A stretch of 64,000 bases of DNA from Aurantibacillus circumpalustris (lineage in GTDB: Bacteria > Bacteroidota > Bacteroidia > B-17B0 > Aurantibacillaceae): positions 1,674,001-1,738,000 of the forward strand of contig NZ_CP121197.1 in NCBI RefSeq assembly GCF_029625215.1, written 5' to 3'. The notes beneath the pieces are model-generated. The model saw only the letters and a list, made by a program, of their open reading frames with translations, ran no database searches and was not told the DNA's origin. A program made the position numbers and the translations under genes. Of the stretch, positions 1-64,000 are shown in pieces. Within the stretch, counting starts at the first letter, position 1. Every line of letters begins with the position of its first letter.

Positions 1-1012
1 GTGTTAGGGCATATTCAATTTCATAATTCGTATTGTTCAGCATAACATCTTTTAGCGCAGCAATGTCAGGATGCGGATTTTCAGCGAGTAAAAGAATTTT
101 TTCCTTATTATCAATCACTTCCATTACAAAACTTTGAGAATTATTCGCGATATTTTTTTCTCCCTCCAGTACTGATATTTTTGCTGAGTACTTTGTTACG
201 CCAACTCCAGAGGCTGTTAAAGTATAGTTGCAAGAACTTAAAAAATTATCTGAAGTTATTTTAACCGAGTGTTTCCCTTTTTCTATGGAGCCTTGCATTA
301 AGGTAACACTCACTTCTCTACCAATAAATTTCTTAGCATTTAAAACCACTTCTACAGGAAAATTATTTCCAGTGTAAGCAACCTGGTTGTGATTTATCTT
401 TTGAATCAATACATCTCGAATTTCATTCGTGTCGCCAGTGGCAATTGTATAAATGGGATAACCTAATTTTTCTGCAGAATATAAGGGGTTGGCACCTTTG
501 TTATAAATCCCATCACTTATTAAAATAAGAGCGCCAATATTTTGATTAGAATAATTGTTATCTACTTCTGAAATAAGATTTTCAATATCGGTTTCTTTTT
601 CAGAATAGTTAGGTTTTTTAGTGGTAGTTTCAGCTTTGTTGCCAAATAGAAGTGTTTTTATTTCGTATTTCTCGCCAAGATTTGCTTTCAGTTTTTCTAG
701 ATTTGCTTGAAAAGAACTTTTTATAAAGCTGCTATCTGTGGATGAAATAATTGATGTAGAATTATCTATTGCCAGCAATACAATTGGGTTTTCGGTTTCG
801 TTTTGTAAACGTTTAAAAAAAATAGATAATAGAAAAAGACAAATAAAAAATACTCCGGCAAATCGAAGTATTCCCATACCAATTAAAACATTTTTCGATA
901 CTTCAGTGTTTTTCTTATTTTTATAATATAGCCATAGTGCAAGACTGGCGCTTAAAACCAGACTAAGGAATGTAAAGTACCAAGGGCTATCAATTATAAT
1001 TTTTGAGAACAA
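1..1012 (-). CDS. VWA-like membrane protein, 3' part outside window
   Basis: The frame is open for 337 codons from a TTG at 1012-1010 to the window edge; an in-frame TAG lies two codons upstream of that TTG, so the start cannot be far away, although no in-frame ATG is near. The protein begins with two hydrophobic segments (about residues 8-23 and 38-55), then LLAIDNSTSII, which carries the DxSxS metal-site pattern of von Willebrand factor A domains, followed by a domain ending in a GALILISDGIYNKG-type strand and then an Ig-like stretch. Such proteins in Bacteroidota are usually around 650-700 residues and sit in the inner membrane with the VWA part in the periplasm; their role is not established. 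It is transcribed in the same direction as fabG, starting 37 bases after the fabG stop, so the two may form an operon. Confidence 0.7.
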   Translation of the reverse strand, partial: MFSKIIIDSPWYFTFLSLVLSASLALWLYYKNKKNTEVSKNVLIGMGILRFAGVFFICLFLLSIFFKRLQNETENPIVLLAIDNSTSIISSTDSSFIKSSFQANLEKLKANLGEKYEIKTLLFGNKAETTTKKPNYSEKETDIENLISEVDNNYSNQNIGALILISDGIYNKGANPLYSAEKLGYPIYTIATGDTNEIRDVLIQKINHNQVAYTGNNFPVEVVLNAKKFIGREVSVTLMQGSIEKGKHSVKITSDNFLSSCNYTLTASGVGVTKYSAKISVLEGEKNIANNSQSFVMEVIDNKEKILLLAENPHPDIAALKDVMLNNTNYEIEYALT

Positions 1013-1048
1013 GGTCTAGAATTTTATGATCCAATTAGGACATTCGCA

Positions 1049-1795
1049 TTAAGTCAACATTCCACCGCACACGCTAATACACTGTCCGGTAATGTATCCA
1101 CTTAAATCGCTCGCTAAAAACAAAGCGAGGTTTGCAACATCTTCTGCGGAGCCGCCACGTTTAAGAGGAATACCATCGCGCCATTGCTGAACAACTTTTT
1201 CATCAAGTGCAGCCGTCATTTCAGTTTCAATAAATCCGGGAGCAATAGTATTGCTGCGAATGTTACGAGAACCTAATTCAAGAGCAATGGATTTGGTAAA
1301 ACCAATGATACCTGCTTTCGATGCAGAGTAATTACTTTGACCTGCATTGCCTTTTACCCCAACTACAGAACTCATATTGATGATAGAACCTTTTTTTGCT
1401 TTGAGCATTGGACGTTGAACCGCCTTTACAAGATTAAAAACTGATTTTAAATTTGCATTCATTACATCGTCCCAATGTTGTTCGCTCATGCGCATTAAAA
1501 GAGTGTCACGGGTAATACCTGCATTATTAACTAGCACATCAATAGTTCCAAAATCATTTACAACACTTGTTGCAAGTTCTTCAGCCGCTTTAAAATCACC
1601 GGCATCACTTTTGTATCCCTTTGCCTTTATTCCAAAACTTTGTAGTTCTGTTTCAAGAGCCCGTGCTTTTTCATCTGAGCTTAGATAGGTGAAAGCCACA
1701 TTGGCACCGTTTTTCGCAAAGGTTAAAGCAATGCCTTTACCAATTCCGCGCGTTGCTCCTGTAATAAGAGCTACTTTATCTTGTAGAAGTTGCAT
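1049..1795 (-). CDS. fabG: 3-oxoacyl-ACP reductase FabG (SDR family)
   Basis: A 248-residue classical short-chain dehydrogenase, predicted to reduce 3-oxoacyl-ACP to (R)-3-hydroxyacyl-ACP with NADPH in type II fatty acid synthesis. Visible motifs are the nucleotide-binding TGATRGIG near residue 14, NNAG near residue 90, the catalytic Ser in NMSSVVG and the YSASKAG active-site pair near residue 155, and EMTAAL after the PGFIETEM loop. The length and the PGFIETEMT signature fit FabG closely. The C-terminus reads GQCISVCGGMLT, where most FabGs have VNGGMYM, a small deviation. An acetoacetyl-CoA reductase (PhaB-like) role in PHA synthesis cannot be excluded on sequence alone, but phaE/phaC are 40 kb away. 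Confidence 0.9.
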   Translation of the reverse strand: MQLLQDKVALITGATRGIGKGIALTFAKNGANVAFTYLSSDEKARALETELQSFGIKAKGYKSDAGDFKAAEELATSVVNDFGTIDVLVNNAGITRDTLLMRMSEQHWDDVMNANLKSVFNLVKAVQRPMLKAKKGSIINMSSVVGVKGNAGQSNYSASKAGIIGFTKSIALELGSRNIRSNTIAPGFIETEMTAALDEKVVQQWRDGIPLKRGGSAEDVANLALFLASDLSGYITGQCISVCGGMLT

Positions 1796-1814
1796 AAGTT
1801 AATGTGTTAAAATT

Positions 1815-1846
1815 CAAAGATAGCTTTAATTTTTTATTGACTCAAA
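1815..1846 (-). promoter_or_regulatory. Bacteroidota-type promoter of fabG
   Basis: On the minus strand TTTG (1846-1843), then 20 bases, then TATCTTTG (1822-1815), matching the -33 TTTG / -7 TAnnTTTG consensus of the phylum. The fabG start codon lies 20 bases downstream of the -7 box. Confidence 0.7.
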
Positions 1847-2126
1847 ATCAAATACAGAGGTTTAATAAAAAATCAAAACAAGGACTAAAATCGAAAATAT
1901 TTTTAATGTAAATCTATTTGTACAAAAGAAGGACGTTAAAAATATAATTCTTTCTTTGGTATTTTTGTTAAATAGAATCTTTGTAAACCCTTTCAGGAAA
2001 AGGATTGTGAGATTTTATTTTTTAATCATTTGTTTATCGTTTAAGGTAATTTAATTTTTCGGCACACTATTTGATTACATGCAAAACGTAAACAGTTTTA
2101 AATTAATCTTACTTAAAACCCAAAAA
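1847..2126. other. intergenic region between divergent genes
   Basis: AT-rich gap without a gene. It must hold the promoter of the adhesin-like gene starting at 2127; the best -7 match on the plus strand is TATTTTTG at 1960-1967, without a convincing -33 element, and it would give a leader of about 150 bases. Confidence 0.4.
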
Positions 2127-5100
2127 ATGAAAACCAATCTAAAAAAAATGATTGCTGTGCTGTTAGTCCTCATAGCCCTCGCAAGTAGCAGTGATGCTCA
2201 AATTGAAATAATGTCTTCTTATGTATTCCCACAAGATTCTGTAGCCGGATTTGATGAGCAATCAGCATCTCTGGAAGCCAGAGCAGAAAACTTCTACGGT
2301 TTAGAGTACAAAGTTTTTATTTACAGATCTAAGCGTGCTTTTATAAAGCAAAAGTACCAGCTTAAAATAACAAACCCTCGCACCCTATTTCAGAGTGTAC
2401 CGTTTTCGCGACTTACTACGGTTAATGGCGGAGAATGTAACAATGAAGATTTTGAACTTGCAACATCGAATATTGTGGCGCCAAACTCCGTTCAAGGATG
2501 GAGTGTGCAGTCGGGTAATAGCAGTAATAGTTGCAACCCCCCAAATCTAAATGCAGTAAATCTTTATACAGTTTATTTTGGTACGATAAGTGACACCAGG
2601 ATGCCTGGAACAATAAGTTCTTATTTTGATGCTTCTTCAAATACGACGCCATCAGGGAACGCATTTATTCGACTAAATAATGATCTTGCCGGTGCAAAGG
2701 CAGTGCGTTTAACTAAAACTTTTATTCCAACTGCCACTAGCGCACTGTTTCAATATGCTTACATTGCTGTGATCGAAGACGGATCTCATTCTTGCTGCAC
2801 GCAAGCGGGATTTAATATTAAAATAACAGTTACGAATACGGTTACCAATACCTCAACTCTATTAGCATGTCCAAATATTTCTGTTGCGGTTCCAGGATCA
2901 GCGTGTTCTTTTTCGATTCCACCTGGCGGCCCGGTTTTTAGCCCATGTATTGGTGCTCAAGGCGCTGGTTGGTCATATTCGAATTGGACAAGCTCCGCGC
3001 TGGATCTTACTCAGTATATAAATAATTTAGTGCAATTGGATATCACTGTGGTTGATTGTTCAGCAGGTGGACATGGTGCCTATTTTTATTTCGATGCAAA
3101 ATGTTCGTCAATGAGCATTACTGGAAATGGAACACCATTTCCAGCGGGAACTCCGAGTGTAACACTGCCGACTTGCGGAGCGACTGGCGCTACTATATGC
3201 GCAACTCCCGGACTAGGGCCCTACTCATGGGCTGGTCAAGGCGTGCCAAGCAATTATAGCACACCATCAATGACAAATCAGTGTTTCACTTCTTCGCTTT
3301 CCACAACCTATACTCTCTATATGAATCCTCCCGGATCCTGCGCACCAATAGCAAGGGTAATTAATACCACCATTACTCCAGCACCGCTTTTATTAGCAAA
3401 TATTGTGCAAGCGACCTGCGGTGGATCTTTAGCGGTTATAACTTTAACACCTTCTGGATCTGCCGCTAATCCTTCAAGTATTGTTTGGTCACCAACACCT
3501 TTGAGTCTTAATAGCCAAACGACCGTTGGAACATACACTGTGCCAACTTTATCAAATACAGTGGTTGTATCTGTAACGGCAAAAGATCCTCTTGGATGCC
3601 TTGTAACTCAAACACTTGGGGTATTGCCTGCTGCGCCGGATCCTACATTTGCAATTGTAAATACAACGGGTTCCCAAAGTATTACTTGTACAAATCCATC
3701 AATTAATCTTGATGCTCAAACGTCCTACACGTACGGGACATTAAATTATTTTTGGGCTAGTAACAGCGCAACTTTTGCTTCTAATCCAATTACGATCAAT
3801 ACTTCTGCAACCTATACCTGCGTTATAAAGGATCCAGTAACTAATTGCAATGTTACGCATACTGTTTTTATCGGATTAAATACTGTTGCACCATTATCTA
3901 CAATTAGCCCAACAATGCAAAATATTAATTGCAGCTTTCCAACACCTGTTACCGTAACTGCAACGGCAACTCCAAGTATTAATGTTACGCACAACATTTT
4001 GAGCCCATACGGTGGCACTGTTTCTGCCGCTTCACATACCATGATTTATGTTCCATCTTGTGGCGTTTACACTTACGTTATTGTAAACGACGTAAATGGA
4101 TGCTCAAGCACACGGCAATTTTCGGTTGCTTGTTCACAAGGTTTCCCAACTTTTAGTGTAACCAGTCCGCAGAATTTCACGTTAGGGTGCACTTCAACCT
4201 CTTGTGCTATTTTATCAATCGAACAGGGAAATACCGACCCAAGTGGCGGTGCTGTTTCATATACCGTTTTAAATCCTGGAAGCAGCTCAGTAACGGCCCC
4301 CGGCCCTTTAAGCGGATCTAATCTCTATACAGTTTGTGCACCGGGTACTTATATTGTTATTACAAAAGACAATTCAACCGGTTGTGAAACACGCGTTCCG
4401 GTTTCTGTATTACAAAATACGTTTACGCCAAATCTTAATGCAATAGTAGATAGGCAAATTCTGGATTGTGATCACCCAAACGTAACCCTCAGGGGAACAA
4501 GCACTACAAATGGCGTAGGTTATCTTTGGAATTTTGTAGGCAATCCGAATAGTCAGCAAGGTGATACGATTTTTGTTTCAAAAAATTCAGGGGCACTAAC
4601 AAACACTGTGGTAAATACGTTTACTTTAACAATAACGAATATGCATAGTACATGCAAAAGCACGTCTGTTATTCCAATTTATCAGAATTTGTTCCCACCA
4701 AAGGCAATGGTTACGATTGGGCAAAAATATCTCACTTGTTTAACAACTAGTGTTGTCCTGACCAATCAAAGTAGTTCTTCCATACCACCTCTGAGCGGTT
4801 TAAGCTACTCGTATCCCGTAGTATCTTCTTGGCAAGGACCGTCGCCCCAGGTTCCTAAAATAAATGCTTCAACATATACTGCGGCTGTTGCCGGAATATA
4901 TACAATGACTGCAAAAGATCTGAACAATGGTTGTACCTCTTTTACAACTTTAGCCTTGTTAGATAACAGAAGTTACCCTATCCTAAATAATCCGATATCT
5001 CCACCAACAACAAGCGTTGATTGTGGAGATATTCAAACCCCCCTTTACCCTTTTATTACAGGTGAAGCTAGTGCAACAGTAGGACTGACTTATCAGTGGT

Positions 5101-5792
5101 TAACGCCTCCCGGAACCACTATTGGTGGATTAAATTCTTTAACGCTTAGTGTAAAAGATGCAGGGGAATATTCAATTATCGTAACCAACACGGTAAATGG
5201 TTGTGTTAGTAGAACTAACATGGAAGTACTTAATGGCAAACTTGTTGCAGATTTTGAACCGGATCAGATTACTGGTTTTGCTCCCCTAAAGGTTAATTTT
5301 GAAAACAACTCATTCTCGAGTAATCCGATAACTGGAAAAACAAAAATTAATTCAGTTTGGAATTTCGGGAATGGAACGTCTAAAACTTATACCTCTGTTG
5401 AATCTGCTTCAACGGTTTTTAATCAACCTGGCTCATACACCGTTACTTTGTACGTTACTAAAGGAACCTGTTTGGATAACAAACAAAAGGTTGTTGTTGT
5501 AGATATTGCATCGAGTTTAAAAACTCCGAATGTATTTACGCCTAATGGAGACGGAGTAAACGACCTTTTCTTTTTAAAAGCTACCAATTTGATCGAAATC
5601 AATATTCACATTTTTGATCGCTGGGGAATTTTAGTATACGAAGTCGTAAGTGATAAAGGAAATGTTGTTTGGGATGGAAAAAATATGCTTGGAAAAGACG
5701 CTGCTGAAGGAACATATTTTTATACCTTAAAGGCTACAGGAAAAGACTCTCAGGAGTTTAATGAAAACGGGACTATAAATTTGTTTCGGTAG
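2127..5792 (+). CDS. giant secreted protein with gliding-motility-type C-terminal sorting domain
   Basis: I start the gene at the ATG at 2127 (1221 residues), because MKTNLKKMIAVLLVLIALAS followed by SSDAQ is a normal signal peptide; an upstream in-frame ATG at 2079 would add 16 polar residues in front of it. The body is a long Ser/Thr/Asn/Pro-rich chain of immunoglobulin-like beta modules with regularly spaced Cys residues. Near the end there is a PKD-like domain (APLKVNFENNS ... WNFGNGTSKTY) and the final ~90 residues are the CHU_C / gliding-motility-associated domain (VFTPNGDGVNDLFFLKA, FDRWGILVYE, WDGKNMLGKDAAEGTYFY). This domain acts as a type B T9SS signal, so the protein should be exported and held on the cell surface or released. 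Role probably adhesin-like; no enzymatic motif is seen. The next gene is a shorter paralogue. Confidence 0.9.
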   Translation: MKTNLKKMIAVLLVLIALASSSDAQIEIMSSYVFPQDSVAGFDEQSASLEARAENFYGLEYKVFIYRSKRAFIKQKYQLKITNPRTLFQSVPFSRLTTVNGGECNNEDFELATSNIVAPNSVQGWSVQSGNSSNSCNPPNLNAVNLYTVYFGTISDTRMPGTISSYFDASSNTTPSGNAFIRLNNDLAGAKAVRLTKTFIPTATSALFQYAYIAVIEDGSHSCCTQAGFNIKITVTNTVTNTSTLLACPNISVAVPGSACSFSIPPGGPVFSPCIGAQGAGWSYSNWTSSALDLTQYINNLVQLDITVVDCSAGGHGAYFYFDAKCSSMSITGNGTPFPAGTPSVTLPTCGATGATICATPGLGPYSWAGQGVPSNYSTPSMTNQCFTSSLSTTYTLYMNPPGSCAPIARVINTTITPAPLLLANIVQATCGGSLAVITLTPSGSAANPSSIVWSPTPLSLNSQTTVGTYTVPTLSNTVVVSVTAKDPLGCLVTQTLGVLPAAPDPTFAIVNTTGSQSITCTNPSINLDAQTSYTYGTLNYFWASNSATFASNPITINTSATYTCVIKDPVTNCNVTHTVFIGLNTVAPLSTISPTMQNINCSFPTPVTVTATATPSINVTHNILSPYGGTVSAASHTMIYVPSCGVYTYVIVNDVNGCSSTRQFSVACSQGFPTFSVTSPQNFTLGCTSTSCAILSIEQGNTDPSGGAVSYTVLNPGSSSVTAPGPLSGSNLYTVCAPGTYIVITKDNSTGCETRVPVSVLQNTFTPNLNAIVDRQILDCDHPNVTLRGTSTTNGVGYLWNFVGNPNSQQGDTIFVSKNSGALTNTVVNTFTLTITNMHSTCKSTSVIPIYQNLFPPKAMVTIGQKYLTCLTTSVVLTNQSSSSIPPLSGLSYSYPVVSSWQGPSPQVPKINASTYTAAVAGIYTMTAKDLNNGCTSFTTLALLDNRSYPILNNPISPPTTSVDCGDIQTPLYPFITGEASATVGLTYQWLTPPGTTIGGLNSLTLSVKDAGEYSIIVTNTVNGCVSRTNMEVLNGKLVADFEPDQITGFAPLKVNFENNSFSSNPITGKTKINSVWNFGNGTSKTYTSVESASTVFNQPGSYTVTLYVTKGTCLDNKQKVVVVDIASSLKTPNVFTPNGDGVNDLFFLKATNLIEINIHIFDRWGILVYEVVSDKGNVVWDGKNMLGKDAAEGTYFYTLKATGKDSQEFNENGTINLFR

Positions 5793-5828
5793 ACTCCTTT
5801 AAAAATAGGCAGATAGCTTTAAAAATTA

Positions 5829-5856
5829 AATCCGGCCTATTTTGGCTGGATTTTTT
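5829..5856 (+). terminator. intrinsic terminator after first giant protein
   Basis: Stem AATCCGGCC / GGCTGGATT (5829-5837 with 5844-5852, one G.T pair) followed by a T run to 5856. Confidence 0.75.
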
Positions 5857-5887
5857 ATTATATTAGCAAATTTTAGCAAGGTATTTG

Positions 5888-5895
5888 TATATTTG
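5888..5895 (+). promoter_or_regulatory. -7 promoter element for second giant protein
   Basis: TATATTTG fits TAnnTTTG exactly, 21 bases before the start codon at 5917. No clear TTTG lies 19-20 bases upstream; TTAG around 5863 is the nearest candidate. With the terminator just upstream, this suggests that the two paralogues are transcribed separately. Confidence 0.5.
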
Positions 5896-5916
5896 TAAAT
5901 TGATACATTTAAAATT

Positions 5917-8631
5917 ATGAGAAAATTATTAGCGTTCGTTTTTGTTTTTGTGAGCTTATATTCTGAATTCCAAGCTCAATCTATTTGTGGTGGTTCTTCT
6001 TATACCATTGTTCCAACAACCACAATAACCGGCACCCCAAGTTATACGCTTAATCCTGGAAATTTTTCCCCTAATGGAAATGGTAATTTTGTTGTTTCAC
6101 CTGGTAGTACTACATCATATACATTACTTTCATCTTCTGGCTCTGCTACGGCTTCCTCTGTAATAACTGTGACTGTGAACCCTCAGCCTAGTAGCAATCC
6201 TTCTTTCACTCAAGCAACATGTACCAATAGCTTTAACGCTGTCAACTTAGGATTAACCTTCAGTCCGGCAACGCCACCTCCAGCTTACACACTTTCGTGG
6301 ACACCAATTCCGGCGAATTTAAGCTCTCCTCAACAATTTACAACAACAAATCTAACTCCTGGTCCATATTCTGTTGTGGTTACGGCAGGTTCATGTAGTT
6401 TGGTAATTGATTTTACTATAAACCCACAACCGGCTCCTGCAATCTATTCGGTGATACCTTTTGGTGGGATTTATTCAATTACTTGTGTTCAACAAACACT
6501 TGAACTTATTGCAAATAACCCTAACAATACTTACACTTGGACAGGCGCATCATTTCTGCCAGTGCAAAGCGAGTCCATTTCACTAAATGCTACTCATTTG
6601 GGTACACTATCTGTAATTGGCCAAAACACTGTTTCTGGTTGCACAAAAACATATACCTTTTTACTTGCTCAGAATATTTCTAACCCAACCGCATCACTTT
6701 CTACAAACCTCATTAATATTACGTGTTTACAAGCGTCTGCACCTACGCTGACAGCAATAGCTACACCCTCGATAAACGTGACGCACAAAATTTATTCGCC
6801 TCAGGGTGGGACTTTTTCTGCTACCTCGTATACTACTATTTATTCGCCAGGTGGTCCTGGTACGTATACACATGTTATTGTAGACGATGCAAATGGTTGT
6901 TCTTCTCAAAGAACGTTTACAGTTGCAACGAATGACAATTACCCAACATTTTCTGTTTCGAGTCTCAATAACTTCACTTTAGGTTGTAATACAAAGAGTG
7001 TAATTACTATAGATATTGTTGGTGCAGCTACAACGCCTACAGCTGGTGGTCCAGTTTCGTATTCATTTGTTCTACCTGGAGGAACAGTAACTGTGCCAAC
7101 AGGAACTACTCCATTAAGTGGTACGAGTTCTAATACAAATGTTTCCACTCCAGGTACTTGGACATTGATTGTTAAGGACAATACAAATTTTTGCGAAACA
7201 CAAACTCAGGTTTCGGTTTTATTAAAGAATACCCCACCTAATATTGGGGCAATTGTACCTAATCAAATTTTAGACTGTAATGTTAGAAAAGTAATTGTAG
7301 AAGGGGTTAGTGAAACCCAGGGCGTTGGGTACTTATGGAATTTTGTGCCTCCTCCAGGTTCACCAAATTCAATCGCATCCAACACTATCTCGGTATTAAT
7401 CAATACGGTTGCTCCAACTACTACTTTGATTAACACATACACACTAACAATTACTGATATTAACAATACGTGTAAGAGTACATCACTTATACCAATGTAT
7501 CAAAACACCTTTCCACCAACAGCTTCTATTACTAGTGGCGGTAGTAACTCAAGCTCTTTAACGTGTCTAACTCCAACAATTGTTTTAACTAATCAAAGTA
7601 AAACAAGTATTCCTGCTAATTCAGTTTTCACAACAAACAGCCTGGTGATTGGATATGTTTGGGAAGGGCCAAGTCCGCAAGAGCCTTTACAATTGAGCTC
7701 TACTTATACTGCTGGTACGGTTGGTATGTATACTTTAACAGCAAAGGATTTAAATAATGGATGTATTGCAAGTGGGACATATAGTGTAATCGATAACCGT
7801 CGTTACCCTGAAGTAGATGCTCCACCGGCAGTTAAAAAAGACTACACAATTGATTGCGGGTCTAATTTTACTACATTAGCACCTACTATCTTGCCAGGCT
7901 CAGGGCTTACTTATAGCTGGTCAGGTGCGGGCGTGGTTGGTAATAATGATAAAAAAACTTTTGACGTTACTGCTCCAGGAAACTACAGCGTTGTTGTTAC
8001 AAATACGATTAACGGTTGTGTTACTAAAGAAGTTTATAAAGCTATCACTGGATCTTTAACAGCTGTTCTTGGGTCTGATGTTGAAAGTGGTTACGCGCCA
8101 CTTACCGTAAATTTTAGCAATAAATCTTACTCAAGTCTTGATAGTTCTAATGTATTTGGACTATGGTCTTATGGAAATGGCAGTATTTCTGGAATTACAA
8201 CAGGTACTGTATTTGTACCTGGACCTATTTCTGCGACAGTCGCGTCAAGTGCTAAGTACACTCAAGCAGGTACTTATACAGTGGTTATGTTTGCTAAAAA
8301 GGGTGCTTGTATAGATACTGCATATAAAGTGATCAAAGTTGAACTTCCTTCCTCACTTGTGATTCCGAATGTGTTTACGCCTAATGGCGACGGTATTAAT
8401 GATTTATTTTTCTTGAAAGCAACCAATCTTTCAAGTGTTGATATGACTATAGTTGATCGTTGGGGTCGCATTGTTTACGAATTAGTAAGTGAGAGTGGAA
8501 ATATTGAATGGGACGGGAAAAATGCAGAAGGTAATGATGCCGCTGAAGGAGTGTACTTCTATGTAATTAAAACTACAGGTAAAGATGGTGTAACGAATGA
8601 CAAAAAGGGTACAATAAATTTATATAGATAA
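5917..8631 (+). CDS. secreted T9SS protein, shorter paralogue of the preceding gene
   Basis: This 904-residue protein has a signal peptide (MRKLLAFVFVFVSLYSEFQAQ), Ig-like beta modules and the same C-terminal sorting domain (VFTPNGDGINDLFFLKA ... WDGKNAEGNDAAEGVYFY). From about residue 250 to the end it can be followed along the neighbour upstream: both contain ATPSINVTHKI/NI, then YSPQGGT or SPYGGT, then NGCSS, FTLGC, GVGYLWNFV, FPPTA or FPPKA and TMTAKDLNNGC-like blocks in the same order. The N-terminal ~200 residues are different and shorter. The two genes are therefore a tandem duplication that has diverged at the N-terminal, presumably ligand-facing, end. Expected location is the cell surface or outside; function otherwise unknown. 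Confidence 0.9.
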   Translation: MRKLLAFVFVFVSLYSEFQAQSICGGSSYTIVPTTTITGTPSYTLNPGNFSPNGNGNFVVSPGSTTSYTLLSSSGSATASSVITVTVNPQPSSNPSFTQATCTNSFNAVNLGLTFSPATPPPAYTLSWTPIPANLSSPQQFTTTNLTPGPYSVVVTAGSCSLVIDFTINPQPAPAIYSVIPFGGIYSITCVQQTLELIANNPNNTYTWTGASFLPVQSESISLNATHLGTLSVIGQNTVSGCTKTYTFLLAQNISNPTASLSTNLINITCLQASAPTLTAIATPSINVTHKIYSPQGGTFSATSYTTIYSPGGPGTYTHVIVDDANGCSSQRTFTVATNDNYPTFSVSSLNNFTLGCNTKSVITIDIVGAATTPTAGGPVSYSFVLPGGTVTVPTGTTPLSGTSSNTNVSTPGTWTLIVKDNTNFCETQTQVSVLLKNTPPNIGAIVPNQILDCNVRKVIVEGVSETQGVGYLWNFVPPPGSPNSIASNTISVLINTVAPTTTLINTYTLTITDINNTCKSTSLIPMYQNTFPPTASITSGGSNSSSLTCLTPTIVLTNQSKTSIPANSVFTTNSLVIGYVWEGPSPQEPLQLSSTYTAGTVGMYTLTAKDLNNGCIASGTYSVIDNRRYPEVDAPPAVKKDYTIDCGSNFTTLAPTILPGSGLTYSWSGAGVVGNNDKKTFDVTAPGNYSVVVTNTINGCVTKEVYKAITGSLTAVLGSDVESGYAPLTVNFSNKSYSSLDSSNVFGLWSYGNGSISGITTGTVFVPGPISATVASSAKYTQAGTYTVVMFAKKGACIDTAYKVIKVELPSSLVIPNVFTPNGDGINDLFFLKATNLSSVDMTIVDRWGRIVYELVSESGNIEWDGKNAEGNDAAEGVYFYVIKTTGKDGVTNDKKGTINLYR

Positions 8632-8649
8632 TATTGCAAAATCATACTA

Positions 8650-8678
8650 AAAACCCGGTTTTATTACCGGGTTTTTTT
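8650..8678 (+). terminator. intrinsic terminator after second giant protein
   Basis: Stem AAAACCCGGT / ACCGGGTTTT (8650-8659 with 8666-8675), six-base loop, T run to 8678. Confidence 0.85.
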
Positions 8679-8710
8679 GTGCTGCTTTTTCCCAATTCCA
8701 AATAAAACCT

Positions 8711-8758
8711 TACATTTGAACCACTTAATTAATTAAATAATTCCGAAATAGTTCGGAA
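8711..8758 (+). promoter_or_regulatory. sucC -7 element and leader hairpin
   Basis: TACATTTG at 8711-8718 fits the -7 consensus. Between it and the start codon at 8793 lies a perfect hairpin, TTCCGAA-ATAG-TTCGGAA (8741-8758), with no T run after it, so it would sit in the 5' leader rather than terminate transcription. No -33 element is convincing. Confidence 0.45.
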
Positions 8759-8792
8759 GGGTTATTATGATTAAAAACGATAATTTCTATTT

Positions 8793-9989
8793 ATGAATAT
8801 ACACGAGTATCAGGGAAAAAGTATCTTAAAAAGTTTTGGCGTAGCTATTCAGGAAGGAATTGTTGCAGAAACACCAGAGCAGGCTGTTGATGCAGCAAAA
8901 GAATTAAAGGTAAAATACAATAGTGACTGGGTTGTTGTTAAAGCTCAAATACATGCTGGGGGTAGAGGTAAAGGCGGTGGCGTAAAGCTTGCAAAAAATT
9001 TAGATGAGGTAAAAGAAAAAGCATCAAATATCTTAGGAATGCACTTAATTACCCCTCAAACAAGTGCTACAGGGAAGTTGGTTAGCAAGGTTTTGATTAC
9101 GCAAGACGTTTATTATCCTGGTGCTTCACCTACGAAAGAATTTTATATGAGCGTGTTACTTGATCGTTCTAAGGGGCGTAACACCATAATTTACAGCACA
9201 GAGGGAGGCATGGATATTGAACATGTTGCTGAACATACTCCTGAAAAAATATGGAAAGAAGAAATTGATCCGAGAGTAGGGTTGCAAGCCTTTCAAGCTC
9301 GTAAAATTGCGTTTAACTTAGGTTTAAGTGGTAATGCTTTTAAGGAAATGGTAAAGTTTGTAACATCACTTTATAAGGCCTATGAAAGCATTGATGCTTC
9401 TTTGTTCGAAATTAATCCGGTGTTAAAAACGAGTGATGATAAAATTATCGCCGTTGATAGTAAAGTTTCGTTTGACGATAACGGCTTATTCCGTCATCCT
9501 GATTATGAAAAAATGCGAGATATTACCGAAGAAGATCCAATTGACGTAGAGGCCAGGAACGCAGAATTAAACTACGTAAAATTAGACGGAAATGTTGGAT
9601 GTATGGTAAATGGTGCCGGTCTTGCTATGGCAACTATGGATATTATCAAATTAAGTGGTGGCGAACCAGCGAATTTCTTAGATGTTGGCGGAACAGCTAA
9701 CGCAGAGAGGGTTGAAAAGGCATTTCGTATCATCTTAAAAGATAAAAACGTAAAAGCTATTCTTGTGAATATTTTTGGCGGAATAGTTCGTTGCGACCGT
9801 GTTGCTCAGGGAATTGTAGATGCATATAAAAACATGGGTACAATTCATGTTCCAATTATTGTACGTTTACAAGGAACAAATGCTGAGCTAGCAAAGAAAT
9901 TAATTGATGAATCAGGGTTAAAAGTGTATTCTGCCATTGAGTTTCATGAAGCAGCTGACTTAGTAAATAAATTATTAAAAGCTAACTAA
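8793..9989 (+). CDS. sucC: succinyl-CoA synthetase (ADP-forming) subunit beta
   Basis: This 398-residue ATP-grasp protein should form the nucleotide-binding subunit of succinyl-CoA synthetase, converting succinyl-CoA, ADP and phosphate to succinate, CoA and ATP in the TCA cycle. It begins with the family signature MNIHEYQGKSILKSFGV, has the glycine-rich AQIHAGGRGKGGGVK around residues 53-67, the ADP-binding FEINPVL and DSKVSFDDNG in the grasp domain, and the C-terminal CoA-ligase part with GGTANAERVEKAF and NIFGGIVRCDRVAQGI. Length is normal. The alpha-subunit gene sucD, often adjacent in other phyla, is not here; the next two genes encode exported proteins of unknown role. Confidence 0.96.
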   Translation: MNIHEYQGKSILKSFGVAIQEGIVAETPEQAVDAAKELKVKYNSDWVVVKAQIHAGGRGKGGGVKLAKNLDEVKEKASNILGMHLITPQTSATGKLVSKVLITQDVYYPGASPTKEFYMSVLLDRSKGRNTIIYSTEGGMDIEHVAEHTPEKIWKEEIDPRVGLQAFQARKIAFNLGLSGNAFKEMVKFVTSLYKAYESIDASLFEINPVLKTSDDKIIAVDSKVSFDDNGLFRHPDYEKMRDITEEDPIDVEARNAELNYVKLDGNVGCMVNGAGLAMATMDIIKLSGGEPANFLDVGGTANAERVEKAFRIILKDKNVKAILVNIFGGIVRCDRVAQGIVDAYKNMGTIHVPIIVRLQGTNAELAKKLIDESGLKVYSAIEFHEAADLVNKLLKAN

Positions 9990-10007
9990 AAACTATATCT
10001 TTAAAAA

Positions 10008-10898
10008 ATGAATAAATTAACGCTATTATTTTTGTCTGCATTTACCGCCTTCTCACTAAGCAGTTGTGGCGGTGGAGAAAAAACTGATGACAACGATTCA
10101 GTTGATTCTACCGGAGTTGAAGAACCAAAAACAGGACCTGTTTCTGAAACGTTCTTTCAAGTACCCTCACCAGGGGAAATGCTCACTTTTATTAAAATGG
10201 TTGGTGGAAAAACAAACAAAGATGTTTCTTTTTTGAACCCACCTTCAAATGAAAAAAATTACACAGATGCTAAGTTAAAAGCTTTAAATTTTGGTATTTA
10301 TAGCTGTGATCTTAGTTATTGCTCAATTTTTGAAATAGGATCTGAGTCCCTAAAATATTTTAAGACCGTAAAGGTTATGGGTGATCAAATTGGTGTTTCA
10401 ACTGCTATCAAACCTGAAGTTTTAAAGAGATTGGAAAGTAATATTGGTTCGCCTGATTCATTAGCTGTAATTACAGACGACGTTTATTTTTCTTCTTTCG
10501 AGGCTCTTGAGGATAGCCGACAAGGGCCAACCCTAGCACTTGTTGTGGCAGGTGGTTGGCTTGAGAGTATTTATATTGCAGTTAATCTTGCTAAATACAA
10601 AGCGGATAGTCCCGTTATTGAGCGGTTAGCAGATCAAAAATACACTTTAGAGAACCTAATTGAGTTTCTTAAAAAACATGAAGCAGATCCTAATGTTATG
10701 AGTGTTAAGGGAGATTTTGAAGGATTACTTGCTGAGTTCAATAAAATTGGGGAACAAGACGCTAAACCTTTAAAAGGCCATAGTGACAATGCTGCAACAT
10801 TAGGTGGTGGCAAACAGCTTGTTATTTCTGAAGCAGTATATAACGATATCATTGGTAAAATTAAATCCATTCGTAACTCTTACACTTTAACTAAATAA
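10008..10898 (+). CDS. predicted lipoprotein of unknown function
   Basis: The N-terminus MNKLTLLFLSAFTAFSLSSC followed by GGG is a lipoprotein signal with a lipobox ending at Cys20; after it comes a very acidic stretch (EKTDDNDSVDS), which in some Bacteroidota favours surface exposure of lipoproteins. The remaining ~250 residues look globular and mixed alpha/beta, with no recognised domain and no repeats. It starts 19 bases after sucC and is followed 10 bases later by another exported protein, so the three are probably co-transcribed. I do not recognise the family. Confidence 0.75.
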   Translation: MNKLTLLFLSAFTAFSLSSCGGGEKTDDNDSVDSTGVEEPKTGPVSETFFQVPSPGEMLTFIKMVGGKTNKDVSFLNPPSNEKNYTDAKLKALNFGIYSCDLSYCSIFEIGSESLKYFKTVKVMGDQIGVSTAIKPEVLKRLESNIGSPDSLAVITDDVYFSSFEALEDSRQGPTLALVVAGGWLESIYIAVNLAKYKADSPVIERLADQKYTLENLIEFLKKHEADPNVMSVKGDFEGLLAEFNKIGEQDAKPLKGHSDNAATLGGGKQLVISEAVYNDIIGKIKSIRNSYTLTK

Positions 10899-10908
10899 TA
10901 GTAAAATC

Positions 10909-11385
10909 ATGAAATACTTTTTATCATTTATATTAGTGACTGCGTTAAGCACTTCTCTATTTTCACAAACAGCAGTTTGCGGTCAGTTCCACAGAAAATT
11001 TTGCGTCTTTGATGATGCAAAGGGCGGAAGCTGGCAGTACAACGCACAAAGCAAAAGTGGTTTGTTTAACCAAGGTATGGTTTCAAAATTGCGTTGCGTG
11101 ATTTATAAAGGCATGGATTATAGAATCTCCGTTTGTTGCGAAACAATTTTAGGGGAAAAGGTTAACTATAAAATTTTTGATGGTCGCACAAATGAAATGT
11201 TATTTGATAACAAAGCAGCTGAAGATGTTCAGGTGTTTGAATTTCAAAGTGTGAGTACCCGTCAGTTGGTTATAGAAGTTGTGGTGCCACAAGGTGCCAC
11301 TGAAAAAGACAAACACAAATCGGCAGATGCTGCATGTGTTGGTTTATTAATAGAGCATAAAATAACCGACAAACAGGGATTCTAA
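10909..11385 (+). CDS. small secreted protein of unknown function
   Basis: A 158-residue protein with a signal peptide (MKYFLSFILVTALSTSLFSQ) and a compact beta-rich body with five Cys residues after the likely cleavage site (CGQ, FCVF, LRCV, VCCE) plus one near the C-terminus. These Cys residues and the exported location suggest disulphides. No domain is recognised. It lies 10 bases after the lipoprotein gene and ends 21 bases before a strong terminator, so it is the last gene of the sucC transcript. Confidence 0.7.
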   Translation: MKYFLSFILVTALSTSLFSQTAVCGQFHRKFCVFDDAKGGSWQYNAQSKSGLFNQGMVSKLRCVIYKGMDYRISVCCETILGEKVNYKIFDGRTNEMLFDNKAAEDVQVFEFQSVSTRQLVIEVVVPQGATEKDKHKSADAACVGLLIEHKITDKQGF

Positions 11386-11406
11386 GCTATACCTAACTCA
11401 TTTATG

Positions 11407-11437
11407 ACCCAACCCTTTACGGGTTGGGTTTTTTATT
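11407..11437 (+). terminator. terminator of the sucC operon
   Basis: Perfect stem ACCCAACCC / GGGTTGGGT (11407-11415 with 11421-11429), five-base loop, then a T run. Confidence 0.9.
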
Positions 11438-11445
11438 TAATTTTG
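11438..11445 (+). promoter_or_regulatory. -7 element for panB
   Basis: TAATTTTG fits TAnnTTTG, starting right behind the T run of the sucC-operon terminator and 17 bases before the panB start codon at 11463. Confidence 0.45.
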
Positions 11446-11462
11446 TTTCAAAATCACAAACA

Positions 11463-12278
11463 ATGTCGGTTCATAGGGAAATAAAAAAAGTAACAACAAA
11501 CGTGTTGCTTGAAATGAAAAAACGGGGTGAGAAAATCGCTATGCTAACAGCCTATGACTATACAATGGCAAAAATTATCGACAGCGCCGGCATTGACGTT
11601 ATTTTAGTTGGAGATAGTGCCAGTAATGTGATGGCTGGTCATGAAACAACGTTACCTATTACTTTGGATCAAATGATCTATCATGCAAGCAGCGTGGTAA
11701 GAGCCACTAAACGTTCGCTGGTAATTGTTGATCTTCCGTTTGGATCGTATCAAGCTAATTCAAAAGAAGCTTTAAGTTCTGCAATAAAAATAATGAAAGA
11801 GAGTGGTGCGCATGGCGTTAAACTTGAGGGTGGAAAAGAAGTAAAAGAAAGTATTGAAAGAATTTTAACTGCAGGCATTCCTGTGATGGGACATCTAGGA
11901 TTGACACCACAAAGTATTTATAAATTTGGCACGTATACTGTCAGAGCTAAAGAAGAAGAAGAAGCAGAACGCCTAATGGAAGATGCAAAGCTTTTAGAAC
12001 AATACGGTTGTTTTGCTTTGGTACTCGAGAAAATTCCAGCATCTTTAGCGCAAAAAGTATCCGAAAGTATATCTATTCCGGTGATAGGAATTGGTGCTGG
12101 TGGTGGTGTTGACGGACAAGTGCTAGTAACGCACGATATGTTAGGAATGAACCACGAGTTTAGTCCGCGTTTTTTACGTCGTTATTTGAATCTTTACGAA
12201 AGTATGGGTAATGCCTTTGAGCAATACATCATTGATGTTAAAAGCAGAGACTTCCCTAGTGATAAAGAACAGTATTAA
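11463..12278 (+). CDS. panB: 3-methyl-2-oxobutanoate hydroxymethyltransferase
   Basis: PanB transfers a hydroxymethyl group from methylene-tetrahydrofolate to 2-oxoisovalerate, giving ketopantoate for coenzyme A synthesis; it is cytosolic. The ATG at 11463 gives 271 residues, the usual family length; a longer frame from 11424 would run through the terminator and promoter. Family signatures are [38 protein letters not shown] with the Mg-binding Asp, [20 protein letters not shown], and [16 protein letters not shown]. No other pantothenate gene is nearby. Confidence 0.96.
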
Positions 12279-12315
12279 CAAAAAAGGCTATTCAATTTGA
12301 ATAGCCTTTTTTGTT
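12277..12315. terminator. bidirectional terminator between convergent genes
   Basis: A perfect 19-base inverted repeat (12277-12295 with 12297-12315) with an A run on one side and a T run on the other. It starts inside the panB stop codon and lies 15 bases from the end of the convergent Omp28-like gene, so it can serve both. Confidence 0.92.
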
Positions 12316-12330
12316 AGAGTTTAAATTTGA

Positions 12331-13161
12331 TTAACGAATTTTTACTTTTTCAACTTGAAGAACTTCTTTCGTGACGTCGTCATAAACAAAGGCTACAACA
12401 GAAACGTTTTTGTCTACAAATTTTGGATTAATACTAAAGTTAGGATAAGAAACAATTACCGAATCTTGGTATTTTGCAGAACTCAAAAGATCGGCGCCCC
12501 ACGAGCCATTTATACTACCTCTTAAAAGATGCATAAACGTATAGTTAGGAACTAAATCAGGATTTTTAGAATAGTCTTTTTGAGGTCCAATAATACTGTC
12601 CTCAGTCAATACAACCGAAATTTTTGTCTTATTGTCGTAATGCCTTCTGAATTTAGTTTTTACAGTGGTATTTAATTTTCTGTTTACAGCATCATAATTC
12701 GCATTTAGAGTTAAGTCACAAAATTCAATATCATTTGATGCAAGAGAAACACTTGTAGACCATTTGGTTTCTTTTTGAATTCTTCCATTGTCCGCATAGT
12801 TTTTTCTGTTGATCATTCCGTTAGGATTTCCTGCTCCGCCACTAATACCGAATCCAGTGGACGCGTCCCAGTCATTTCCAGCTTCACACGTATAAGAAGT
12901 TACATAGGTCGAATTTAATTTGGTGAAAAAACCTGCGTGAACAGCTATTACAATGAGTTTATCACCGTATTTCTCAGAAAGATTTTCAGCAACTCCTGCC
13001 GCCGCGGGACAGTTACCGCATTGATGCCCCGTATAGTCCTCTAAAAGTATTTTTCTTGTATTTGGTTTAGCTGTAGTATTTTGAGGAGCAACTTTGATCT
13101 TATCGCAAGAGGCTACAATAATACTTATTGCAATGATTGAATAGGCGATTAACTTTTTCAT
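12331..13161 (-). CDS. Omp28-like lipoprotein with thioredoxin-like CxxC
   Basis: This 276-residue protein has a lipoprotein signal (MKKLIAYSIIAISIIVASC, Cys19) and then KILLEDYTGHQCGNCPAAAG, a thioredoxin-fold start with a CxxC pair as found in the Omp28 outer-membrane protein family. The rest is beta-rich, with SVVLTEDSIIGPQ and FMHLLRGSINGSWG, both typical of that family. It is expected to be anchored in the outer membrane. Downstream on the same strand nothing follows; upstream are an outer-membrane DUF6029 protein and a TlpA-like thioredoxin, so the three may serve periplasmic redox or envelope functions together, but that is inference. Confidence 0.85.
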   Translation of the reverse strand: MKKLIAYSIIAISIIVASCDKIKVAPQNTTAKPNTRKILLEDYTGHQCGNCPAAAGVAENLSEKYGDKLIVIAVHAGFFTKLNSTYVTSYTCEAGNDWDASTGFGISGGAGNPNGMINRKNYADNGRIQKETKWSTSVSLASNDIEFCDLTLNANYDAVNRKLNTTVKTKFRRHYDNKTKISVVLTEDSIIGPQKDYSKNPDLVPNYTFMHLLRGSINGSWGADLLSSAKYQDSVIVSYPNFSINPKFVDKNVSVVAFVYDDVTKEVLQVEKVKIR

Positions 13162-13179
13162 TTCTATTGGTTCTTATAA

Positions 13180-13187
13180 CAAATATA
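13180..13187 (-). promoter_or_regulatory. -7 element for the Omp28-like gene
   Basis: On the minus strand TATATTTG, 18 bases before the start codon at 13161 and directly behind the stop of the upstream gene. A -33 TTTC lies about 19 bases upstream, inside the preceding coding region. Confidence 0.45.
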
Positions 13188-14885
13188 CTAAAAACTGCTG
13201 GTAATTGAAATAGCCAAACCATTAGATGCTGGCACGTTTCTGCACACTCCACCCACACAAAATATCCCAGCTCTTTGTTTACCGTAGCTCATAGAAATTC
13301 GGTGTGGTCCCTTCGTGTAACCGGCAGTTATTAAAAAATAATGCAATTTTAATTGATTAACAGGGTTTCCATAATTGTATTGATCGAGTACTGCAATAAA
13401 CCAATTCGTACTTGGAGACCATTCAATAAGCGCAGAAGCCCAACTGCCTAAATTTAAAGTATCTTTGTTATCTCTAAACAAACCTTGCACCTCAAGACGC
13501 AAAGCTGAATTGTTTTTGTATTTATATGTCAGGTCAATCACCCCAATATGAGAGGAAATGTTGTTATAGCCAGCAAATGGCGATCCAAACTGAATAATGT
13601 TTTTATCGTAAAACTGTTTGCAATACATAAATGTCCCTTTGAATTTTTTGCTAAATTTCTTATTAACCTCAACAAAGAAATCGCTGTAATATAAATCTCC
13701 TATTTCAGAATATTTAGTTTTATACAATTTGGATGTTGTAGTGCTATCGCTCACGCCAATTTTTTTAAGGCCACTTGCCTGAGAGTAATTAATAGTAATG
13801 TCCATGCCATATTTTCCACCAATTCGGCTGCCTTTTTTAAAATTAAATTGAACCTCTGCCATACCACCAACCTCACCATTGGGTTGAGTGGCGTATGGAC
13901 TATAAGCAGGCATGAGGTAAGTGTGTTGTCTTGTGGTAGCAGGTAAATAATTAATTAGAAGGTTTTGTAAGGTAGCATCTCTATCACTTCTGAAACTCAT
14001 GTTATCAACCCTTTTTCCTTGTAGTAAAAATGAAATACCCCTGGTGGCATAGGAAGCAGAAACAAAGGCAGCTTCACCTTGTTTATAGCTATAATATTTC
14101 TCACCTTCTACAAAAGCATAATTACTTGCACTTGGATCATTTTCTTTTTGTACATATTCACCAAAAAAACTAAAGCCTCCTCGAATGATGTTAATCCTAC
14201 CGCCATATGAACCTACATTTTCTGGCAAGTTAAAGTCGGGGTCGGCGTCTACCTGGTTCTTACTAACAAAACTTCCACCAATAATTACTTTCGTTTTTAG
14301 ATTAGCCAATAAGGAATCAAAGAGATCATTAATATTTACTTCTCCATCAATGCCCCTAACAATACCAGGGCCAACGGTGAAAAAGGATCTTTGTTTACCA
14401 GCTAAAGCTTTTAACGTGATTCCTTTGAAAGGATTTGAGATAACACGAATCCCATCTAAAGAGTTGTCATACAGAAGACCTGGCTCGTAATAGGTTCTAA
14501 ATAATAAACCACTTCCAAACTGCTCGTATATATTTCCAACAGTAATATCCAACAATTGATCTTGATACCTTGCAAAACGATTGGCAATGCCTTGTCCTTT
14601 GTAGCGAGAATCAAAACCTTGCATGACATTATTATAGGCTTCATAACGAACACCTGCTGAGAATTTTCCCCGCTGGTAATTGATGTTTCCAAATGCATTA
14701 GAAAGCATTTTTTCTGGTACTTTTGGAGCCCCAATTAAACTGTCAGGATTATAGTACTGCGCATCAATCTGGAAATTTCCATGAACAGAACCCATGTCGG
14801 TTTGCGCTTGATATTGGTAAGTCGCAAGAAATAATAGAATTAAAAAAGTAGCCGTTAAGCTACTTCTATTGTGTTTTTTTAACAT
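13188..14885 (-). CDS. DUF6029-type outer-membrane beta-barrel protein
   Basis: The protein has 565 residues. A signal peptide ends near YQYQAQ, and the rest is a run of alternating amphipathic strands ending in a C-terminal aromatic residue (AISITSSF), as expected of an outer-membrane barrel. The region VHGNFQIDAQYYNPDSLIGA ... NAFGNINYQRG ... ARYQDQLLDITVGNIYEQFG ... GLLFRTYYEP matches what I know of DUF6029 proteins of Bacteroidota, which are often next to Omp28-like and thioredoxin-like genes, as here. Function is unknown. Confidence 0.8.
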   Translation of the reverse strand: MLKKHNRSSLTATFLILLFLATYQYQAQTDMGSVHGNFQIDAQYYNPDSLIGAPKVPEKMLSNAFGNINYQRGKFSAGVRYEAYNNVMQGFDSRYKGQGIANRFARYQDQLLDITVGNIYEQFGSGLLFRTYYEPGLLYDNSLDGIRVISNPFKGITLKALAGKQRSFFTVGPGIVRGIDGEVNINDLFDSLLANLKTKVIIGGSFVSKNQVDADPDFNLPENVGSYGGRINIIRGGFSFFGEYVQKENDPSASNYAFVEGEKYYSYKQGEAAFVSASYATRGISFLLQGKRVDNMSFRSDRDATLQNLLINYLPATTRQHTYLMPAYSPYATQPNGEVGGMAEVQFNFKKGSRIGGKYGMDITINYSQASGLKKIGVSDSTTTSKLYKTKYSEIGDLYYSDFFVEVNKKFSKKFKGTFMYCKQFYDKNIIQFGSPFAGYNNISSHIGVIDLTYKYKNNSALRLEVQGLFRDNKDTLNLGSWASALIEWSPSTNWFIAVLDQYNYGNPVNQLKLHYFLITAGYTKGPHRISMSYGKQRAGIFCVGGVCRNVPASNGLAISITSSF

Positions 14886-14936
14886 GAGGCAAATTAAGGG
14901 ATTTTTTGCCTTAATAACAAAATTTATTTGCCTTAA

Positions 14937-15452
14937 TTAATGCGTTAAAGCTTCGCCTGCAGCGATTTTTTTCACATTTTCGTAAAGTTTTTCTTCATCA
15001 CCTTCTGTATAAGAGTTGTGACTCCAAACAATCTTCCCGTTACCATCCACGATAAATGTATGCGGAACATTGTTAACGTTCATAGCACGTTTAAAATCTT
15101 GGTTTTCGTCGATATACACTTCGTATTCCCAACCCTTAGATTTTACATCGGTAACAACTTTTCCTGAGCTACGAGCATCATCAATTGAAATAGCGATTAG
15201 TTTTACACCTGTTTCTTTTTGCCATTCGGTATAGTTTTCAGCAATTGCGTCTAATTCTTTTTTGCAAGGCTTGCACCAGGTAGCCCAAAAGCTAATGATA
15301 ATAGGTTTTCCATTGTTGCTAAATGTGCTAGAGTTTATTTTACTACCATCTAAAGTTTTAACTGTAGCAGAAGGAATTTTATCGCCATCACCATTTAAAG
15401 TGATAAAAGAAAAAAGAGATAATGCGAATAAAGATAAAAGTAGTTTTTTCAT
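14937..15452 (-). CDS. TlpA-like exported thioredoxin
   Basis: A 171-residue protein with a signal peptide (MKKLLLSLFALSLFSFITL) and a TlpA/ResA-type thioredoxin fold: IISFWATWCKPCKKELD holds the redox pair Cys60-Cys63, followed by IAISIDDARSS and the cis-Pro segment NVNNVPHTFIVDGNGKIVW. It should act in the periplasm as a reductant or as a thiol oxidoreductase for envelope proteins. It lies upstream of the DUF6029 and Omp28-like genes on the same strand; the 51-base gap leaves open whether they share a transcript. A -7-like TATACTTG lies on the minus strand about 45 bases upstream. Confidence 0.92.
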   Translation of the reverse strand: MKKLLLSLFALSLFSFITLNGDGDKIPSATVKTLDGSKINSSTFSNNGKPIIISFWATWCKPCKKELDAIAENYTEWQKETGVKLIAISIDDARSSGKVVTDVKSKGWEYEVYIDENQDFKRAMNVNNVPHTFIVDGNGKIVWSHNSYTEGDEEKLYENVKKIAAGEALTH

Positions 15453-15552
15453 TAGCTTGATTTGTTTAAATGATCTTCAATTATTGAGCCACAAGTATAA
15501 GGATTTTTTTCTTTAACAGTTTTTAATAATCGTTAAAATGCCCTTCTGTTAG

Positions 15553-15935
15553 GGGAAGAGCAGCTTTGCTGCTCTTAGTTTTAACGCGGAGAGACAGAGG
15601 CTCAGAGGCACGGAGGGGCTTTTCTGTTCCTTTAGTTAAAAATATCAATACAATGGTCGTGCTATTTTGGGAAGAGCCGCTGCGCTGTTCTTGGTTTTAA
15701 CACTTAGTGACAGAGGCCCAGAGGCATGGAGAGTTTTTTCTACTTATTTAGTTAGAAATATGAATGTATTCTTCGTGTTTTTTGGGAAGACGCACTTCGC
15801 TGCACTTGGTTTTAACATAGTTTTGACGGAGTAAAAAAGTTCCATAAATTTTTCTAAATTTCCTCTGTACCCCAGTGCCTCGGTATCTCCGTGTTGAACA
15901 GTGTATGCTTTACCTTAGAACCTCTTTATCTCAGT
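15553..15935. repeat. tandem 115-116 bp repeat with inverted copy
   Basis: The 536-base gap between the thioredoxin gene and hemL has no gene. Copies begin at 15553, 15669 and 15784 (GGGAAGAG or GGGAAGAC). Each copy opens with a hairpin, perfect in the first (AGAGCAGC-TTT-GCTGCTCT, 15557-15575) and decayed in the others, followed by GTTTTAAC and, in the first two copies, a purine-rich tract of ~9-base period (GACAGAGGC, TCAGAGGCA). From about 15865 the same kind of tract appears on the opposite strand (CCTCTGTACC, CAGTGCCTC, GGTATCTCCGTG), so the whole block can fold back. It resembles REP-like or MITE-like elements; no transposase is present. Confidence 0.75.
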
Positions 15936-15971
15936 GTTGAAAATTTTTGCGGCCGCAAGGGGATAAAATCA

Positions 15972-15979
15972 TAATTTTG
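15972..15979 (+). promoter_or_regulatory. -7 element for hemL
   Basis: TAATTTTG ends only 9 bases before the hemL ATG at 15989, so the predicted leader is at most a few bases. Confidence 0.45.
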
Positions 15980-15988
15980 CCGGACTTT

Positions 15989-17272
15989 ATGGAGACTAAA
16001 AAATCGGCTGAGCTTTTTGAAAGAGCAAAAAATTATTTTCCCGGTGGTGTTAATTCACCGGTTAGAGCGTTTAGAAGTGTGGGTGGAAATCCTTTATTTA
16101 TTGAAAAAGGTAAAGGTTCGCACATTTGGGATGCAGATGGGAATGAGTACATAGATTATTGTTGTAGTTGGGGACCGCTTATCTTGGGGCATGCTCATGA
16201 TGGCGTTTTAAATGCAGTAGATAAAACCATGCGCAAAGGCACCTCGTTTGGCGCCCCAACGCAATTGGAAAACGAACTCGCAGAATTAATTTTATTAAAT
16301 AATTCGTTTATTAAAAAGATTCGCTTTGTAAGCAGCGGAACTGAGGCAGTAATGAGTGCTATTCGTTTAGCGAGAGGGTTTACAAAACGCAATAAAATTT
16401 TAAAATTTGAAGGTTGTTACCATGGACACGTGGATTCGCTATTAGTGAAGGCAGGAAGCGGACTCGTTACTTTTGGAAATTCAAGCAGTGCAGGTGTTCC
16501 AGAGAGTTTTGTAAACGAAACAATTACGGTGCAACTCAATAATAAAAGTGCTGTTGAAGAAGCATTCTTAAAATTTAAAGATGAAATCGCTTGTGTAATT
16601 ATTGAACCGGTACCTGCTAATAATGGACTGTTATTGCAGGGCAAAGAATTTTTAACTTTTCTAAGAGAAATTTGCACTAAGAATAAAACACTTTTGATTT
16701 TTGATGAGGTAATTAGTGGATTCCGCATGAGTTTTTGTGGTGCCGCTGGTTTGTATAACATTCAACCGGATATCATTACTTACGGAAAAATTATTGGAGG
16801 AGGCTTTCCTGTTGGAGCTTACGGTGCCAACAAAGAAATTATGGCTTGTATTTCTCCAGAAGGAAATGTTTATCAGGCAGGGACTTTAAGCGGAAATCCT
16901 GTAGCTATGACAGCTGGGATCGCTCAGCTTTCAGAATGTCTAAAAGAAAATTTTTACGCTGATCTTGAAAAGAAAACAAAGTATTTGGTAGAAGGAATAA
17001 ATAAAATAAATCCATTTAAATTATTTAAGTTGTTTCATCTTGGTTCTATTTTTTGGATTGCTTTTACTGAGAAAGAAAAGATTTCGAATGCAGATGATAT
17101 CGATGCCAACAGCATGAGCTATTTTAAAACACTTTACCATTCTTTGTTAGAAAGCGGCGTGTACCTTGGCCCTAGTGGTTACGAAGTTGGCTTTGTAAGC
17201 AGTGCGCATACGTACGATGACCTAGATAAAACGGTTTTAGCATTTAAAACAGCTTTAAATAAATTAGTTTAA
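15989..17272 (+). CDS. hemL: glutamate-1-semialdehyde 2,1-aminomutase
   Basis: A cytosolic PLP enzyme of the C5 haem pathway that isomerises glutamate-1-semialdehyde to 5-aminolevulinate. The ATG at 15989 gives 427 residues, the family norm, and starts with METKKSAELFERAKNYFPGG; an upstream TTG would add an unrelated leader. Signatures are GGVNSPVRAFRSVGG, RFVSSGTEAVMSAIRLARG, the PLP-contacting FDEVISGFR, and the Schiff-base Lys in DIITYGKIIGGGFPVGAYG. The pgk gene follows after 15 bases, so the two are probably co-transcribed. The upstream gap is repeat DNA. Confidence 0.96.
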   Translation: METKKSAELFERAKNYFPGGVNSPVRAFRSVGGNPLFIEKGKGSHIWDADGNEYIDYCCSWGPLILGHAHDGVLNAVDKTMRKGTSFGAPTQLENELAELILLNNSFIKKIRFVSSGTEAVMSAIRLARGFTKRNKILKFEGCYHGHVDSLLVKAGSGLVTFGNSSSAGVPESFVNETITVQLNNKSAVEEAFLKFKDEIACVIIEPVPANNGLLLQGKEFLTFLREICTKNKTLLIFDEVISGFRMSFCGAAGLYNIQPDIITYGKIIGGGFPVGAYGANKEIMACISPEGNVYQAGTLSGNPVAMTAGIAQLSECLKENFYADLEKKTKYLVEGINKINPFKLFKLFHLGSIFWIAFTEKEKISNADDIDANSMSYFKTLYHSLLESGVYLGPSGYEVGFVSSAHTYDDLDKTVLAFKTALNKLV

Positions 17273-17287
17273 TTTTATAAAATAAGA

Positions 17288-18481
17288 ATGAAAACAGTTG
17301 ATTCTATAAATTTTTCCAATAAACGCGCGGTTGTTCGTGTTGATTTTAATGTGCCATTGAATGATAAATTTGAGGTGACTGATGCAACACGCATCCAAGC
17401 GGCAATTCCAACACTTAAAAAGATTTTAAAAGATGGTGGAAGTATTGTGTTAATGAGTCATTTAGGTCGCCCGAAAGATGGGCCAACAAATAAATATTCT
17501 CTTAAGCACATTGTAAACGAAGTAAACAAACAATTAGGTGTACTGGTTCAGTTTGCAGATGATTGTATTAGTGATGCGGCGTTTGCGAAATCTTCAGCAC
17601 TAAAACCAGGCGAAGTTTTATTATTAGAAAACTTACGTTTTTATAAAGAAGAAGAAAAAGGTGATGCTGTTTTTGCGAAAAAATTAAGTCAACATGGCAA
17701 CATTTATGTAAATGATGCTTTTGGTACAGCGCACCGGGCACATGCTTCCACAGCGATAATGGCAAATAATTTTGACGCGGCATCTAAATGTTTTGGTTAT
17801 GTGATGGCGAATGAAATAGCTAGTATTGATAAAGTATTAAACAAAACTCAAAAGCCTTTTACAGCGATTATTGGTGGAGCAAAAGTGAGCGATAAAATTA
17901 TGATCATTGAGCAATTGATGAGCAAAGCAGATAACATCATTATTGGCGGTGGCATGGCTTTTACTTTCATAAAAGCATTGGGTGGAAAAATTGGAAATTC
18001 TTTGTGCGAAGATGACCGCTTAGAAGTTGCAAAAGAACTGCTTGCAAAAGCAAAGGTAAACGGTGTAAACTTATGCATTCCTATGGACGCGGTGATTGCA
18101 GACAGTTTTTCGAATGACGCAAACACACAAGAAGTAAGTATTGATAAAATTCCAGACGGCTGGATGGGATTGGATATTGGAAAAAAGTCTATTGAATATT
18201 TTGGAGAAGTTATTAAAAAATCTAAAACTATTTTGTGGAATGGACCTATGGGTGTTTTTGAAATGAGCAAATTTGAAAATGGCACTAAACAAGCTGCCTT
18301 TGATATTGTAGCGGCAACTAAATCTGGCGCCTACTCATTAATTGGAGGTGGAGATAGTGTTGCTGCCATTAATAAATATCATTTAGCAGATCAAGTAAGT
18401 TATGTGAGTACTGGTGGTGGCGCACTTTTAGAATATATTGAACAAGGAACATTGCCTGGTGTAAGAGCCATTGAAGGTTAA
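17288..18481 (+). CDS. pgk: phosphoglycerate kinase
   Basis: Phosphoglycerate kinase (397 residues) transfers phosphate from 1,3-bisphosphoglycerate to ADP in glycolysis. Visible are the signature [14 protein letters not shown] near the N-terminus, [40 protein letters not shown], the hinge-region GGAKVSDKI, and the nucleotide-binding GGGDSVAA with the C-terminal [15 protein letters not shown]. All expected residues look present and length is normal. It sits between hemL (15-base gap) and ispF (13-base gap) in one run of plus-strand genes. Confidence 0.97.
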
Positions 18482-18494
18482 AAATAATAGTTAA

Positions 18495-18980
18495 ATGGGT
18501 GTAAATATTAGAATTGGTTTCGGCTATGATGTCCACCCGCTAGGGGAGGGAAGAGAGTTGTGGTTAGGTGGAATTAAACTCGAATTCGACAAAGGCTGTG
18601 TTGGCCATAGCGACGCAGATGTGCTTTTACATGCCATATGTGATGCTTTATTGGGAGCAGCTAACTTAAGGGATATAGGATTCCATTTTCCAAATACAAA
18701 TCCTAAATACAAAGGTGCCGATAGCAAACTTTTATTAAAAGAAGTCATTGCTTTGCTAAAGGAAAATAACTACGCTGTAGGTAACGTAGACGCTACCTTG
18801 AGTTTAGAAGATCCAAAGATAAATCCACACATCAAAGAAATGCAAAAGGTTCTCGCGCCAATTTTAGAAGTAACTGAAAACGACATTTCGATAAAAGCAA
18901 CTACCAACGAAAAACTGGGTTATGTTGGAAAGGGCGAAGGCGTGAATGCATACGCGGTAGCGCTGATCTACAAAAAATAA
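18495..18980 (+). CDS. ispF: 2-C-methyl-D-erythritol 2,4-cyclodiphosphate synthase
   Basis: IspF closes the cyclodiphosphate ring in the MEP route to isoprenoids. The 161-residue sequence has the zinc ligands Asp and His in RIGFGYDVHPLGEG and the third His in GCVGHSDADVLLHA, then DIGFHFPNTNPKYKGADS, and ends with ATTNEKLGYVGKGEGVNAYA, all typical. It is the last of the closely packed hemL-pgk-ispF set. It shows the organism makes isoprenoids by the MEP route, which is relevant to the prenyltransferase operon at 57 kb. Confidence 0.96.
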   Translation: MGVNIRIGFGYDVHPLGEGRELWLGGIKLEFDKGCVGHSDADVLLHAICDALLGAANLRDIGFHFPNTNPKYKGADSKLLLKEVIALLKENNYAVGNVDATLSLEDPKINPHIKEMQKVLAPILEVTENDISIKATTNEKLGYVGKGEGVNAYAVALIYKK

Positions 18981-19031
18981 ACCGACAGATTAATTTCGTC
19001 TAATTTATTTTTCAAAAAAAGTTTTATTGGC

Positions 19032-19039
19032 TATTTTTG
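19032..19039 (+). promoter_or_regulatory. -7 element giving a near-leaderless mRNA
   Basis: TATTTTTG ends three bases before the ATG at 19043. Transcription from this box would begin at or next to the start codon. The -33 region is T-rich but has no clear TTTG. Confidence 0.45.
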
Positions 19040-19042
19040 GTT

Positions 19043-20479
19043 ATGAGATCGCTTTATCCATTAATAGTTTTTCTGTTTTTTTATTGCGTTTTATTCTCCC
19101 AAAATTATAATTACTATTTTGGAAATCTTCACGCACATACTGCATTCAGCGATGGTAACAAAGACTCAGTAAGTTCAGGTGTTGGGAGACCCGATGGAAG
19201 TTATGGTTATGCCAAACTCAGTAACAATTTCGATTTTTTAGGAATTTCAGAACACAATCATTACTCCAGTAATCATAACCCTGGCTTTAAACAACCGCTT
19301 TATCAAACAGGCTTAACGATGGCTAATACTGCAAATCAAGACGGATCCTTTTTGGCATTGTTTGGAATGGAATATGGTGTGTCGTCAGAATTTAACGGAC
19401 ATGTATTAATTTACGGGTTTAATCAATTGATAGGTTGGGAGACTGGTGTTGGTGGTTTATCAGGAAATAATTACGATGTTTTTAATGCAAAAACAGATTA
19501 TGATGGGATCTTTAAAAAAGTAAAAAATAATCCAAATGCATTTGCTTATCTGGCGCACCCTGATTTTAGTGATTATACAACAGATGGCACTTATGCTACA
19601 GCTCTTTCGAACAAACCTTATAATGCAGCCTACGATAGTGCAATCGTTGGAATGCCTTTAAGAAGTGGATTGGCATCAAGCGCTATGACTAATTACAATG
19701 ATTATTCGCAAGGAAATTATTTTAATTATTATAAGAAAATGTTGTATCAAGGTTATCATTTAGGCATTGGTTACGATCATGATAATCATTACACGAATTT
19801 TGGAAGAAGTAATGGCGGAAGACTTGTTATCATTGCTCCTTCATTGAGCCGCGCTAATTTAAATACAGCTATGAAACAAATGAATTTTTATGGCAGCGAT
19901 GATTCAAATGCAAAAATTGATTTTAATTTGAATGGATCAATAATGGGCTCTATTATTTCCGGAACCGTTTATCCGACGTTTAATGTTGTTCATAATGATC
20001 CTGACGGAGAAGAGGCCGACACAATAAAAATATGGAAAGGTTATAAAAATAGTGGCGGACTTTGGGCGAGTATCGTCCATATTTTAAATGGAAATAATAC
20101 AACAACTTTTACGGATTTAAATATTGTGTCAAACAGGGAGTACTATTATTTTGCGGAAATAAAACAGGGTGATGGACAGTGGATCGTAACATCACCGATC
20201 TGGTACACAGCTTTGGCGCCATTGTCTGTTAAGGAAAACGACAATAAAATTGCATTTAATTATTTTCCGAATCCGGTTTCAAAAAAATTGAATATTAGTT
20301 TGGCCACATGCGATGATTATGTTATTTCAATCACGGACGTTTCTGGAAAATTAATTGTTGAGGAGACTATTTTTTCAAGCGAATTTAAATTGGACTTATC
20401 AAACATAAGACCTGGGCTTTATTCCCTAAACGTAAAAAGCAATAAGGATTCAGTTTCTAGAAAATTAATTGTAGAATAA
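19043..20479 (+). CDS. secreted PHP-domain protein with T9SS sorting tail
   Basis: The chosen ATG at 19043 gives 478 residues beginning with a signal peptide (MRSLYPLIVFLFFYCVLFSQ). Residues ~25-330 resemble CehA/McbA-type PHP metallohydrolases: NLHAHTAFSDG with the HxH ligands, SEHNHY, EYG, FAYLAHPDFSDY and IGYDHDNHY, which together could hold two or three metal ions. Then comes a beta-sandwich segment, and the last ~75 residues (FNYFPNPVSKKLNISL ... GLYSLNVKSNKDSVSRKLIVE) form a type A T9SS C-terminal domain. So this should be an extracellular or surface phosphoesterase-like enzyme; the substrate is not known. It stands alone between ispF and the convergent sua5. Confidence 0.85.
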   Translation: MRSLYPLIVFLFFYCVLFSQNYNYYFGNLHAHTAFSDGNKDSVSSGVGRPDGSYGYAKLSNNFDFLGISEHNHYSSNHNPGFKQPLYQTGLTMANTANQDGSFLALFGMEYGVSSEFNGHVLIYGFNQLIGWETGVGGLSGNNYDVFNAKTDYDGIFKKVKNNPNAFAYLAHPDFSDYTTDGTYATALSNKPYNAAYDSAIVGMPLRSGLASSAMTNYNDYSQGNYFNYYKKMLYQGYHLGIGYDHDNHYTNFGRSNGGRLVIIAPSLSRANLNTAMKQMNFYGSDDSNAKIDFNLNGSIMGSIISGTVYPTFNVVHNDPDGEEADTIKIWKGYKNSGGLWASIVHILNGNNTTTFTDLNIVSNREYYYFAEIKQGDGQWIVTSPIWYTALAPLSVKENDNKIAFNYFPNPVSKKLNISLATCDDYVISITDVSGKLIVEETIFSSEFKLDLSNIRPGLYSLNVKSNKDSVSRKLIVE

Positions 20480-20481
20480 CT

Positions 20482-21438
20482 TTATTTAGTGGCCGCTCTT
20501 CTTAATCGGTCATTGATAGCTCTGCCGAGACCTTCATCTGGTAAAAGTTCGCACAGTACGACTTCAGAATCACTATCGTCGGCCAATCTTAAAAACTTAA
20601 AAAGATTTAATGCTGCTTCATGAAGGTTTTTTGTTTTTGATAAATTGAATATCACACAATTTTTTTCAGCGATCATTCTTTCACCAAAACAAATAACTGC
20701 TATCTTTTTTGTTTTATGTTCGTGAATAAGATCCTCCAAATTCCCAATAAACAAAGACTTTTTTGGAGCGTAATGATTTTTTAATTGTCCCGGCGCTTTC
20801 GGGTTACTCGATTGATTAAGTCGTAATTCTACACTACCAATAACTTTTTCGATCTCTTCAATTGCTAATCCACCCAAACGAAAAACACATACTTTATCTT
20901 CTTCAATGCCAACAATAGTTGACTCAATGCCAACATTGGAATAACCACCATCAAGAATATAATCTACTTGATCGCTAAGTTGTTTATTTACGTGTTGAGG
21001 TTCGGTAGGACTCACATAGCCGAAGGGATTGGCGCTTGGTGCTGCAAGTGGTAAATCTATTTTCTTTAATAGTTCTAGGGTAAGCGAATGATCTGGAACC
21101 CTCACAGCTACTTGCTCGAGCCCTGACGTTACTAAAGCAGGAATGTTTTCTTTTTTAGGAACTAACAGCGTTAAAGGTCCTGGCCAGAAGGTGTCAGCAA
21201 GCTTTATTAGTCTTGGGTCATTAAAATTCGCGTATTTTTTTGCCGCTTCACGTGAATGAACATGTATAATCAAAGGGTCAAAAAAGGGGCGTTGTTTGGC
21301 TTCGAAAATTGAAAGTACAGCGGTTTCATTGAGCGCATTTGCCGCCAAACCGTAAACCGTTTCAGTAGGGATCGCCACCAATTTGCCTTTTAGCAGTAGA
21401 TCTGCTGCATGATCTGTATTTTTTCCAATTTCTGCCAC
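20482..21438 (-). CDS. sua5: L-threonylcarbamoyladenylate synthase (Sua5 type)
   Basis: This protein makes threonylcarbamoyl-AMP from threonine, bicarbonate and ATP for the t6A modification at position 37 of ANN-decoding tRNAs. The N-terminal YrdC domain shows GKLVAIPTETVYGLAANA, FDPLIIHV, WPGPLTLLV, VAVRVPDHS and SAPSANPFGYVSPT; the C-terminal ~110 residues begin with APGQLKNHYAPKK, the linker-plus-Sua5 domain, so the two-domain form is present (318 residues). The stop codon is two bases from that of the convergent PHP gene. Its promoter must lie in the 214-base gap shared with hpt. Confidence 0.93.
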   Translation of the reverse strand: MAEIGKNTDHAADLLLKGKLVAIPTETVYGLAANALNETAVLSIFEAKQRPFFDPLIIHVHSREAAKKYANFNDPRLIKLADTFWPGPLTLLVPKKENIPALVTSGLEQVAVRVPDHSLTLELLKKIDLPLAAPSANPFGYVSPTEPQHVNKQLSDQVDYILDGGYSNVGIESTIVGIEEDKVCVFRLGGLAIEEIEKVIGSVELRLNQSSNPKAPGQLKNHYAPKKSLFIGNLEDLIHEHKTKKIAVICFGERMIAEKNCVIFNLSKTKNLHEAALNLFKFLRLADDSDSEVVLCELLPDEGLGRAINDRLRRAATK

Positions 21439-21628
21439 GGCGCAAAGATAACAATCTCAATAAACCTAAACAGACTTTGGGAAAACAAAGTCTGCGATAT
21501 AAGGAGTTGTAAGGATTTTATTGCGAACAATGGTTTTATGAAATCGTAATAACTACAAAATCGGGATAACCCGTATTAAGACATCTTGCAAAAAAACACT
21601 TCTACTGTCTAAATGCGGATAAAACCGT

Positions 21629-21636
21629 TATATTTG
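21629..21636 (+). promoter_or_regulatory. -7 element for hpt-adk
   Basis: TATATTTG, 16 bases before the hpt start codon; no convincing -33 element. Confidence 0.45.
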
Positions 21637-21652
21637 TTATCCACTAAACTTT

Positions 21653-22189
21653 ATGAGCAAGGTTATAACAATAAAGGATAAGCAGTTTAAGCCATACATT
21701 AATAGGCAAAAGATTGCAGAAGCTGTAAAAGTTCTTGCCGATGCAATAAATTCAGATCTTAAAGATGAGTGTCCGATTTTTTTGGCAGTTTTAAACGGTT
21801 CGTTTATGTTTGCCGCAGATCTTTTGAAGGAAATAACCATTCCTTGTGAAATTTCATTTGTAAAACTTTCAAGTTATACTGGAATGTCGAGCAGTGGAAA
21901 CGTAACGGAACTTATTGGTTTAAATGAAGACATAAGTGGACGAAGTGTTGTTATTATTGAAGATATTGTGGACAGTGGTTTAACGCTTGAACGATTAACA
22001 GAAATATTAAAAGAGAAAAACGTAAAACAAATTAAAACGGCAACAATATTATTTAAACCCGCTTCTTACAAAAAGAATTACCAGTTGGATTATGTTGGAT
22101 TTAATATTCCAGATGATTTTGTTGTTGGATATGGTTTGGACTACGAAGGACTAGGAAGAAATTTAAAAGAGATTCACGTATTAGCTTAA
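21653..22189 (+). CDS. hpt: hypoxanthine (guanine) phosphoribosyltransferase
   Basis: This 178-residue cytosolic purine-salvage enzyme joins hypoxanthine or guanine to PRPP. The PRPP-binding motif VVIIEDIVDSGLTL is at about residues 100-113, preceded by the flexible loop KLSSYTGMSSSGNV; VAVLNGSFMFAADL-like residues near 45 (AVLNGSFMFAADL) and the C-terminal base-binding VGFNIPDDFVVGYGLDY complete the family pattern. The adk gene begins six bases after the stop, so salvage and nucleotide phosphorylation are coupled in one transcript. Confidence 0.93.
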   Translation: MSKVITIKDKQFKPYINRQKIAEAVKVLADAINSDLKDECPIFLAVLNGSFMFAADLLKEITIPCEISFVKLSSYTGMSSSGNVTELIGLNEDISGRSVVIIEDIVDSGLTLERLTEILKEKNVKQIKTATILFKPASYKKNYQLDYVGFNIPDDFVVGYGLDYEGLGRNLKEIHVLA

Positions 22190-22195
22190 AATAAA

Positions 22196-23299
22196 ATGGA
22201 AAAAATGTTGAACATAGTTTTATTTGGCCCTCCAGGAGCAGGAAAGGGTACACAGTCAGAAAACCTGATCAGTAAGTATGGATTGGTGCACCTTAGTACC
22301 GGAGATATTTTGCGTTCAGAGATCGCACGTGGTACAAGCCTTGGTACCAAAGCCAAAGAAATAATGGATAGAGGTGAGTTAGTAAGTGATGAAATTGTAA
22401 TTGGTATGATTGAATCAAAACTAGATGAAAACACACACGCCAAAGGATTTATATTTGATGGATTCCCGAGAACAGCAGCACAAGCGGTAGCTTTGGATGA
22501 TCTCTTGCAGAAAAAAGGAACGGGTATTAGCGGTATGTTAGCTTTAGAAGTAGATGATGAAGAATTGACAAAACGATTATTACTTCGCGGAAGAGATAGT
22601 GGTAGACCAGATGATCGTGATGAAACCGTTATTCGTCGCCGTATTCAAGAGTACAATAATAAAACATTGCCTTTAAAAAATTATTACCACGAGCAAGGTA
22701 AGTTTCATTCAATAGATGGCATTGGCACCATCGATGAAATTTTTAAATCGTTAGTAGAGCGCATTGTTTTTTTAAATGCTGAGATGGATTTAACAGCATT
22801 AGAAACCGATTTAGAGCATTTGGATTTGACGATTCAAGATTTTGAAGTTGCAGATGATATTGCTCCTGAGTTACTTTTGGAGATTGACGCCATCAAACGT
22901 GCAGAGGCTGAAGAAGAAGAAGAGAAAAGAGCGAAGGTGAAAATAAGTAAGCAGTCAACAGTTAGCAGTAAGCAATCGGCAGCAGGTAGCAGTAAGGCAC
23001 CTGTAAAAAAATCATCTCCTAAAAAAGCGTCAGCTAAGAAAAAAGTTGCAGTGAAAAAAGCTGTTGCTAAGAAACCGGTAAAAAAAGCGGGTCCTAAAAA
23101 AGCAGCGAAGAAAGTTGCTAAAGCTTCTAAGAAAGTTACCAAGAAACCAATCAAAAAAGCATCAAAAAAGAAAGTGACTCCTAAAAAAACAAGCCCGAAA
23201 AAAGTAGTTGCAAAAAAGAAAGTCGCAAAAAAAATAGTGAAGAAAGTAGTTAAGAAACTTGAAAAAAAAGCAACTGCAAAGAATAAAAAGCGCAAATAA
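22196..23299 (+). CDS. adk: adenylate kinase with histone-H1-like basic tail
   Basis: Residues 1-192 are a complete adenylate kinase (ATP + AMP to 2 ADP): P-loop GPPGAGKGTQ at 11-20, LSTGDILR, AMP-binding FIFDGFPRT at 86-93, and the LID segment RGRDSGRPDDRDETVIRRRI. It has no Cys4 zinc site and the lid is the short form. A normal Adk would stop about there, but the frame continues for 175 residues: an acidic linker (193-247), a Ser/Gln-rich piece coded by a 7-base repeat (251-268), and a ~100-residue Lys/Ala/Pro/Val tail with KKAVAKKPVKKAGPKKAAKK-like runs, close to eukaryotic H1 and bacterial Hc1-type tails. The tail should bind nucleic acid or polyphosphate; its job in an Adk is unknown. 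Codon use looks continuous and the terminator follows the tail, so it is not a read-through error. Confidence 0.93.
   Translation: MEKMLNIVLFGPPGAGKGTQSENLISKYGLVHLSTGDILRSEIARGTSLGTKAKEIMDRGELVSDEIVIGMIESKLDENTHAKGFIFDGFPRTAAQAVALDDLLQKKGTGISGMLALEVDDEELTKRLLLRGRDSGRPDDRDETVIRRRIQEYNNKTLPLKNYYHEQGKFHSIDGIGTIDEIFKSLVERIVFLNAEMDLTALETDLEHLDLTIQDFEVADDIAPELLLEIDAIKRAEAEEEEEKRAKVKISKQSTVSSKQSAAGSSKAPVKKSSPKKASAKKKVAVKKAVAKKPVKKAGPKKAAKKVAKASKKVTKKPIKKASKKKVTPKKTSPKKVVAKKKVAKKIVKKVVKKLEKKATAKNKKRK
22946..22998 (+). repeat. heptanucleotide repeat inside adk
   Basis: Successive 7-mers AGTAAGC, AGTCAAC, AGTTAGC, AGTAAGC, AATCGGC, AGCAGGT, AGCAGTA. Since 7 is not a multiple of 3 the repeat is read in all frames, giving the Ser/Gln/Ala-rich residues 251-268 between the acidic linker and the basic tail. 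The period matches that of intergenic repeats near 30.7 kb and 46.6 kb. Confidence 0.8.
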
Positions 23300-23312
23300 T
23301 AAATTAGAATTC

Positions 23313-23356
23313 AAGAGCCTAATCTCTCTATTAAAGTGGGATTGGGCTTTTTTGTT
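23313..23356 (+). terminator. terminator after adk
   Basis: Imperfect stem AAGAGCCTAATCTC / GGGATTGGGCTTTT with three G.T pairs, followed by a T run. Confidence 0.65.
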
Positions 23357-23375
23357 TTTAGAACTAAATTAAAAA

Positions 23376-24398
23376 ATGGATAATAGCAATTTTGTTGATT
23401 ACGTAAAGATTTGTTGCAGAACGGGAAAAGGAGGAGCAGGATCCATTCATTTTCACCGTGATAAATTTACTTCTATGGGTGGTCCGGACGGTGGTAATGG
23501 CGGACGAGGCGGACATATTATTTTAAAGGGAAACAAACAATTGTGGACTTTAATTCATCTAAAGTACCGAAAGCATATTATTGCAGAGCCCGGTGTTGGT
23601 GGTTCGAGCAGCAATAGTTCTGGTAAACAAGGAAAAGATGAATACCTGGAAGTGCCATTAGGAACCGTTGCCAGAGATGAAGAGACTGGTGAAATTCAAT
23701 TTGAAATAACAGAAGATGGTCAGGAAGTAATTCTTGTACAAGGCGGTCGCGGTGGTTTAGGAAATGCGAATTTCAAGAACAGTACTTTGCAGAGTCCTCA
23801 ATTTGCTCAACCAGGGGAGCCTGGTAAAACGGAATGGAAAATTCTTGAGTTAAAAGTTTTGGCGGATGTTGGTTTGGTTGGTTTTCCAAATGCAGGAAAA
23901 TCTACACTGTTATCTGTTGTGAGCGCTGCTAAACCAGAGATTGCGAATTATCCTTTTACTACCTTGGTTCCTAATTTAGGAATTGTAAGTTACCGTGATT
24001 ACAAAAGTTTTGTGATGGCTGATATTCCGGGAATTATTGAAGGAGCGCATGAAGGAAAGGGGATCGGCTTAAGGTTTTTAAGGCACATTGAACGTAACTC
24101 GTCCTTACTTTTTTTAGTCCCTTGTGATACGAAGGACATTGTTGAAGAGTATAAAATTTTATTAAATGAATTAAAGCAGTTCAATCCTGAATTGTTGGAT
24201 AAAAAACGCATTCTAGCTATCAGTAAAAGTGATATGCTGGATGATGAGTTAGAAAAAGAAATGCGTAAAGATTTGGAGAAGAAACTAAAAGGCAAACTCA
24301 AAGTACCCTACATTTTCTTTTCGTCTGCTAGCCAAAAAAATCTAGTAGAGCTGAAAGATATGCTTTGGAGGCAATTAAATGAGTACGATTTTGAGTAA
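23376..24398 (+). CDS. obg: GTPase Obg (ribosome assembly)
   Basis: Obg binds the 50S ribosomal subunit and couples GTP level to ribosome maturation and growth. The 340-residue protein has the glycine-rich Obg fold at the N-terminus ([45 protein letters not shown]) and the G domain from about residue 160: P-loop GFPNAGKST, switch region [28 protein letters not shown], and [10 protein letters not shown] in place of NKxD, with SASQKNL as G5. The G4 motif reads SKSD, a variant of NKMD seen in Bacteroidota. The third OCT domain is absent, as is usual in this group. It follows the adk terminator. Confidence 0.95.
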
Positions 24399-24423
24399 AA
24401 TCGCTTAACAAAAGCGATTTTTT
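24397..24423 (+). terminator. terminator after obg
   Basis: Stem AAAATCGCTT / AAGCGATTTT (24397-24406 with 24412-24421) with T run; the left arm begins in the obg stop codon. Confidence 0.85.
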
Positions 24424-24433
24424 GACAAATTTC

Positions 24434-24464
24434 TTTGTATAAGTCTAATAAAACCCTATATTTG
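24434..24464 (+). promoter_or_regulatory. promoter of rpmI-rplT
   Basis: TTTG (24434-24437), 19 bases, TATATTTG (24457-24464): the best match to the Bacteroidota -33/-7 consensus in the window. The rpmI start codon is 21 bases downstream. Confidence 0.85.
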
Positions 24465-24485
24465 CCGCCTAAAAAATAGCAAGAC

Positions 24486-24680
24486 ATGCCAAAAATGAAA
24501 ACTAATTCCAGTGCTAAAAAGCGTTTTCAGCTTACTGGAACAGGTAAAATTAAAAGAAAGCATGCTTACAAAAGTCACATCTTAACCAAAAAGGAAAAAG
24601 ACCGTAAACGCGGTTTAACTAAGACAGGACTAGTAAGCAAGCAAGATACTCCGAACGTGAAATTCATGTTAGGAATCTAA
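24486..24680 (+). CDS. rpmI: 50S ribosomal protein L35
   Basis: A 64-residue basic protein starting [20 protein letters not shown], the bL35 signature, with [14 protein letters not shown] in the middle. Length and composition are normal. infC, which precedes rpmI in many bacteria, is absent here; obg lies upstream behind a terminator. rplT follows after a 113-base leader, which could hold the L20 autoregulatory site known in other bacteria, though I see no obvious structure. Confidence 0.96.
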
Positions 24681-24793
24681 GCGAAAAATCCTTTAAAATT
24701 ACCTCAGCGGTTATTAAACAAAATGTTTAACCAGAGTTTTAGTAAAAAGTCTCTTAACTGAGCGCTAAATCTCAAAACAAATTAAAAAAAGAA

Positions 24794-25138
24794 ATGCCAA
24801 GAAGCGTCAATCACGTAGCCAGTAGGGCTCGCAGAAAAAAAATCCTTAATTTAACCAAAGGTTATTGGGGTGCAAGAGGAAATGTTTGGACAATTGCCAA
24901 AAACACTCTTGAAAAAGGTTTAACTTACGCATACCGCGATCGTAAAAACAAAAAACGTACTATGCGTGGTTTGTGGATTCAACGTATTAATGCAGGTGTT
25001 AGAGAGCACGGCATGAGTTATTCTGAATTTATCGGAAAATTAAATGCAAAAGGTTTAAAATTAAACCGTAAAGTGTTAGCTGATTTAGCTATGAACCACC
25101 CAGAGGCGTTCGCAGCGGTTATTAATCAGGTAAAATAA
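24794..25138 (+). CDS. rplT: 50S ribosomal protein L20
   Basis: This 114-residue bL20 protein binds 23S rRNA early in 50S assembly. It begins [20 protein letters not shown] and contains [15 protein letters not shown] and [20 protein letters not shown], all family hallmarks. It is the second gene of the rpmI transcript and is followed by a strong terminator. Confidence 0.97.
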
Positions 25139-25162
25139 CAAGACTTAAGTCAAACAAATAAG

Positions 25163-25190
25163 AAAAACGCTCCTATTTAGGAGCGTTTTT
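25163..25190 (+). terminator. terminator after rplT
   Basis: Stem AAAAACGCTCCTA / TAGGAGCGTTTTT with a two-base core loop and T-rich end. Confidence 0.9.
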
Positions 25191-25287
25191 ATTTATTTCA
25201 CACTTTGAACCGATTTATTTACGTATTTTAACGTTAGTAATCCAAGTAAATGGGTTTATTTGTGTCATAATAATATAAAGTCATAAC

Positions 25288-25443
25288 ATGGCAACGAAAG
25301 CAATAGCAAAAAGATCCGAGATTAAAGGCAGCACCTATTTAGTAAAATTACGTATAGATGCGCGTACGGTAATTACTGTAAGAACAAAGGAAAGTTTAAA
25401 AAACTGGAAAGCGAAATACCCTGACGCAGTTGAAATTGGTTAA
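25288..25443 (+). CDS. small basic protein of 51 residues, unknown
   Basis: An ATG at 25288 opens a 51-codon frame ending in TAA at 25441-25443. It begins MATKAIAKRSEIKGSTYLVK, has a basic first half and a strand-turn-helix look (LRIDARTVITVRTKESLKNWKAKYPDAVEIG). It lies alone behind the rplT terminator and convergent to corA. The composition (many Lys, Ala, Val, no rare-codon runs) and a complete ORF without overlap make it a likely real gene, but I do not recognise the family. A -7-like TTATTTG lies about 30 bases upstream. Confidence 0.55.
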   Translation: MATKAIAKRSEIKGSTYLVKLRIDARTVITVRTKESLKNWKAKYPDAVEIG

Positions 25444-25464
25444 GCCTATTTTCAGTAAATAAAA

Positions 25465-26508
25465 CTACATCCATTTTTTCTTTTTAAAGTAGATTACCAA
25501 CCCACCCATAACGCCAAGCATTATTATCCATACTGCAGCGTATCCGATTGGAGATTTTAATTCGGGCATATACTCAAAGTTCATACCGTAAACACCTGCG
25601 ATAAATGTTACAGGAATAAAAATGCTCGACATAATTGTTAGCACTTTCATAACCTCATTCATTTTATTGGCATTTGTACTCAGGTAAATATCCATAATAC
25701 CACTTAAAAGATCACGATACGTCTCCACCGTATCAATTATACGTGTTGTGTGATCTTGTAGATCCCTAAAAAATAATAGCGTGCCAGAATTAATATAATT
25801 CGATTCTGAGCGCAACAAATTACTCAGCATATCACGTAAAGGCCAAACCTGTTTACGAAGAAAAATCACTTCTCGTTTAAGCTTGTATAATTCTATGAGG
25901 GATTCACGTTTAGGCTCTTTAATTATTTGTTCTTCTATTTGCCCAACTTTATCACCAATTTTTTCAATGGTGTGAAAATAATAATCCACAACAGCATCCA
26001 TCAAAGCATAAAACAAATAATCAGCGCCATGTTTTCTAACACGACCTTTCGACTGCCTTAATCTCTCTCTTATAATATCAAAGGCATCTCCACCTTGAGG
26101 TTCTTGAAAAGAAATTACCGTGTTATCGGCAAGAATGATGGAAAGTTGTTCTGAATGCACTTCGTTATTATACATGATCATTTTCATGATTGCGAGAACA
26201 TAGTGCTCGTAATCTTCAAATTTAGGCCGTTGATCCAGATGCACGATGTCTTCTAGCGTGAGAGGATGGATGTTGTATAATTTTCCGATTGATTCAATCA
26301 AAGAAATATCGTGTACACCTTCTACATTAATCCATTGCACCATGTTCGGTTTCAGATGTTTTGTGCAAACGGAAAAATCGTAAAATTCCTTTTCAAGAAA
26401 TTCTTGTTCGTTAAATTCTATGAGTGTTATTTTTACTGAGCCCGAATCAGTTCCGGTATAGCTGAGTGTGCCAGGTGGAGTGCCGATATTGCGATATTTA
26501 TTCGGCAT
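25465..26508 (-). CDS. corA: CorA-type magnesium/cobalt channel
   Basis: A 347-residue CorA: long acidic/helical cytosolic N-terminal domain, then two transmembrane helices at the C-terminus with the selectivity motif in FIAGVYGMNFEYMPEL (GMN followed by MPE), ending with a lysine-rich tail (YFKKKKWM). It should carry Mg2+ into the cell as a pentamer. I choose the ATG at 26508 (MPNKYRNIGTPPGTLSYTG); the longer frame depends on a TTG inside rsmI. With this start the gene overlaps the rsmI stop by 11 bases, so the two are translationally coupled or at least co-transcribed. Confidence 0.93.
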   Translation of the reverse strand: MPNKYRNIGTPPGTLSYTGTDSGSVKITLIEFNEQEFLEKEFYDFSVCTKHLKPNMVQWINVEGVHDISLIESIGKLYNIHPLTLEDIVHLDQRPKFEDYEHYVLAIMKMIMYNNEVHSEQLSIILADNTVISFQEPQGGDAFDIIRERLRQSKGRVRKHGADYLFYALMDAVVDYYFHTIEKIGDKVGQIEEQIIKEPKRESLIELYKLKREVIFLRKQVWPLRDMLSNLLRSESNYINSGTLLFFRDLQDHTTRIIDTVETYRDLLSGIMDIYLSTNANKMNEVMKVLTIMSSIFIPVTFIAGVYGMNFEYMPELKSPIGYAAVWIIMLGVMGGLVIYFKKKKWM

Positions 26509-27196
26509 CTTCGTTTTCACTATTTTTACTTCCCTGTACAACTACTACAATTTCACCTTTTACCGTTTTGAGAGAATAAAATGCAATGAGTTCTTCTACA
26601 GTTCCACGTTTTGTTTCTTCGAAAAGTTTAGTGATTTCACGGCTTACGGAGGCTTTTCGTTGTGGACCTAAATATTCTTTTAGTTCTTCTAATAATTTAA
26701 CCAAACGAAACGGAGATTCGTAAACTATAAATGTTTTTTCTTCTTGCGCTAAGAGTTTTAAGCGCGTTTGTCTTCCTTTTTTTTGAGGAAGAAATCCATA
26801 GAAGCTAAATTCGTTGCAAGGCAAGCCACTGTTTACGAGCGCTGGAACAAAGGCCGTTGCGCCGGGTAAAGAAATTATAGTGACATCATTAGCAATAGCT
26901 TCTCTAATTAAAAGAAAGCCAGGGTCTGAAATACCTGGTGTGCCTGCGTCTGAAATGAGGGCAATGTTTTTACCTGAGTTTAATGCAGAAACAAGTTCTT
27001 CTAAAATTTTATGTTCATTGTGTTGGTGATAGGATTTTAAAGGCTTTGAAATCTCTAAATGTTTTAATAAAAAAGAAGACGTGCGTGTGTCTTCTGCTAA
27101 GATAAGATCGGCTGATTTTAATACGTTAATGGCACGAAGGGTTATATCTTCAAGATTTCCAATGGGTGTTGGTACGATAAATAATTGTCCACTCAT
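26498..27196 (-). CDS. rsmI: 16S rRNA (cytidine-1402-2'-O)-methyltransferase
   Basis: RsmI adds the 2'-O-methyl group to C1402 in the decoding centre of 16S rRNA. The 232-residue protein shows the tetrapyrrole-methylase fold with IVPTPIGNLEDITLRA at the start, LILAEDTRTSSFLLKHL, ISDAGTPGISDPGFLLI (SAM-binding loop), LPGATAFVPALVNSGLP and FYGFLPQKKGRQ. The usual family length is 230-290, so it is near the short end but complete. It overlaps corA by 11 bases. Confidence 0.95.
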   Translation of the reverse strand: MSGQLFIVPTPIGNLEDITLRAINVLKSADLILAEDTRTSSFLLKHLEISKPLKSYHQHNEHKILEELVSALNSGKNIALISDAGTPGISDPGFLLIREAIANDVTIISLPGATAFVPALVNSGLPCNEFSFYGFLPQKKGRQTRLKLLAQEEKTFIVYESPFRLVKLLEELKEYLGPQRKASVSREITKLFEETKRGTVEELIAFYSLKTVKGEIVVVVQGSKNSENEDAE

Positions 27197-27280
27197 ACAT
27201 TGAAGTTACAGGATTTAAGGGTAAGAAGGAGTGCTCGTGGATAAGAGTTATTGATAATGCGGTGTTAATCCTACTAGCTA

Positions 27281-27490
27281 TTAAACCATATAAGGAACAT
27301 AAGGACAAATAAGGGGAGCAGTTGGAAGTTTAAACCATATAAGAAACATAAGAGCACATAAGAGAAACGTAGTGGGCGGTATTCAGTTGGCAGTTTAACC
27401 ACTAAGGCACTTAGGACACGTAGGGACACTGAGAGAACGTCGTGCGCGGGTGGCAGAAAGCAGTCTGCAGTGCCGACTATCGACTTAAGA
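27281..27490. repeat. three-unit composite intergenic repeat
   Basis: The gap 27197-27508 has no gene. Three units start with TTAAACC or TTTAACC at about 27281, 27329 and 27394. Each has a ~9-10-base-period tract (CATAAGGAC, CATAAGAGC, CACTTAGGA) followed by a GCAGTTGG / CAGTTGGCAG / GGCAGAAAGCAGT tract that resembles the 7-base repeats elsewhere. No open frame with coding character and no T-run hairpin is seen. Confidence 0.7.
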
Positions 27491-27508
27491 CTAGCGGACT
27501 TATTGAGA

Positions 27509-29386
27509 CTACTTAAAACTCTGCATGTCACAAAGCTTTTTGTAGGTACCATCAAGAGCTATGAGTTCAGCGTGATTGCCGCGTTCGATAATTTCTCCTT
27601 TATGCATGACAATAATTTCGTCGGCGTTGGCTATCGTTGAAAGTCTATGTGCAATAACAATGCTAGTACGGTTTTTCATTAAATTGCTTAAGGCATCTTG
27701 AACGAGTCTTTCACTTTCGGTATCTAATGCTGAGGTGGCCTCGTCGAGAATTAAAATGGAAGGATCTTTGAGTATGGCACGTGCAATAGAAAGTCTTTGT
27801 TTTTGACCACCACTGAGTTTACCACCGCGATCACCAATATTTGTGTGATAACCCTGTGGAAGTTTTTCTATAAACTCGTGCGCATTGGCAATTTTTGCAG
27901 CCTCAATAACATCTGTTTCTTTAATGTTCTGAAGTCCAAACGCTATATTATTAAAAACAGTGTCGTTAAACAAAATACTTTCTTGTGAAACAATTCCTAT
28001 TTGATTTCTAATACTTTCAATGGTAAGTTGCTTTATGTTTGTATCATCGATTAATAGTAAACCATTGTCTGTATCATAAAATCGTGGAATCATATCCGCA
28101 AGAGTAGTTTTACCACTGCCCGATTGTCCTACAAGTGCTATCGTTTGGCCTTTTTTAATGGTGAGATAAATGTCTTTTAAAACATAACCGCTATCTCCTT
28201 TTCTGTAGGCGAAAGAAACGTTTCTAAATTCAATTTTTTCATTAAAAAGTTTTAGTTCTTTGGCATCTACCGAATTTTCAATAACGAGAGGTGCATTCAA
28301 AATTTTATCAATACGTTCTTCACTAGCAACTCCCTTTTGAATAAATCCATAAGCCACTGTGATTTGTTTGATAGGTGGAATTATTTGTGACGCGGCGGCA
28401 AAGTACAATATGAATGTTTCAGCATCAAGGCCACCAGTTCCATTAATAACCATACTTCCGCCAATAAATAAAATGACCATTAATACGCCAACAACAACAC
28501 TTTCAGTGAGGGGTGAGGAGAGATCCGTTTTACGATAAACAGATAAAGCTTGTTTGTAATAGGTTTGATTAATGGATTCAAATTTTTGTTGAATAAATCT
28601 TTCACCTGTAAATGCTTTAATAATTTTAATTCCGCCTAATGTTTCATCAAGAATTGAAAAAAGATGTCCAAGGGTTTCTTTACTTTTCTGTGAAGATCTT
28701 TTAAGGCTTTTACCAATAATAATAATAAAGATTGCAGCAAAAGGAAGAAGTAAAAACACATACAAAGTAAGTGCAGGACTAATAGCAATCATAGCCCCCA
28801 GAAACATAGTGATTGTTAGGGGCTCTCTAAAAATTACTTCGAGGCTCGTCATAATTCCAAACTCAATTTCAACAACATCGTTGGTAATGCGACTAATTAA
28901 ATCCCCTTTTTTTTCATCACTATAATAACTTAGTGGAAGGTTTAAACTTTTTTTGTGCAATTTATTTCTCAAATCACGTACCACACCATTGCGAATGGGT
29001 GCAATAAAAAACATGGCTAGGTAGCGGAATAAATTTTTAAAGAACGTCATGGTAAACACTACCAGACAAATAAATAAAAGGGCTTTAATCTTACCAGCAG
29101 CTAACTCGCTTTCATCTGTACCAAGTCTGAAAATGATATTTGTTATTTGATAATTAAAGGAGTCAAGTAAATAGCCTGTTAGTTTTAGGATAGAAAACTT
29201 AGGCTCAGGTTTGTTATAGAGAACTAATAGTTCAGCATAATTTGCATTAAGTAGTTTTAAAAAAGGGAAAACAAGTGAGATTGAAATAACAGAAAAAATA
29301 GAATACAAAATATTGAAGCCAATGTTAAGGGAAGCGTAATTCCAATAACCTTTAATGTATTTAAGAACCGCAAATAGTTTTGGCAT
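27509..29386 (-). CDS. ABC exporter, MsbA-like (fused membrane and ATPase domains)
   Basis: A 625-residue half transporter: the first ~340 residues hold about six transmembrane helices, the rest is the ATPase with Walker A VGQSGSGKTT, Q-loop IVSQESILF, signature LSGGQKQRLSIARAI, Walker B ILILDEATSALDTES and H-loop IAHRLSTI. By architecture it is a homodimeric exporter of the MsbA/lipid-A-flippase type; in Bacteroidota such genes near a methyltransferase often relate to envelope lipids, but the substrate cannot be read from the sequence. A methyltransferase gene lies 15 bases upstream on the same strand, so they likely share a transcript. Confidence 0.9.
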   Translation of the reverse strand: MPKLFAVLKYIKGYWNYASLNIGFNILYSIFSVISISLVFPFLKLLNANYAELLVLYNKPEPKFSILKLTGYLLDSFNYQITNIIFRLGTDESELAAGKIKALLFICLVVFTMTFFKNLFRYLAMFFIAPIRNGVVRDLRNKLHKKSLNLPLSYYSDEKKGDLISRITNDVVEIEFGIMTSLEVIFREPLTITMFLGAMIAISPALTLYVFLLLPFAAIFIIIIGKSLKRSSQKSKETLGHLFSILDETLGGIKIIKAFTGERFIQQKFESINQTYYKQALSVYRKTDLSSPLTESVVVGVLMVILFIGGSMVINGTGGLDAETFILYFAAASQIIPPIKQITVAYGFIQKGVASEERIDKILNAPLVIENSVDAKELKLFNEKIEFRNVSFAYRKGDSGYVLKDIYLTIKKGQTIALVGQSGSGKTTLADMIPRFYDTDNGLLLIDDTNIKQLTIESIRNQIGIVSQESILFNDTVFNNIAFGLQNIKETDVIEAAKIANAHEFIEKLPQGYHTNIGDRGGKLSGGQKQRLSIARAILKDPSILILDEATSALDTESERLVQDALSNLMKNRTSIVIAHRLSTIANADEIIVMHKGEIIERGNHAELIALDGTYKKLCDMQSFK

Positions 29387-29401
29387 TCGATATTATAATC
29401 T

Positions 29402-30172
29402 TTAGTCTTTGTGAGCAACAATTACATCTTCAATTCTGTCGAGGCGATGCCTTATTAACTCGGCTTCCGGCAACCATTTATTGTCGTATGGATTGTCTCT
29501 TTCAACACGAAAGCCGGTTTTTTTAAGTTTGTCAAAATAATCAAGTCCGTAAAGTCTAACATGATCAACCTGTCCGTGTGCAATTTTTCTTTGTTTATCG
29601 GTTGTAAGAGTTTTGTCTTCCAATGTTTTTTCGAGATTTATGGCTAGAGGCACTTGCAATACGCCAAAACCGCCTGGTTTTAAAACTCTGTATATTTCAC
29701 GCATTGCTTTTTCATCATCATCAACATGTTCTATAACATGGCAACAAATAACAACATCAAAAGAGTTATCTGGAAAATCCATTTCTTGAACATCAAGTCT
29801 TACAGGATTATATTCCATGTATTGTTCAGGCTCTATTGTTCCAACAATTTGCGTGATGGTGCTTCCAGTAAGAACGTTTGCTATTTCTTTATTTGGTGAA
29901 ATATGTAAAATTTTTGTCGGTTTTTTATACACTTCTGTTCTTTGTTGAAAGAAAAGATAGAGTAAACGCGATCTATCAACAGAATAACAATTTGGACATT
30001 GAACATTTAATTTATATCCGCCACCTGCAACTTTATATTTTTTAAAAATGGGTGATTTTACACCTTCGTGTAAAAATTTACGGTAGGTTTTTTTACAATA
30101 AAGACAATAGACCTTTTTTCCCGGATTTATGAGAGCAAAAATCTTATTTCTTAATTTTTTAATTGGTTTCAT
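29402..30172 (-). CDS. SAM-dependent methyltransferase with N-terminal zinc-ribbon-like Cys pairs
   Basis: This 256-residue class I methyltransferase has two CxxC pairs at the N-terminus (VYCLYCKKTY and VQCPNCYSVDRSR), probably a zinc ribbon, and then a Methyltransf_11-type domain with VICCHVIEHVDDDEKAMREI and VLKPGGFGVLQV. The classical GxGxG loop is not obvious; the region ILHISPNKEIANVL takes its place, as in a subfamily found in Bacteroidota surface-glycan loci. The gene precedes the MsbA-like exporter. Substrate unknown, possibly a glycan or lipid head group. Confidence 0.82.
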   Translation of the reverse strand: MKPIKKLRNKIFALINPGKKVYCLYCKKTYRKFLHEGVKSPIFKKYKVAGGGYKLNVQCPNCYSVDRSRLLYLFFQQRTEVYKKPTKILHISPNKEIANVLTGSTITQIVGTIEPEQYMEYNPVRLDVQEMDFPDNSFDVVICCHVIEHVDDDEKAMREIYRVLKPGGFGVLQVPLAINLEKTLEDKTLTTDKQRKIAHGQVDHVRLYGLDYFDKLKKTGFRVERDNPYDNKWLPEAELIRHRLDRIEDVIVAHKD

Positions 30173-30203
30173 AAAATACGGCTAATAGGCTTTTAATAGG
30201 CTG

Positions 30204-30211
30204 CAAAGTTA
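30204..30211 (-). promoter_or_regulatory. -7 element for the methyltransferase-exporter pair
   Basis: On the minus strand TAACTTTG, 31 bases before the start codon at 30172; no clear -33. Confidence 0.45.
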
Positions 30212-30294
30212 AAAAATAAATGCATATACATGCTTCGAGAATCGCATGGTAGATTTCTTTTATTGAAATTTACTTTATTTACCTTAAAACTGAG

Positions 30295-30302
30295 TACATT
30301 TG
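30295..30302 (+). promoter_or_regulatory. -7 element giving a leaderless rbfA mRNA
   Basis: TACATTTG ends four bases before the rbfA ATG at 30307, so transcription would begin at about the start codon itself. The -33 region has CTTTATTT rather than a clear TTTG. Confidence 0.5.
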
Positions 30303-30306
30303 CAGT

Positions 30307-30645
30307 ATGGAGAGCCTTAGACAGCAAAAAGTAAATAAATTATTAGCGAAAGAATTAGCTGAAATTTTTAGAAGTGAATCACGTTCACTTTTTGGCGGTG
30401 GTTTTATAACTGTAACCACCGTTCGTGTTAGTCCGGATCTTAGTTCGGCAAAAGTGTATTTGAGTATTATGGCTAATAAAGATAAAACGCTTGTCTTTAA
30501 ATTAATTGAAAGCCAGACAAATGTTATTCGTAAAAAATTAGGGTTAATTGTCGGAAAACAATTAAGAATAGTACCAGAATTAATGTTTTACATTGATGAT
30601 TCTCTGGATTATGCGATGAAGATTGAAGAGCTGCTTAATAAATAA
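30307..30645 (+). CDS. rbfA: ribosome-binding factor A
   Basis: RbfA is a small KH-fold protein that binds the 30S subunit and helps mature the 5' end of 16S rRNA. The 112 residues begin MESLRQQKVNKLLAKELAEI, then VTTVRVSPDLSSAKVYLSI and the LGLIVGKQLRIVPELMFYIDDSLDYAMKIEELL block typical of the family (split here across residues 78-111). Its start is fixed by the family alignment, which supports the near-leaderless promoter. The LolC/E-like permease gene follows after a repeat-filled 209-base gap, an order common in Bacteroidota. Confidence 0.95.
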   Translation: MESLRQQKVNKLLAKELAEIFRSESRSLFGGGFITVTTVRVSPDLSSAKVYLSIMANKDKTLVFKLIESQTNVIRKKLGLIVGKQLRIVPELMFYIDDSLDYAMKIEELLNK

Positions 30646-30846
30646 TGTAAAATGTGAGAGGCAAAAACCAGTAATGTAAAATGTAAGTGGTAAAAATGAG
30701 TAATGTAAAATGTAATAGGTAAAATGGAAAATGTAGTATTGTTAAAGAAAGTTTCACGAACAAGTTCTCTTTTCCATTTTCCATTTTCCATTTTCCATCT
30801 TCCGTCATTTCTGCACCTTTTTCCATCTTCCATCTTCCCTTTTCCA
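30646..30846. repeat. 7-nt-period repeats in both orientations
   Basis: After the rbfA stop come AATGTAA-type heptamers (AATGTAA, AATGTGA, then two more TAATGTAAAATGTAA blocks about 42 bases apart) up to about 30735, and from 30770 to 30846 the inverse type, CCATTTT repeated (TTTTCCATTTTCCATTTTCC, then TTCCATCTTCCATCTTCC). The two halves are partly complementary around a ~40-base centre, so a long imperfect hairpin is possible. Open frames here, such as one rich in Trp, Lys and Met on the minus strand, are products of the repeat. Confidence 0.75.
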
Positions 30847-30854
30847 TTTTAGCC

Positions 30855-32066
30855 ATGTCTGTTTCTCTCTATATAGCCAAACGTTATCTTGTTTCAAAAA
30901 AATCAAATAATGCAATTAATATTATTAGTTGGATAAGTATAATTGCGATTGCCGTTACAACTGGAGCCCTTATTGTTATTCTTTCGGCGATGAATGGCTT
31001 AACCAACACTGTTGCTAATCTTTACAATACCTTTGAGCCAGATATTAAAATTACATCAGCTGAGGGGAAATATTTTGATGCTCCGAAAAAATTCATTGAT
31101 GAAATAAAATCTATACAGGGCGTAAAAATTATTTCTCAAAGTTTAAGTGATAAGGTTCTTGCAAAAAATGTCGACAAACAAGCTTTGTTGTCTATTAAAG
31201 GTGTTGACATGAATTTCAATAAAATTACAGCTATCGATTCTGCCGTTGTTGAAGGAGTTTATGGTTTAAATGATTCAGGTTCGCGAAAGATATTATTAGG
31301 AAGAGGAGTTGCAAATCAACTCAGTGTAAATTTTAATGTGTTTGTAAATGAATTGAGTTTGTTTAGTCCTTTAAAAGGTAAGAGCAGCAGCTTGAACCCT
31401 GAAGATAATCTTAATCAAATTTATTGCACTCCTAGTGGTATTTTTTCATTGAACGATGAGTTGGACTATCAGTACGCCTTTGTAAGCCTTAAAACTGCTC
31501 GTGAATTATTCGATCTCCCTGAAAAAGTGAGTGCGCTCGAGATTTCTTGTGAGCAGGGTGAAGCTGAAAACGTTCAGGAAATTTTAAAAGAAAAATTAGG
31601 TGATAGTTTTGTCATAAAAAATCGGTACCAGTTAAACGATGTTTTATTTAAATCGCTAGAAACGGAAAAATTAGCAACCTTTATTATTCTCGCTTTCATT
31701 TTAGTAATTGCCACTTTTAATATAATAGGCGCATTAACGATGTTGATTATTGAGAAGCGCAAAGACATAAAAACCTTACATAGTTTGGGGGCCAATCTTG
31801 GGTTGATACGTGGAATTTTTATGCGGGAAGCTTTTTTAATTAGTGGTATTGGTGCTACCTTAGGATTATTGTTGGGTATTACGGTTTGCTGGTTGCAGAT
31901 ACAGTTTCACCTTGTAAAATTTGGCAGCGAATTTATTGTACCGTATTATCCAATCGAGATGCAGTTCAAAGATTTTGTTTGGATTTTTGGATTGATAATG
32001 ATTATTGGATTTTTTGCAGCTCTTTATCCTGTTAGGATTTTTACTAAGACGGACTTAGTGCATTAA
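30855..32066 (+). CDS. LolC/LolE-like ABC transporter permease
   Basis: A 403-residue inner-membrane protein with one N-terminal and three C-terminal transmembrane helices and a ~230-residue periplasmic domain, the FtsX/MacB arrangement. The start (SLYIAKRYLVSKKSNNAINI, then ISWISIIAIAVTTGALIVIL) and IEKRKDIKTLHSLGANLGLI resemble lipoprotein-releasing permeases LolC/LolE. It should pull lipoproteins or other hydrophobic cargo from the inner membrane with a LolD-type ATPase; a LolD-like gene at 36745 is the nearest candidate. It follows rbfA. Confidence 0.88.
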   Translation: MSVSLYIAKRYLVSKKSNNAINIISWISIIAIAVTTGALIVILSAMNGLTNTVANLYNTFEPDIKITSAEGKYFDAPKKFIDEIKSIQGVKIISQSLSDKVLAKNVDKQALLSIKGVDMNFNKITAIDSAVVEGVYGLNDSGSRKILLGRGVANQLSVNFNVFVNELSLFSPLKGKSSSLNPEDNLNQIYCTPSGIFSLNDELDYQYAFVSLKTARELFDLPEKVSALEISCEQGEAENVQEILKEKLGDSFVIKNRYQLNDVLFKSLETEKLATFIILAFILVIATFNIIGALTMLIIEKRKDIKTLHSLGANLGLIRGIFMREAFLISGIGATLGLLLGITVCWLQIQFHLVKFGSEFIVPYYPIEMQFKDFVWIFGLIMIIGFFAALYPVRIFTKTDLVH

Positions 32067-32136
32067 TTATTTCGTGTTATTTATTTTGAGTTTTGGTTTA
32101 ACTCGAAATAAAAAACATGAAACTCGGAATAATTAA
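32063..32136. terminator. nested inverted repeat between convergent genes
   Basis: TTAATTATT at 32063 pairs with AATAATTAA ending at 32136, and inside it TTATTTTGAGTT pairs with AACTCGAAATAA around a seven-base loop. Both stop codons (32064-32066 plus, 32135-32133 minus) lie within the repeat. T and A runs are short, so it may be an RNA-processing or bidirectional termination hairpin. Confidence 0.6.
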
Positions 32137-32480
32137 GCTTCCCACCATTTCGCTTTAATGCCAACATAAACACCATCTGGTTTAATTTGGATAGGATATG
32201 TTTTTAAAGCGAAGGCTCCACCAGATGTTGCTTTTCCGCTTTTAAGATCAAAAGAATAGCGGTGAAGCGGACAAATTATTTCATTTTCTTTACTGCAAAA
32301 TCCTTTACTAAGACTGGCTCCGTTGTGTGGACATTTATCTTGCACGGCAAAATAACCTTTATCTGTTCGTGTTATACAGATTTTTTCACCCCTAAGCTCA
32401 AATACAAAAAAAACGTTAGGTAGAATGTAATTTTCAAGCTCGGTTTCATTTTCAAATATGCGAATCCAGTGGTAACTCAT
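32133..32480 (-). CDS. Rieske [2Fe-2S] ferredoxin-like protein
   Basis: This 115-residue single-domain protein has both cluster-binding loops, CPHNGASLSKG and CPLHRYSFDLKSG, giving two Cys and two His ligands. It resembles small soluble ferredoxins of the NirD/BphA3 class, here with no adjacent oxygenase or nitrite reductase. There is no signal peptide or membrane helix. Partner unknown. It is the last gene of a minus-strand run that begins with yihY. Confidence 0.9.
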   Translation of the reverse strand: MSYHWIRIFENETELENYILPNVFFVFELRGEKICITRTDKGYFAVQDKCPHNGASLSKGFCSKENEIICPLHRYSFDLKSGKATSGGAFALKTYPIQIKPDGVYVGIKAKWWEA

Positions 32481-32542
32481 AAAAAGACACGAATTTTACA
32501 AATTGCATTAATGTGTTCAATGTGTACTGCGTTAAATTAGAT

Positions 32543-33250
32543 CTAAATTATATCGTTCATTGTATAAATACCCTTTTTGCCATTTAAAAATTCAGCTGCA
32601 ATAACAGCTCCCAGAGCAAAACCCTTACGGTTGTGAGCTTTGTGCATTATTTCAATGTCATCAATAGCAGAGTGGTATTTCATAATATGTGTGCCCGGCA
32701 CTTCACCTTCGCGAAGATCATTGATAAATAGAGTTTCAGAATCTTTAGAATCGATACTCCATTTCTTTTTGCGTTTAATTTTATCAATTGCCTGATTAGC
32801 CAGTGTAATGGCAGTTCCGCTTGGTTTATCAAGTTTATGAATGTGATGAATTTCTTCCATACTTACTTCATAATCGTCATATTTATCCATCAATGCCGCC
32901 AAATATGTATTTACTTTAAAAAATAAATTTACACCAAGACTAAAGTTTGTCGCATGAAAAAGACTTCCTTGTTTTTGATCGCAGTCTTTTTTTATTTTGT
33001 CAAAATAGTCGTACCATCCTGTTGTTCCAACAACGATAGGCAAATTGGCATCGAAGCAGCGTTCAATGTTTTCTAGAACGGTATGCGGCGTACTGAATTC
33101 AATAGCTACATCTGCTTTTTTTAAATTAGCCATGGTAATAGTTTCTGAATTGTCCTTATCAATTTTTAAAACAACGGAATGCCCTCTTTTAATAGCAATG
33201 GCTTCAATTTCCTTGCCCATTTTACCGTACCCAATTAATGCTATGTTCAT
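32543..33250 (-). CDS. dapB: 4-hydroxy-tetrahydrodipicolinate reductase
   Basis: DapB reduces the dapA product with NAD(P)H in lysine and diaminopimelate synthesis. The 235-residue form, shorter than the E. coli type, is normal in Bacteroidota. The Rossmann start MNIALIGYGKMGKEIE, VGTTGWYDY and EEIHHIHKLDKPSGTA (the HHxxKxDxPSGTA active-site motif) are all present, as is GTHIMKYHSAIDDIEIMHKAHNRKGFA near the end (split motif GTH...H...H). It starts 6 bases after the DUF5683 gene. Confidence 0.95.
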   Translation of the reverse strand: MNIALIGYGKMGKEIEAIAIKRGHSVVLKIDKDNSETITMANLKKADVAIEFSTPHTVLENIERCFDANLPIVVGTTGWYDYFDKIKKDCDQKQGSLFHATNFSLGVNLFFKVNTYLAALMDKYDDYEVSMEEIHHIHKLDKPSGTAITLANQAIDKIKRKKKWSIDSKDSETLFINDLREGEVPGTHIMKYHSAIDDIEIMHKAHNRKGFALGAVIAAEFLNGKKGIYTMNDII

Positions 33251-33256
33251 TTTCTC

Positions 33257-33838
33257 TTATTTAAAACTTAATTTTATTGAAAGACCTGCTGCTGTTGTGT
33301 TTCCAAATCCAGCGTTGTAAGTACTTTGCCAGGGCTCAATGCGAATACTTAAATCGTCACTTACATCAAAGGTTTTAAGATGCGCATCTACATTAGCATC
33401 TATAATATTTAAAATATACAATAATACAATTCCAACAGCTGCTATATCTCTTCTTTTTCGGTACGTTATTTTTTGTGTTTGAAGTTGGTCGATGTCATAC
33501 CGTGTAGTATTAATGGTTGTGGGGTCATCGTCGGCTGCGCTAATTAAATTTTGCCTGTAATAATTATACTCTTCATTATTGACCACAAACATATATCCGA
33601 AACCAACTAAACCGCCGTAAATAATTGGGAGCTTCCAGTATTTTTTATTGTACGCCTGACCTAGTCCAGGTAAACAAGCACTCATGATACTTGCTCGTCT
33701 GGCATCAGAATAAGTTTTTTTATGATTCGCTTTCTGTTGCGCAACACTATCCTGTTTGAGTGCAAGACTATCTTTGTTTTGAGCAATCAATGGAACAAAA
33801 ACCCCGAAAAATAAAAATATAAGGAGAAACTTTTTCAA
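33257..33838 (-). CDS. DUF5683 membrane protein
   Basis: A 193-residue exported or membrane protein with a signal peptide (MKKFLLIFLFFGVFVPLIAQ), then the hallmark block SDARRASIMSACLPGLGQAYNKKYWKLPIIYGGLVGFGYMF (read in pieces), one more hydrophobic segment (IAAVGIVLLYILNIIDANVDAHL) and a C-terminal beta strand. This pattern is what I know as DUF5683, common next to dapB and lepB-like genes in Bacteroidota. Function unknown; inner-membrane location likely. It sits between yihY and dapB with 1- and 6-base gaps. Confidence 0.85.
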   Translation of the reverse strand: MKKFLLIFLFFGVFVPLIAQNKDSLALKQDSVAQQKANHKKTYSDARRASIMSACLPGLGQAYNKKYWKLPIIYGGLVGFGYMFVVNNEEYNYYRQNLISAADDDPTTINTTRYDIDQLQTQKITYRKRRDIAAVGIVLLYILNIIDANVDAHLKTFDVSDDLSIRIEPWQSTYNAGFGNTTAAGLSIKLSFK

Positions 33839-33839
33839 T

Positions 33840-35162
33840 TTAAATCACAATGTCTTTAACGTTCATGTGTCCTAATGCAGTGTCCATAGATTTGTCCATT
33901 TCAATCATAAGGTTATTTATGTGGATGAGTTCTTTGGTATCATTAATAGGGAGGCTGTTTAGTCCCTTTGTTTCAAGAGAATCAATTAAAAATTGCACTG
34001 TAAACTTACTTTCAGTAACGCCTGGTAGATAAAGAATTTCATCTTCTTTTTCAGAAACGACCTCTACAAACAATTGTGTTTCGACGAACTCGTTTAAAAC
34101 ATTGCGTGTAAGGTGAGAAGGTAGGTCTAGTTTTTCTGAAATTTCATGCACACTTAAGGCCTTTTCATTATTGTAGAATCCTTTTGTAACAAGATTGGCA
34201 ATCATAAGCGAAATTACTTTTTTGTAACGGGGACTTAATTTTTCTATTTCGTCTTCCAGTTCAAAACGATCTACATTTTGGTAGGCATATGAAAGTTCTG
34301 CGCCAAATAGAACAATGTACCAGCTATATTGTACCCATATTAAAAAGAGAGGAAGTGCCGCAAAACCACCATAAATAGCATTTAAACGATTGGCACCAAC
34401 TTGAAAACGAATATAGCCCCAGGCCACGAATTCGAATAACAGCGTCGCGATAATTGCCGCTATAAAAGCAGGTTTAATTTTCACTTTGGTATTCGGCATA
34501 ACTCTGTACAAAAACGTAAATACGCCAACAATAAGTCCGTAAGCCAGGAGATTTACAAAAAAAGTAGCAATAAAACCTAAAAGATGCATGTTACCAATTT
34601 GGGTTTGAATAGCGATGGATATACCACCTGAAACTATTAGTAAAAGAGGTCCTACAAGCATAATGGTTAAGTAATCTGTTATTTTTCGAATCCAGTTTCG
34701 GCCCTGTTTAACGTCCCAAACGTCGTTAAAACTGGTTTCAATATTTACTAATAATTGCATGACACTCCATAATAATAATACGATACCAAAACCCGCGATA
34801 ACACCACCTTTGGCATTTGATAACATTGAGTTGGCATAAACAAAAGCATTGGTGAGAATGTCACTGTACTCGCTATAATTTTGAAGTATCTGTTCTTGAA
34901 GATTTTTTTCGAAACCAAAGCCTTTCGCAATTGCGAATATTAAGGCTAGTACCGGTACTATAGAGAATAGAGTATAAAATGTGAGGGCAGTTGAATAAGT
35001 AAAGCACTTATCCTCCATAAACCCTTTAAAAGCCAGAGCGAAAATACGAATCTGTTTGATAAGCAGCCCTTGCCGCTTATCAACTTTACTGAGACGAACC
35101 TTCCAAAGTCTTTCGGAAACAAATTCCACCGATTGTTTTATCAGTGATATAATTTTTGCCAT
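33840..35162 (-). CDS. YihY/BrkB-family inner-membrane protein
   Basis: The ATG at 35162 gives 440 residues starting MAKIISLIKQSVEFVSERLW; a longer in-frame start at 35180 lies upstream of the predicted -7 box at 35169-35176. Residues ~55-305 hold six transmembrane helices with the family features ALTFYTLFSIVPVLALIFAI, WDVKQGRNWIRKI and YRVMPNTKVKIKPAFIAAI. The last ~130 residues look like a winged-helix domain (LSVHEISEKLDLPSHLTRNV), the extension found in many YihY proteins. Once thought to be an RNase, the family is now treated as a transport or envelope protein of unknown role. Confidence 0.9.
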   Translation of the reverse strand: MAKIISLIKQSVEFVSERLWKVRLSKVDKRQGLLIKQIRIFALAFKGFMEDKCFTYSTALTFYTLFSIVPVLALIFAIAKGFGFEKNLQEQILQNYSEYSDILTNAFVYANSMLSNAKGGVIAGFGIVLLLWSVMQLLVNIETSFNDVWDVKQGRNWIRKITDYLTIMLVGPLLLIVSGGISIAIQTQIGNMHLLGFIATFFVNLLAYGLIVGVFTFLYRVMPNTKVKIKPAFIAAIIATLLFEFVAWGYIRFQVGANRLNAIYGGFAALPLFLIWVQYSWYIVLFGAELSYAYQNVDRFELEDEIEKLSPRYKKVISLMIANLVTKGFYNNEKALSVHEISEKLDLPSHLTRNVLNEFVETQLFVEVVSEKEDEILYLPGVTESKFTVQFLIDSLETKGLNSLPINDTKELIHINNLMIEMDKSMDTALGHMNVKDIVI

Positions 35163-35168
35163 AGTAAA

Positions 35169-35176
35169 CAAAATTA
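35169..35176 (-). promoter_or_regulatory. -7 element for the yihY operon
   Basis: On the minus strand TAATTTTG, ending six bases before the yihY start codon; predicted leader very short or absent. Confidence 0.45.
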
Positions 35177-35215
35177 GCAATTTATTTAACCGATTAGGAT
35201 AATTAAATTATCTTC

Positions 35216-36742
35216 ATGGCTTGTACCTTATTACTGCTGCAAGCACTTGCGTGTTTAGTGGAAAATTTTAATTTAATTAACGTTTTGAACGCTTCTAAAC
35301 AATACATTTTTCAAGCCCTTGGTCCTCTTTTGGCGATCATAATTTGGTTTTTTACAGACCTTGATCCAAATAATCATCAAACAACTTTAATGGCCGGCGT
35401 AACCGTTTGGATGTGCGTTTGGTGGTTCACGGAAGCCGTTAGTCTTGCTGTTACAGCCCTCGTGCCGGTTTTAATGTTACCCGTTTTAGGAATCGCCGAT
35501 TGTAAATCTGTTTCGCAACAATACAGCGATAGTATTATTTTTTTATTTATCGGTGGTTTTATGCTGGCCTTTGCTATTGAAAAATGGCAGCTGCACAAAC
35601 GCATCGCATTAAAAATATTATCGATTGTAGGAACAAAACCATCTACCGTTTTATTTGGAGTGATGATTTCCACCTACCTTATTAGTAATTGGATTAGTAA
35701 TACTGCTACAACGATGATGTTGTTCGCCGCCGTTTTTGCATTGATACAAGAAACGAAACAGTATATTGAAAAGAACTCGGGAAAATTTGCCGCGGCATTG
35801 TTATTAGGACTCGCGTTTTCTGCAACCATCGGTGGACTGGCAACTCCAGTGGGAACACCACCAAATATGTATTTTTTTAAGGCCTATAAAGAGGCATTTC
35901 CGGCATTAAATGATCTTAATTTTTTAAAGTGGAGCGCTATTGGTTATCCAATTTCTTTAGCATTCTTAATGATTACTTTTTTTGTGCTTAATTTTTATTT
36001 TTTGAGAAAAAAAGTAGAATTAAAAATTGAAAAAATTTATTTCGAAAATTCGTATCGCGAACTAGGTAAATTTTCTTACGAAGAAAAATGGGTATTTGGA
36101 ATTTTTGTTTCCTGCATTTTACTTTGGTTTACACGAGCCGATATTGATTTTGGAGGCTTTAAATTTAGAGGTTGGAATCATATTTTCATGAAACCAAAAT
36201 TTGTTGATGATGCTTTTGTGGCTTTAATGGCGGCTATTATTCTGTTTCTCGTTCCATCAAAAAAGAATAGGGGTGAAGCATTGCTTATATGGGAAGATGC
36301 TAAAAAATTACGCTTTGATATTATTTTAATGTTCGGGTCGGGCTTTGCTTTGGCCTATGGCTTTGAACTGTCAGGACTAAGTAATTGGTTAGCCGATAGT
36401 CTGCATGTTTTAAAAGGAGTGCATCCACTCTTAATAATTTTAGGAATTTGTATAGTTGTTACTATAATTAGTGAATTTGCTTCTAACATAGCAAGCATAC
36501 AATTAGCTATTCCTGTGATGATAGCTTTACAAATTGATTTAGAGCTGCCTCCCCTTTTGTTAATGATGCCGGCTACTTTTGCAGCATCTCTGGGATTTAT
36601 GTTGCCCGTGGCTACTGCCGCGAATACAATCGTGTTTGGTACAAAAGAAATTGAAATAAAAGATATGTTGCGTGTTGGATTTGTTTTGGATGCACTTGGT
36701 ATTTTAGTGATTACCTTTATGTGTTATTTATATTTGAATTAA
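35216..36742 (+). CDS. DASS-family sodium/carboxylate symporter
   Basis: A 508-residue protein with about eleven transmembrane segments. The two characteristic hairpin motifs of the divalent anion:Na+ symporters are visible: [17 protein letters not shown] in the first half and [17 protein letters not shown] in the second, each holding the SNT/SNx sodium- and substrate-binding tripeptide; [14 protein letters not shown] and [15 protein letters not shown] are also typical. Expected substrates are succinate, malate or related C4 acids. The N-terminal ~30 residues before [14 protein letters not shown] are unusual, so the true start might be slightly different. Confidence 0.9.
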
Positions 36743-36744
36743 GT

Positions 36745-37395
36745 ATGATTGTAGGAAAATCGATTCATAAAAAATTTGGTGAGCTTGAAATATTAAAGGG
36801 CGTTGATCTTGAAATAAAACAAGGCGAAATAGTTTCTATTGTTGGTTCTTCTGGAGCAGGTAAAACCACTTTGCTTACTATTTTAGGGACACTTGATAGA
36901 CCAAGTTCTGGAGAGATTTTAATTAATAACCAAGAAGTTTCAAAGTTAAGCGACAAAAAATTAGCTGCGTTTAGAAATCAGAACATTGGTTTTGTTTTTC
37001 AATTTCACCAATTGTTGCCTGAGTTTACGGCCATGGAGAATGTGTGTATTCCCGCTTTAATAGCGAATAAAAATAAAAAAGAAACGGAGTTAAGAGCAAT
37101 AGAATTATTGGATTTATTTAATCTCAAAGATAGAATAAGCCATAAACCTTCTGAATTGAGTGGCGGAGAACAACAGCGTGTTGCCGTTGCGCGTGCATTG
37201 ATAAATAATCCCAAAGTAATTTTTGCGGATGAGCCGAGCGGTAATTTAGATAGTGCGAATGCACAGGAATTGCACCAATTGTTTTTTAAGTTGAGAGAAA
37301 ATTTTAATCAAACTTTCGTAATTGTGACTCATAATAATGATTTAGCTAAGATGGCTGATAGAACTTTGGTTATGAGGGATGGGAAGATTGGTTAG
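36745..37395 (+). CDS. LolD-like ABC transporter ATP-binding protein
   Basis: The ATG at 36745, three bases after the symporter stop, gives 216 residues. All ATPase motifs are present: Walker [12 protein letters not shown]-loop [17 protein letters not shown] (the family-specific LLPEF/TAxEN segment of LolD/MacB/FtsE types), [15 protein letters not shown], Walker [13 protein letters not shown] and H-loop VTHNNDLA. It probably works with an FtsX-like permease, and the LolC/E-like gene at 30855 is the closest candidate. The position right after a symporter is likely for transcription only. Confidence 0.9.
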
Positions 37396-37573
37396 TTTAA
37401 CGCGCGTAAAAAGAACGATTTCTTTTAAGAATAATTTACTGAACAGTATTTGCATTACTATTAGTAGGTAAACGTTCTTCAGAAAATTAATATCTAGAAA
37501 ATAGTAAATTTAGTATTTACTAAAATAGCGTTTATGGAGTATTTTTTTTATCTTTAATTAAAATACCCATCCA

Positions 37574-38911
37574 ATGAAAAACTACTACCATTTTGTAGCT
37601 ATTATTTTTTTATTCCTAACTGGAATAAATTTTGAGTTAAAAGCTCAACTACCAAATCCGGTATCATTTAACACTGGGGTGAATGCTAGTTTAAACGGCA
37701 CAATTCCAACTGGAACCAACGACTTGAGTTGGACGGCTTCCACAGTCTCCATTAACGGTCCGTTCGTTCCTGCAGTGAGAACAACTGGCAATGCCGCATG
37801 GTTGATCTCCCCTTATACTACAGCCGATTGGATTACCTATCCACATCCTTTTCCAAATGCTGGTAATCAGAGTTACCATAATTCTTTAGGGAATGTAGAT
37901 GAATATTTTCGACTGATGTTTACGCTTCCTTCTGGTGTTTGCAATGGCTCTGTGAATTCATCTGGCGGGTATTGCCTGTCGATGAGTTATTTTGCCGATA
38001 ATTGTGTGAATGAAATCTTTGTAAATGGAGTGTCGTCGTACGTAAATCCTGCGCCCTCGTATACCGCTAATAATTTTCAAGGAACTTCAGGTGCTACAGT
38101 AACTCTTTGTGACAATTGGTGCCCTGGAACAAATACGCTTATCGTACACATTAAGTCAGGCCCACCCCAACTTGGTTTTCTGGCATTTACAACAGCATCG
38201 ACAACCGCTCAAAACCAATTCACTATAAATATGTCCAAAAGTAATGTTACCTGTTATGATGCAAATAATGGCTCGGCGGCTGTTAACCTGATAGGATATG
38301 GAGGAACGCCTACCTACACTTGGTTGCCAGGTGGGTCGAACAATTCCAGTATAACAAATCTTAGTCCGGGCACTTATACAGTAAATGTACAATTCCCTTT
38401 ATGTAATTATTCTAATACACTTACTGTAACCCAACCAGCTTCCTTTGCGGTAAACGTTTCTACTGCTCAAGCAGTATGTCCTGGTATGAATGTAACTTAT
38501 ACAGCAACTGGAGGAGTTACTTATTCGTGGACGCCGGGAAATTATAGTGGGTCTACTGTTACATTAAGTGCAATGAGTACGACTAATTACACTGTTACCG
38601 GCAAGGATTCGGTGGGATGTGCAGTTACAAAAGCGTTTAAATTACAGGTTTTAAACTGCAGTGGCATTGAAGAAGTAAGTTTGCAAGGAATAGACGTCCG
38701 TAACGACATGCTTGGCAACATCACCATTGTAGCGCCTAATAATATTGAATACAAGGTTGAGATTTTTGACCTAATTGGAAATTTAAAGTACAGTAGTCTC
38801 TTGGCTCAGAATTCCGAAATAAACCTTAGTAATTTATCACAAGGAATTTATTTTTTAAAAGTGTCAGATAATAATTCTTCGTTAAAGAAAAGAATACTAG
38901 TAGGAATGTAA
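37574..38911 (+). CDS. secreted protein with SprB-like repeat and T9SS tail
   Basis: The protein (445 residues) has a signal peptide (MKNYYHFVAIIFLFLTGINF, cleavage near KAQ). The N-terminal ~200 residues are a beta domain resembling carbohydrate-binding or Ig folds, with several Cys. Around 228-290 there is an SprB-type repeat (KSNVTCYDANNGSAAVNLIG ... YTWLPGGSNNSSITNLSPGTYTV), the module named after the gliding adhesin SprB, followed by an Ig-like repeat and a C-terminal type A sorting domain (YKVEIFDLIGNLKYSS ... LSQGIYFLKVSDNNSSLKKR). Expected on the surface or secreted. Stands alone, with a 178-base gap upstream and a 366-base gap downstream. Confidence 0.85.
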   Translation: MKNYYHFVAIIFLFLTGINFELKAQLPNPVSFNTGVNASLNGTIPTGTNDLSWTASTVSINGPFVPAVRTTGNAAWLISPYTTADWITYPHPFPNAGNQSYHNSLGNVDEYFRLMFTLPSGVCNGSVNSSGGYCLSMSYFADNCVNEIFVNGVSSYVNPAPSYTANNFQGTSGATVTLCDNWCPGTNTLIVHIKSGPPQLGFLAFTTASTTAQNQFTINMSKSNVTCYDANNGSAAVNLIGYGGTPTYTWLPGGSNNSSITNLSPGTYTVNVQFPLCNYSNTLTVTQPASFAVNVSTAQAVCPGMNVTYTATGGVTYSWTPGNYSGSTVTLSAMSTTNYTVTGKDSVGCAVTKAFKLQVLNCSGIEEVSLQGIDVRNDMLGNITIVAPNNIEYKVEIFDLIGNLKYSSLLAQNSEINLSNLSQGIYFLKVSDNNSSLKKRILVGM

Positions 38912-38976
38912 GACAGATGAATAGAAACATCGAGAGGTTGTAAAAATCAGGAATAAATCAGAGTCTTTTATTTAAC

Positions 38977-39035
38977 GTCTCGATACGAAAATTTGTTCAG
39001 TTTAACACTGGGTGAAATTTTCTACTCGACGAGAC
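38977..39035. repeat. imperfect palindrome in a gene-free gap
   Basis: In the 366-base gap 38912-39277, GTCTCGATACGAAAATTTG (38977-38995) can pair with AAATTTTCTACTCGACGAGAC (39015-39035) around a ~19-base centre. The outer GTCTCG / CGAGAC and inner AAATTT parts match; the middle does not. It looks like a REP-type element; beyond it I see only AT-rich sequence leading to the next gene. Confidence 0.55.
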
Positions 39036-39277
39036 CTCAGTTTAAACCCAAACACAAAAAACCCATAAAGCCTTTTTTAATTTCCAAAACAATTGTTATC
39101 TTGTACTCGAACAAAACCCATTAATCCAATACTACCGGCTTGTGAATTGTACAAATGATTTAATTATTTGTTAGTTCGCATTGTTAAAGTAAGATACTGA
39201 TTACGTATCTCCTACAACAAATGGTGTCTCCTATTGATCAAATTTTTTGTGCTAATAATTACTTAAAAAAAGCAAAC

Positions 39278-40243
39278 ATGAAAAACAAACTCAAAGCATT
39301 CGCATTGTTTCTTCTGCCATTAATTTTTGCAACAGCAATGTTCATTTTCCGATCTCAGGCTGAAAGAAACGGCCAAACAATTAACCCTATTATTGGAGAC
39401 ATTAGTTTTATTAGCAAATTCGGTGTTAAACCAAATCCGTCAATTGATGAAGATCTACGTATTAAGACACATTTGGAATACGTTGAAAATCTTCTCCGGG
39501 AAAAAGACATTTCAGGGTTAACAGCCGAACAAAAACAAAAACGTAACCAGGCTCTCGATTTGCTGCATAATTATTGGAACGCAGGAATTTTCCCCCGAAA
39601 TTATGATTATAGAGAAGAACGGAAACCTTGTTTCATCGATAAAGATGGTGCAATCTGTGCTGTTGGTTATTTGGTGGAGCAAACTGCTGGAAGGCAAACA
39701 GCGGAAAAAATTAATAACGATCATAAATACGATAAAATTTTAGCAATGAAGGATCGCACAGTGAACAATTGGATAGAATCAAATGGCTTTACAGAACAAG
39801 AGTGCGCGATGATACAGCCGACTTACGGTCCGCCACCCGACAGGACTGGTTATATCAACGGCCCCCATGCAGCGATTTCGGGAGGACTTATTGGAATTAA
39901 TGTTGGACTTACAGCAATTAATCTGGTAAACATGGCAAAAGGAAATGGAAAGCAGGCTGTTCCGGCCGCCTCTATAATTTTTGGTTTGGGACAAGTGGTA
40001 GTGGGTAGCATAGAGGTAATTGAATATACTAGATACGGTAGAAATAATGGGAATGATTATACTGCAATGAATACATTAGGTATATCAAACATTGCTATGG
40101 GAACAACCTCTGCTTTGATCGGAGCTTATTGCGCCATTACGAATAGAAAGAAAAAAAACAAGGCAACCGCCTTAAATATTTACAGTTTCCCAACCAAAGA
40201 CAAGCAAATTGGAATTGGACTTTGTTTAACAAAGAGATTATAA
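39278..40243 (+). CDS. exported protein of an unnamed family, with two C-terminal membrane segments
   Basis: I start at the ATG at 39278 (321 residues): MKNKLKAFALFLLPLIFATA is a signal or anchor segment, while the longer frame from 39221 adds a polar leader. The middle part carries NYWNAGIFPRNYDYREERKP, CFIDKDGAICAVGYLVEQTAG and, after IESNGF, TEQECAMIQPTYGPPPD; blocks of this kind (FIDxDGxxCAVGYL ... ECAxIQPxY) recur in many secreted proteins of Bacteroidota and myxobacteria, function unknown. The C-terminal third has two or three hydrophobic helices (AISGGLIGINVGLTAINLV; AASIIFGLGQVVVGSI; AMGTTSALIGAYCAI). Confidence 0.7.
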   Translation: MKNKLKAFALFLLPLIFATAMFIFRSQAERNGQTINPIIGDISFISKFGVKPNPSIDEDLRIKTHLEYVENLLREKDISGLTAEQKQKRNQALDLLHNYWNAGIFPRNYDYREERKPCFIDKDGAICAVGYLVEQTAGRQTAEKINNDHKYDKILAMKDRTVNNWIESNGFTEQECAMIQPTYGPPPDRTGYINGPHAAISGGLIGINVGLTAINLVNMAKGNGKQAVPAASIIFGLGQVVVGSIEVIEYTRYGRNNGNDYTAMNTLGISNIAMGTTSALIGAYCAITNRKKKNKATALNIYSFPTKDKQIGIGLCLTKRL

Positions 40244-40449
40244 GATTTTGTAAGCGTAATTATTTTAAGTCTCATTGTGTCATAGCCTTGTTTTTAAGAC
40301 CTGAATAATTAGTTTTTCGAAAACATTCATTACCTTTTCGTAAATTCATATAAGACTTGGACACAATTTAAAAACACTTTACATTTTGGCATTAAAGAAA
40401 TATCAATTCAGAACCTGTATATAAATTCACAAATCAAACCTAAATTATC

Positions 40450-40803
40450 CTGAAAAAGACTATTAAAACTCTGGCAGTATTAGGCGTAATTATTTTAATG
40501 TCCTCATTTGCAAACGAGCATTCGAATGAATTTATTGGAACCTACGGTGTTTCATCGTCAGATCCTTCCCAAATAAAACTTACAATAAATTCTGATCATA
40601 CTTTTTATTACCAAGACTTTTCTGTTTCAGATAAAAAAATTATTATGAAAGGTAATTGGACGCTGAAGGGCCAAAAAGTAATTTTAAATGGCAATAACTC
40701 TGAAAAGAACTTTCATCATGTTTGGCATTTTGTTGAAAATGGACAAGTAGCAAAATCTAGAAAAGGACTTACATTTTACAGATTATGTAAAAAAGAGAGT
40801 TAG
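40450..40803 (+). CDS. small exported lipocalin-like protein with probable CTG start
   Basis: The first ATG in this frame (40498) would cut a clear signal peptide. Reading upstream, the frame continues to a TAA at 40441-40443 and gives CTG-AAA-AAG at 40450, i.e. (M)KKTIKTLAVLGVIILMSSFA before NEHSNEF, a textbook signal peptide. No ATG, GTG or TTG lies between, so CTG at 40450 (or ATT/ATC just before) is the most likely start; the protein has 117 residues. The mature part, EFIGTYGVSSSDPSQIKLTI, NSDHTFYYQDFS, MKGNWTLKGQKVIL, looks like an eight-strand lipocalin-like domain as in NlpE-type proteins. Exact function unknown. Confidence 0.6.
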   Translation: MKKTIKTLAVLGVIILMSSFANEHSNEFIGTYGVSSSDPSQIKLTINSDHTFYYQDFSVSDKKIIMKGNWTLKGQKVILNGNNSEKNFHHVWHFVENGQVAKSRKGLTFYRLCKKES

Positions 40804-40824
40804 AGCACATCGCAAGAAAAGGGA

Positions 40825-40863
40825 TTGTCGAACTAGATAAAACTATCTCGGAAGTTCTGACAA
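40825..40863. terminator. hairpin between convergent genes, without T run
   Basis: TTGTCGAACTAGATA (40825-40839) pairs with TATCT and AGTTC-TGACAA up to 40863, with a CGGA bulge. It lies 22 bases after one stop and 28 bases before the queG stop, so it may end transcription from one or both sides, but no T run follows. Confidence 0.4.
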
Positions 40864-40890
40864 CTAGAGAGTATTCTGGAATAAACTTTT

Positions 40891-41820
40891 TCAAGTTTTC
40901 TTTATAAACTCCAAATTCCTCTTCAATCCTTTATACTTAGTTCTTTTCACGGCAGAGTTTTTAAAAACCAGATTAAACGTTTCTTCCGTCATCTCATTCC
41001 ATTCTATTTCCGAAAAATTTAGAAGTCCTTTGTGATTTTCAAAGAGTGGTTCTTTGTGTGTTAGGCTGAAACTATTCCAGGGGCAAACATCCTGACACAC
41101 ATCGCAACCAAAAGCCCAATTATCCATTTTGTTTTTAAATTCAGTGGGAATATTTTCTTTTAATTCAATGGTGAGGTAACTGATACATTTGCTGCCATCA
41201 ACAATATAAGGTTCTACAATTGCTTCGGTAGGGCAGGCATCGATGCATTTGGTGCAGGTGCCGCAGAAATCTTTAATTGGCCCGTCGTATTCTAGATCCA
41301 AATCAATAATTAATTCGGCGATGAAGAAAAAAGAACCTTGTTGTTTGTTGATGAGGTTGGAGTTTTTTCCAATCCAACCCAAACCACTTTTTTTCGCCCA
41401 GGCTTTGTCTAGCACCGGGGCGCTGTCGACAAAAGCTCTGCCGTTTATGTCGCCAATATTTTCTTTGAGCGAGGCTAGAAATTCGTGGAGTTTATTTTTA
41501 ATGATTTCGTGATAATCTTCTCCGTAGGCATACTTGCTAATTTTTGGTGCATTGGGGTTTTGTGTTTGCTCAGGATAATAGTTGAATAAAAGAGAAATAA
41601 CCGATTTTGCATTATCAACCAGTAAACGCGGGTCGAGACGTTTATCGAAATAATTCTCCATGTAGTTCATTTGGCCGTGTTTATTTTCTGCGAGCCATTT
41701 TTCGAGACGGGGCGCCTCTTCTTCTAAAAAAGCTGCTTTAGAAATACCGCAAAAATCAAAACCAAGACGTTTGGCTTCGCTTTTAACAAATTGTGTATGA
41801 GTCTGTTTGGAGTTTAACAC
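40891..41820 (-). CDS. queG: epoxyqueuosine reductase
   Basis: QueG performs the last step of queuosine synthesis in tRNA, reducing epoxyqueuosine with cobalamin and two [4Fe-4S] clusters. The 309-residue protein has the DUF1730 N-terminal part ([53 protein letters not shown]) and the ferredoxin part with [17 protein letters not shown] and [13 protein letters not shown], eight Cys in the right spacing. The start is GTG at 41820. The gene stands alone on the minus strand. The start of the protein does not have extra residues compared to the family. Confidence 0.95.
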
Positions 41821-41946
41821 GGCTTTAAAGGTAACAAATGACTTGGTTCTGAAAAATGAGCCTTTCTAAAACGGATAGATAGGGATTTTCTAAACATTTA
41901 ACAATTTATTCATATAAAACATTAGGAACTAGAGCTTTAAAATACG

Positions 41947-42065
41947 TATATTTGCATCCGATTGTGAAAACCACGTGTAAAAAACTGAATTTCAAGCAAT
42001 TACACGCAAATACATGATTAACAATAATTTAACAAAAGAATAATAAACCGGTGAAGTTCGCTTCA
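41947..42065 (+). promoter_or_regulatory. phaE promoter element and structured leader
   Basis: TATATTTG at 41947-41954 fits the -7 consensus, with TTAG about 21 bases upstream as a poor -33. The ~125-base leader has an inverted repeat CGTGTAA (41973-41979 region) / TTACACG and, 16 bases before the ATG, a perfect hairpin TGAAG-TTCG-CTTCA at 42052-42065 with the very stable UUCG tetraloop. This could stabilise the mRNA of an abundant granule protein. Confidence 0.5.
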
Positions 42066-42081
42066 TCTTAAAAAACAAAAA

Positions 42082-43443
42082 ATGAAAACATCAAACCCCG
42101 TAATCGACACTTTGGTAGAAAGCCAAACGCAATTCGTAAACAATTGGATGGATTCTGCAAAAAAAATGCAGTCTGCTTTCACTAGCGGAAACATCTCTAC
42201 TGAAGGTCAATCATTATACAAAGAGTATTTTGATAAGCAAATGGGAATTTTAAATGGCATGCAACAGTCTTCTGTTAACATGTTTAATACTAACGAAAGC
42301 AACCCTCAGGAGTTTTTCAAAAATTGGTTTAACCAACAAGCTTCATATGCTAAGCAAATGGCAGATTTTAACCAAAGCATTAACAATAGCTTTTCAAGTT
42401 TCGGAAAACCGGCACAAGATTACATGGCTAACTTTGGTCAAAACAACACTGCTTTTACAAACATGTACAATTCATGGTTGAACACTTTGAATTCATCGTT
42501 TGATTCAATGAGCAAAAACATGAACTCTACCTTTAATAAAGATGTGTTTACAAACTTTATGCAAGGTAGCCGTGTGTATGCTAACATGCAGGAATTTTTC
42601 CAGCCAATGGCTAGCATGTTTAAAAACGGTCAGTTTAACATGGACGCTTTCAAAAACCAATTTACTGCTGATGCTTATGCAAACCTTACTAAACAAATGT
42701 TTGGTAACATGTACGGTCAATCTTCAGTTCAAGAGGTTTATGATAACGGAATGAAACAACTTCAAAACTTTTTTGCTAACCAAAACAATTTAGGAAAAGA
42801 GTATTACGCACAAATTCAAAACATCTCTAAGGATTTCCCTAAAATGTTCGAAGGAAATGCAGCGATTACTAGCATGAAAGATTTTCAAGCACAGTTTCAC
42901 AATGTATTCGGAAAAACTTTCGAACCATTAATGAAATTAGTAAACGCAGGTAAAGAAAAAGAAAACGCTGAAGCAATTATTGCTTTGATGGACAGAATGG
43001 GTGATTACAGCATTAAACAAGCTGAATTACAATCATACTTACAAAACACTGCTAAAAAAGGTGTTGAAGAAATTGCGCAACACTATTCTGAAAAATACGC
43101 TAATCCAAAATCATTCACTGAAATGCCAAGTGCACAAGATATGTATGCTGAGTGGGTTAAAGTAAATGAGAAATTGTTTACAGAATTATTCGCTAGCGAA
43201 GAATTCAGCAAAGTAAAAGGTGAAGCTCTTAACTTAAGTATGGATGTGAAAAAACATTTCGAAAAACAATTCGAAAGTACTTTCTCTAACATGCCAGTAG
43301 TTTTCAAAAGCGAAATCGAAGAATTACAAAAAACTATTTACGATCTTAAAAAACAAGTAAAAGATTTACAAGCTAAAGGTGGTGCAGTTGTTGCAGCTCA
43401 TGAGTCTGATGACGATAAAGCTTCTAAAACTCGTAAAAAATAA
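42082..43443 (+). CDS. phaE: class III PHA synthase subunit PhaE (phasin-like)
   Basis: A 453-residue, largely alpha-helical protein, very rich in Asn, Gln, Phe and Met (NSFSSFGKPAQDYMANFG, NMYNSWLNTLNSSFDSM). The last third matches PhaE: DMYAEWVKVNEKLFTELFAS, then VKKHFEKQFESTFSNMPVVF, and a final coiled coil SEIEELQKTIYDLKKQVKDL followed by a charged tail. PhaE partners PhaC in class III synthases and is needed for activity on granules; the N-terminal half may have a phasin-like role. phaC is 2.1 kb downstream, which strongly supports the call. The gene has its own promoter and terminator, so it is probably made in excess over PhaC. It is longer than the ~360 residues of classical PhaE. Confidence 0.85.
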   Translation: MKTSNPVIDTLVESQTQFVNNWMDSAKKMQSAFTSGNISTEGQSLYKEYFDKQMGILNGMQQSSVNMFNTNESNPQEFFKNWFNQQASYAKQMADFNQSINNSFSSFGKPAQDYMANFGQNNTAFTNMYNSWLNTLNSSFDSMSKNMNSTFNKDVFTNFMQGSRVYANMQEFFQPMASMFKNGQFNMDAFKNQFTADAYANLTKQMFGNMYGQSSVQEVYDNGMKQLQNFFANQNNLGKEYYAQIQNISKDFPKMFEGNAAITSMKDFQAQFHNVFGKTFEPLMKLVNAGKEKENAEAIIALMDRMGDYSIKQAELQSYLQNTAKKGVEEIAQHYSEKYANPKSFTEMPSAQDMYAEWVKVNEKLFTELFASEEFSKVKGEALNLSMDVKKHFEKQFESTFSNMPVVFKSEIEELQKTIYDLKKQVKDLQAKGGAVVAAHESDDDKASKTRKK

Positions 43444-43461
43444 TTAGATATAAATTAATTT

Positions 43462-43500
43462 AAAAGGTCGTCTGCTTAATTTGGCAGACGGCCTTTTTTT
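43462..43500 (+). terminator. terminator after phaE
   Basis: Stem AAAAGGTCGTCTGC / GCAGACGGCCTTTT (one G.T pair), eight-base loop, T run to about 43500. Confidence 0.9.
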
Positions 43501-43532
43501 GTATCTTGTCGATGGGTTGTGCTAATTTTTAA

Positions 43533-43666
43533 ACCACATAGAAACATAGTTTGCATAGAAAGAATCATCAAAAGAAGTTTTGGTGAACATAGTATTTGAA
43601 GCGAAGCTTCAAATTTATGTGTTACTATGTTTTTTCTTGTAAGTTTATCCTATGTTTCTATGTGGT
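43533..43666. repeat. 134 bp palindromic element
   Basis: ACCACATAGAAACATAG (43533-43549) and CTATGTTTCTATGTGGT (43650-43666) are a perfect 17-base inverted repeat. Inside, AACATAGTA (43586-43594) faces TACTATGTT (43623-43631), and the centre is a perfect 8-base stem TTTGAAGC-GAA-GCTTCAAA (43595-43613). Thus nested hairpins; a MITE- or REP-like element. No transposase gene and no target duplication that I can point to. Confidence 0.8.
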
Positions 43667-43717
43667 AAAATTTTGTCATGAAAACGAGCCAGTCGAAACG
43701 ATTTAATTAGTAAAGCG

Positions 43718-45523
43718 ATGAACATCTTTAAATATAAAAACAACTGGTTCTTTGCATTAGGAATAACTGTGTTCCTGATTTTCTTTTGTTTTCGTCCGCT
43801 TAACTCACCTTCGTATAGAATAATTGTGGCGGATGGCTTAGGTTATTACTCCTACTTACCTGCCAAGTTTATCTATAACGACAAGAACTTTGAGTTTAAA
43901 TGGTTTGACGAGGTGTTTGATGCCAACTACGAAGATCATTTATTCGAGAAGCCTACTCAAAATTTTATGGTGAAGTATAAGGACAGGATGATTAATCTTT
44001 ATTATCCCGGACAATCTTTTCTTCAATTTCCATTCTTTTTTTTAGCGCATGTGTCGGCAAAGCTATTCGATTATCCACCTGATGGTTTTTCCTTCCCTTA
44101 TCAGCTGGGAATGGGCATAGCGGCGATGTTTTACACCTTGTTGGGATTATTCTTCTTGCAGAAATTATTATTTAATGTATCGCAAAATAGAAGACTTTCT
44201 ATTTACTTTACCCTACTTGTTTTTTTTGCAACGAACCTTTTTACCTATTCCATTTTTGCGGGTTGTTATACCCATTGTTATTCTTTTGCATTTATAAGTA
44301 TAAGTCTGTTTTTTGCACAAAAGTTTTTTAATCAGGAAGAAAGCAAACTTTTTAATTTACTAGCATTTGCTACAAGTGCTGCTATTGTTATCTTCTTAAG
44401 ACCGGTGAATATTATTCTTTTGATTAGCACTTTGTATTTTTTCAAAACGTTTCCTCTTGCAAGAATTTTTAACGGTAAAAAAAATGTTGCTGCTATTGGA
44501 GCTGTGTTTCTGCTTTTCTTTTTTGTCGTGATTTATAACATGGGAATTACATACTTACAGACAAAGTCTTTAATAGCAAATACATACACCATTGGCGCGT
44601 TTTATTTTAATGACTGGAGTCACGTCTGGGATAATTTTTTCGGATTTCAGAATGGAATATTGTGGTACACGCCGATTATATTGTTATGTTTTATTCCTTT
44701 GTTGTTTTGCCGAAGAAATCCCAAAATTCTTTTTTTAGTAGCTCCGGTTCTTCTTATAATTTTACTTTACAGTTTTTGGTTTTATTGGAACATTGTAAAC
44801 CGCACACTGGTTGATTTTTCTGGCATTTTGGCTCTATTGCTTTTAATTTTATTTGGCCGTGTTAATGACAATTCAAAAGTTTATAAAACACTATTACTTA
44901 TTTCTTTTCTGTGTATTCCCTTTTTTCAATTAAAAGCATACCAATTGAGAAACGGCATTTTAAATAGTAGTTACACCTATTGGCACTATTACGCAAGGCA
45001 TTTTTTCACGGTTGGACATGCGGATGTGTTTCCAATAAATCCTAAAACAATTAAACAGCAACAAGATTATTTTTACGATTTCGAACAAGAAGAAGGGAGT
45101 ACTGTTTCTTCGGAAAAAGCTTTTGATGGCAAGAAATCAGCAGTTTTGAATGAACAAGTCGAATACAACTGCTCTAAAACGTTCACAGTGCCTGGGTTTT
45201 TTGATAAATCAGGATTTAAAAAAGTTAAAGCATCTTTCTGGTTTTATCGCACAGAAGAAATGAAGAATGTTCAGTTTGTATTTTCTTTTGCCAAAAAGGA
45301 GAATGTGATTTATAATCATCCTTTCTACATAAACACCACAACTAAGGCCAATAAGTGGGATTTAAAGGAGTTTGGAATGGATTTACCAGAGGATGTAAGT
45401 GTTGGAGATAAACTTGTGGTATATTTTTGGAATCCAGATAAACGCAGCAGTGTATTCATTGATAATTTTAAATTAGAATTTGTACTGAAAGATGGATCTG
45501 ATGAAATAACACTTAATAAATAA
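43718..45523 (+). CDS. GT-C-like membrane glycosyltransferase with periplasmic tail
   Basis: This 601-residue protein has about eleven transmembrane helices in its first ~420 residues; the first periplasmic loop holds DGLGYYSYLPAKF and FDEVFDANYEDH, an acidic arrangement like the catalytic loops of GT-C enzymes that use polyprenyl-linked sugars (PMT/GT39 type). The remaining ~180 residues are soluble and beta-rich (YDFEQEEGSTVSSEKAF ... WDLKEFGMDLP ... NPDKRSSVFIDNFKLEF), resembling a carbohydrate-binding sandwich. I infer a glycosyltransferase acting in the inner membrane. It lies between phaE and phaC, but nothing in it relates to PHA. Confidence 0.65.
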   Translation: MNIFKYKNNWFFALGITVFLIFFCFRPLNSPSYRIIVADGLGYYSYLPAKFIYNDKNFEFKWFDEVFDANYEDHLFEKPTQNFMVKYKDRMINLYYPGQSFLQFPFFFLAHVSAKLFDYPPDGFSFPYQLGMGIAAMFYTLLGLFFLQKLLFNVSQNRRLSIYFTLLVFFATNLFTYSIFAGCYTHCYSFAFISISLFFAQKFFNQEESKLFNLLAFATSAAIVIFLRPVNIILLISTLYFFKTFPLARIFNGKKNVAAIGAVFLLFFFVVIYNMGITYLQTKSLIANTYTIGAFYFNDWSHVWDNFFGFQNGILWYTPIILLCFIPLLFCRRNPKILFLVAPVLLIILLYSFWFYWNIVNRTLVDFSGILALLLLILFGRVNDNSKVYKTLLLISFLCIPFFQLKAYQLRNGILNSSYTYWHYYARHFFTVGHADVFPINPKTIKQQQDYFYDFEQEEGSTVSSEKAFDGKKSAVLNEQVEYNCSKTFTVPGFFDKSGFKKVKASFWFYRTEEMKNVQFVFSFAKKENVIYNHPFYINTTTKANKWDLKEFGMDLPEDVSVGDKLVVYFWNPDKRSSVFIDNFKLEFVLKDGSDEITLNK

Positions 45524-45526
45524 TCG

Positions 45527-45534
45527 TAACTTTG
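45527..45534 (+). promoter_or_regulatory. -7 element for phaC
   Basis: TAACTTTG fits TAnnTTTG and lies 20 bases before the phaC start codon, right after the stop of the preceding gene. No clear -33. Confidence 0.45.
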
Positions 45535-45554
45535 ACCTTTTAAAACCCCCTGCC

Positions 45555-46604
45555 ATGGACAACAAAATCGTAGAAGAATTCACAAATATGAGCTCTAAAT
45601 TATTAAAGAGCTACACTACCTTAAATCAAATTGATGAGGTAGATATTGCATCCACTCCTAAAACGGCAGTGTACAATGAGGATAAACTCACCTTATACCG
45701 CTACGATAGAGATAGCGATGCAACGTTTAAAACCCCTGTTTTAATTGTATATGCTTTAGTGAATACCTACAAAATGTTGGATCTTCAGCCAGACCGTAGT
45801 TATATAAAAAATCTTATCAATGCGGGTATGGATGTGTACCTTATTGATTGGGGTTTTCCAGGTAAAAGTGATCGTTATTTAAGCATGGACGATTATGTAA
45901 ATGGTTACATAAATAATTGTGTAGATTTTATTCGTAAAAAACACCGTCTTGAGAGCATCAATATTTTAAGTATCTGTCAAGGTGGAACCCTAAGTGTGAT
46001 TTATTCTTCTCTTTATCCAAGTAAAGTAAAAAATTTGGTAACGCATGTTACACCTATTGATTTTAGTACAAATGACGGTCTTTTATTTCGTTGGAGTAAA
46101 GACATGGATTTTGATCTTTTAGTAGATGGGAATCATGGTTTAATTCCGGGAAATTTTTTAAATGACGGATTTGATATGCTGAAACCGATGATGAAGGTAC
46201 AGAAACAACAAGCTCTTACAAATGTATTAGACGATAAAGACAAACTTCTGAATTTTTTACGAATGGAGAAATGGATCAGTGAAAGTCCTGATCAAGCAGG
46301 AGAATGTTTCCGTCAGTTTATGAAAGATTTGTATCAGAAAAATAAATTAGTAAAAGGTGAATTAGAAGTGGGAGGCAAAAAAGTAAATCTTAAAAACTTA
46401 ACTTCTCCATTATTAAATATTTTTGCAACGGAAGATCACTTGGTTCCTCCAGCTGCAACAAAACCTCTTAACGACTTAGTTGGAAGTACAGACAAAGAAT
46501 TGTACAGTTTTAAAGGTGGACATATTGGTGTGTTTGTTGGAAGTAAATCTCAAAAAGAGCTTGCGCCTGCTGTTGCCGATTGGTTGAAGAAGAGAGATAA
46601 ATAG
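45555..46604 (+). CDS. phaC: class III PHA synthase subunit PhaC
   Basis: PhaC polymerises 3-hydroxyacyl-CoA to polyhydroxyalkanoate on intracellular granules. The 349-residue length is that of class III enzymes. The lipase-like box SICQGG has Cys141 as nucleophile in place of Ser, and the other catalytic residues are Asp294 in ATEDHLVPP and His323 in KGGHIGVFVG; their spacing (153 and 182 from the Cys) equals that in Allochromatium PhaC. LIDWGFPGKSDR and YPSKVKNLVTHVTPIDF are further family blocks. With PhaE upstream this makes a complete synthase. No phaA or phaB is adjacent, so the monomer source must lie elsewhere. Confidence 0.93.
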   Translation: MDNKIVEEFTNMSSKLLKSYTTLNQIDEVDIASTPKTAVYNEDKLTLYRYDRDSDATFKTPVLIVYALVNTYKMLDLQPDRSYIKNLINAGMDVYLIDWGFPGKSDRYLSMDDYVNGYINNCVDFIRKKHRLESINILSICQGGTLSVIYSSLYPSKVKNLVTHVTPIDFSTNDGLLFRWSKDMDFDLLVDGNHGLIPGNFLNDGFDMLKPMMKVQKQQALTNVLDDKDKLLNFLRMEKWISESPDQAGECFRQFMKDLYQKNKLVKGELEVGGKKVNLKNLTSPLLNIFATEDHLVPPAATKPLNDLVGSTDKELYSFKGGHIGVFVGSKSQKELAPAVADWLKKRDK

Positions 46605-46655
46605 TAAATGGAAGATGTAAAAGGGAAAATGTGAGATGGGGATTTGGGATAAGCA
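46605..46655. repeat. 7-nt-period repeat after phaC
   Basis: Directly behind the phaC stop: GGAAGAT, GTAAAAG, GGAAAAT, GTGAGAT, GGGGATT, TGGGATA. Same period and base composition as the repeat downstream of rbfA. Confidence 0.6.
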
Positions 46656-46677
46656 ACCTTAATAAAAAATGATATAG

Positions 46678-46707
46678 ATGCGGTGCCTTGGTGCCGCATT
46701 TTTTTTA
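46678..46707 (+). terminator. terminator after phaC
   Basis: ATGCGG / CCGCAT (46678-46683 with 46694-46699), inner loop, followed by T8. Confidence 0.75.
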
Positions 46708-46720
46708 GTAGTTTAGAAAA

Positions 46721-47200
46721 ATGAAATCTGCAAGTTTAAGTGAATTAAAAAAAGAACTGATCGAATTGCCACCAAAGCAATTGGCGGAACTTTGTATTTC
46801 TCTTGCAAAATATAAAAAAGACAATAAAGAATTTTTGGGGTATTTATTATTTGAGTCGCACGACAATGCCGCTTTTGTTATAGAAATTAAATTAGAAATT
46901 GATGCTCACTTTGAAGAACTAAAGAGCCAGTCTAATCTTTATTACACAAAAAAAAGTCTGCGAAAACTATTGCGCATTATTACGAAGTACTGTAAATACG
47001 TTAGTGATAAAGCTATTTCAGCAGAACTTCATATTTATTTTTGTCTCAAATTAAAAGAATCGGGTATTCCATTTAAAAAAAGTCAGTTGTTGGTGAATAT
47101 GTACGAACAGCAATTAAAAAAAATAAACACCTTCATCAGTACTTTACATGAAGACATTCAGAACGATTATGCTGCTGATCTTGAAAAAATAAGTTTTTAA
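46721..47200 (+). CDS. DUF6155-type helical protein
   Basis: The protein is 159 residues, basic and almost wholly helical: LSELKKELIELPPKQLAELC, LGYLLFESHDNAAFVIEIK and KLLRIITKYCKYVSDKAIS. I recognise it as a DUF6155-like protein, which in Bacteroidota is a small cytosolic protein of unknown role. It is followed after three bases by the DUF3820 gene, so the pair is co-transcribed. Its start lies only 13 bases after the phaC terminator's T run, so its promoter must overlap that region. Confidence 0.75.
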   Translation: MKSASLSELKKELIELPPKQLAELCISLAKYKKDNKEFLGYLLFESHDNAAFVIEIKLEIDAHFEELKSQSNLYYTKKSLRKLLRIITKYCKYVSDKAISAELHIYFCLKLKESGIPFKKSQLLVNMYEQQLKKINTFISTLHEDIQNDYAADLEKISF

Positions 47201-47203
47201 GAA

Positions 47204-47443
47204 ATGGAAGGACTGAATCCGCAACTACTGTTAGATCTCGTAAACACAACTATGCCATTTGGCAAGTACAAAGGGACTTTGTATTACCGTTTACCTGTTA
47301 GTTATCTGGAATGGTTTGCGCGCAAAGGTGGATTTCCTCCAGGGAAAACAGGCATGCTTTTATCTACGCTTTACGAAATAAAATTAAACGGCTTGGAGTT
47401 TTTATTGGAAAGGATTAAGAAAGAGCAGTCGTTGAAGAGATAG
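47204..47443 (+). CDS. DUF3820 protein
   Basis: A 79-residue protein with the DUF3820 core MPFGKYKGTLYYRLPVSYLE-WFARKGGFPPG and a helical end (LLSTLYEIKLNGLEFLLERI). This family is described as a putative quorum-sensing-regulated virulence factor on the basis of one study, and in most bacteria its function is unknown. Small, cytosolic; second gene of the pair with DUF6155. Confidence 0.85.
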   Translation: MEGLNPQLLLDLVNTTMPFGKYKGTLYYRLPVSYLEWFARKGGFPPGKTGMLLSTLYEIKLNGLEFLLERIKKEQSLKR

Positions 47444-47460
47444 TCTAAAATTAAAGAAGA

Positions 47461-48204
47461 TCAAGGTTTTTGTATCACACAAACAACCGAAAGCCCCATT
47501 TTCTTGAGAACAATTTTGTCGATAAACTTAAACACAGGAACAAAAGTATTGTATAATCTCATTTCGCCCGCCGGAATGGTTTTGTGTTTTAAGATCCTGC
47601 CGCTGATCCACCAGGCTAAAATACCAGTAGCATTAAAGTAAAAAGATTTTTTAATGGGCGCGTGTTTACTCATTAATTTAGAAAGAGAGGTTCTATTGTA
47701 ACGTTTAAAATGTTCGAGAGAAAGATCAATGTCGTTATAAAGCGCTTGGTATGCAGGAACCAAAATGGTCATTTGTCCACCAGGTTTTAATAAACTTAGC
47801 ATGTTTTTAATTGCCAGATCATCATCTTTAATGTGTTCAACAACGTTTAATGCGAAAACACTGTTGAAACTCGAAAGTAAAGAAGCGTATGTTTTGTCAA
47901 AATCTGTATGCGCTATATCAATATCTAAAACATGATTGGTATCTAACTTAAATTTGTCGCTAAGAATACTTCTGTAATTTTCACGGATATCAGAGAGGTA
48001 AATATCTTTTTTGTCAGAGATAAAAAAATCGGAGATGTTACCAACACCACTACCGATTTCTAAAATTTTTCCATTGCAGAAGGGGCTAACTATTTGATAA
48101 AGCCAACGATTAAATTTGGCAGCGGATGAAATGACATCTAAAATCTCGAGTCCTTCTGCGTCAATATCTTTGTACTCAAATTTTTGTTGCGGTTCACTAC
48201 TCAT
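47461..48204 (-). CDS. class I SAM-dependent methyltransferase
   Basis: This 247-residue protein has the SAM-binding motif I (GKILEIGSGVGNISDFF) near residue 50, an acidic post-I strand (IYLSDIREN), then VFALNVVEHIKDDDLAIKN and LLKPGGQMTILVPAYQALY. It is of the Methyltransf_11/23 type, with a hydrophobic C-terminal region (FYFNATGILAWWISG) that could touch the membrane. Such enzymes often sit with glycosyltransferases that act on lipid carriers, but nothing next to it settles the substrate. Confidence 0.85.
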   Translation of the reverse strand: MSSEPQQKFEYKDIDAEGLEILDVISSAAKFNRWLYQIVSPFCNGKILEIGSGVGNISDFFISDKKDIYLSDIRENYRSILSDKFKLDTNHVLDIDIAHTDFDKTYASLLSSFNSVFALNVVEHIKDDDLAIKNMLSLLKPGGQMTILVPAYQALYNDIDLSLEHFKRYNRTSLSKLMSKHAPIKKSFYFNATGILAWWISGRILKHKTIPAGEMRLYNTFVPVFKFIDKIVLKKMGLSVVCVIQKP

Positions 48205-48233
48205 TCTTAATTTCAGCCTGAAAAAATTATTGG

Positions 48234-48241
48234 CAAAAATA
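48234..48241 (-). promoter_or_regulatory. -7 element for the methyltransferase gene
   Basis: On the minus strand TATTTTTG, 29 bases before the start codon at 48204. Confidence 0.4.
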
Positions 48242-48398
48242 CTTTAAATCCATGTACATTTCCATAAAATATGTGATATTTTTCTGATTTTAGACGATAG
48301 ATGGTAAGTTTTTAATCTATGTAACGGTTTCAGACGTTTTTTCCTAATATACATAGCAAACATTAGTCAGTCTTCCGTGATGATAATAAAAACACCAA

Positions 48399-49100
48399 CT
48401 ACTTATTAATAAAATAACTTGTTAATTCAGAGGTGGCGGTCACTGCTACACCATTTCCAGCATAAGATGTTCCATATCCTGTTAGACGTTCATATTTTAT
48501 TTGACCCACATCTTTTGTATAGTAAGTTCTATAAAGGTAAGTAATGGCAGGGCTATTATCATGGTAAATATATCCGAAAATAACGAGTGTCGGATAATAT
48601 GAATGTCCATTAATAATAATAGTTGTGTCCTTTGCAATGACATGCTCATAGGTTCTGTCGTGGTTTCCGTCCTTTACGGTCCATGCTGCACCCAGATTTT
48701 CAGATAAAAACTGTGTAAAAACTGGGTCAAATTTAGAATAACCAGTTCCAGTGTGCAATTTATATCCCCATATTGGATATCCATTGGAAAAGGGTACATA
48801 AACAGAATCGACAGTTGAGATCAGCAATGGTGGCGCACGATTTATATCATAATTGGAATAAGCATCTTTTTGATAAGTGGGAGAGATCGAGGAGGTAAAA
48901 GATTGATTCTTGTCGTCGGTGTAAGTCCAGTACGAACCTGGATAAGCAGGAAAATAGGACGAAGGTTTAATTGTATCGTATACGATAATTGGATCAACTG
49001 GAATAGTTGCGTTCAACTCCACCTTTGGTTCATCGCCCTCCTTCTTGCATGACACGAGTGTAAGCGCAAAAAGCAAAACAAAATAAATGATTTTTTTCAT
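48399..49100 (-). CDS. predicted lipoprotein of unknown function
   Basis: The 233 residues start with a lipoprotein signal (MKKIIYFVLLFALTLVSC, Cys18) followed by KKEGDEP, a charged stretch of the type that can direct lipoproteins to the cell surface. The rest is beta-rich: IKPSSYFPAYPGSYWTYTD, WTVKDGNHDRTYEHVI, TYLYRTYYTKDVGQIKYE. It resembles a large group of Bacteroidota lipoproteins in which PAxPGSxWTY is conserved, role unknown. Alone on the minus strand. Confidence 0.75.
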   Translation of the reverse strand: MKKIIYFVLLFALTLVSCKKEGDEPKVELNATIPVDPIIVYDTIKPSSYFPAYPGSYWTYTDDKNQSFTSSISPTYQKDAYSNYDINRAPPLLISTVDSVYVPFSNGYPIWGYKLHTGTGYSKFDPVFTQFLSENLGAAWTVKDGNHDRTYEHVIAKDTTIIINGHSYYPTLVIFGYIYHDNSPAITYLYRTYYTKDVGQIKYERLTGYGTSYAGNGVAVTATSELTSYFINK

Positions 49101-49161
49101 GGGTGTTTTTTTTAGATTGTTAAAGGAGATTTAACGAACTAAAGGTCTGGGTTCTGTCTAT

Positions 49162-49169
49162 CAAATGTA
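49162..49169 (-). promoter_or_regulatory. -7 element for the lipoprotein gene
   Basis: On the minus strand TACATTTG, 61 bases before the start codon at 49100. Confidence 0.4.
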
Positions 49170-49204
49170 ATGAAAAAAACCGTGTAATTAGACTAAAATT
49201 TTTA

Positions 49205-50518
49205 TTAGGTCGAAATCTCAATTTTAACCTTTTTGTTTTTAATACGCTCATCGCGAATTAAATTCACAGTCTTAACAATTTTATCGCTTTTAATGGCAGC
49301 GTAGGACGAGTGATCAAGCACTTCTATTTTTCCGAGTTCTTCTTTTTTTAGTCCGCCTTTTTGCAAAAGCATGCCAACAATATCCATTTTATTTACTTTG
49401 TCTTTTTTACCGGCAGAGATATAAAGTGTTTTCCAAACACTTGGCTTAGGTGCATTTATTTTTTTAAGAAGAATTTCGTCTTCTGGAACAATTTGAAGAA
49501 ATGGTGGTAAATAATCTTCACCCTCCAACATAAAATACACAGTACCGCTGGCGTTCATACGTGCTGTTCTTCCATTACGGTGAATCATGGCGTCTTCGGT
49601 TAATGGCAATTGAAAATGAATGACAGCTTCAATCTCAGGGATATCAAGTCCTCGAGCGGCAAGGTCTGTTGAAATCAATAAATTAACGCTACCGTTTCTT
49701 AATTTTATTAAAGTTTTTTCACGGTCAATTTGTTCCAAACCGCCGTGATAGAAACCGTGAGCAACATTTAGCTTACTGAGTTCAAATGAGATTCTGTTTA
49801 CTGCATCGCGGTGATTACAAAAAACAATGGTAGACTGCGCGTTTATTTTGCCTAACAATAATAGCAATGCGTTTAATTTTTCATCCACTTGCGAACGTAC
49901 CTTTTTATAAAACACTTCGCCCTTACCCTGTTTTTCTTCAGTTGTAAAATTAAGTTCTTTTGGTTCTTTAATACCCACAAAGCTTGGTATTTCAGAAATT
50001 GCGGTAGCTGAGGTCAGAATGCGTTTTTTGGGATGTTGAATAGTTTTAATGATAAACGACATTTCATCTTGAAATCCTGCTTCGAGCGATTTATCAAATT
50101 CATCGAGGATTAAATAATCTGTTTTTGTTAAGAATAAACTTTTTTTGCGAATATGATGCGCAATACGACCTGGCGTTCCCACCAATACCGCCGGTGACTC
50201 GAGTAAATTATTGCGTTCAATTTGCACAGAATGGCCGCCATAACAGCAGGAGATTTTAAAACCAGTTGCCATTTGTTTAAACACGTGTTCTATTTGTTGT
50301 GCAAGTTCGCGTGTAGGAACAATTATAATTGCTTGAACGCCTGTTTTGTCCTTATCTAAAAGGTCTGCGAAGGGTAATAAAAATGCCAATGTTTTTCCAG
50401 AACCAGTTGGCGAAATTAAAACGACATCTTTAAAATTAGAAACGGCCTCCAAGGTCGCGTTTTGCATCACGTTTAGTTCGGTAATATTAAAATTGGAAAA
50501 GATTTTTGATTTATTCAT
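49205..50518 (-). CDS. DEAD-box RNA helicase of DbpA type
   Basis: This 437-residue helicase has Q-motif region FNITELNVMQ, motif I SPTGSGKTLAF, Ia PTRELAQQI, Ib TPGRI, II DEFD, III SAT, IV TIVFCNHRD, V STDLAARGLDIPEI and VI HRNGRTAR. Motif II reads DEFD instead of DEAD, a change I know from this Bacteroidota group (DEFDKSLE). The C-terminal ~75 residues (TLYISAGKKDKVNKMDIVGM, then KIEVLDHSSYAAIKSDK) match the DbpA RNA-binding domain that targets hairpin 92 of 23S rRNA, so a role in 50S assembly is likely. The promoter overlaps the terminator of the upstream genes. Confidence 0.9.
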   Translation of the reverse strand: MNKSKIFSNFNITELNVMQNATLEAVSNFKDVVLISPTGSGKTLAFLLPFADLLDKDKTGVQAIIIVPTRELAQQIEHVFKQMATGFKISCCYGGHSVQIERNNLLESPAVLVGTPGRIAHHIRKKSLFLTKTDYLILDEFDKSLEAGFQDEMSFIIKTIQHPKKRILTSATAISEIPSFVGIKEPKELNFTTEEKQGKGEVFYKKVRSQVDEKLNALLLLLGKINAQSTIVFCNHRDAVNRISFELSKLNVAHGFYHGGLEQIDREKTLIKLRNGSVNLLISTDLAARGLDIPEIEAVIHFQLPLTEDAMIHRNGRTARMNASGTVYFMLEGEDYLPPFLQIVPEDEILLKKINAPKPSVWKTLYISAGKKDKVNKMDIVGMLLQKGGLKKEELGKIEVLDHSSYAAIKSDKIVKTVNLIRDERIKNKKVKIEIST

Positions 50519-50541
50519 GTGTGATGTATTCGGTTTAGAGC

Positions 50542-50566
50542 AAAAAAAGCATCTCCGAAGAGATGC
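50542..50566 (-). terminator. terminator of the 50.6-51.8 kb operon
   Basis: On the minus strand GCATCTC-TTCG-GAGATGC followed by T7. UUCG tetraloop, seven-base perfect stem, 62 bases after the stop at 50628. Confidence 0.85.
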
Positions 50567-50573
50567 AAATATA
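50566..50573 (-). promoter_or_regulatory. -7 element for the helicase, abutting the terminator
   Basis: On the minus strand TATATTTG, whose last G is the first base of the terminator stem. Transcripts starting a few bases further on would begin within the hairpin sequence. Confidence 0.5.
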
Positions 50574-50627
50574 AGGTATTAAAGACGATGTGAGTGAAAT
50601 CTCGGCTAATTCAGGGTGAAAAGGGTT

Positions 50628-51215
50628 TTATTTTGCTGCTGACGCCCAAGTTGTGGTAGGTAATTCTGGCGAAGATTGATCCATTGGAAACCTGTAATTT
50701 GAAGGTCTTTTTGTATGAAGTTGTTTTTTTATTGAAGCAGTATATTCTTTATTATAAGAAAAACAATCTTTCTCATAGTCAAAATGTACAATTGCGATAG
50801 GAAAATCAAGAGCGTCCGGGTTTAAACTTTTAAGAATAGCTTCATCAATAAGTGACGTTTCAAATTCAAATCGATAAATTCCGTTTACCTCAGTTAGAAT
50901 CTCAGTATTTACACCTATAACTTTGCTTATATATCCAGTTTTAGAAATTCTTATTGCATAATATGCATCTTTATTTAGAATAAATTTGAATTTAGTTTTC
51001 CCTTCTTTTAATAACACAGTATCTATTTGATTATGTAGTCCAATAAGTTCAACAATACAGTCACCTTGCTGTTCATCGGCATTAATTATTTTTCCTTCTA
51101 TTTTAAGGCAAGAGAGCGAATCTTTTTTACCGTTTCCTTTTTTGGATGCACTTGCTGTTAAAGTAAATAAACTGAAACAAATTAAAAGGTTAAGAGTTAA
51201 GAATAAATTTTTCAT
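50628..51215 (-). CDS. secreted protein with CarboxypepD_reg/PEGA-like domain
   Basis: This 195-residue protein has a signal peptide (MKNLFLTLNLLICFSLFTLT, cleavage near ASA). From SCLKIEGKIINADEQ through GKTKFKFILNKDAYYAIRIS and KTGYISKVIGV it resembles the small beta-sandwich regulatory domains of carboxypeptidase-regulatory or PEGA type. The second half (FPIAIVHFDYEKDCFSYNKE) looks like a strand-rich linker and a polar tail. The function is unknown. It is the last gene of a three-gene operon (start at 51834) that ends at the terminator near 50550. Confidence 0.65.
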   Translation of the reverse strand: MKNLFLTLNLLICFSLFTLTASASKKGNGKKDSLSCLKIEGKIINADEQQGDCIVELIGLHNQIDTVLLKEGKTKFKFILNKDAYYAIRISKTGYISKVIGVNTEILTEVNGIYRFEFETSLIDEAILKSLNPDALDFPIAIVHFDYEKDCFSYNKEYTASIKKQLHTKRPSNYRFPMDQSSPELPTTTWASAAK

Positions 51216-51233
51216 GATTTTTGTTTTTAGGGG

Positions 51234-51674
51234 TTATGAATTTAGTTTTTGGATTATTTTAATTTTATGATTTTTAGAAGATTCTTTGATTTTAGTGATT
51301 TCAATAAAATTTGAAGGTAAATCTATGTTTTCATCAACAGATGTTTTGTAAAGCAAATCGTAGCTGACAGATTCATCACCCTCCATCGACGGTAGATTGT
51401 CGTTAGTGTTTTCGATTACGGGAAAAGTTCTGGCTAGAAACACCGTGTATACTTTTTGTTTCGCGTCAATCGCATTATCTTTTGTTTTTTGTTGAGTCTG
51501 TATAAGTACTTTACAGTTTATACATGCCAAATGGTTTGATTGTGCAGAGATCTCTTTTTTATTTAATACTACAATAAAAAGGATACACGCCATTTTAAAG
51601 ATTTTGGATTGGATCTGTTTTCCAAAAAATGTTTCTCGAAACAGATTGCTTAGTTTATTTAATATTGTAATCAT
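51234..51674 (-). CDS. exported protein of unknown function
   Basis: The frame from the ATG at 51674 gives 146 residues with a hydrophobic segment at about 27-42 (KMACILFIVVLNKKEISAQS), probably a signal peptide; if so, the ATG at MACILFI, 27 codons in, could be the real start. After it come a CIxC pair (HLACINCKVL) and a charged, non-repetitive body. No family recognised. It lies 18 bases upstream of the PEGA-like gene and 19 bases downstream of a 46-codon membrane-protein gene. Confidence 0.5.
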   Translation of the reverse strand: MITILNKLSNLFRETFFGKQIQSKIFKMACILFIVVLNKKEISAQSNHLACINCKVLIQTQQKTKDNAIDAKQKVYTVFLARTFPVIENTNDNLPSMEGDESVSYDLLYKTSVDENIDLPSNFIEITKIKESSKNHKIKIIQKLNS

Positions 51675-51693
51675 TTTTTATGGTTTTCGGTTA

Positions 51694-51834
51694 TTAAAAA
51701 AATAATTGGATGCAACAGATATTTAATACTGTTCCAAAAAGAACTATTGCTGTTTTTATCACTAACAATTCGCTTTTAGAGAGTTCTTTTAATTCTAAGT
51801 CAAAATTAACTGTATCTGAGTTTGTTGTTTTCAT
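51694..51834 (-). CDS. 46-residue protein with one membrane segment
   Basis: An ATG at 51834 opens a 46-codon frame ending at TAA 51696-51694. The first half is polar (MKTTNSDTVNFDLELKELSK), the second a hydrophobic segment (LLVIKTAIVLFGTVLNICCI) ending in LFF. A -7 box lies 31 bases upstream and the next gene on the same strand follows after 19 bases. No family recognised; a small membrane peptide in an operon with two exported proteins. Confidence 0.5.
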   Translation of the reverse strand: MKTTNSDTVNFDLELKELSKSELLVIKTAIVLFGTVLNICCIQLFF

Positions 51835-51865
51835 GGCATTTTGTTTTTAGTGTTTTAATCTGAAT

Positions 51866-51873
51866 CAAAGGTA
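51866..51873 (-). promoter_or_regulatory. -7 element for the three-gene operon
   Basis: On the minus strand TACCTTTG, 31 bases before the start codon at 51834. Confidence 0.45.
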
Positions 51874-51908
51874 GGTTGGTTTTAAGCGACTATATTACCG
51901 TTCGCCTT

Positions 51909-51927
51909 TTACATGTTTCATATGTAA
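51909..51927. promoter_or_regulatory. operator-like dyad upstream of the three-gene operon
   Basis: TTACAT-N7-ATGTAA (51909-51914 and 51922-51927), extended to eight bases with one mismatch (TTTTACAT / ATGTAAGA). It lies about 36 bases upstream of the -7 box and could bind a dimeric regulator. Confidence 0.35.
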
Positions 51928-52329
51928 GATTATTATTGAATTTGTAACTTTGAATGAAACTACAAATGAGGTTTAAGTGTGGTAAATCCAATGTTTATGG
52001 GATTTTAACGCTTTTTTTTTAAAAAACACTTAATCATGAAATTTACTTTTTTAAAAGAATGTAAGGGATCAGAGTAATTATGGAAATAAAAAAAAGGAGG
52101 ATGTTTGATTAAAAAGATATGAGTTTTGTTTTTTTATAGTCAACTAATTAAATATAATTTGGAGCAAATCACTGCGTCTGGGAACAGATATAAGTTAGGA
52201 ACGTCCGAAAATAATGACGTTTTGTTTCGAAAAGTAATTTAGTGCTTGGCGCTGAATGTTAAAAAGGTTTAAAGTGAAATCAACTACTAGATTTTACAAT
52301 GATTTAAATGTACTCCGTGAGGATTGGTA
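51928..52329. other. gene-free region
   Basis: About 400 bases of AT-rich sequence. A plus-strand TAACTTTG at 51945-51952 would fire toward the histidine-kinase 3' end, but no open frame with coding character follows, and I see no hairpin with a T run. Either untranslated sequence or an unrecognised small RNA. Confidence 0.35.
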
Positions 52330-54192
52330 TTAAAACTCTATTGTAAAAGTTGTTCCAATATTTACTTCGCTAGCTACAGAAATTTTTCCACCAAGAATTT
52401 CAACTTGAGTTTTTACCATGTACAATCCAATTCCTTTTCCTTCAATGTGTGTGTGAAATTTTTTGTAAAGCCCAAACAAAGTATGCCCATGTGTCACCAG
52501 ATCAATGCCAAGACCATTGTCTTTAAATTCTAAAACAAGTTTATTATTGATTTTTTTGCTTTGGATATCTATACTAAGTGGTGTAGTGGGATTTCGGTAC
52601 TTAATACTATTGGAGATGAGATTGAAAAAAATGCTGTAAATGTAACTTTTGATCGTAAAAAATTCGCTCACATCAAAATGAGTTGAAATAGTAATATTTT
52701 GATTTTGTAATTGGCTATTAATACTGGTTTTTATATTATTTGTCAATTCTAAAAAGTTCACCACTTCTTTCTTTTCGTTAATTTCTTTCCGAGTTTGAAG
52801 TATATAGTTAAGGTCAACTATCACCTCATCGAGTTTTTTTACAGACAAGGTTAATCCTTTCATACATTCTTCGAATGTTTTTTTATCCATTTCGGGTGAA
52901 TTCTCGATTAAAGTAGAAAGGCCAAGTATGTTTGCGACTGGAGATCTTAAATTATGAGAGATAATATAGGCGAATTGTTCTAAGTCTTTATTATGTTGAA
53001 CAATATCTGAGAGCATTTTATTCCTTTCAAATTCTATATTTTTTCTGTGTGTTATGTTTTCACTTGAAATAATAAGTCCTAATAACTTATTTGAGTCATC
53101 CGTAACTGCAAACATATTTACGTTGTACCAAGTTGTAGTTTCATCCTCCTGCTTAAAGCTTAACTCGTAACTTACTTTTTCTCCGCTTAGTGCTTTTTCA
53201 AATCTTTTACGAGTTCTATGTTTTTTTTCCTCCCCAACGTAATCTAAAAGGCTGTCACCTTCTTTCAGTTTAACTTTAAACTCGTTTGCATAGGTAATTA
53301 CTGCTGCTGGATTAAAGGAAAGTACTTTGAATTTGGAGTCGGAAAGAACATAAGAAACGTTGGTATTGTCGAAAATAGTTCTAAGGTTGGCTTCAGATTT
53401 TTGAAGTAAATCTTCTGAAATTTTGCGTTCTGTTACATCCCGGTAATTAATTATTATCGCGTTTATTTCAGGGTCGCTAAGTGAATTAGTAAATGTACTC
53501 TCTACCCAAATAAACAGCCCTTTTTTTAATTGTATGCGGTAAGAATTTTCTATTGATACACCAGGCTGTTCAATGGTTTGCTTCAGGTCGCGTGTTACTG
53601 CAGCTAAATCTGAGGGGTGAATGAATTTAAAAATTGAGGCACCAAGAGTTTCGTTTGATGAAAAACCTGATATTCTTTCAGAAGAGGGGCTTTGGTAATT
53701 AATTATTCCTTTCTCATCAACGAGCAAAATTGAATCAGATATGTTTTCAAGGAGGGCTTGGAATTTTTTTTCACGATCTAACGTTTTTTCATGATTATCG
53801 CTAGTCTTTGTTTCTAAAAAAATTCGATTAACCGCATTTTCAAGAATGAGCGGAAGATTTTCGAAACGATCTTTAAAAAGAATGTTATTGGCGCCACTGT
53901 TCATCATTTGTACTGAAATATCTCTGGAGTAATTATTGGCTGTAAGAATTAATGGAATATAAAAGTCACTGCCCTGAATTAGCGAAAATATTTTTTTTGG
54001 ATCTAGAGATAGCAAAACATAATCTGCAATAATTACTAAGTGGGAGCCGTCTGAGAACTCGTTTTCAAAATCATCAATTTTTGTAATCCACTTATAATAA
54101 TATTTGAACTTGCAGGCCTTCAAAAACTCCTTAACTTTATCAGAATCACTAATTGCATTTTCGAGATGAAGTATTTTTATAGTGCTCATCAT
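52330..54192 (-). CDS. histidine kinase with receiver-like and two PAS domains
   Basis: The protein is 620 residues and lacks membrane helices, so it is cytosolic. Domains in order: a CheY-like N-terminus (~5-125; IKILHLENAISDSDKVKEFL ... VIIADYVLLS ... PLILTANNYS), PAS one (~140-262, FQALLENISDSILLVDEKG, ending in RDVTERK), PAS two (~270-385, ending in SENITHRK), HisKA with the phospho-acceptor in AYIISHNLRSPVANIL, and HATPase with NLISNSIKYRNP (N box), DNGLGIDL (G1) and GKGIGLYMVKTQVE (G2). The receiver keeps a possible acceptor Asp (IADYVLL), though acidic residues before it are weak. Downstream of its own gene a free response regulator and a TPR protein lie on the same strand; it may signal to that regulator. 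Confidence 0.92.
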   Translation of the reverse strand: MMSTIKILHLENAISDSDKVKEFLKACKFKYYYKWITKIDDFENEFSDGSHLVIIADYVLLSLDPKKIFSLIQGSDFYIPLILTANNYSRDISVQMMNSGANNILFKDRFENLPLILENAVNRIFLETKTSDNHEKTLDREKKFQALLENISDSILLVDEKGIINYQSPSSERISGFSSNETLGASIFKFIHPSDLAAVTRDLKQTIEQPGVSIENSYRIQLKKGLFIWVESTFTNSLSDPEINAIIINYRDVTERKISEDLLQKSEANLRTIFDNTNVSYVLSDSKFKVLSFNPAAVITYANEFKVKLKEGDSLLDYVGEEKKHRTRKRFEKALSGEKVSYELSFKQEDETTTWYNVNMFAVTDDSNKLLGLIISSENITHRKNIEFERNKMLSDIVQHNKDLEQFAYIISHNLRSPVANILGLSTLIENSPEMDKKTFEECMKGLTLSVKKLDEVIVDLNYILQTRKEINEKKEVVNFLELTNNIKTSINSQLQNQNITISTHFDVSEFFTIKSYIYSIFFNLISNSIKYRNPTTPLSIDIQSKKINNKLVLEFKDNGLGIDLVTHGHTLFGLYKKFHTHIEGKGIGLYMVKTQVEILGGKISVASEVNIGTTFTIEF

Positions 54193-54365
54193 GAATTCTA
54201 AATAAAATTTCTAGTTATGAAGTAATAGACTTAGTTAATGGATTGCCTTCGTCTACTCTTTTGCAAATCAAAAGAAGCGTGAAAGGTAGCTAAGTTTTTG
54301 AAACTAAAAAAATAAAGAAACAGACACTAAATTTTGAAATATCTTCTTAAAAGCCTATTTTAAGA

Positions 54366-54782
54366 TTAGATAGAATCGAGCATGGCTTTTGTAAGCGGTT
54401 TGTTAAGGAATACGATGTCTTTTGAGATGTCAGTCGCCTTTTGTCTATCCTCATTATAAACCGAGGAAGTAAGAACAACCAGTTTTGGTTGCTTGAGATT
54501 TTTTTCAGAACCTTTTTTAAAGTGATCAATAAATTGAAAACCATCCATCATTGGCATATTGATGTCGATAAATAATACCTGAGGATAGACGTCCGAGTAT
54601 TGCTCACCCATGGTTACTAGATTATTAAGAAATTCCAATGCGCTTTTCGCACTAGTATGAACGTACACTTTTTTAGCGAATTGATTAGCTTCAAGTGTTT
54701 TTTCATTAATAAAATTATCTAGTTCGCTATCATCAATTAGCATAACATTATTATATCTTGTTTTAGGTTCCTTTATTTTCAT
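54366..54782 (-). CDS. single-domain response regulator
   Basis: The 138-residue CheY-like protein shows the acidic pair at Asp17-Asp18 (MLIDDSELDNFI), phospho-acceptor Asp73 (VLFIDINMPMMDGFQF), the Thr in LVVLTSSVYNED and the conserved Lys in LNKPLTKAML. No output domain. Its start codon overlaps the stop of the TPR protein upstream by four bases, the usual sign of coupled translation, and the histidine kinase lies 173 bases downstream, so the three genes should form a phosphorelay or a protein-interaction switch. Confidence 0.93.
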   Translation of the reverse strand: MKIKEPKTRYNNVMLIDDSELDNFINEKTLEANQFAKKVYVHTSAKSALEFLNNLVTMGEQYSDVYPQVLFIDINMPMMDGFQFIDHFKKGSEKNLKQPKLVVLTSSVYNEDRQKATDISKDIVFLNKPLTKAMLDSI

Positions 54783-56200
54783 TTTAAATGTGAATTATAT
54801 TTCTTTTTAAGTTCAGATACAATGTGGTTCAGAAGCCTGCTTTCATTTATATTTCTTGCTTGAAATAGAATAAAATCGTCTTTTTGTTTTGAGGTTACTT
54901 TGCCATTTTGCTTAATATCAGAATTAAATATTTTAATCAGGTCTAGCACATTTGCATAACCTTCCATTTTTTCTGATTTTATTTTGCGATAAATGTTTTT
55001 TAATATACTATCAGCTAGGTCGTATTCTTTTACAGTTAGATATATAAACGCCAATGTTAGTTTCACGTCGGTATTAATATGAAAGTAATCTTTAAAGCTA
55101 TTGAAATTTAATATTTCATTGAGTTTTGCGGCCGCTTCCTTGTAGTTTTTTTTGTAATACGCAACCATTGCAGCGTATATTCCCAAGAGAACAACAGCAT
55201 GAGTGTCAGAAGAATCAACCAGAATGTTTTTAGTATCCTCCTCTTCAATTTCATCAATCTTATTGAGTTCTTGTAGGAAAGAAAGTTTAGATATTAGAAA
55301 TTTTGAAGAGAGGCAAACGTTCGTATAAAGAAGCAAGGTGCTTTGGTTTTCATTAATTTTGGAAAATAGAATATTCGCCTGATTTTGTTGCCCTGATTTT
55401 ACGCAATGCTCAAATTTCAAATAATCAAGGGCAAGAATCCATTTTTTGTATGTAGACGAATCAGGTAAGTCATTGAGTATTTTCTCAGTGTTGGTGAGTG
55501 TTTCCTGAATAAGCAATGCGTCCGAAGTAGTTGTGTTAAATAAAATTGTAAGTTGTAGTTGAATAAAATTTCTAATAATTTCGATTTGTCGCGAAGGATT
55601 CAAAGCAAAGTGATCTTCGATCTCCTTATTTAGAAATAAGAGCGTTTCCATGAGTTTAGGCGATCTCGAAAAATTATATTGCGCCAAAACACGATTAAAA
55701 TTCCCAAGAATTTCTTCACATTTTTCCAACGAAATATTAAAAGCAGTGTGTTTGTTATAGAGTTGAGAATAGTGAAAATATCGATCAGAATATAGATTGA
55801 TTTTCTTAAGTGCACTATATACAACAAGTAACTCATTATGCATATCAAAGACGAGAAGATCCTTTTCGAGTTTTTGTAGAAAGGTATTTGCAACTTCTCT
55901 AGAGGTACTGAAACAAATCTCGGGGATTTGGTGTAATTGTTTAAGTAAATCTTCTTTGTTCGAATAAATATCACCCGAAAGGTGTTCCTGAATTTTATCA
56001 TTCAGCCTAGATTTCAATACATAAAGAGAGTTCGTAGTGATCTTTAATGTTTTGGAGATTTCAGAATCTTTTATTGCAGAAGAACGATACGATTGTAATA
56101 AGAATAAAAAATTATCCGATTTGTTTTTTATAAGTGTGTCCTCAACGGTTTGGTAAACAGTATCGCTTAAGTCTATTATTATTTTTTTAAGCTTAATCAT
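54779..56200 (-). CDS. helical TPR-like protein paired with a response regulator
   Basis: A 473-residue soluble protein. The first ~75 residues include SEISKTLKITTNSLYVLKSR, which reads like a helix-turn-helix as in sigma region 4 or LuxR ends. The remainder is a long alpha-helical repeat array of TPR type; only the C-terminal pair is clear (GIYAAMVAYYKKNYKEAAAK, TLAFIYLTVKEYDLADSILK). I do not recognise the family. Its stop overlaps the start of the response regulator by four bases. A DNA-binding or adaptor role that depends on the regulator is an inference. Confidence 0.6.
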   Translation of the reverse strand: MIKLKKIIIDLSDTVYQTVEDTLIKNKSDNFLFLLQSYRSSAIKDSEISKTLKITTNSLYVLKSRLNDKIQEHLSGDIYSNKEDLLKQLHQIPEICFSTSREVANTFLQKLEKDLLVFDMHNELLVVYSALKKINLYSDRYFHYSQLYNKHTAFNISLEKCEEILGNFNRVLAQYNFSRSPKLMETLLFLNKEIEDHFALNPSRQIEIIRNFIQLQLTILFNTTTSDALLIQETLTNTEKILNDLPDSSTYKKWILALDYLKFEHCVKSGQQNQANILFSKINENQSTLLLYTNVCLSSKFLISKLSFLQELNKIDEIEEEDTKNILVDSSDTHAVVLLGIYAAMVAYYKKNYKEAAAKLNEILNFNSFKDYFHINTDVKLTLAFIYLTVKEYDLADSILKNIYRKIKSEKMEGYANVLDLIKIFNSDIKQNGKVTSKQKDDFILFQARNINESRLLNHIVSELKKKYNSHLK

Positions 56201-56247
56201 AAGTTCCTATCTTTGGGGTTAAGTTCGGTGAGGCACTATTCTGACCA

Positions 56248-56255
56248 CAAATATA
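56248..56255 (-). promoter_or_regulatory. -7 element for the TPR-regulator-kinase genes
   Basis: On the minus strand TATATTTG, 47 bases before the start codon at 56200. Confidence 0.45.
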
Positions 56256-56379
56256 TATGTTAAATTGTGATGGGTTAAGTAGTACGACGAGTCGAGTCTG
56301 AGCTTCGACAAATTGGTTTAATCTGTCGATAAATATTTAATTTTGTTAACTCAAAAAGTTGTAGTCCTCATTACCTTTT

Positions 56380-56871
56380 TTATAAATCTGAATCTTGACC
56401 ATAAAACTTCTCGCCTTTTAAAAGTTTATTTATGGCCTTTGCCAAACGATCAATTTTAGTTTCTTCTTTTTTTGCGGAATAAATATGTTTTACATAATTA
56501 TTTTGCTCGGCTTCGGAAAGCGTATTAAAAAACTTTAAAGCTTTTGGTTCATCCTGCAAACACAAAAGCATTTCTTCTGGAATTTCTAAAGGTTCATTAT
56601 CTGGGTATAGGATAACGTGTACAGAATCTCCTTCTTTCTTTTTTATTTTTTTTCTGATCTCAGCTTTAATGGGTAAAAACAAATTACCATTACCCATTGG
56701 CATTAAATGGTATTTTTTAATTTCGTAACCATCAATTGTACCTTTTACTTTTACCCAACCAAAATGAGCTTTTTTATCTTGTAAAATCTCGGGTATCTTC
56801 GCGTATGTCCAACCTCCCTTGCCGGGAAATTTCTCTAAAGTGTATTTTTTATTAACTAATGGTTTTTCCAT
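56380..56871 (-). CDS. DUF1905 / YdeI-OmdA-like protein
   Basis: A 163-residue protein in two parts: residues ~8-95 fit DUF1905 (LEKFPGKGGWTYAKIPEIL, FGWVKVKGTIDGYEIKKYHL, PMGNGNLFLPIKAEIRKKI, GDSVHVILYPD), and ~98-155 the YdeI/OmdA helical segment (LCLQDEPKALKFFNTLSEAE, NYVKHIYSAKKEETKIDRLA). The family has been linked to bacteriocin resistance in other bacteria, but its mechanism is not known. It is cytosolic and alone. Confidence 0.87.
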   Translation of the reverse strand: MEKPLVNKKYTLEKFPGKGGWTYAKIPEILQDKKAHFGWVKVKGTIDGYEIKKYHLMPMGNGNLFLPIKAEIRKKIKKKEGDSVHVILYPDNEPLEIPEEMLLCLQDEPKALKFFNTLSEAEQNNYVKHIYSAKKEETKIDRLAKAINKLLKGEKFYGQDSDL

Positions 56872-57134
56872 TGTGTAGTTTAATCACCAGCAAGAACTAG
56901 GTTATTTCTCTTGATTTAACGTTTGTTCTATTGTGGGACAAAGATATTTTATTTCTTCTGATTTCCAGTATTAGGATCGTTTTTGGACCTGATATCTTTA
57001 CAATTAGCCGAATAAAAGTGTTTTTTTATTTTGTAAACTTATTGGTATTGTTTAGTTATTCTTACAACCTTAAGCTTATCTTTAGGATATTTACAAAATG
57101 AATTTCTATTCTCATTTTTTAATCGGTAATTTTT

Positions 57135-58004
57135 ATGTTTCCAACGTTAAATACAGTCAAGTTACTTAGAATTCCTTTTTCCTTTTTTTTGATGCCAGTA
57201 TTTATCTTAACATTAAGTCAGGTTAAGAATGTTAATACAAGCGGTACTCTCCTGGTTTTTTTTATTATTCATTTTTTGGTTTATCCGGCAAGTAATGGTT
57301 ACAATAGCTATATCGATCGCGATGAAAGTCCAATTGGTGGATTAGAAAAACCGCCTGTTCCAACCAAACAACTTTTTTATCTTACTTTGATTTTAGATCT
57401 CTCGGCTATTTTTCTGGCATTCGTTTTTATTAAACCATTATTTTCTGTCTGTATTTTAATTTATATTTTGGCTTCGCGGGCTTATAGTTCACGGCAAGTA
57501 CGATTAAAAAAGTATCCTTATATCGGATTTTTTACAGTGGTTGTTTTTCAAGGCGCTTTTACTTTTGTGATGTGCAGTGTTGGTTTATCTGGACAATCAT
57601 TTGTTTTAAATTATCCGACAATGCTTATACTTTTAGCAACATCTTTTCAAATTGCTGGAGCATACCCATTAACGCAAATCTATCAGCACAAAGAAGATTA
57701 TTCTCAAGGGGTTATAACATTGAGTTACAAGCTTGGTTATAGAGGAACATTTGTTTTCACAATGCTCATGTTTATTTTGTGTAACGTATTTTACTTTTTA
57801 TTCTTTAAAGAACTTAATCAAACAAAACATTTTATTCTACTTCAAGTTTTCTTTTTCCCAATAGTTATTTATTTTATGTCTTGGTTTTTAAAAGTGATTA
57901 AAAATAAAAATGAGGCAAATTTTAAAAACACTATGAGAATGAACACGATTGCCGCTTGCTGTATGAATGCCTGTTTTTTAGTTTTGTTTTACCTTAATAA
58001 TTAA
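57135..58004 (+). CDS. UbiA-family prenyltransferase
   Basis: A 289-residue membrane protein with about eight or nine transmembrane helices. The two Asp-rich sites of the UbiA family are recognisable: NGYNSYIDRDE (Asn57, Asp61, Asp63) in the first cytosolic loop and QIYQHKEDYSQGVITLSYKL (Asp188) in the second, both variants of NDxxDxxxD and DxxxD. It should transfer a prenyl chain from its diphosphate to an aromatic acceptor in the membrane. The enzyme that makes the prenyl diphosphate is not in the operon. The next gene, type III polyketide synthase, starts four bases on and would make the acceptor. Confidence 0.85.
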   Translation: MFPTLNTVKLLRIPFSFFLMPVFILTLSQVKNVNTSGTLLVFFIIHFLVYPASNGYNSYIDRDESPIGGLEKPPVPTKQLFYLTLILDLSAIFLAFVFIKPLFSVCILIYILASRAYSSRQVRLKKYPYIGFFTVVVFQGAFTFVMCSVGLSGQSFVLNYPTMLILLATSFQIAGAYPLTQIYQHKEDYSQGVITLSYKLGYRGTFVFTMLMFILCNVFYFLFFKELNQTKHFILLQVFFFPIVIYFMSWFLKVIKNKNEANFKNTMRMNTIAACCMNACFLVLFYLNN

Positions 58005-58007
58005 TTT

Positions 58008-59096
58008 GTGAGTTATCTAGTTGCCATTGGAACTGCTGTACCCGAATACCTTCATAAAAAGGAGGCGATTATGCGTTTTTTTCAAAACTCCACAAAGGAT
58101 GAAAAGACTAAAAGAAAAATTAAAATTGTTTCGGAGAAATCGGGTATTGAAACACGGTATTCCGTTATCCCTGATTTCAGTTTAGAACCAAAAAAATTCA
58201 ATTTTTTTGAGAAGACTGCTTTATTAGAGCCTGAGCCTGGGTTATCAAAGCGTATGGCAATATTTAAAAAGGAAGCTTTAAAATTATCTTTAAAAGCAGT
58301 TCATGCGATTCCTGATTTTAAAAATGTACAAAAGAATATTACACATATAATTACAGTCACCTGCACTGGTTTGTTTGCGCCTGGATTGGATGTTGAATTG
58401 ATTAAGGAACTAAATCTGTCTCCGTCAACGGTTAGAAGTAGTGTGAATTTTATGGGCTGCAACGCGGCTATTATGGCCATGCACAGCGCGCATACAATTT
58501 GTGAAAGTAATAGAAACGCAAATGTGCTAGTTGTTTGCACAGAATTATGCACAATTCATTTTAGAAAAATTTATAACGATGATTATGTGCTCTCAACTTC
58601 GTTATTTGGTGATGGAAGCGCTGCAGTGATTTTAAGCGCTCAAAAACCTAAAGAACCTTTTTTTGAAGGAATTAAGATTGATGGTTTTCATTCTCAAATC
58701 ATTCACAAAGGTGCTAGCGAAATGGCCTGGCAGTTATCGGAAAAGGGATTTATTATGAATTTAAGTTCTTATGTTTCTGAGCTTATCAGTGGGAGTTTAA
58801 AGCCACTTCTGAAATCAGTAAATATTGATCCAAAAAAAATTAGTCTTTGGGCTGTTCATCCAGGTGGTAAAAAAATATTAGATGACTTTGCAAAAGTTTT
58901 GAAATTAAACGACAGCGAGCTTGCTGATTCTTATGAAACATTAAAGAATTATGGAAACATGTCATCCGTAACTGTTCTTTTTGTATTAAAGCGTGTGTTA
59001 GAAAATAATAGAATGGCAAAAAAAGGAACTAAGTTGTTTTCTGCAGCTTTTGGTCCAGGTTTAAGTATTGAAGCAATGTTATTAAAGTATGTTTAA
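58008..59096 (+). CDS. type III polyketide synthase
   Basis: The protein (362 residues, GTG start) has the chalcone-synthase-fold triad: Cys151 in NFMGCNAAI, His284 in WAVHPGGKKIL and Asn317 in NYGNMSS, plus the FGDGSAAVIL and AAFGPGLSIE loops. Its like in bacteria extends fatty-acyl or aromatic starters with malonyl-CoA to alkylresorcinols, alkylpyrones or phloroglucinols; which one cannot be told here. It overlaps the methyltransferase downstream by eight bases, so translation is coupled. It likely supplies the aromatic acceptor for the UbiA enzyme. Confidence 0.92.
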   Translation: MSYLVAIGTAVPEYLHKKEAIMRFFQNSTKDEKTKRKIKIVSEKSGIETRYSVIPDFSLEPKKFNFFEKTALLEPEPGLSKRMAIFKKEALKLSLKAVHAIPDFKNVQKNITHIITVTCTGLFAPGLDVELIKELNLSPSTVRSSVNFMGCNAAIMAMHSAHTICESNRNANVLVVCTELCTIHFRKIYNDDYVLSTSLFGDGSAAVILSAQKPKEPFFEGIKIDGFHSQIIHKGASEMAWQLSEKGFIMNLSSYVSELISGSLKPLLKSVNIDPKKISLWAVHPGGKKILDDFAKVLKLNDSELADSYETLKNYGNMSSVTVLFVLKRVLENNRMAKKGTKLFSAAFGPGLSIEAMLLKYV

Positions 59097-59784
59097 AAAG
59101 AGAAGTGATAAAAAAGAACTGTTGGATGCGGACAATATTCCCGAAAATGATTTGTTTCAGAATCTCAAAGAGTTAGATACCATTAATTCCTTACTCGGCG
59201 GTTATAAAATCACTTTTTCAGCTTTAAAAAAAAATCTTTCAAAAAACAAGCAGTATACAATTGTCGATATAGGCAGCGGCGGAGGCGACACACTTAAACA
59301 CATCTACAAATGGAGCTCCGAAAATAATTATCAAGTTAAATTGTTTGGCGTAGATTTAAAACAGACTTGCATTGATTATTCAATTAAAAATAAGCCTAAC
59401 AATCAAATCAATTTTATTTGTGACGATTATAGAAATGTTTATAAACACACAAATCAAGTAGACATTATTCACGCCTCTTTGTTTTGTCATCATCTTTCAA
59501 ATGATCAAATTATTGAATTAATAAAATTCGCAAACGCTAACAAATCTGTATTAGTAATTAATGATTTGGAAAGAAATCCATTGGCTTATTATTCTATTAA
59601 ATTTCTGACTAAACTATTTTCGAAATCTCATCTTGTAAAGAACGATGCACCTTTGTCTGTGTTAAGAGGGTTTAAAAAGAACGAGTGGAAAGAAATTCTT
59701 TTAAGTTCAGGAGCTAAGAATTGCAGTGTAAAAAACAAATGGGCATTTCGCCACGAAGTGATTATTTATCCAGATGGAAAATGA
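59089..59784 (+). CDS. SAM-dependent methyltransferase of the polyketide operon
   Basis: The 231 residues contain motif I (YTIVDIGSGGGDTLKHI) around residue 60, KLFGVDLKQTCIDYS and ASLFCHHLSNDQIIELI, typical of class I small-molecule methyltransferases of the type found next to type III polyketide synthases. The start overlaps the synthase by eight bases and its stop overlaps the oxidoreductase by eleven. A role in O- or C-methylating the polyketide ring is inferred from the context. Confidence 0.85.
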   Translation: MFKKRSDKKELLDADNIPENDLFQNLKELDTINSLLGGYKITFSALKKNLSKNKQYTIVDIGSGGGDTLKHIYKWSSENNYQVKLFGVDLKQTCIDYSIKNKPNNQINFICDDYRNVYKHTNQVDIIHASLFCHHLSNDQIIELIKFANANKSVLVINDLERNPLAYYSIKFLTKLFSKSHLVKNDAPLSVLRGFKKNEWKEILLSSGAKNCSVKNKWAFRHEVIIYPDGK

Positions 59785-60895
59785 GCAGACATATGATTGT
59801 GCCATCATTGGCGGTGGATTAGCAGGACTTTGTTTATCGATTCAGCTTGTAAAACAGGGACATACTGTTGTTCTATTTGAAAAAAACACATACCCCTTTC
59901 ATAAAGTTTGTGGAGAATACATTTCCAAGGAAAGTTGGGCATTTTTAATTGAACTTGGATTGCCTTTGGCAGACATGCAACTTCCTGAAATAAATCGTTT
60001 AGGGATTTCTTCAACAAAAGAATTTATGCTAGAAGCATCTTTAGTATTGGGGGGATTTGGAATTAGCCGGTACACCCTCGATCATCGACTTTCACTTTTG
60101 GCAAAGGAAAATGGCGTGATTCTAAAGGAAAACTGCAAAGTAACGAATTGCGAAGAGCTGAATGACTCCACTACCATAACTACGAGCAACGGATTATTTT
60201 ATTCGAAAATAGTTTGTGGAAGTTATGGGAAACATGCACCGGTATTTATTAATAAGAGTACAAAAAACTACTCACCAAATTACATCGCTGTAAAATACCA
60301 CATAAAAACTTCTTTTCCAGATGATCGAATCGAACTACATAATTTTAAAGATGGGTATTGTGGAATTTCTAAAGTGGAGGATGGAAAATACTGTTTGTGC
60401 TATTTAACTACAACTAAGAACTTAAACGATTATGATAAGGACATAAAAAAAATGGAGGAAGAGATTCTCTATAAAAATCCGTTTCTGAAAAAGTATTTCT
60501 TAGAGTCAAAGTTCTTGTTTGATAAGCCTTTAACAATTAGTCAAATAACTTTCGAAAAAAAACAAAGCTATTCAAATGGCGTTTTTTTATTAGGCGATGC
60601 TGCCGGGGCTATAGCTCCCTTGTGTGGAAATGGTATGAGTATGGCAATGCGGACTTCTAAAATTTTGGCATCTTTGCTGCATAAGTACTTTAAGTTAGAA
60701 ATTTCTAAATCAGAACTTATTAGTGCTTATTCTCATGAATGGGATAAGAATTTTTCCACGCGAATAAAAGCTGGCTATTATTTGCAACAACTTTTCGGGA
60801 AAAATAAAATCACACATTTAAGTCTTATCTTGTTGAACAAAATGCCAGGCTTAATGAAAAAAATTATTTCCCTAACACATGGCAAACCATTTTAG
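59774..60895 (+). CDS. FAD-dependent oxidoreductase (geranylgeranyl-reductase-like)
   Basis: This 373-residue flavoprotein shows the dinucleotide motif CAIIGGGLAGLCLSIQL at the N-terminus, the VCGEYISKESW loop, a GDAAGAIAPLCGNGMSMAMR FAD-binding stretch near residue 275, and a helical end. It belongs to the group that includes geranylgeranyl reductases and aromatic hydroxylases (UbiH-like). In this operon it could either hydroxylate the phenol ring or reduce the prenyl chain. The start overlaps the methyltransferase stop. Confidence 0.88.
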   Translation: MENEQTYDCAIIGGGLAGLCLSIQLVKQGHTVVLFEKNTYPFHKVCGEYISKESWAFLIELGLPLADMQLPEINRLGISSTKEFMLEASLVLGGFGISRYTLDHRLSLLAKENGVILKENCKVTNCEELNDSTTITTSNGLFYSKIVCGSYGKHAPVFINKSTKNYSPNYIAVKYHIKTSFPDDRIELHNFKDGYCGISKVEDGKYCLCYLTTTKNLNDYDKDIKKMEEEILYKNPFLKKYFLESKFLFDKPLTISQITFEKKQSYSNGVFLLGDAAGAIAPLCGNGMSMAMRTSKILASLLHKYFKLEISKSELISAYSHEWDKNFSTRIKAGYYLQQLFGKNKITHLSLILLNKMPGLMKKIISLTHGKPF

Positions 60896-60900
60896 AAACT

Positions 60901-61563
60901 ATGGAAGCTAAATTTGTACCTTATACAAAAGAAATATTTTCAAAAGAAAAAACTTTAGAACGCAGTAAAGAGCATTCTGCTTATATGGATCTTCGACGGA
61001 CTGTTCGCGATTTTTCGACAGAATCGATTTCGGAGGAAGTTCTTGAGAATATAGTAATGGCAGCCTCCACATCGCCTTCGGGAGCCCACAAACAACCTTG
61101 GACATTTTGTGTAGTAACCAATCCCGAGATAAAATCAAAAATAAGAATAGAAGCAGAGAAAGAAGAGTATGAAAGTTACAATGGAAGAATGCCGGAAGAA
61201 TGGCTGGAAGATTTAAGTTATTTGGGTACAGATTGGCATAAGCCTTTTTTAGAGGATGCACCAGCATTAATAATTGTGTTTAAACGCTCTTACGAAATAG
61301 TAAATGGTAAGAAACGAAATAATTATTATGTAAGCGAGTCTGTTGGCATTGCTTGTGATTTTTTATTGGAAGCTATTCATTATTGTGGTTTAGCAGCATT
61401 AACACATACGCCAAGTCCGATGAATTTTTTATCGAAAATTCTTAACAGGCCAGAAAATGAAAAGCCTTATCTATTAATCCCTATCGGTTATCTAGCAAAG
61501 GATACGAAAGTGCCAGATTTAAAACGAAAAGAAAGTTCTGAGGTAATTTCTTTTTACCGATAA
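60901..61563 (+). CDS. iodotyrosine-deiodinase-like flavoprotein (nitroreductase fold)
   Basis: The 220-residue protein begins with a helical leader, then RRTVRDFSTESISEEVLENI and TSPSGAHKQPWTFCVV, the FMN-binding core, and ends with LLIPIGYLAKDTKVPDLKRK. These blocks align with human iodotyrosine deiodinase almost along the whole length (SGAH, EPWTF, PVGYPSKEATVPDLKRK). The lid carries Glu89, Tyr93 and Lys114, which in the deiodinases bind the zwitterion of halotyrosine; the same Glu-x3-Tyr spacing and the following Lys (TDWHKPFL) are kept. Such enzymes dehalogenate halophenols reductively; homologues are known from Bacteroidota. The 6-base gap to the oxidoreductase gene argues that it belongs to the operon. 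Confidence 0.85.
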   Translation: MEAKFVPYTKEIFSKEKTLERSKEHSAYMDLRRTVRDFSTESISEEVLENIVMAASTSPSGAHKQPWTFCVVTNPEIKSKIRIEAEKEEYESYNGRMPEEWLEDLSYLGTDWHKPFLEDAPALIIVFKRSYEIVNGKKRNNYYVSESVGIACDFLLEAIHYCGLAALTHTPSPMNFLSKILNRPENEKPYLLIPIGYLAKDTKVPDLKRKESSEVISFYR

Positions 61564-61570
61564 ATTTAAT

Positions 61571-63454
61571 TTAATTGCCAGGTTGTTGTGAATTTTTGTT
61601 CATTGCTTCACGGCAATTTGCAAGATTGGCGGTGGCTCTATCGTAACCTGGTTTTTGTTTGAGGCTGGCAATAAAATATCCGCTTGCTTCTTCGTATTTT
61701 TTCATAACCAATAAAACATAACCTTTGTTGTTGAGTAAAATATAATTGTTTGGTTGATAACCTAGCCCTTCATTTATAGCTTTAAGAGTTTTAGCATAAT
61801 CATTTAGAGCAAAATAAGATTCGGCTAAATAGATATAGCCATTAATGTTGTCCTTTTTTAATTCTAGCCCCTTATTGTAAAATTTTATCGCTTCAGAATA
61901 GTTACCCTCATTATAAAGGAAAACGCCCTTACTATATAGTAGATTAAAATCAGTCGGAATAAGTTCTATGGCTTTGTTTAGAGCTATTTTCGCATTGTTC
62001 AGATCATTTAAAGAGGCATAAGAATTTATTAAGTTTATATGTGCCATGGTATAATTAGGCTTTAATGCAATTGCTTTGCTAAATAAATCTATCGCCTCCT
62101 TGAACCTGTTTTGACTATAAAGGATAAAACCTTTATTATTTAAAGCGAGTCTATCATTTGGAAACTTGTTAAGTAAATCTGTTGCAACTGTGTCGTCGTT
62201 TTTCCAAATCTTGCACCTTGAAAATGTAAGTATAGAAAGCGTAATGACTAGTCCAGCAACTATTAATGCTGCAAAGGGTTTATTATGGGCGAAACCTTTT
62301 TTACTTACAAAAGAGTCGAATACCATGGCCAGTATATAGAAGATGCCTAAGTACGAAATATATGAATAGCGATCTGCCATAATGGCTTCACCAATAGAAA
62401 CGAATTGTAATACAGGAAGTAAGTTTAGCAAGAAGAACAAAAATCCAAAAACATATAAGCGTGAATGTTTTAATGTTTTGTATAAACCAAAAAACAGAAG
62501 CAAAACTAGGAAAGGAGCAAAATAAAAGGAGGAAGGTAAAGTTCCTTCAGCAATGGCAGGGTAGGGGTAGAAGATGGATAAATTTATAGGAAGAAATAGT
62601 TTAAAGAGATAAGTGAGAAGCGAATGCGATCCAAAAAAGAAACGTTGTGAGAGCGAATAAGTGTCGTGTAGAAGCCCGTCTGCTTCTTGTGCCACCAAGG
62701 CTATCATCCCAAAAATGATTGAGATAATAAGGAAAGGTATTTTTTCAATCCAAAGCCATTTATCGAATTTACGCTGCGTGTAAAAATCGAGTAAAAGCAA
62801 TACAAAAGGAAAAGTTATGGCTGCTGGTTTTGAGAGCACTGATAAAATAAAAAGAAAACAAATTGTTGTGAGAATCACCGATGGATTTTGAGTGAAGGTT
62901 TTTTTATTTGATTTTTGAAGCGATGTGTTTTTTAATGTCAGGTACTGGTAATAGAGTAGTAACCCCAAAAGAAAAAAGAAACTGTATAGTAGATCTTTTA
63001 GCTCAGAAACCCAAGCGACAGATTCTACGTGCATGGGATGAATTGCAAATAGAAAAGATACAAGTGTCGCAACAAATAATTTTTTTTTACTTAGTAGGTA
63101 AGCAAAGTAAAAAACTAAAAGAGAGTTGGCGATATGAATTAAAATATTTAATCCGTGAAAAAAATGAGGATCCAAACCAGCAAACTTATATTCTATTGTG
63201 TAGACAACCATTGTGAGCGGGATATAATTCCCGATAAAATAATTTGGATCAAAAAAATAAGCAACTGCTTCTGTTAAAGGTTTGCTCAGATTACCGTTAT
63301 CAAACACGTAAGCATTATCATCCCAATTAATAAAGTTGTTTTTGATAGCGGGAGAATAAGAAAAATAAGTGATTAAGGCGATTGCACCTATAACTAAGAA
63401 AATATTTGTTTGGCTAAAAGGGACTTTAGACGACTTAACTGACTTAACGTTCAT
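61571..63454 (-). CDS. TMTC/GT-C-like membrane protein with TPR repeats
   Basis: A 627-residue protein, predicted to sit in the inner membrane. Residues 1-~405 hold about ten transmembrane helices with the GT-C-like first loop (FINWDDNAYVFDNGNLSKPL; the DD pair as catalytic candidate) and FAIHPMHVESVAWVSELKDL, both typical of the TMTC/PMT-like bacterial family. Residues ~410-620 form five or six TPR repeats (ALNNKGFILYSQNRFKEAID, LYSKGVFLYNEGNYSEAIKF, YIYLAESYFALNDYAKTLKA). It may mannosylate or otherwise glycosylate exported proteins. It is convergent with the polyketide operon, eight bases from its end. Confidence 0.8.
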   Translation of the reverse strand: MNVKSVKSSKVPFSQTNIFLVIGAIALITYFSYSPAIKNNFINWDDNAYVFDNGNLSKPLTEAVAYFFDPNYFIGNYIPLTMVVYTIEYKFAGLDPHFFHGLNILIHIANSLLVFYFAYLLSKKKLFVATLVSFLFAIHPMHVESVAWVSELKDLLYSFFFLLGLLLYYQYLTLKNTSLQKSNKKTFTQNPSVILTTICFLFILSVLSKPAAITFPFVLLLLDFYTQRKFDKWLWIEKIPFLIISIIFGMIALVAQEADGLLHDTYSLSQRFFFGSHSLLTYLFKLFLPINLSIFYPYPAIAEGTLPSSFYFAPFLVLLLFFGLYKTLKHSRLYVFGFLFFLLNLLPVLQFVSIGEAIMADRYSYISYLGIFYILAMVFDSFVSKKGFAHNKPFAALIVAGLVITLSILTFSRCKIWKNDDTVATDLLNKFPNDRLALNNKGFILYSQNRFKEAIDLFSKAIALKPNYTMAHINLINSYASLNDLNNAKIALNKAIELIPTDFNLLYSKGVFLYNEGNYSEAIKFYNKGLELKKDNINGYIYLAESYFALNDYAKTLKAINEGLGYQPNNYILLNNKGYVLLVMKKYEEASGYFIASLKQKPGYDRATANLANCREAMNKNSQQPGN

Positions 63455-63496
63455 TATGAATTTTTATGGTTAGGCGTAAAACAGTTATATAAGTAA

Positions 63497-63850
63497 TCAA
63501 TTTAATTTCTTTGGTTTTTTCTTGCTGGCTTTGGCAATAGTGTTAAATTCGAGACATAAATTTATCCAGTAATTAAAAGATTGTTTTGTTTTCATGCCCT
63601 CCTCGCTCACGTATACATAACCCTTCATGGGTCTTTTGGTAAAATCCATGGGCCTACAACCTACCCTTTCAAAAGCAACATCTTCCATTTTAGGATCGAT
63701 GCGACACATCATTTCATCTTTTATCACTCCAACACACATTTTACCATTTACCATAAAACAGACACCTCCAAACATGTACTTTTCTTCTACACTCTTCAAA
63801 TGCACAAGAGCCTCACGAATTTTGTCAGTGATTTTTTCGGAATAAGCCAT
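63497..63850 (-). CDS. TfoX N-terminal-domain protein
   Basis: Started at the ATG at 63850 (117 residues, MAYSEKITDKIREALVHL); the longer frame from 63913 would add 21 residues not found in the family and run into the operator region. The TfoX-N signature KYMFGGVCFMVNGKMCVGVI is present, followed by LMCRIDPK-like residues and PMKGYVYVSEEGMKT. In gamma-proteobacteria TfoX controls competence; stand-alone N-terminal domains are found in many phyla and are of unknown role. The 57 bases upstream lead to operator-like repeats shared with the next gene. Confidence 0.85.
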   Translation of the reverse strand: MAYSEKITDKIREALVHLKSVEEKYMFGGVCFMVNGKMCVGVIKDEMMCRIDPKMEDVAFERVGCRPMDFTKRPMKGYVYVSEEGMKTKQSFNYWINLCLEFNTIAKASKKKPKKLN

Positions 63851-63905
63851 GAGTAAATGTAATGTTTTTAGGGCTTTATTAAAAAAAGCAAAAAAAACGT
63901 TTAAA

Positions 63906-63956
63906 GTGACCAACTAGTCATAATAAGATGTATATTTGTGACCGTATAGTCATAAT
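63906..63956 (+). promoter_or_regulatory. promoter with two operator copies ahead of a TetR-like gene
   Basis: GTGACC-AAC-TAGTCATAAT (63906-63924) is repeated as GTGACC-GTA-TAGTCATAAT (63938-63956), exactly 32 bases apart. Each contains TGAC-N6-GTCA (63907-63920 and 63939-63952). A -7 box TATATTTG (63931-63938) lies between, so a bound regulator would block the promoter. Confidence 0.65.
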
Positions 63957-63957
63957 T

Positions 63958-64000
63958 ATGTCAAATAGCACCTTTAATAATTTAAGTCCTGATAAAAGAG
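63958..64000 (+). CDS. probable TetR-family regulator, N-terminus only
   Basis: Only 14 codons are in the window: MSNSTFNNLSPDKR. The LSPxKR element right before the first helix is common in TetR/AcrR proteins, and the two TGAC-N6-GTCA sites on the promoter are the usual autoregulation pattern of that family. The call rests on these two points; more cannot be said from the part visible. Confidence 0.45.
   Translation, partial: MSNSTFNNLSPDKR

Follow-up and report, generated by a model that had tools for sequence, protein, structure and literature searches.

The window analyzed here is a 64,000-base stretch of the genome of Aurantibacillus circumpalustris (G000), which consists of a single contig of 4,604,442 bp. 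It carries an adk gene whose product, an adenylate kinase, continues well beyond the kinase core (Table 1). Residues 9 to 168 match the Pfam ADK model (PF00406; E = 4.5e-51), and an AlphaFold2 model computed from 26 sequences (mean pLDDT, 68.5) predicts that the core is followed by a long helix, which includes the acidic run EAEEEEE (residues 237 to 243). From residue 254 on, pLDDT falls below 50.

Table 1. Features at the adk locus and weak intergenic repeat stretches (positions within the window)
Feature	Position	Strand	Remarks
adk ORF	22196..23299	+	367 aa; adenylate kinase with C-terminal extension (Pfam and ORF)
Predicted long helix after kinase core, residues 179-252	22730..22951	+	AlphaFold2 model
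AGTNNGC units, five in register, codons 251-262	22946..22980	+	At predicted helix/disorder boundary
Decayed continuation of adk array	22981..22998	+	Units 6 and 7
Lysine-rich Adk tail, predicted disordered	23009..23296	+	Common to 23/23 same-genus relatives with complete gene
Weak intergenic AGTNNGC stretch	27371..27391	+	2 mismatches
Weak intergenic AGTNNGC stretch	27448..27475	+	Two overlapping matches, 3 mismatches each

An earlier note on this DNA described seven AGTNAGC heptamers at 22946-22998, read as codons 251 to 268. Checked against the ORF, the coordinates and codons are correct: codon 251 starts at 22946, and codon 268 contains 22998. The repeat itself is real, but it consists of five units (AGTAAGC AGTCAAC AGTTAGC AGTAAGC AATCGGC) followed by decay, and AGTNAGC is too narrow a description of a unit that reads AGTNNGC across the genome. 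Units 1 to 7 match 5, 4, 5, 5, 4, 3, and 2 of the five fixed bases of AGTNNGC; unit 6 is thus decayed and unit 7 is at background level, while an AGTAAGG at 22991-22997 is out of phase with the array. Tandem Repeats Finder reports AGTAAGC in 4.1 copies at 22946-22974 (score, 37).

The adk array has an AGTNNGC score of 8. When synonymous codons were drawn from the usage in 34 window ORFs, this score was reached in 4 of 20,000 redraws of the same peptide, and in 0 of 20,000 when residue order was shuffled as well. The sense score is at most 3 in every other ORF of this set (34 ORFs of at least 200 aa), and among 60 motif arrangements tried on adk, the best besides AGTNNGC scores 4. These codon-resampling nulls rule out chance or composition alone as the source of the array.

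The adk gene is complete in 23 of 24 same-genus relatives; that of G022 runs off its contig. All 23 encode the acidic helix region and the lysine-rich tail, as do two further adk loci, L046 and L050. In this set of 25 genes, the AGTNNGC score stays below 4. The earlier suggestion that the array created the linker that fused the tail to Adk is therefore rejected, the tail being present without the array in all 23 complete same-genus genes. Adk has no such tail in the more distant L036, L037, L039, and L040, where it ends at 189 to 197 residues (L031 and L051 are cut genes). Three other distant loci, L038, L052, and L054, encode Adk with a lysine-rich tail, so that the tail is patchy across the class.

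In the sister genome G010, the core of the array is aligned to AGTTAGT AGTAAAA AGTCTGC, which is in register but decayed (score, 3), and the G000 and G010 genes align across the array with few gaps and no large length change. The idea of a recent, clean insertion in adk finds no support in this alignment. Because the G010 units are decayed yet in register, the array may predate the split between the two genomes and may have replaced, not lengthened, the linker; as far as the aligned sequences go, replacement or in-place change in adk is possible. Capture would probably postdate the divergence from the G019 lineage and possibly predate the separation of G000 and G010. The same residues encoded by unrelated codons in relatives, which the earlier note had named as a sign that the repeat is accidental, were not found, the decayed G010 units being in register.

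AGTNNGC arrays between and within genes

We scanned genomes for three tandem AGTNNGC units with up to two mismatches, using the reversed pattern as a control. The genome-wide search, a check of the kind proposed in the earlier note, gave 75 matches versus 0 controls in G000, 102 versus 1 in G017, and 56 versus 1 in G010; several same-genus genomes have almost no matches. The highest count among 41 genomes, 858 matches versus 10 controls, came from G025, a 7.2-Mb genome of the same class but another family.

G000 has 22 arrays with a score of at least 6, of which 18 (unmerged) are noncoding and 4 lie in frame in conserved ORFs. The noncoding arrays were taken from regions around triplet matches outside the four coding loci; 7 of 18 regions examined in G000 have no array of this score. 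Among the matches listed for G017 and G010, 20 of 22 merged arrays were taken as noncoding (arrays less than 100 nt apart were merged, and contig C368 of G010 was left out along with places already covered). Unmerged, the noncoding arrays of the three genomes number 45 among the matches listed.

Between the genes of the window, where the earlier note saw the same period, AGTNNGC is present but weak (Table 1), and period-7 tracts that are stronger (30673-30735 and 30770-30850) are built from different units. They fall within two neighboring intergenic tracts at 30643-30850, one with periods 29 and 7 (TAATGTAAAATGTAAGAGG-like) and the other with period 7 (TTTTCCA). At 27260-27480, also intergenic, ACATAAGG-like, CACTAAGGCAC-like, and AGTNNGC repeats lie side by side as a patchwork. 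Tandem Repeats Finder also identified a 116-bp tandem repeat of 2.3 copies at 15553-15817.

An intergenic-type repeat read as protein, as the earlier note proposed for adk, was confirmed there and in three further conserved G000 genes. All four arrays run in the AGTNNGC direction: in adk, in the linker of an E2 protein, in the linker of an ABC-F-type ATPase, and in a loop of a C-N hydrolase; the codon nulls, out of 20,000 redraws, are 4, 0, 0, and 1, respectively. The E2 array has 13 units (residues 216 to 246) and is flanked by the second lipoyl domain and the E3-binding domain, Pfam having identified lipoyl, E3-binding, and acyltransferase domains. Two E2 proteins are distinguished below, a first that we take to be of the pyruvate dehydrogenase type and a second that we take to be of the oxoglutarate type. 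The ABC-domain ATPase is presumably an ABC-F protein; its ABC domains match Pfam, the C-terminal domain model scores below the cutoff, and the array follows the second ABC domain and precedes the C-terminal region. The search for this protein covered 25 genomes (41 for the other proteins), and 14 loci were scored (G000 and 13 relatives, with G017, G018, and G020 not among them).

In the hydrolase, the array falls on a 13-residue gap relative to the solved homologue 2e11, and none of the 23 relatives scored reaches 4; it is the clearest insertion among the G000 coding arrays. Of the 30 hydrolase loci, 29 were aligned (L154, which has no ORF with the hydrolase motif, was left out), and 23 of the 28 aligned relatives were scored for arrays, the other five being used as protein alignment only. 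Loops about as long, with other sequence, occur in 2 of these 28 relatives (L155 and L174). The DNA for the long loop of L155 (G001), SQQSVTISRVEGQSSIAN, opens with two AGTNNGC-like units, and this loop is possibly an older, decayed capture.

Five more coding arrays were found in G017 (first and second E2) and G010 (both E2s and the ABC-F-type protein). The second E2 has an array in both genomes, and the most similar gene in G000 scores only 2. In G017 the array of the second E2 coincides with the end of the contig (C10; locus L330, its last 1,515 bases), so that the reading frame is covered only up to the array; such a break would be expected if repeats disrupt assembly. E2 arrays with a score of at least 6 also occur in G006, G018, G020, and G007; they occupy the first linker in G010 and G007 and the second linker in the other five genomes. 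The nine coding arrays outside G000 have codon nulls of 0 to 75 out of 20,000. All 13 coding arrays are made of tandem 7-bp units, span 28 to 98 nt, encode variable peptides, and occupy interdomain stretches, the border of a predicted disordered tail, or a loop of variable length. These observations support the capture of a repeat into coding sequence, and the genome's own repeats appear to be raw material for protein linkers.

Out of 24 genomes, arrays scoring at least 6 in E2 are found in the 7 that have the most AGTNNGC matches (13 to 102) and in 0 of the 17 that have 9 or fewer. Matches within E2 contribute to these counts, for example 3 of the 13 in G018 and 2 of the 19 in G006. One genome with 5 matches, G016, has a weak E2 stretch (score, 4). 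On a tree of Adk and E2 from 24 genomes, in which 10 of 21 inner branches are open, the E2 array changes state at least five times (the E2 gene of G009, in two pieces, was left out of scoring and tree). The array tracks match number in 24 of 24 genomes at a cut between 9 and 13, chosen after seeing the data. At a cut of 9, the well-supported branches of the tree provide only three independent pairs, with a median p of 0.25, and the association, which is not significant once relatedness is taken into account, is weak.

Orientation and reading phase

Among the matches listed for G000, G017, and G010, the coding arrays are all sense (9/9), two frames at locus L333 of G017 being set aside. These frames, of 204 and 209 codons and partly masked as N, are open in antisense over arrays. 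Their overlap and repetitive sequence led us not to regard them as genes; should either be real, the 9/9 would fall. L333 was treated as noncoding in the open-frame count and left out of the unit counts. Stop codons alone were rejected as the cause of the sense orientation, as noncoding arrays are more often open in antisense (90 of 135 antisense frames versus 65 of 135 sense frames, among the matches listed). The sense peptide is rich in Ser, Gly, Val, Gln, and Ala and the antisense peptide in Leu, Pro, Thr, Ala, and Cys. Since the orientation is not due to stops alone and the two peptides differ, a filter at the peptide level would be the simplest reading.

The reading phase points to selection as well. 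In phase 1, where TNN forms a codon, the usual noncoding centers TG, GG, AG, and AA give Leu, Trp, or stop. A C at position 4, which yields serine in phase 1 and so avoids stop, Trp, and Leu codons, occurs in 24 of 33 phase-1 units of the 13 coding arrays, versus 8 of 34 phase-0 units, 2 of 21 phase-2 units, and 7 of 179 noncoding units. The count took in coding units that matched four or five fixed bases and noncoding units that lay within a triplet with at most one mismatch. The Fisher value of 2.6e-18 overstates the strength of this contrast, as arrays of related species are not independent; neither 24/33 nor 9/9 is a set of independent counts, because the coding arrays of related species may be inherited. 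The contrast between phases is made within the same arrays and needs no noncoding reference. We infer that coding arrays have been shaped as protein, by selection on the properties of the linker peptide.

Proposed origin, alternatives, and known systems

We postulate, and consider likely, that AGTNNGC arrays are copied into genes, kept in frame where a linker tolerates them, and left to drift under selection, the adk array being one member of this set. Copying between sites, which we infer, would move array DNA from place to place by template switching, by slippage plus ectopic conversion, or by a mobile carrier. Most insertions into coding sequence would be lost; one would be kept if it fell in a tolerant linker, left the frame intact, and ran in the AGTNNGC direction (Ser, Gly, Val, Gln, and Ala), after which it would drift under selection for an open, hydrophilic linker.

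An alternative hypothesis is that heptamer-prone replication error expands local sequence in place in each gene, with nothing copied from elsewhere. Most genomes with many long simple repeats of this kind are described as having heptamers as the most abundant class (PMC4679880), several period-7 families exist in this genus, and the G010 adk alignment, with no large length change, would suit a local process. Independent slippage, however, would not yield one consensus at unrelated genes and at intergenic sites, and single-unit changes of 7 nt would shift the frame; we regard it as unlikely. The arrays might instead be sites for a DNA- or RNA-binding protein or for DNA uptake, with the peptide as a by-product. 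In noncoding units AGT and GC look more constant than NN, although it was by those positions that units were chosen and the neighbor units, 33 in number, are few; uptake sequences too prefer one orientation in reading frames (PMC2346458). Yet arrays seem depleted in genes (9 of 47 coding in three genomes, among the matches listed, while 34 long ORFs take up 44,703 of the 64,000 window bases), and many genomes of the genus have almost no arrays, which makes a binding or uptake role quite improbable.

Coincidence, in which a linker rich in Ser, Lys, Gln, and Ala and written in preferred codons merely looks periodic, draws on the ordinary linker composition of SKQSTVSSKQS and on the shortness of the adk array taken alone. 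It is largely refuted by the codon nulls and is opposed by the single consensus common to four genes of G000 and by the low scores of the other window ORFs, so that we give it very little credence.

The nearest precedent for in-frame repeat insertion is that of the Rickettsia palindromic elements (RPEs) and, for heptamers with coding copies, that of the TAACTGA repeats. RPEs are described as small repeats of about 150 bp with a conserved peptide, in frame within unrelated conserved genes, for which compatibility with the host protein is predicted (PMC10969869). AGTNNGC arrays are likewise in frame in four unrelated conserved genes of G000 but are built from a degenerate 7-bp tandem unit of variable length, the peptide being set by unit and phase. 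By eye, AGTNNGC does not form a palindrome; a palindrome-like core is present in the adk element of G017 discussed below.

TAACTGA direct repeats are known from Beggiatoaceae, cyanobacteria, and five Bacteroidetes; they are mostly intergenic, and in the genome on which that study centered, most of them immediately precede start codons. The copies in ORFs are read through in the stop-free orientation, mostly near protein ends and outside assigned domains (PMC4679880). AGTNNGC arrays are also heptamers, mostly noncoding and in some cases coding, but they have a variable center, and their coding copies lie in linkers and loops of conserved enzymes. With degenerate tandem heptamers in general they share the period of 7, many dispersed arrays, and variable positions in the unit. 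STRRs are a cyanobacterial class of repeats. In the Nostoc trnL intron, degenerate heptamers (TDNGATT and NNTGAGT) show one unit class replacing another at one site (PMC4476775); the period and degenerate positions resemble those of AGTNNGC, but the Nostoc units lie in a noncoding intron stem and not in protein. DNA uptake sequences, which are repeated words, also prefer one orientation in reading frames (PMC2346458). They number hundreds to thousands per genome, whereas AGTNNGC forms tens of tandem arrays (75 triplet matches in 4.6 Mb).

Unit and degeneracy set the arrays apart from these known relatives, as do their position within linkers of conserved enzymes and their phase-specific codons. 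No description of AGTNNGC arrays was found in a literature search that included four repeat strings and covered few subscription papers. The origins of disordered linkers are rarely traceable because their sequence erodes. Here, for several genes and in several species, the raw material is still recognizable within the genome itself, which makes rates, orientation filters, and selection after capture measurable. A caution also follows: similarity between the linkers of one genome's proteins can reflect shared repeats and not common descent.

Other repeat families at the same linkers

Several period-7 families coexist in this genus. In G017, whose Adk is 78% identical to that of G000, 38 of 40 bases of the adk linker equal an intergenic palindrome-plus-heptamer element of the same genome, and the palindrome core occurs at four places there, adk included, versus 0 controls. 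In the E2 linker of G002, TCGAGCGGAGTCGAGAAG stands three times in tandem. Its pattern has nine matches in that genome versus 0 controls, four of them in the E2 gene and the other five on other contigs with two mismatches each. AACAAGA arrays occur in E2 of G018 and G006 and elsewhere in both genomes (13 matches versus 1 control and 26 versus 3, respectively).

The adk gene of G041 (the genome of L050) contains four AGTTNAA-type units (codon null, 5 of 20,000). The AAAGTNT triplet pattern has 36 matches in G041, three of them in adk, versus 4 controls. In-frame stretches of this type also lie in the linker of a putative ABC-F-type protein, perhaps a different paralogue, and in five genes, where they surround a YPNP motif; their codon nulls are 0 to 30 of 20,000 (at L136 the stretch tested is that after, not before, the motif). 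The YPNP motif seems to resemble the beginning of a type IX sorting domain.

We speculate, tentatively, that across Bacteroidota the flexible linkers of core enzymes may be rewritten repeatedly from whichever short repeat family is spreading in a given genome. If so, dispersed repeats would be a permanent reservoir from which new linkers arise, with reading orientation acting as the filter. Elements of the CTTCGACAARCTCAG and TCGAGCGGAGTCGAG types seem to be common among Bacteroidetes; the former were searched in G017 only, and the latter gave matches in four of the eight genomes searched.
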